From positions 1 through 8,096 of the forward strand of contig JAGHAR010000132.1 in NCBI GenBank assembly GCA_021161405.1: a DNA stretch of 8,096 bases, in the 5' to 3' direction. Source of the stretch: Candidatus Iainarchaeum sp. (GTDB lineage: Archaea > Iainarchaeota > Iainarchaeia > Iainarchaeales > JAGHAR01). The translations under genes were made by a program, and so were the position numbers. The notes under the pieces are model-generated. The model ran no database searches, was not told the DNA's origin, and saw nothing but the letters and a program-made list of their open reading frames with translations. This document shows, one piece after another, positions 1-8,096 of the stretch (position 1 is the stretch's first letter; each line of letters begins with the position of its first letter).

Positions 1-308
1 GAAACCGGCGCAAAGCACTTGCCCTTAAGCTGATCTAGCTCCTCGGGCTCCCGTGTGGTGTATATCGTATTGTAGTGCTGCCCCGTGAACCGCACCATGC
101 TTCCATGACCGACCCCAATCAGGATCGCGTTTTGCGGTGAGGCCATCGCGGCCTGCACTTTAGACTTGATCGCGTCCTCGCCATACAGCTCGATATACTG
201 TGCACCCGCACCAGCTATCTTGTCCCTGTAATACTGCCTGCACCTGCGCGACCACCTGGTGGTGGCTACCTCGAAGTCGGGCAGAGATGCGACTACGCCC
301 ACCGTCAT
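1..308 (-). CDS. Clan CD (caspase/gingipain-like) cysteine peptidase, N-terminal part, cut by window edge
   Basis: I translated this frame by hand: it starts with ATG at 308 and stays open to base 1, giving 102 complete residues. After a basic N-terminal stretch (residues 16-30) there is a hydrophobic strand followed by a GHG triplet (NAILIGVGHGS, residues 60-70). Then come an FTGQ.Y segment (74-79) and a second hydrophobic strand (FAPV, then a codon starting TC, so Ser). In clan CD peptidases such as gingipains, caspases and CHAT domains the catalytic His sits in a strand-His-Gly motif, and the catalytic Cys ends the next strand, often as SC. That Cys would fall just outside the window. The start follows the TGA of the 94-aa gene directly (TGA at 309-311), with GGTGTGA upstream, so the two are coupled. 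The role could be virion maturation, lysis or host manipulation. The family call is from memory of motifs; the role is inference. Confidence 0.55.
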   Translation of the reverse strand, partial: MTVGVVASLPDFEVATTRWSRRCRQYYRDKIAGAGAQYIELYGEDAIKSKVQAAMASPQNAILIGVGHGSMVRFTGQHYNTIYTTREPEELDQLKGKCFAPV

Positions 309-593
309 TCACACCACGCCCGCAAGGCTAGCAAGTATCTTTTCTGCCTCTGGCCTGTGCTGACGTAGGATCTTAGGCACGTCAGTGTAGCGGACAGGTG
401 GCATACCGGGGTCGCCCAGTGTAGCTATAGCACGGCGCTTCACGTGCTCCGGCATCCTGTGCAGCATCTCCTCCCACAGCTCCGCTATCTCTTCCACAAT
501 GCCGAGGCTTAGCACTCCCGTCCGCTGTTTTTGCTCCATAGCCATGCGCGCCTTTTCGACTATAACCGCGAAGACTGCCCCAGGCCCGGTCAT
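309..593 (-). CDS. 94-aa helical protein of unknown function
   Basis: I do not recognise this protein. It begins with a short hydrophobic stretch (FAVIVEKARMAM, residues 8-19) and continues as charged, probably alpha-helical sequence (VEEIAELWEEMLHRM, residues 33-47). A Pro/Gly break (DPGMPPVRYTD) leads to a C-terminal helix (residues 71-92). There are no Cys residues, no clear membrane span and no catalytic motif. The ATG at 593 overlaps the TGA of the upstream 71-aa gene in an ATGA junction, and GGGAGG lies nine bases upstream of the ATG. Its own TGA abuts the ATG of the peptidase gene. The tight packing between a one-span membrane protein and a peptidase suggests a shared job such as release, entry or maturation, but nothing in the sequence proves this. 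Confidence 0.75.
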   Translation of the reverse strand: MTGPGAVFAVIVEKARMAMEQKQRTGVLSLGIVEEIAELWEEMLHRMPEHVKRRAIATLGDPGMPPVRYTDVPKILRQHRPEAEKILASLAGVV

Positions 594-805
594 ACGTCGA
601 AGCCTCCCTGCTTGAGCACCTTAGCGGTCACGCGCTCCTGATGGGCAAGGTTGGCCACTATGTAGTTTAGTATCGCTACCTCGACGGTCTGCAGCGTCTT
701 GTCATCTATGATGCCGAAGAACCACAGGCCCAGTGCAAGGAAGCCTGCGCCTGCGGCCACGGCCTTCATCCGCCAGTCACCGAATACCACCCTGACCACG
801 CCCAT
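590..805 (-). CDS. 71-aa single-span membrane protein
   Basis: The protein has a short basic-aromatic N-terminus (VVFGDWRMK), one strong hydrophobic segment (AVAAGAGFLALGLWFFGII, about residues 15-33) and a soluble tail of about 38 residues with a likely helix (LQTVEVAILNYIVANLAHQ). That layout would fit a virion membrane protein or a holin-like protein, and I cannot tell these apart. It is the first gene after a promoter-like region. A TATA-like TTTATA lies about 40 bases upstream and AGGTGA ends six bases before the ATG at 805. The leader holds a perfect 8-bp inverted repeat reaching to the start codon. The stop overlaps the next gene's ATG (ATGA, 590-593). That the gene is real is well supported; its function is open. 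Confidence 0.75.
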   Translation of the reverse strand: MGVVRVVFGDWRMKAVAAGAGFLALGLWFFGIIDDKTLQTVEVAILNYIVANLAHQERVTAKVLKQGGFDV

Positions 806-827
806 AGGGTGTCACCTGCGACACCCT
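806..827 (-). promoter_or_regulatory. Hairpin enclosing the ribosome binding site of the 71-aa gene
   Basis: AGGGTGTC (806-813) and GACACCCT (820-827) form a perfect 8-bp inverted repeat around a six-base loop. On the mRNA strand the loop is GCAGGT and the Shine-Dalgarno-like AGGTGA (814-819) spans the loop and the base of the 3' arm. The 3' arm ends immediately before the AUG at 805. A transcript containing the whole hairpin would have a partly masked start. A transcript starting about 25 bases after the TATA-like box (near 818-822) would lack most of the 5' arm and be open. The structure is seen directly; the regulatory effect is inferred. Confidence 0.55.
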
Positions 828-841
828 GGGCTGAGAAAATG

Positions 842-847
842 TATAAA
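842..847 (-). promoter_or_regulatory. TATA-like box for the leftward 71-aa/94-aa/peptidase unit
   Basis: On the minus strand the sequence reads CCTTTATACATTTTC, with TTTATA at 842-847. It lies 37-42 bases upstream of the ATG at 805 and in the only gap (806-870) in this part of the window. A start about 25 bases downstream would leave a leader of roughly 15 bases containing AGGTGA. The preceding stop codon (TAG, 871-873) and a small T-run (GATTTTG) lie just upstream. The match is to the general archaeal box A only; no BRE is clear. Confidence 0.5.
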
Positions 848-870
848 GGTGCACGCAAAATCTGACCGCG

Positions 871-1041
871 CTAATCAGCAGGCTTCAGGTGCTGGGCCTG
901 TGCGGGCGTAAAACTGATGTAGACATCGCCATTCTCCCAGCGGTATACCCACCGACCGCTGATTAGCCCGACAAGCACCCACCGCACTTCTTTACCCGAC
1001 AGCGGGTGGGGCGCCTTTATCACCTTCGGTGGCCGCGTCAT
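871..1041 (-). CDS. 56-aa small protein of unknown function
   Basis: I found this short frame by hand translation. ATG at 1041 overlaps the TGA of the 686-aa gene (ATGA, 1038-1041), GAAGG lies five bases upstream, and the frame ends at TAG (871-873). The product starts MTRPPKVIKAPHPLSGKEV. It then has two likely beta strands, VRWVLVGLISGRWVYRW (residues 19-35) and DVYISFTP (39-46), and ends in a Gln/His-rich tail. It is basic and Trp-rich, like the C-terminal part of the large protein before it. There is no signal peptide or membrane span. I do not recognise it. The overlap, the ribosome binding site and the fact that it fills the gap up to the next promoter argue that it is a real gene, last in the long leftward operon. 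Confidence 0.7.
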   Translation of the reverse strand: MTRPPKVIKAPHPLSGKEVRWVLVGLISGRWVYRWENGDVYISFTPAQAQHLKPAD

Positions 1042-3098
1042 GACGCCTTCGGTTTAGGTAGCTTGCGGAACTTTTCAAGTTTTACGATTGCATCTGCACG
1101 CTCCTCGCTTAATCCTATGTCCAACAGGTCTTGCCTAAGCTCCTCCTCTGTTATCACGTCCTTTCTGAATGCCTGAATAGCAGCGTCGACAAGATCGCGC
1201 TTGTAGTCCAACTCATAGTCCAACTGTGCCCACTTTACCGTCAACTCGATTACCGGGTCGATAAAGCCCAACCTCCTCAATTCGTCCCTTAATTTGCCTT
1301 CATCTATGAAGCCCTCGCGGTATAAGCGCTCCAGCGCTGACCTAACTCTGCCTATTTCGTCCCTGAGCACGTTCTTTACGTAGGCGTCCTTTACCTTATC
1401 GACCCAATCAGTGTGTATGCCTTCTGCCCTGATCAGTCGCTTAAGGTCGTCTTCGGTGATTATGCCCCACTCATACATCCACCTGGCGTCTATGCGCCCC
1501 GGCAGTTTCTGTGACAGCTCGCGCCACCAGTCGTCGTAGCGCGGGTGGTAGTCTGCTAAGTGCACCATCTGCATGAAGTCGTCGAAGCTGATCTTGCCGC
1601 GCCACCACATCTCTCGCGCCTGCTCATACGTGGGTATCTGCCAGTGAGCCGTCCAGTAAGCATCAGCCCAGAAATCATCATAGCCCAGTTTACGTGCCCA
1701 TGATTTGAACTGTTCTGGCGCTGGCGTTACTATGTCGGGATTCCACACGTCCCTGACCACGAAACGCACGAGGTCGCTAATTCCTGGCACATTTGGCCGA
1801 AAACGCTCTAAGTAAAAGCGTTGTAGGGGCCTCTGCAGGGCGGTCATTACTGGCGTCAAGATGGGCAGGCTGACAAGTGCAGGCACACCCAATAACTGCA
1901 GCGTAGTCCTCCAGAACTCGGTGGCCTTTACATCCTTAAACGGGTGGGGCAGGTCTATCGCCAGCGCGCCCAGTGAGCCTAGCAGGCTGACCGCAAACAT
2001 GGTCACGCCCAGGCTTGTGGCCGCACCCACTGCCGCTGTTTCGGACATGGGTGAACCGGCATACTGCTCCAGCGTCCTGTTGATTAGGTCATGCATCTGC
2101 AACAGTAATCCCGTTGCCATCTGCTGATACTCAGGCGGCGGGCTATGCATCTTACTCGCTTCCTGTAGCTCACTTATCGCGCCCTGAAACAGGGGGCGTA
2201 TCTTGTCCACCAGCCAATCCTTAGCGTCACCCACTAAATCCACCAGTTTACCCGACAGCTCCTTTAGCTGATCCCACAGCCATAGCAGGAATGCCTTAAG
2301 GGGCTCCCACGCGTGCTCTTTAAGCCAATCGCCAATATCGCCCAGCTTTTCCGCCCATGTGGCGCCCATCCCGTCGAGTGCTGACCACAGCTTACGCGAC
2401 GCGTCGTCCACCTTGCCCGGCAGGTCGGTGTCCACCTTACTAAGTATCAGTGATAGTATGGGGTTCTGGGCTGCCACCACGTAGGGCCCCACCTCGTCTA
2501 GCTTCTTAGCAAGCCACGTTATATGATCCCAAAGCCACGCCTTAGCGTCCGACAGCCATGCCAGGATTGCCTGCGCGTGAGATACCACCCAATCCCTTAC
2601 CTCTCCCGCCTTTTCACCTATCCACTCTATCACACCTGTTATGCGCTGTATGCCCCAGGACTTCAGCGCGTCGAAGGCCCCCGAAATTCGATCCCATATC
2701 GATTGCAGGTGCACCCAAATTGACTGCACCGCACTCTGGGCTGCATCGCTGATCCACCTTGCGGCTGCCGTGAACTGATCGCCCAGCCACGTCCAGAGCC
2801 AATTTAGGACGCCATACGCGGAGCCTAGTATGCTCCTGATCGCATTCGTTAGGCTGGTGACTACAGCGCCGACAGCCTCGCTGATCCACCCCTGAACGTG
2901 ATTCCACAGGGCCTCGAACCACTCCTGCACCCCATCCAATGGCCAGGGCCAGCCTGTGTCATACAGCTCCCTGGCGCTGGGCTGTGGAATATCGGGTGCA
3001 CCTGCACCATCAAATGCGGTCGGCCAGCCCGCGCTATCCTCCCCAGTAAAGGGCCAGTCGAAAAAGTAGGAGTCGGGCAGGCTGGCGTAGTCAGTCAT
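1038..3098 (-). CDS. Large membrane-associated virion protein with Trp-rich amphipathic helices and C-terminal helical repeats (686 aa)
   Basis: This is the longest gene in the window. Residues 1-55 are Asp/Pro/Trp-rich. Residues 56-305 are a run of amphipathic helices with Trp at recurring positions (for example VEWIGEKAGEVRDWVV-type segments; residues 155-200 and 248-300). Two hydrophobic segments follow (about 354-382 and 397-422). Residues 436-686 hold a conserved-looking helical region: NVPGISDLVRFVVRD, FWADAYWTAHWQIP (476-489), then G-I/F-x-E/D helix pairs at 545, 596 and 647, exactly 51 apart, with a related one at 501. I recall similar W..HW..P and RG.I motifs in large proteins of uncultured phages, which I cannot verify here. 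A structural role in contact with an internal membrane, perhaps genome delivery or minor capsid, fits best; a tape-measure protein is less likely without tail genes. GAGGAG lies eight bases before the ATG, which overlaps the previous stop (3095-3098). Confidence 0.8.
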   Translation of the reverse strand: MTDYASLPDSYFFDWPFTGEDSAGWPTAFDGAGAPDIPQPSARELYDTGWPWPLDGVQEWFEALWNHVQGWISEAVGAVVTSLTNAIRSILGSAYGVLNWLWTWLGDQFTAAARWISDAAQSAVQSIWVHLQSIWDRISGAFDALKSWGIQRITGVIEWIGEKAGEVRDWVVSHAQAILAWLSDAKAWLWDHITWLAKKLDEVGPYVVAAQNPILSLILSKVDTDLPGKVDDASRKLWSALDGMGATWAEKLGDIGDWLKEHAWEPLKAFLLWLWDQLKELSGKLVDLVGDAKDWLVDKIRPLFQGAISELQEASKMHSPPPEYQQMATGLLLQMHDLINRTLEQYAGSPMSETAAVGAATSLGVTMFAVSLLGSLGALAIDLPHPFKDVKATEFWRTTLQLLGVPALVSLPILTPVMTALQRPLQRFYLERFRPNVPGISDLVRFVVRDVWNPDIVTPAPEQFKSWARKLGYDDFWADAYWTAHWQIPTYEQAREMWWRGKISFDDFMQMVHLADYHPRYDDWWRELSQKLPGRIDARWMYEWGIITEDDLKRLIRAEGIHTDWVDKVKDAYVKNVLRDEIGRVRSALERLYREGFIDEGKLRDELRRLGFIDPVIELTVKWAQLDYELDYKRDLVDAAIQAFRKDVITEEELRQDLLDIGLSEERADAIVKLEKFRKLPKPKAS
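2997..3008 (+). repeat. Dispersed 12-mer TGCACCTGCACC, copy 1
   Basis: This is a perfect copy of a 12-mer also found at 3906-3917 and 4683-4694. It lies within the 686-aa gene, where it encodes Gly-Ala-Gly-Ala (residues 31-34). The other copies are read in different frames. Confidence 0.7.
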
Positions 3099-3322
3099 AG
3101 CTCTATCTCCTCGACTCCAGCCTCTTTGGCCTTTTCCATGTCTTCCCTTATCATGGCCTTTAGGGCCTCATCGCTATACTTGTCCTCGTCGATCCATAGC
3201 GTCCGCGCAGGTATGCCGGGCGCGGTGTAGGTGACCACGATTACGCGCTTCTCCTGCCCGGGCGCCGGGCTCACCTTTATGGTATATCTGCTTAGGATCT
3301 GCACCTTAACCTTGTCCGCCAT
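3095..3322 (-). CDS. 75-aa small alpha/beta protein of unknown function
   Basis: The first half is predicted beta-rich (KVKVQILSRYTIKVSPAPG; RVIVVTYTAPGIPARTLWID). The second half is a single charged helix rich in Lys and Glu (DEALKAMIREDMEKAKEAG, residues 51-69), and the protein ends in acidic VEEIEL. There are no Cys residues and no membrane span. The layout resembles small phage-encoded proteins whose Tyr/Pro-rich strand is followed by a Lys/Glu helix, but I cannot name a family. The ATG at 3322 lies inside the end of the 83-aa gene (17-base overlap), with GAGG nine bases upstream. Its TGA overlaps the ATG of the 686-aa gene. This double overlap implies coupled translation in the order 83-aa, 75-aa, 686-aa, so a chaperone or partner role for the large protein is possible but unproven. 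Confidence 0.75.
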   Translation of the reverse strand: MADKVKVQILSRYTIKVSPAPGQEKRVIVVTYTAPGIPARTLWIDEDKYSDEALKAMIREDMEKAKEAGVEEIEL

Positions 3323-3557
3323 ACTTCATCGCCTCGACCGCCTCCATCTTGATCTGCTTAGCTGCCGCCCGCAAGATCTGGCAGGCCTCACAGTCACAGT
3401 CGTCGGTCAGGGCCGCCATCATGGCAGCCCAGAACATCTGTGCCACGCCGCCGCTGGGGCGCGGTATTGAGGGGGTCGGCCCCACGCCGGTGGGTGGCAC
3501 GTCCTGCCTGCCACCACCCGCCGCAGCCCGCGCCCTCCTCCTGGACTTCTTACCCAT
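3306..3557 (-). CDS. 83-aa protein with basic N-terminus and CDCEAC motif
   Basis: The start is taken as ATG at 3557, because AGGTGA (3564-3569) sits six bases upstream. An in-frame GTG at 3563 overlaps that site and is unlikely. The product starts with a strongly basic patch (MGKKSRRRARAAAGGGR, residues 1-17). A Pro/Gly-rich linker (18-38) and a hydrophobic helix (VAQMFWAAMMAALT, 40-53) follow. Then comes a Cys cluster DCDCEACQILR (54-64) and a C-terminal helix. Three Cys in CxCxxC spacing could bind metal or form a disulfide. I recall similar DCDCEAC-type small proteins in uncultured phage contigs but cannot verify it here. The basic tail suggests contact with DNA or with acidic membrane surfaces, perhaps inside the virion. 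It starts two bases after the TGA of the 141-aa gene. Confidence 0.7.
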   Translation of the reverse strand: MGKKSRRRARAAAGGGRQDVPPTGVGPTPSIPRPSGGVAQMFWAAMMAALTDDCDCEACQILRAAAKQIKMEAVEAMKYGGQG

Positions 3558-3559
3558 AC

Positions 3560-3985
3560 TCACTCACCTGTTTTGAATATCAAGCGTCTAAACATATTAA
3601 ATAGACCTTCAGTCGCGCGGGCAAGCCTGAGCATAGCTTCCGCCTCCTCCTCCGTTATTATCTCGATGACCACCCTGACGGTGTGGTCATAGGTGTCGTC
3701 CAGGTTATAGCCCACTACAGTCAAAATTGGTGGATCACCTAACGTCTTATAGGCCAGCCTGAAGTCCCCGGGCGTTCTATACCACGTGAACCACTCACCC
3801 GCATTAGTGGGAAATATCTGAGCCTCACCGCTCAGTATCTTGACCCCGACCAGGCCCAATGCACCGTAAGGTATGTCGACCATCACCCGGGTGACGACGC
3901 CCCTGTGCACCTGCACCTCAAATCGCTCGGGCGTCTCCTGTGACGTCGATTTGGGAATCGTCAGGTTGAAGCAGTAGACACCCAT
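3560..3985 (-). CDS. 141-aa beta-rich virion protein (vertex/spike candidate)
   Basis: Residues 1-110 are predicted almost entirely beta: VYCFNLTIPKST, RFEVQVHRGVVTRVMVDIPYGALGLVGVKIL (21-51), AQIFPTNAGEWFTW (55-68), and PPILTVVGYNLDDTYDHTVRVVIEI (85-109). The last 30 residues form an amphipathic helix ending basic (TEEEAEAMLRLARATEGLFNMFRRLIF). The NLDDTYDHTVRVVIEI stretch parallels NDDPTNPHTCWIYLEG in the 117-aa protein, and both follow a Q/N..P.xxG element, so the two look like distant paralogues. I recall related GLVGVRI...P.N..W...YN.DDTYxHT proteins in uncultured phages, unverified. A single jelly-roll vertex, adaptor or decoration role fits. The ATG at 3985 is one base past the preceding TGA (3987-3989), with GAAGGT upstream. 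Confidence 0.72.
   Translation of the reverse strand: MGVYCFNLTIPKSTSQETPERFEVQVHRGVVTRVMVDIPYGALGLVGVKILSGEAQIFPTNAGEWFTWYRTPGDFRLAYKTLGDPPILTVVGYNLDDTYDHTVRVVIEIITEEEAEAMLRLARATEGLFNMFRRLIFKTGE
3564..3569 (-). promoter_or_regulatory. Ribosome binding site fixing the start of the 83-aa gene
   Basis: AGGTGA on the minus strand is complementary to the CACCTCC-type 3' end of 16S rRNA. It lies six bases upstream of ATG 3557, which favours that codon over the in-frame GTG at 3563. Confidence 0.6.
3906..3917 (+). repeat. Dispersed 12-mer TGCACCTGCACC, copy 2
   Basis: This is a perfect copy inside the 141-aa gene. It is read there as (Glu-)Val-Gln-Val-His, a different frame from the copies at 2997-3008 and 4683-4694. 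Confidence 0.7.
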
Positions 3986-3986
3986 C

Positions 3987-4667
3987 TCAGACCTTCCCCT
4001 CCTCCTTCAACCTTGCTTTAATGCTTCTTAGGCTGTAGGCGGAAGTTTCGTAGCCCCACAGGGCCCACGTCACGCTACCATATGAACATTCAATCGTTAG
4101 TTTCGCGCCCGCTTCAAGCGGGATAGGTATCGGTGGCCTAATTTGGTATGTCCTAGCTTCATCGGGCCCGGCGGAACACACAGCAAAGACCTTTTGGGTC
4201 TCACCGTCCGGATATATGTATATCCACACATGTGATGCACCCGTTAGGCCAGCGGCATCTACCGCCACGACCAGATTTATTAGCCAGAACGTCTTACCTG
4301 GTGGAACGACGTATATATTCGTCTCAGCGCCAGAATACCACGTCCCTATCCCGTGATATACGAATTGTGCCGTTCCACCAATTGGGAGAGCCCAGGGAAT
4401 GTCGAGATCGCCACCTTTGCTGTATATGTTCACGTCTATGTCCTGCGCCGCTATGTTGATGTCCAGCGTGGCAGTGCTGCTCACTATACTGACGCCCAGC
4501 GTCGCGGTCGCAGATGCTATATTCACGTTTAGCTGCCCCAGACTCTGTGCAACTATATCTACGCCTATCTTCGCTATGCTCTGCGCTGCAATATCGACTG
4601 CCAGCGTGTCTATCGCCTGCGCAACGATACCCACAGGCACAGCATAGTCGGGCAGGCCGGTCGGCAT
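3987..4667 (-). CDS. 226-aa spike/fibre-like protein with repetitive stem and C-terminal beta domain
   Basis: Residues 10-80 are a run of 9- to 12-residue repeats of the form xVxIxAQSIxxL: AVDIAAQSIAKI, GVDIVAQSLGQL, NVNIASATATL, GVSIVSSTATL, DINIAAQDI. Alternating hydrophobic residues and short turns like these suggest a trimeric beta-helical or beta-prism stem, as in viral fibres. After a Gly/Asp/Pro break (GGDLDIPWALPIGG, 85-98) comes a beta-sandwich-like domain (99-210) with YVVPPGKTFWLINLVVAV and PIPLEAGAKLTIECSYG, and the tail is basic. There is no signal peptide. The likely role is a receptor-binding or vertex spike, with the stem near the capsid and the C-terminal domain outward; the reverse is possible. 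The start at ATG 4667 has only a weak GCGAG upstream; TAG of the 82-aa gene ends at 4675. The start is therefore somewhat uncertain; function is inferred from fold patterns. Confidence 0.72.
   Translation of the reverse strand: MPTGLPDYAVPVGIVAQAIDTLAVDIAAQSIAKIGVDIVAQSLGQLNVNIASATATLGVSIVSSTATLDINIAAQDIDVNIYSKGGDLDIPWALPIGGTAQFVYHGIGTWYSGAETNIYVVPPGKTFWLINLVVAVDAAGLTGASHVWIYIYPDGETQKVFAVCSAGPDEARTYQIRPPIPIPLEAGAKLTIECSYGSVTWALWGYETSAYSLRSIKARLKEEGKV
4429..4640 (-). repeat. Coding repeats of the fibre stem
   Basis: This stretch encodes about six short units rich in AAQSI, ATATL and VxI motifs in the 226-aa protein. At the DNA level, ATTGCAGCGCAGAGC-like and GCGCAGGCGATAG-like segments recur imperfectly. 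The units are diverged, so the array is old and held by protein structure rather than by recent slippage. Confidence 0.55.
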
Positions 4668-4674
4668 CTCGCAT

Positions 4675-4923
4675 CTACCCCATGCACCTGCACCTGATTA
4701 GCCAATAAGCCAGCGTCCAAATGAGGGGTATATCGGACATCAACATTACCCACTCATGCGTCCAGGGCCGCAGGAAGTCGTGAGGATCGGGCCACACTCC
4801 CCACGCCAGGCCCTGGTGTAGCAGTATCAGCACGTCCTTTAGGATAACTATGCCCACTATTGTTCTGGCTGGGGCCCTGCCGAATAGCTGCCTAATGTAG
4901 TTGCAGCTGTAGTGTCCCATCAT
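4675..4923 (-). CDS. 82-aa two-span membrane protein
   Basis: Two hydrophobic segments are visible: TIVGIVILKDVLILLHQGLA (about 21-40) and EWVMLMSDIPLIWTLAYWLI (about 57-76). A polar Pro/Trp/Asp loop (WPDPHDFLRPWTH) joins them. The N-terminus (MMGHYSCNYIRQLFGRAP) and the C-terminus (RCRCMG) are basic and contain Cys. Positive ends with an acidic middle loop suggest both ends face one side. I cannot name the family; a virion internal-membrane protein or a holin-like protein are both possible. Two consecutive ATGs (4923 and 4920) overlap the TGA of the LamG gene. GGTGAG abuts the first ATG, so the second may be the better-spaced start. The C-terminal RCRCM is encoded by the dispersed 12-mer. 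Confidence 0.7.
   Translation of the reverse strand: MMGHYSCNYIRQLFGRAPARTIVGIVILKDVLILLHQGLAWGVWPDPHDFLRPWTHEWVMLMSDIPLIWTLAYWLIRCRCMG
4683..4694 (+). repeat. Dispersed 12-mer TGCACCTGCACC, copy 3
   Basis: This is a perfect copy at the 3' end of the 82-aa gene, read as Arg-Cys-Arg-Cys-Met, a third reading frame. It lies 16 bases upstream of the 226-aa gene's start codon. Confidence 0.7.
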
Positions 4924-5636
4924 CTCACCGGCGCCAAAGTCCTCACCGGTTCTAAAGACCTTAATGGACTCTGCTTGATGGTGACTGGGGTAGCGCCATA
5001 GACCGTGCCGTCGTTACCGTAACCCGAACGGTCGGGCCACGTCGTCTCTGTGGCGTCGTCTCCGTGTAAATACAACACTAGGCCGTCCTTGGTCACGCGA
5101 CCGTAGAAGTTATCCAAGACCTCCTCATCCGTCAACAGATCGGTATAAACCCTGACTAATGCGATCTCTCCGTCAAGATAGTATGTAGGCCCCCAACCAC
5201 CCACGCGAACGGGCGTGTTTATGTCTGGGGTCACACCCGTCTTAGCCGTATCTGATGCTATGATGCTACAATTCAAGTATAGCCACGCTCCAACATCCTT
5301 TTGATGTTTGGCGACTACATGTATGTAATATCCAACCTCAACGGCGCCACTTAAATAAGCATCATAACCTGAAGCGTAGGAGCCATCGTAAGCCTGTGCA
5401 AATTCTAGTTTCCCATCTGGCCACACCTGAATTTTCATGTATGTCCAACCGACCGCTATGGGCCTGTTAGCTATACATCTTGGAAGCATGAACACCTCAA
5501 TAGTGTAGTTGCAACCGGAATCGATTATTTGTGTGATTAATTCGTCGTCCACCCTAACATAATCGTCCACGCCATCGAAGCTCACCACTTTGTCCGTCGG
5601 TGGCATCAGTAGCGTTCTCACGGGTTCCAACGGCAT
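4920..5636 (-). CDS. LamG/concanavalin A-like (jelly-roll) domain protein, 238 aa
   Basis: Residues 16-185 show the classic LamG/pentraxin-like order. An opening strand VVSFDGVDDYVRVDD (17-31) is followed by NYTIEVFMLP (43-52), the WTYMKIQVWPDGKLEF region, YYIHVVAKHQ, AWLYLNCSII (117-126) and the closing strands DGEIALVRVYTDLLTDEEV (155-173). Residues 184-216 (DGLVLYLHGDD...DRSGYGNDGTVYGA) match the linker often seen after such domains. These folds bind glycans or act as spike and adhesin modules, so a host-recognition role is likely. The N-terminal PLEPVRTLLMP is echoed by PLRSLEPVRTLAPVR at the C-terminus, as if a second tandem module had been lost. The gene is visibly richer in A/T than the capsid gene, hinting at a separate origin. 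GGAGGT lies nine bases before the ATG. Confidence 0.82.
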   Translation of the reverse strand: MPLEPVRTLLMPPTDKVVSFDGVDDYVRVDDELITQIIDSGCNYTIEVFMLPRCIANRPIAVGWTYMKIQVWPDGKLEFAQAYDGSYASGYDAYLSGAVEVGYYIHVVAKHQKDVGAWLYLNCSIIASDTAKTGVTPDINTPVRVGGWGPTYYLDGEIALVRVYTDLLTDEEVLDNFYGRVTKDGLVLYLHGDDATETTWPDRSGYGNDGTVYGATPVTIKQSPLRSLEPVRTLAPVR

Positions 5637-5684
5637 CTCTCATTTACCTCCGTCCTGAAATTCACATTTCCCGACACCTTCTCT
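5637..5684 (-). other. 48-base intergenic gap before the LamG gene
   Basis: On the minus strand it reads from the TAG of the 131-aa gene to ATG 5636 and holds GGAGGT as the ribosome binding site. It contains AAATGTGAATTTC but no convincing TATA box or T-run. I see no small gene in it. It is the largest gap inside the minor-virion-gene run. Confidence 0.4.
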
Positions 5685-6080
5685 CTAGGCTTTCAGTAGG
5701 GTATCGATTGTGTAGGAAGTTGCTGCCCCTGCCGTCGTGCTCTTCACCCAGACCTCGACCTGTCCTACGCCGCTTGGGATTTCATAGTATGCGGTTTCTC
5801 CTGGCGCGAGTGTGCCCGACCTGCCGACGTAGTAGCCAGAAGCAGTCTCGTGCGGTAAGATGCGGATCTCGTAGTCCATGTTATTCGTGTCGCCCGTGTT
5901 CTTCACAAAGACAGAGCCCGCGATAAACGAGCGGGACACGCATCCAGCTGCCTTCGTCAGCGTGTCGGTCGTGTTCCCCGACGCCGTGTAGGCTACGGAG
6001 TAGTGGCTCTGATGATCACAAGGCGTCATAACCCTGTGATCGTGGATGAATACCCGCTTTACCCAATCCACCAGACCCAT
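5685..6080 (-). CDS. 131-aa beta-rich virion-type protein of unknown function
   Basis: The protein has a short basic amphipathic N-terminus (MGLVDWVKRVFIHDHRV, residues 1-17) that could anchor it to membrane or capsid, then a His/Cys patch (CDHQSHY, 21-27). The rest is Thr/Ser/Gly-rich beta sequence: FIAGSVFVKNTG (52-63), MDYEIRILP (68-76), LAPGETAYYEIPSGVGQVEVWVKST (90-114). The alternating pattern and the PGETAYYEI turn look like a small Ig- or jelly-roll-like domain, as in decoration or spike proteins. I do not recognise a named family. The ATG at 6080 overlaps the TGA of the 117-aa gene (TGATG), and GGGGTGGTAGC upstream resembles the capsid gene's AAGGTGGTAGC. It is co-transcribed with the 117-aa gene. 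Confidence 0.7.
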   Translation of the reverse strand: MGLVDWVKRVFIHDHRVMTPCDHQSHYSVAYTASGNTTDTLTKAAGCVSRSFIAGSVFVKNTGDTNNMDYEIRILPHETASGYYVGRSGTLAPGETAYYEIPSGVGQVEVWVKSTTAGAATSYTIDTLLKA

Positions 6081-6433
6081 CAGCTACCACCCCGCTCGGT
6101 TTCTAGTGTGCCCTCAAGATAAATCCAGCAGGTGTGCGGGTTAGTGGGGTCGTCGTTAACGTAGTAAACACCTACAACGTCACCTGAGTCAAAGACCACC
6201 TCACAGTCCAGCCTTATCGGCGCCTCTCCGGGGTAGATATAACCCTTAGACGGCACCACGTTTAGCTGTCCCCGCCTTATCGCTATCTTCAGCTGCCCCT
6301 CCGTGCCGGGCGTGCCCACCACCCTGACCTTAGTTATGGTCAGCTTCTTCGCGGAAGGAACCTGATAGATCTGAGCTGTTCCGCTTCCCGCAGCCGAGGC
6401 GGTCAGCTGATAAGCTAGGGTGATCCTGGCCAT
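6080..6433 (-). CDS. 117-aa beta-rich virion protein (vertex/decoration candidate)
   Basis: Nearly the whole protein is predicted beta: AQIYQVPSAKKLTITKVRVVGTP (21-43), GQLKIAIRRGQLNVVPSKGYIYPGEAPIRLDCEVVF (46-81), DVVGVYYVNDDPTNPHTCWIYLEGTLE (84-110). The PSxKKLTITKVRV opening and the NxDxxxxHT...EG ending resemble small receptor-binding, adaptor or vertex proteins of phages, a match made from memory. It shares the N-x-D-D..HT motif with the 141-aa protein. Its gene is the first after the major capsid gene. GGGGTG lies seven bases upstream of ATG 6433, and a T-run and inverted repeat in the gap suggest a transcription boundary. Likely one of the virion proteins needed in fewer copies than the capsid protein. 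Confidence 0.73.
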   Translation of the reverse strand: MARITLAYQLTASAAGSGTAQIYQVPSAKKLTITKVRVVGTPGTEGQLKIAIRRGQLNVVPSKGYIYPGEAPIRLDCEVVFDSGDVVGVYYVNDDPTNPHTCWIYLEGTLETERGGS

Positions 6434-6436
6434 CCG

Positions 6437-6461
6437 CCTGCACCCCAGCGATTAGTGCAGG
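6437..6461. repeat. 7-bp inverted repeat between the capsid and 117-aa genes
   Basis: CCTGCAC (6437-6443) and GTGCAGG (6455-6461) are perfect inverted repeats around an 11-base spacer, and they overlap the leader of the 117-aa gene. The right arm is part of the dispersed GCAGGTGC motif. It could form an RNA hairpin just before the ribosome binding site or be a protein site. Confidence 0.45.
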
Positions 6462-6468
6462 TGCATAC

Positions 6469-6475
6469 AAAAAAA
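6469..6475 (-). terminator. Poly-T terminator after the capsid gene
   Basis: The minus strand carries seven consecutive T bases, 16 bases downstream of the capsid gene's TGA (6491-6493), preceded by the C-rich CCTCACCCTCACCC. Archaeal RNA polymerase ends transcripts at T-runs without needing a hairpin. Partial readthrough would supply less mRNA to the minor virion genes that follow. The T-run is seen directly; its efficiency is inferred. Confidence 0.6.
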
Positions 6476-6490
6476 GGGTGAGGGTGAGGC

Positions 6491-7381
6491 TCAGGCCAGC
6501 TTAGTCGGCCCGTATTCCTCCAGGTAGACGCTTATGCTCTTGCCAGAGGCGTTCTGAGTCAGTATCAGCTTGAGTTTGCTCAGGCCAGCCGTCACGAAGC
6601 TCTCGTGGATACTCTCGTCTAACACCGCATAGACATACTGATACGGCCCCTCCTCACCCGGCGCGACGGGGAAGGGCTGGAGCAGATACTGAAGCGCCTT
6701 AAGCTCGTCCCAATAGAGGTCTATTGGGATTATCCTGCCGCTGTCCACGTCCAGCTTAACCCTGCTGATGCCGGTGCCGTCCTCCGTGTTGAGTGCAAGT
6801 CTACGATACGGCATGCCCAGCGGCAGCTCGATCTCCTTGTCACCTGAGGCTGCCGTGGTGAAGCTGTAGATGTCCCTGCGCCTGATGAACCCACCGAAGT
6901 TGACCGCAGCCCTGTCGGCTGGCCTGAGGGCCAGGAAGTCGAAGCTTCCCGAGCCCGATACATACTTGCTGTCGTAAGTCCACGGCAGCTTGAACTGCAC
7001 TGAGCTATAGTTAGCAGTATCGAGTCCATACTGTGGATCGCCCAGGAACTTGCCGAAGGGCACGATATACCTAACGTGCTGCGTGTAGTCTGCAGTCTGC
7101 GCCAGGTCGTGATACGGCTTCTTCTTCGTGTCCATGAACTGTGCCCAGCTCGCGCTGCCGTGACCCATGGCGGCGAGTATAGTCCTACCCTCCGCTATCA
7201 CCTCCAGCGTGCCCACCTGCGCGCTGAGCAGGGGCGCATCGTCGGCGGTCGAGTAGTTAGTCACGCTGAAGTCCAGCATCACAGCGCTGACCTTCTCGTT
7301 GGCGGGCAGGTCGACCGTGATGGTCTCACCGTCGTCCAGTGGCTCCCCCCTCTTTACGTATATCCACTCCCACCTGACCAT
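6491..7381 (-). CDS. Major capsid protein, probable double jelly-roll fold (296 aa)
   Basis: The protein splits into two beta-rich halves. The first (about 17-155) runs from ITVDLPANEKVSAVMLDFSV through VRYIVPFGKFLGDPQYGLD (103-121) and SSVQFKLPW to FDFLALRP. The second (about 163-290) has DKEIELPLGMPYRRLALNTE (181-200), ISRVKLDVDSGRIIPIDLYW (205-224) and KLILTQNASGKSISVYLEEYG. The PFGxFLGD..Y.LD and PYRRL..........VKLDVDSG..IP.DLY patterns match what I recall of double-jelly-roll capsid proteins in uncultured viruses. The length fits the small end of that class (PM2 P2 is about 270 residues, STIV about 345). Codons look well chosen for high expression. AAGGTGG sits four to five bases before ATG 7381, and a T-run follows the stop. 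A search against DJR profiles or a predicted structure would settle it; an HK97 fold is not suggested. Confidence 0.72.
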   Translation of the reverse strand: MVRWEWIYVKRGEPLDDGETITVDLPANEKVSAVMLDFSVTNYSTADDAPLLSAQVGTLEVIAEGRTILAAMGHGSASWAQFMDTKKKPYHDLAQTADYTQHVRYIVPFGKFLGDPQYGLDTANYSSVQFKLPWTYDSKYVSGSGSFDFLALRPADRAAVNFGGFIRRRDIYSFTTAASGDKEIELPLGMPYRRLALNTEDGTGISRVKLDVDSGRIIPIDLYWDELKALQYLLQPFPVAPGEEGPYQYVYAVLDESIHESFVTAGLSKLKLILTQNASGKSISVYLEEYGPTKLA

Positions 7382-7419
7382 GCTACCACCTTACCGTGTG
7401 CGGGTGCACCCTTTATCGG
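7382..7419 (-). promoter_or_regulatory. Capsid gene leader with ribosome binding site and GGGTGCACCC palindrome
   Basis: The 38-base gap holds AAGGTGG (7386-7392) just before the capsid ATG. It also holds a perfect 10-bp palindrome GGGTGCACCC (7402-7411) that overlaps a near copy of the dispersed TGCACCTGCAC motif. GATAAA just upstream is a weak TATA candidate, so a separate capsid promoter is possible but not shown; readthrough from the 153-aa gene would also serve. Confidence 0.4.
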
Positions 7420-7881
7420 TCACCCGCCCTTGACCCTGCCCTTGGCCGCCTTCAGGGCCCTAAGGTTGGCGAGCATCCTCTGCTCTCTCTCGGCGTCGGT
7501 GGTGTTGGGCATCTGGTCGATCTTCTGGACGATCTCGGACAGTATCGGGTGCCACTTCTGTATCCTGTCTCTCACCTTCGGCTCCCTGGTCTTGACTCCC
7601 TCCACGAGCCTGGGCGCGAACAGGACGGCGTAGGTCGCAACGTCGTTGTCGGTGAGCCCCTGCAGTCCCTTCTTCCTCCTCTCCTCCTCTATGACCTTCC
7701 TCATCACGGCCTTGTATCTGCCCTCGGCCGCTACGCTGGACTCGATTATGGGCTTCCTCGGGTGGGTGATACCGTCCTTGTAGTTGGCCTCACCCACTGC
7801 AGACAGCGAGGACAGCATCCTCTTGACCCAAGTGTCCGGGTCAATCAGCCGCCTTACCTGGACGTTAACCGGGGTGCTCAT
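7420..7881 (-). CDS. 153-aa helical protein upstream of the capsid gene (scaffold/assembly candidate)
   Basis: The start is taken as ATG 7881, because GCAGGTG (7888-7894) lies six bases upstream; an in-frame GTG at 7890 falls inside that site. The protein is helical and highly charged. It opens MSTPVNVQVRRLIDPDTWVKRM and continues with SSLSAVGEANYKDGITHPRKPIIESSVAAEGRYKAVM, a KVIEEERRKKGLQG patch, FAPRLVEGVKTREPKVRDRI and a C-terminal MLANLRALKAAKGRVKGG. I recall proteins with the same order (KW...Y..GV..P......AE..Y..., ..EGV.......P, ...LP...R...L...K) encoded just before capsid genes in many uncultured phages. If that holds, it is a conserved capsid partner, scaffold or internal protein. 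It has no membrane span and no Cys. Codon style matches the capsid gene. It is the first leftward gene after the divergent control region. Confidence 0.75.
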   Translation of the reverse strand: MSTPVNVQVRRLIDPDTWVKRMLSSLSAVGEANYKDGITHPRKPIIESSVAAEGRYKAVMRKVIEEERRKKGLQGLTDNDVATYAVLFAPRLVEGVKTREPKVRDRIQKWHPILSEIVQKIDQMPNTTDAEREQRMLANLRALKAAKGRVKGG

Positions 7882-7887
7882 GGTATG

Positions 7888-7894
7888 CACCTGC
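7888..7894 (-). promoter_or_regulatory. Ribosome binding site of the 153-aa gene
   Basis: GCAGGTG on the minus strand lies six bases before ATG 7881, preceded by six A bases (7895-7900). It decides for ATG 7881 over the in-frame GTG at 7888-7890, and it doubles as a copy of the dispersed GCAGGTGC motif. Confidence 0.6.
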
Positions 7895-7913
7895 TTTTTT
7901 GATGTGCCTGCAA

Positions 7914-7921
7914 GCTTTTAT
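7914..7921 (+). promoter_or_regulatory. TATA-like box of the rightward leaderless gene, possibly bidirectional
   Basis: CTTTTATC is centred about 25 bases upstream of ATG 7943. That is the spacing at which an archaeal transcript would start on the first base of the start codon. The other strand reads GATAAAAG, which could serve the leftward 153-aa gene, with a start near 7890-7895 close to its ribosome binding site. The leftward use is less certain. Confidence 0.5.
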
Positions 7922-7927
7922 CTATGC

Positions 7928-7941
7928 CTCAGAATTCTGAG
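7928..7941. promoter_or_regulatory. 14-bp perfect palindrome, operator candidate
   Basis: CTCAGAATTCTGAG is fully self-complementary and fills the space between the TATA-like box and ATG 7943, ending one base before the start codon. A dimeric repressor bound here would block the rightward start site. The sequence and position are seen directly; the binding protein is unknown. Confidence 0.5.
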
Positions 7942-7942
7942 C

Positions 7943-8096
7943 ATGATGGCTCCGCAGGCAGGCAAGCGGCTGATTCATGGTAAGCGCTCCTGGCAACCGC
8001 GTGAGATGTTGATGTTACACGAGTGGCTCACTAAGAACTGGTCACACGCCCGGTGGCTCACACGCGTGAGGCTGGGGTCACCGGCACCCGACGTGC
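7943..8096 (+). CDS. N-terminal part of a rightward gene, unknown function, cut by window edge
   Basis: A frame opens at ATG 7943 (ATG ATG; 7946 is an alternative) and runs to the window end without a stop, giving 51 residues. It starts MMAPQAGKRLIHGKRSWQP and continues REMLMLHEWLTKNWSHARWL, then TRVRLGSPAPDV. It is strongly basic and Trp-rich, and the middle looks like a helix followed by a second helix, which could be a DNA- or RNA-binding region. This cannot be shown from 51 residues. It has no Shine-Dalgarno motif, but a TATA-like box lies 25 bases upstream, so the transcript is probably leaderless, as is common for first genes in Thermoproteota. It is the only rightward gene and probably opens a separate, perhaps early or regulatory, operon. 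No family recognised. Confidence 0.6.
   Translation, partial: MMAPQAGKRLIHGKRSWQPREMLMLHEWLTKNWSHARWLTRVRLGSPAPDV

Follow-up and report, generated by a model that had tools for sequence, protein, structure and literature searches.

A fragment of a small, likely tailless double-jelly-roll virus, probably of a heat-loving archaeon, with a gene layout like that of the Odin group

The DNA analyzed here (the window, 8,096 bp, which is the whole of contig G000:C114) is well supported as a fragment of a double-jelly-roll (DJR) virus. The best overall explanation, to which we give a probability of roughly 0.75, is that the virus is small and likely tailless, that it likely belongs to a heat-loving archaeon, and that its gene layout resembles that of the Odin group. 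Its lineage forms a new, deep branch within a known kind of virus that is little described; in the portions of published text covered by our literature search, no account was recognized as describing this lineage. Nearly all of the window is a single minus-strand gene set, and one divergent gene is cut at the right end (Table 1). An earlier note on this DNA had placed the 296-aa and 153-aa open reading frames correctly, at the positions and on the strand listed here. The gene cut at the left end had no match in Pfam or PHROG and no credible match in NCBIfam or the PDB.

Table 1. Features of the window, in order of position.
Feature	Position	Strand	Basis
Start of cut gene	3..308	-	ORF; 102 aa visible, truncated by contig end
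94-aa protein, predicted ORF	309..593	-	GGAGG upstream of start
71-aa protein with hydrophobic stretch	590..805	-	ORF, AGGTGA upstream; downstream of virion genes
686-aa protein, likely membrane-interacting virion protein	1038..3098	-	Conserved C-terminal part
141-aa conserved protein, a probable minor virion protein	3560..3985	-	Homologues in relatives
226-aa protein	3987..4667	-	BLASTP 4.9e-8 to L116:9270-9896
238-aa protein, Laminin_G_3 (concanavalin-like) domain	4920..5636	-	Pfam E 3e-12
131-aa protein	5685..6080	-	ORF; best Pfam E 0.15, PHROG none
117-aa protein, from its position a probable minor virion protein	6080..6433	-	Marginal family match
T-run, possible terminator	6469..6475	-	Sequence; 15 bases past capsid gene
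296-aa predicted capsid gene	6491..7381	-	ORF, predicted fold
153-aa cons1-like gene	7420..7881	-	Adjoins capsid gene upstream; profile match
Intergenic region, 61 bp, between divergent gene and capsid operon	7882..7942	.	TATA-like GATAAAAG / CTTTTATC element, both directions
Divergent gene, 5' part, cut by contig end	7943..8096	+	Distant match to relatives' divergent protein

The 296-aa protein is supported, as a prediction, as a DJR (Varidnaviria-type) capsid protein with two jelly rolls in one chain. The motifs that had suggested this identity (PFGKFLGD, YRRL, and VKLDVDSG) are present, and the proposal agrees with the structural model, in which a two-jelly-roll fold is predicted with high confidence and solved DJR capsid proteins are matched over nearly the whole chain. 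The top structural match in the PDB is the capsid protein of STIV, with 14% identity in the structural alignment. PRD1, a virus with a packaging ATPase, is equal on Z (22.8). The predicted fold is common to the capsid proteins of Bacillus phage Wip1, PRD1, and PM2, but identity to them is about 9-14%. STIV B345 matched the profile of the window's capsid family weakly and collinearly (6.6 bits), and the profile matched three chains among PDB sequences, none of which is a capsid protein.

This capsid family is mostly metagenomic. The window protein matched that of locus L038, one of ten related loci described below, by BLASTP (2e-23). Two members, the window protein and P0002, are 296 aa long, compared with 380-389 aa in 92 of 120 family rows; the residues missing from the window capsid are gaps in the second half of the alignment. 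A midpoint-rooted tree of 124 capsid proteins, built by a quick method, joins the window to P0002 as a pair (support 100) whose stem measures 1.55 changes per column. The amino-acid composition of P0002 was flagged as unusual in the tree analysis. Family member P0065 bears the source name 'phage tail protein X', and capsid relative P0011 comes from a Phenylobacterium MAG.

The gene preceding the capsid gene had been described as a conserved partner, and comparison across loci bears this out: a match to the small gene cons1 lies directly before the capsid match, on the same strand, in all 11 loci, with the window's own copy distant. A profile of 122 cons1 proteins excluding the 153-aa protein scored it 12.1 bits (best of 500 shuffles, 8.2), and the match is collinear over residues 31-147. 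With the distant L036 copy added to the profile, the score was 17.3 bits (best shuffle, 11.5). None of the 14 other window proteins was within the eight best-scoring targets of the cons1 profile. A three-sequence cons1 profile scored the 153-aa protein 6.1 bits, which is not significant, and hhalign assigned it low probabilities (0.4-1.9% in global and 11-19% in local mode). We read the 153-aa protein as a probable distant cons1, an identification helped by its position. Its AlphaFold model is all helical with low confidence (67.6). Two relatives (P0147 and P0161) are named from the LCGC14 marine sediment metagenome, LCGC14 being Loki's Castle. Together with gene position, these two relatives are the basis for equating the relatives' cons1 with the cons1 of Yutin et al. 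(2018; PMC5894146), by source and place rather than by comparison of sequences.

Gene neighborhoods were compared among 11 loci, namely the window and L024, L036, L037, L038, and L114-L119. They have a common layout of a divergent gene, cons1, the capsid protein, the 141-aa protein, and a large helical-looking protein. The 141-aa family occurs in ten loci at E <= 1e-3 (L115 is cut just past the capsid gene), using a profile built from five of its loci, the window among them. The C-terminal family of the 686-aa protein occurs in eight loci, three of which built the profile, and a 99-aa family also occurs in eight, the window not being one of them. Because seven loci were found via cons1 and the small profiles include loci that they match, the counts should be read as describing a layout, not as independent trials. 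Links between separate loci are also backed by BLASTP, with the 141-aa protein matching L038 (E 4e-20) and L036 (1e-18) and the 686-aa protein matching L036 (8e-21). The 117-aa protein matches the 141-aa family marginally (E 6e-4) and L037 by BLASTP (E 0.035).

A divergent protein of 169-197 aa is common to seven relatives (L024 and L114-L119) in the same position as the cut gene at the right end of the window. The window's divergent gene scored 7.0 bits against the family HMM (best of 1000 shuffles, 3.5), and its BLASTP match to L115 had an E of 0.001. The relatives' protein carries a VDAV...E[AS]K stretch, a candidate PD-(D/E)XK-like motif; the window copy is cut before it. Pfam searches with three full-length divergent relatives gave no confident match.

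An archaeon is the likely, if unproven, host, and codon usage is the main indication. In the 15 minus-strand genes of the window, ATA accounts for 82 of 160 isoleucine codons (0.51) and AGA plus AGG (AGR) for 86 of 142 arginine codons (0.61), at a GC3 of 0.69. The archaeal reference set contained 40 stretches, 37 of them from one phylum, and 18 had GC3 >= 0.55. Among these 18, ATA ranged from 0.21 to 0.78 (at least 0.4 in 16) and AGR from 0.49 to 0.89. Eight bacterial or phage controls had ATA of 0.03-0.19 and AGR of 0.07-0.29; the bacterial controls are few, and both of the thermophile phages are from Thermus. Codons of the controls were counted with an automatic gene caller. The Aeropyrum virus APOV1, which has the same GC as the window, had values of 0.54 and 0.77, and the IMG/VR relatives were intermediate (ATA 0.20-0.43, AGR 0.31-0.61).

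Expression signals had also been cited for an archaeal host, and they contribute less. Leaderless transcription is not borne out: 12 of the 15 genes, including the capsid and 153-aa genes, have a Shine-Dalgarno match of at least 4 bases, compared with 44 of 109 control ATGs, and the other three have only 3 bases. These matches argue against a leaderless operon, a reading that we rejected. The divergent plus-strand gene at 7943 has no Shine-Dalgarno match. TATA-like hexamers do occur upstream of 5 of 15 genes against a background of 4%, but the hexamer list was drawn up once the sequence had been read, and the T-run itself accounts for one of the five. They fit archaeal promoters, and the TATA-like GATAAAAG / CTTTTATC element in the intergenic region is a putative promoter. 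The proposed T-run terminator is present as a 7-base run following the capsid gene on its strand, but 29% of shuffled windows hold a run of at least 7. Sigma-70 promoters and hairpin terminators were not above chance.

The same kind of virus could infect a bacterium, in which case drift, or unusual codon usage in a thermophilic bacterium, would account for the archaeal-like codons. AGR codons can also be abundant in bacteria such as Aquifex or Thermotoga. We consider a bacterial host unlikely, as the combination of ATA and AGR at this GC3 lies outside all eight bacterial controls (two of them Thermus phages) and inside the archaeal range, and several genes are preceded by TATA-like hexamers; on the bacterial side are the common Shine-Dalgarno sites, the capsid relative in a Phenylobacterium MAG, and, in the text available from Yutin et al. 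(2018), Odin-group trees in which bacteria and archaea are mixed (PMC5894146).

Binning would assign the virus to the small-genome archaeon of bin G000 (668,527 bp, 139 contigs, 76% complete), where the contig was placed. We think this host improbable and rejected it on the GC mismatch (56.5% in the window against 35-41% in 14 of 15 other bin contigs sampled, with C115 at 51.6%) and on the absence of relatives in the phylum, since profile searches matched none of 86 other genomes of the window's own phylum. CRISPR spacer-type searches of 398 and 87 genomes gave weak matches only, none seen in an array: no spacer-like match was present in the 87 genomes, and a repeat array was absent at the 8 weak-match loci from the 398. 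Binning is weak evidence for a host in this group, because the archaea-binned relatives L036 and L037 differ in codon usage (ATA/AGR 0.19/0.39 and 0.32/0.36) from their own bins (0.39-0.45/0.83-0.90). Their archaeal bins may be wrong too.

Among described viruses, the Odin group provides the closest published comparison. As characterized in the text consulted, its DJR genomes are 7-11 kb, lack a packaging ATPase, and in every contig carry a small conserved gene ahead of the capsid gene (Yutin et al., 2018; PMC5894146). They encode ParB and PD-(D/E)XK nucleases and sporadically PolB, M15 peptidase, HTH proteins, and integrase (PMC5894146). The present lineage is similar in having a small conserved gene directly before the DJR capsid gene (the window copy is weak, above 500 shuffles) and in having both archaeal and bacterial associations, and its closed relatives, as far as scanned, gave no packaging ATPase. 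Accessory genes in the relatives likewise recall that group, with MazE/AbrB, integrase, a weak M15 match, ParB (a ParB-like nuclease in L037, L114, L116, and L118), and a family-B DNA polymerase only in L036. The portion of the genome present in the window has no ParB-like nuclease gene. The closed relatives differ in being 13.6-14.0 kb, and the window capsid is short; both were set beside the Odin group by description, not by sequence. We file the window as Odin-group-like rather than as a proven member, because the agreement, judged from descriptions, extends to layout and gene set but not to genome size.

Several archaeal viruses are similar by description, in the parts of the reports drawn on here. 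Huginn virus is an Odin-group member tied by spacers to the archaeal host Odinarchaeum, and Huginn virus and Skuldviridae share the DJR capsid and the tailless form (Tamarit et al., 2022; PMC9246712). Chaacviruses (Chaacviridae) of ANME-1 archaea have a highly divergent DJR capsid and, upstream, an uncharacterized gene homologous to its Huginnvirus-group counterpart, but their genomes are linear, 10-11 kb, with inverted repeats and pPolB, compared with the direct terminal repeats of three relatives here (Laso-Perez et al., 2023; PMC9894754). DJR viruses are also among those targeting Thermococcales, and these too are tailless and assigned to thermophilic archaea (2026 preprint, PMC12934983). 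The earlier note had proposed an archaeal clade related to bacterial DJR viruses; an archaeal clade stays likely, but instead of forming a new link to bacterial phages it comes closest, among published kinds, to the Odin group, with its archaeal and bacterial contigs, and to chaacviruses and Huginn virus, which are archaeal.

Relatives L114, L116, and L118 carry exact direct terminal repeats (141, 119, and 141 bp, respectively), as closed genomes do, and were taken as closed on this basis. Their lengths are 13,611, 14,029, and 13,743 bp. If the window's genome is as long, the contig represents about 60% of it, and the search that found no ATPase bears on the relatives rather than on this virus. 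Packaging ATPase, terminase, and portal were not found in the scanned proteins of the three relatives, which were a subset of their ORFs (10 proteins each of L118, L116, and L114 with PHROGs; 10 each of L116 and L118 with Pfam). The scans yielded ParB, integrase, DNA methylase, an HNH protein, and Laminin-G, and the PHROG scans also gave weak virion-structural or tape-measure profiles. Three Walker-A strings occur in the closed relatives in frames of at least 60 aa: in a 223-aa minus-strand frame over forward genes (L116), a 61-aa frame (L116), and a 115-aa frame (L118). We take none of these to look like an ATPase. In frames of at least 100 aa, no Walker-A string occurs in the window (a partial genome), L024, L036, or L038, and a 121-aa frame of L037 contains one. 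The window and ten relatives, several of these contigs being cut, showed no exact inverted terminal repeat of at least 12 bp.

Published DJR groups nearly always pair the capsid gene with a packaging ATPase: the enzyme is stated for the PM2 and Bam35 groups, and in the text consulted the Odin and FLiP groups alone are without it (PMC5894146). All STIV-group genomes (Turriviridae) encode one (PMC5894146), whereas none was found in the three closed relatives, which gives indirect support to the earlier claim that gene content sets this virus apart from turriviruses. The virus could instead be an archaeal virus of turrivirus (STIV-group) type, with its ATPase in the missing part of the genome. 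Such a virus would be consistent with STIV as the top PDB match and with the weak collinear match of STIV B345, but we regard it as improbable given the equal Z of PRD1, the ATPase not found in three closed relatives, and the position of cons1 beside the capsid gene, an Odin-group mark in the text available (PMC5894146).

The 686-aa protein has an amphipathic, tryptophan-rich N-terminal part; 27 of the first 320 residues are Trp. The relatives have, ahead of the gene for the C-terminal part, a distinct gene of 230-330 aa, whose product has 13-25 Trp in the five inspected but only 3 in L036. The link between these and the window's N-terminal part is weak (BLASTP E 0.002 to L037). We infer that the 686-aa protein is likely a membrane-interacting virion protein. 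The 238-aa Laminin_G_3 protein is likely, by inference, a receptor-binding spike. In closed relative L118, too, a Laminin_G_3 gene (E 3.4e-14) lies between the capsid gene and the 141-aa family, although the window and L118 proteins have no pairwise match at E 0.1.

A tailed virus, in which the 686-aa protein would be a tape measure, is very improbable. That protein does match PHROG tape-measure profiles (best E 4e-8, residues 54-364), as does a 238-aa protein of L116 weakly (E 9e-5), but the matches of the 686-aa protein lie outside its conserved C-terminal part. Compared with Caudoviricetes, the window capsid is predicted to be DJR, not HK97. Pfam and PHROGs detected no terminase or portal in the window proteins, and the scanned proteins of the three closed relatives also lack them, with one weak 'major tail protein' match in L116 (E 1.8e-5). 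By the earlier note's own refuting condition (terminase, portal, and tail genes), the outcome in the scanned proteins of the relatives was negative. The capsid fold and these absences disfavor a tail. Least credible, and rejected, is a cellular DJR-fold enzyme (GH172/DUF2961 type) in place of a capsid protein.

Well-studied viruses with the DJR fold have an internal lipid layer. For this reason, and because the 686-aa protein is tryptophan-rich and amphipathic, an internal lipid layer is likely in this virus. Trimers of the capsid protein would build an icosahedral, tailless shell around the membrane. The amphipathic 686-aa protein would work at the membrane, perhaps in genome delivery, and the Laminin-G protein would attach to the host. 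Without a motor of its own, the genome might be enclosed by the shell assembling around it, with cons1 as an assembly or DNA-holding partner; enclosure by shell assembly is the simplest reading because no motor was found in the relatives. For the Odin group, Yutin et al. (2018; PMC5894146) proposed, in the text consulted, that cons1 has a role in packaging and that assembly takes place around the genome. More speculatively, the window may found a DJR family of hyperthermophilic archaea with a very reduced capsid protein, in which about 14 kb of dsDNA is packed motor-free, cons1 gathers the DNA, the shell closes around it, and the fused tryptophan-rich protein shapes the membrane and delivers the genome. 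We consider this full account doubtful, at about the level given to a bacterial host. Closed genomes of 13.6-14.0 kb with no detected motor would make motor-free dsDNA packaging testable.

The clade is hard to find in current catalogues. Seven clade protein queries (five capsid, one cons1, and one from the 141-aa family) had no matches among 50,697 phage records, and none of six capsid proteins matched in a PHROG scan at E <= 0.001. Profile searches of archaeal genomes, the source of L036, L037, and L038, matched 3 of 398 genomes in one set (two strong and one at 1.9e-12; BLASTP with STIV B345 there gave none) and 14 of 115 in another (one strong, 13 weak with E of 1e-7 to 3e-5); 0 of 23, 0 of 151, and 0 of 295 matched in the others. 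Scans of genome contigs gave no match, and a plasmid search was equally fruitless. In IMG/VR, capsid scans with the single protein, A1, and A3 gave no match, while a capsid-profile scan found L024; of the cons1 scans, A7 gave none and another found L114-L119 and L024 again. The cons1 family, by contrast, is large: among 7,996 scored candidates, 1,740 proteins match a four-sequence cons1 profile whose query included the window's 153-aa protein (P0121, the top match). One of the cons1 matches is named from a 'Thermococci archaeon', and others are named from marine sediment metagenomes.

The profile of the double-jelly-roll (DJR) capsid family matches G801:C2:7060-7356 (E 1.9e-12). This place is on the second contig (16,887 bp) of an archaeal genome that is nearly complete, and BLASTP with STIV B345, the capsid protein of a Sulfolobus turrivirus, gave no match at it. 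In the archaeal genome search, the first jelly roll of the profile gave 13 weak matches (E 1e-7 to 3e-5; L026-L032 and six other places), all in frames of 309-331 aa, and a single archaeal genus holds 11 of them. These could be integrated DJR elements.

Replication genes differ within the group, since the otherwise similar virus at L036 encodes a family-B DNA polymerase. The integrase and DNA methylase of the closed relative L116 suggest that some members may be able to integrate. In the related locus L119, the frame of a repeated short peptide is a tandem DNA repeat. The cut protein at the start of the window had no credible match in Pfam, PHROG, NCBIfam, and PDB searches, and its ILIGVGHGS stretch is reminiscent of clan-CD cysteine peptidases.

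Selected features of the window and related virus loci
Feature	Location	Strand	Remark
GCAGGTGCA-like words	window 4680-4695, 6456-6470, 7400-7410, 7880-7893		near several gene borders
Cut protein, ILIGVGHGS stretch	window 3-308	(-)	
Family-B DNA polymerase, 617 aa	L036:1374-3227		Pfam E 7.7e-27
Integrase and DNA methylase	L116:102-938 and 1516-2253		closed relative
Frame of repeated RRPSVPELGPH	L119:10526-11020	(-)	

Virus-finding tools may overlook the group, because a profile search found 1,740 matches to cons1, the small gene product encoded directly upstream of the capsid gene, in the protein collection, whereas two IMG/VR cons1 scans returned 0 and 7 contigs. One capsid-family member (P0065) is called "phage tail protein X" in its source, a label that is likely mistaken.

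A second high-GC contig of the window's bin, G000:C115 (L018), is likely also misbinned because its GC content is 51.6%, compared to 35-41% for the other bin contigs sampled. Some of the GCAGGTGCA-like words in the window overlap Shine-Dalgarno sites.
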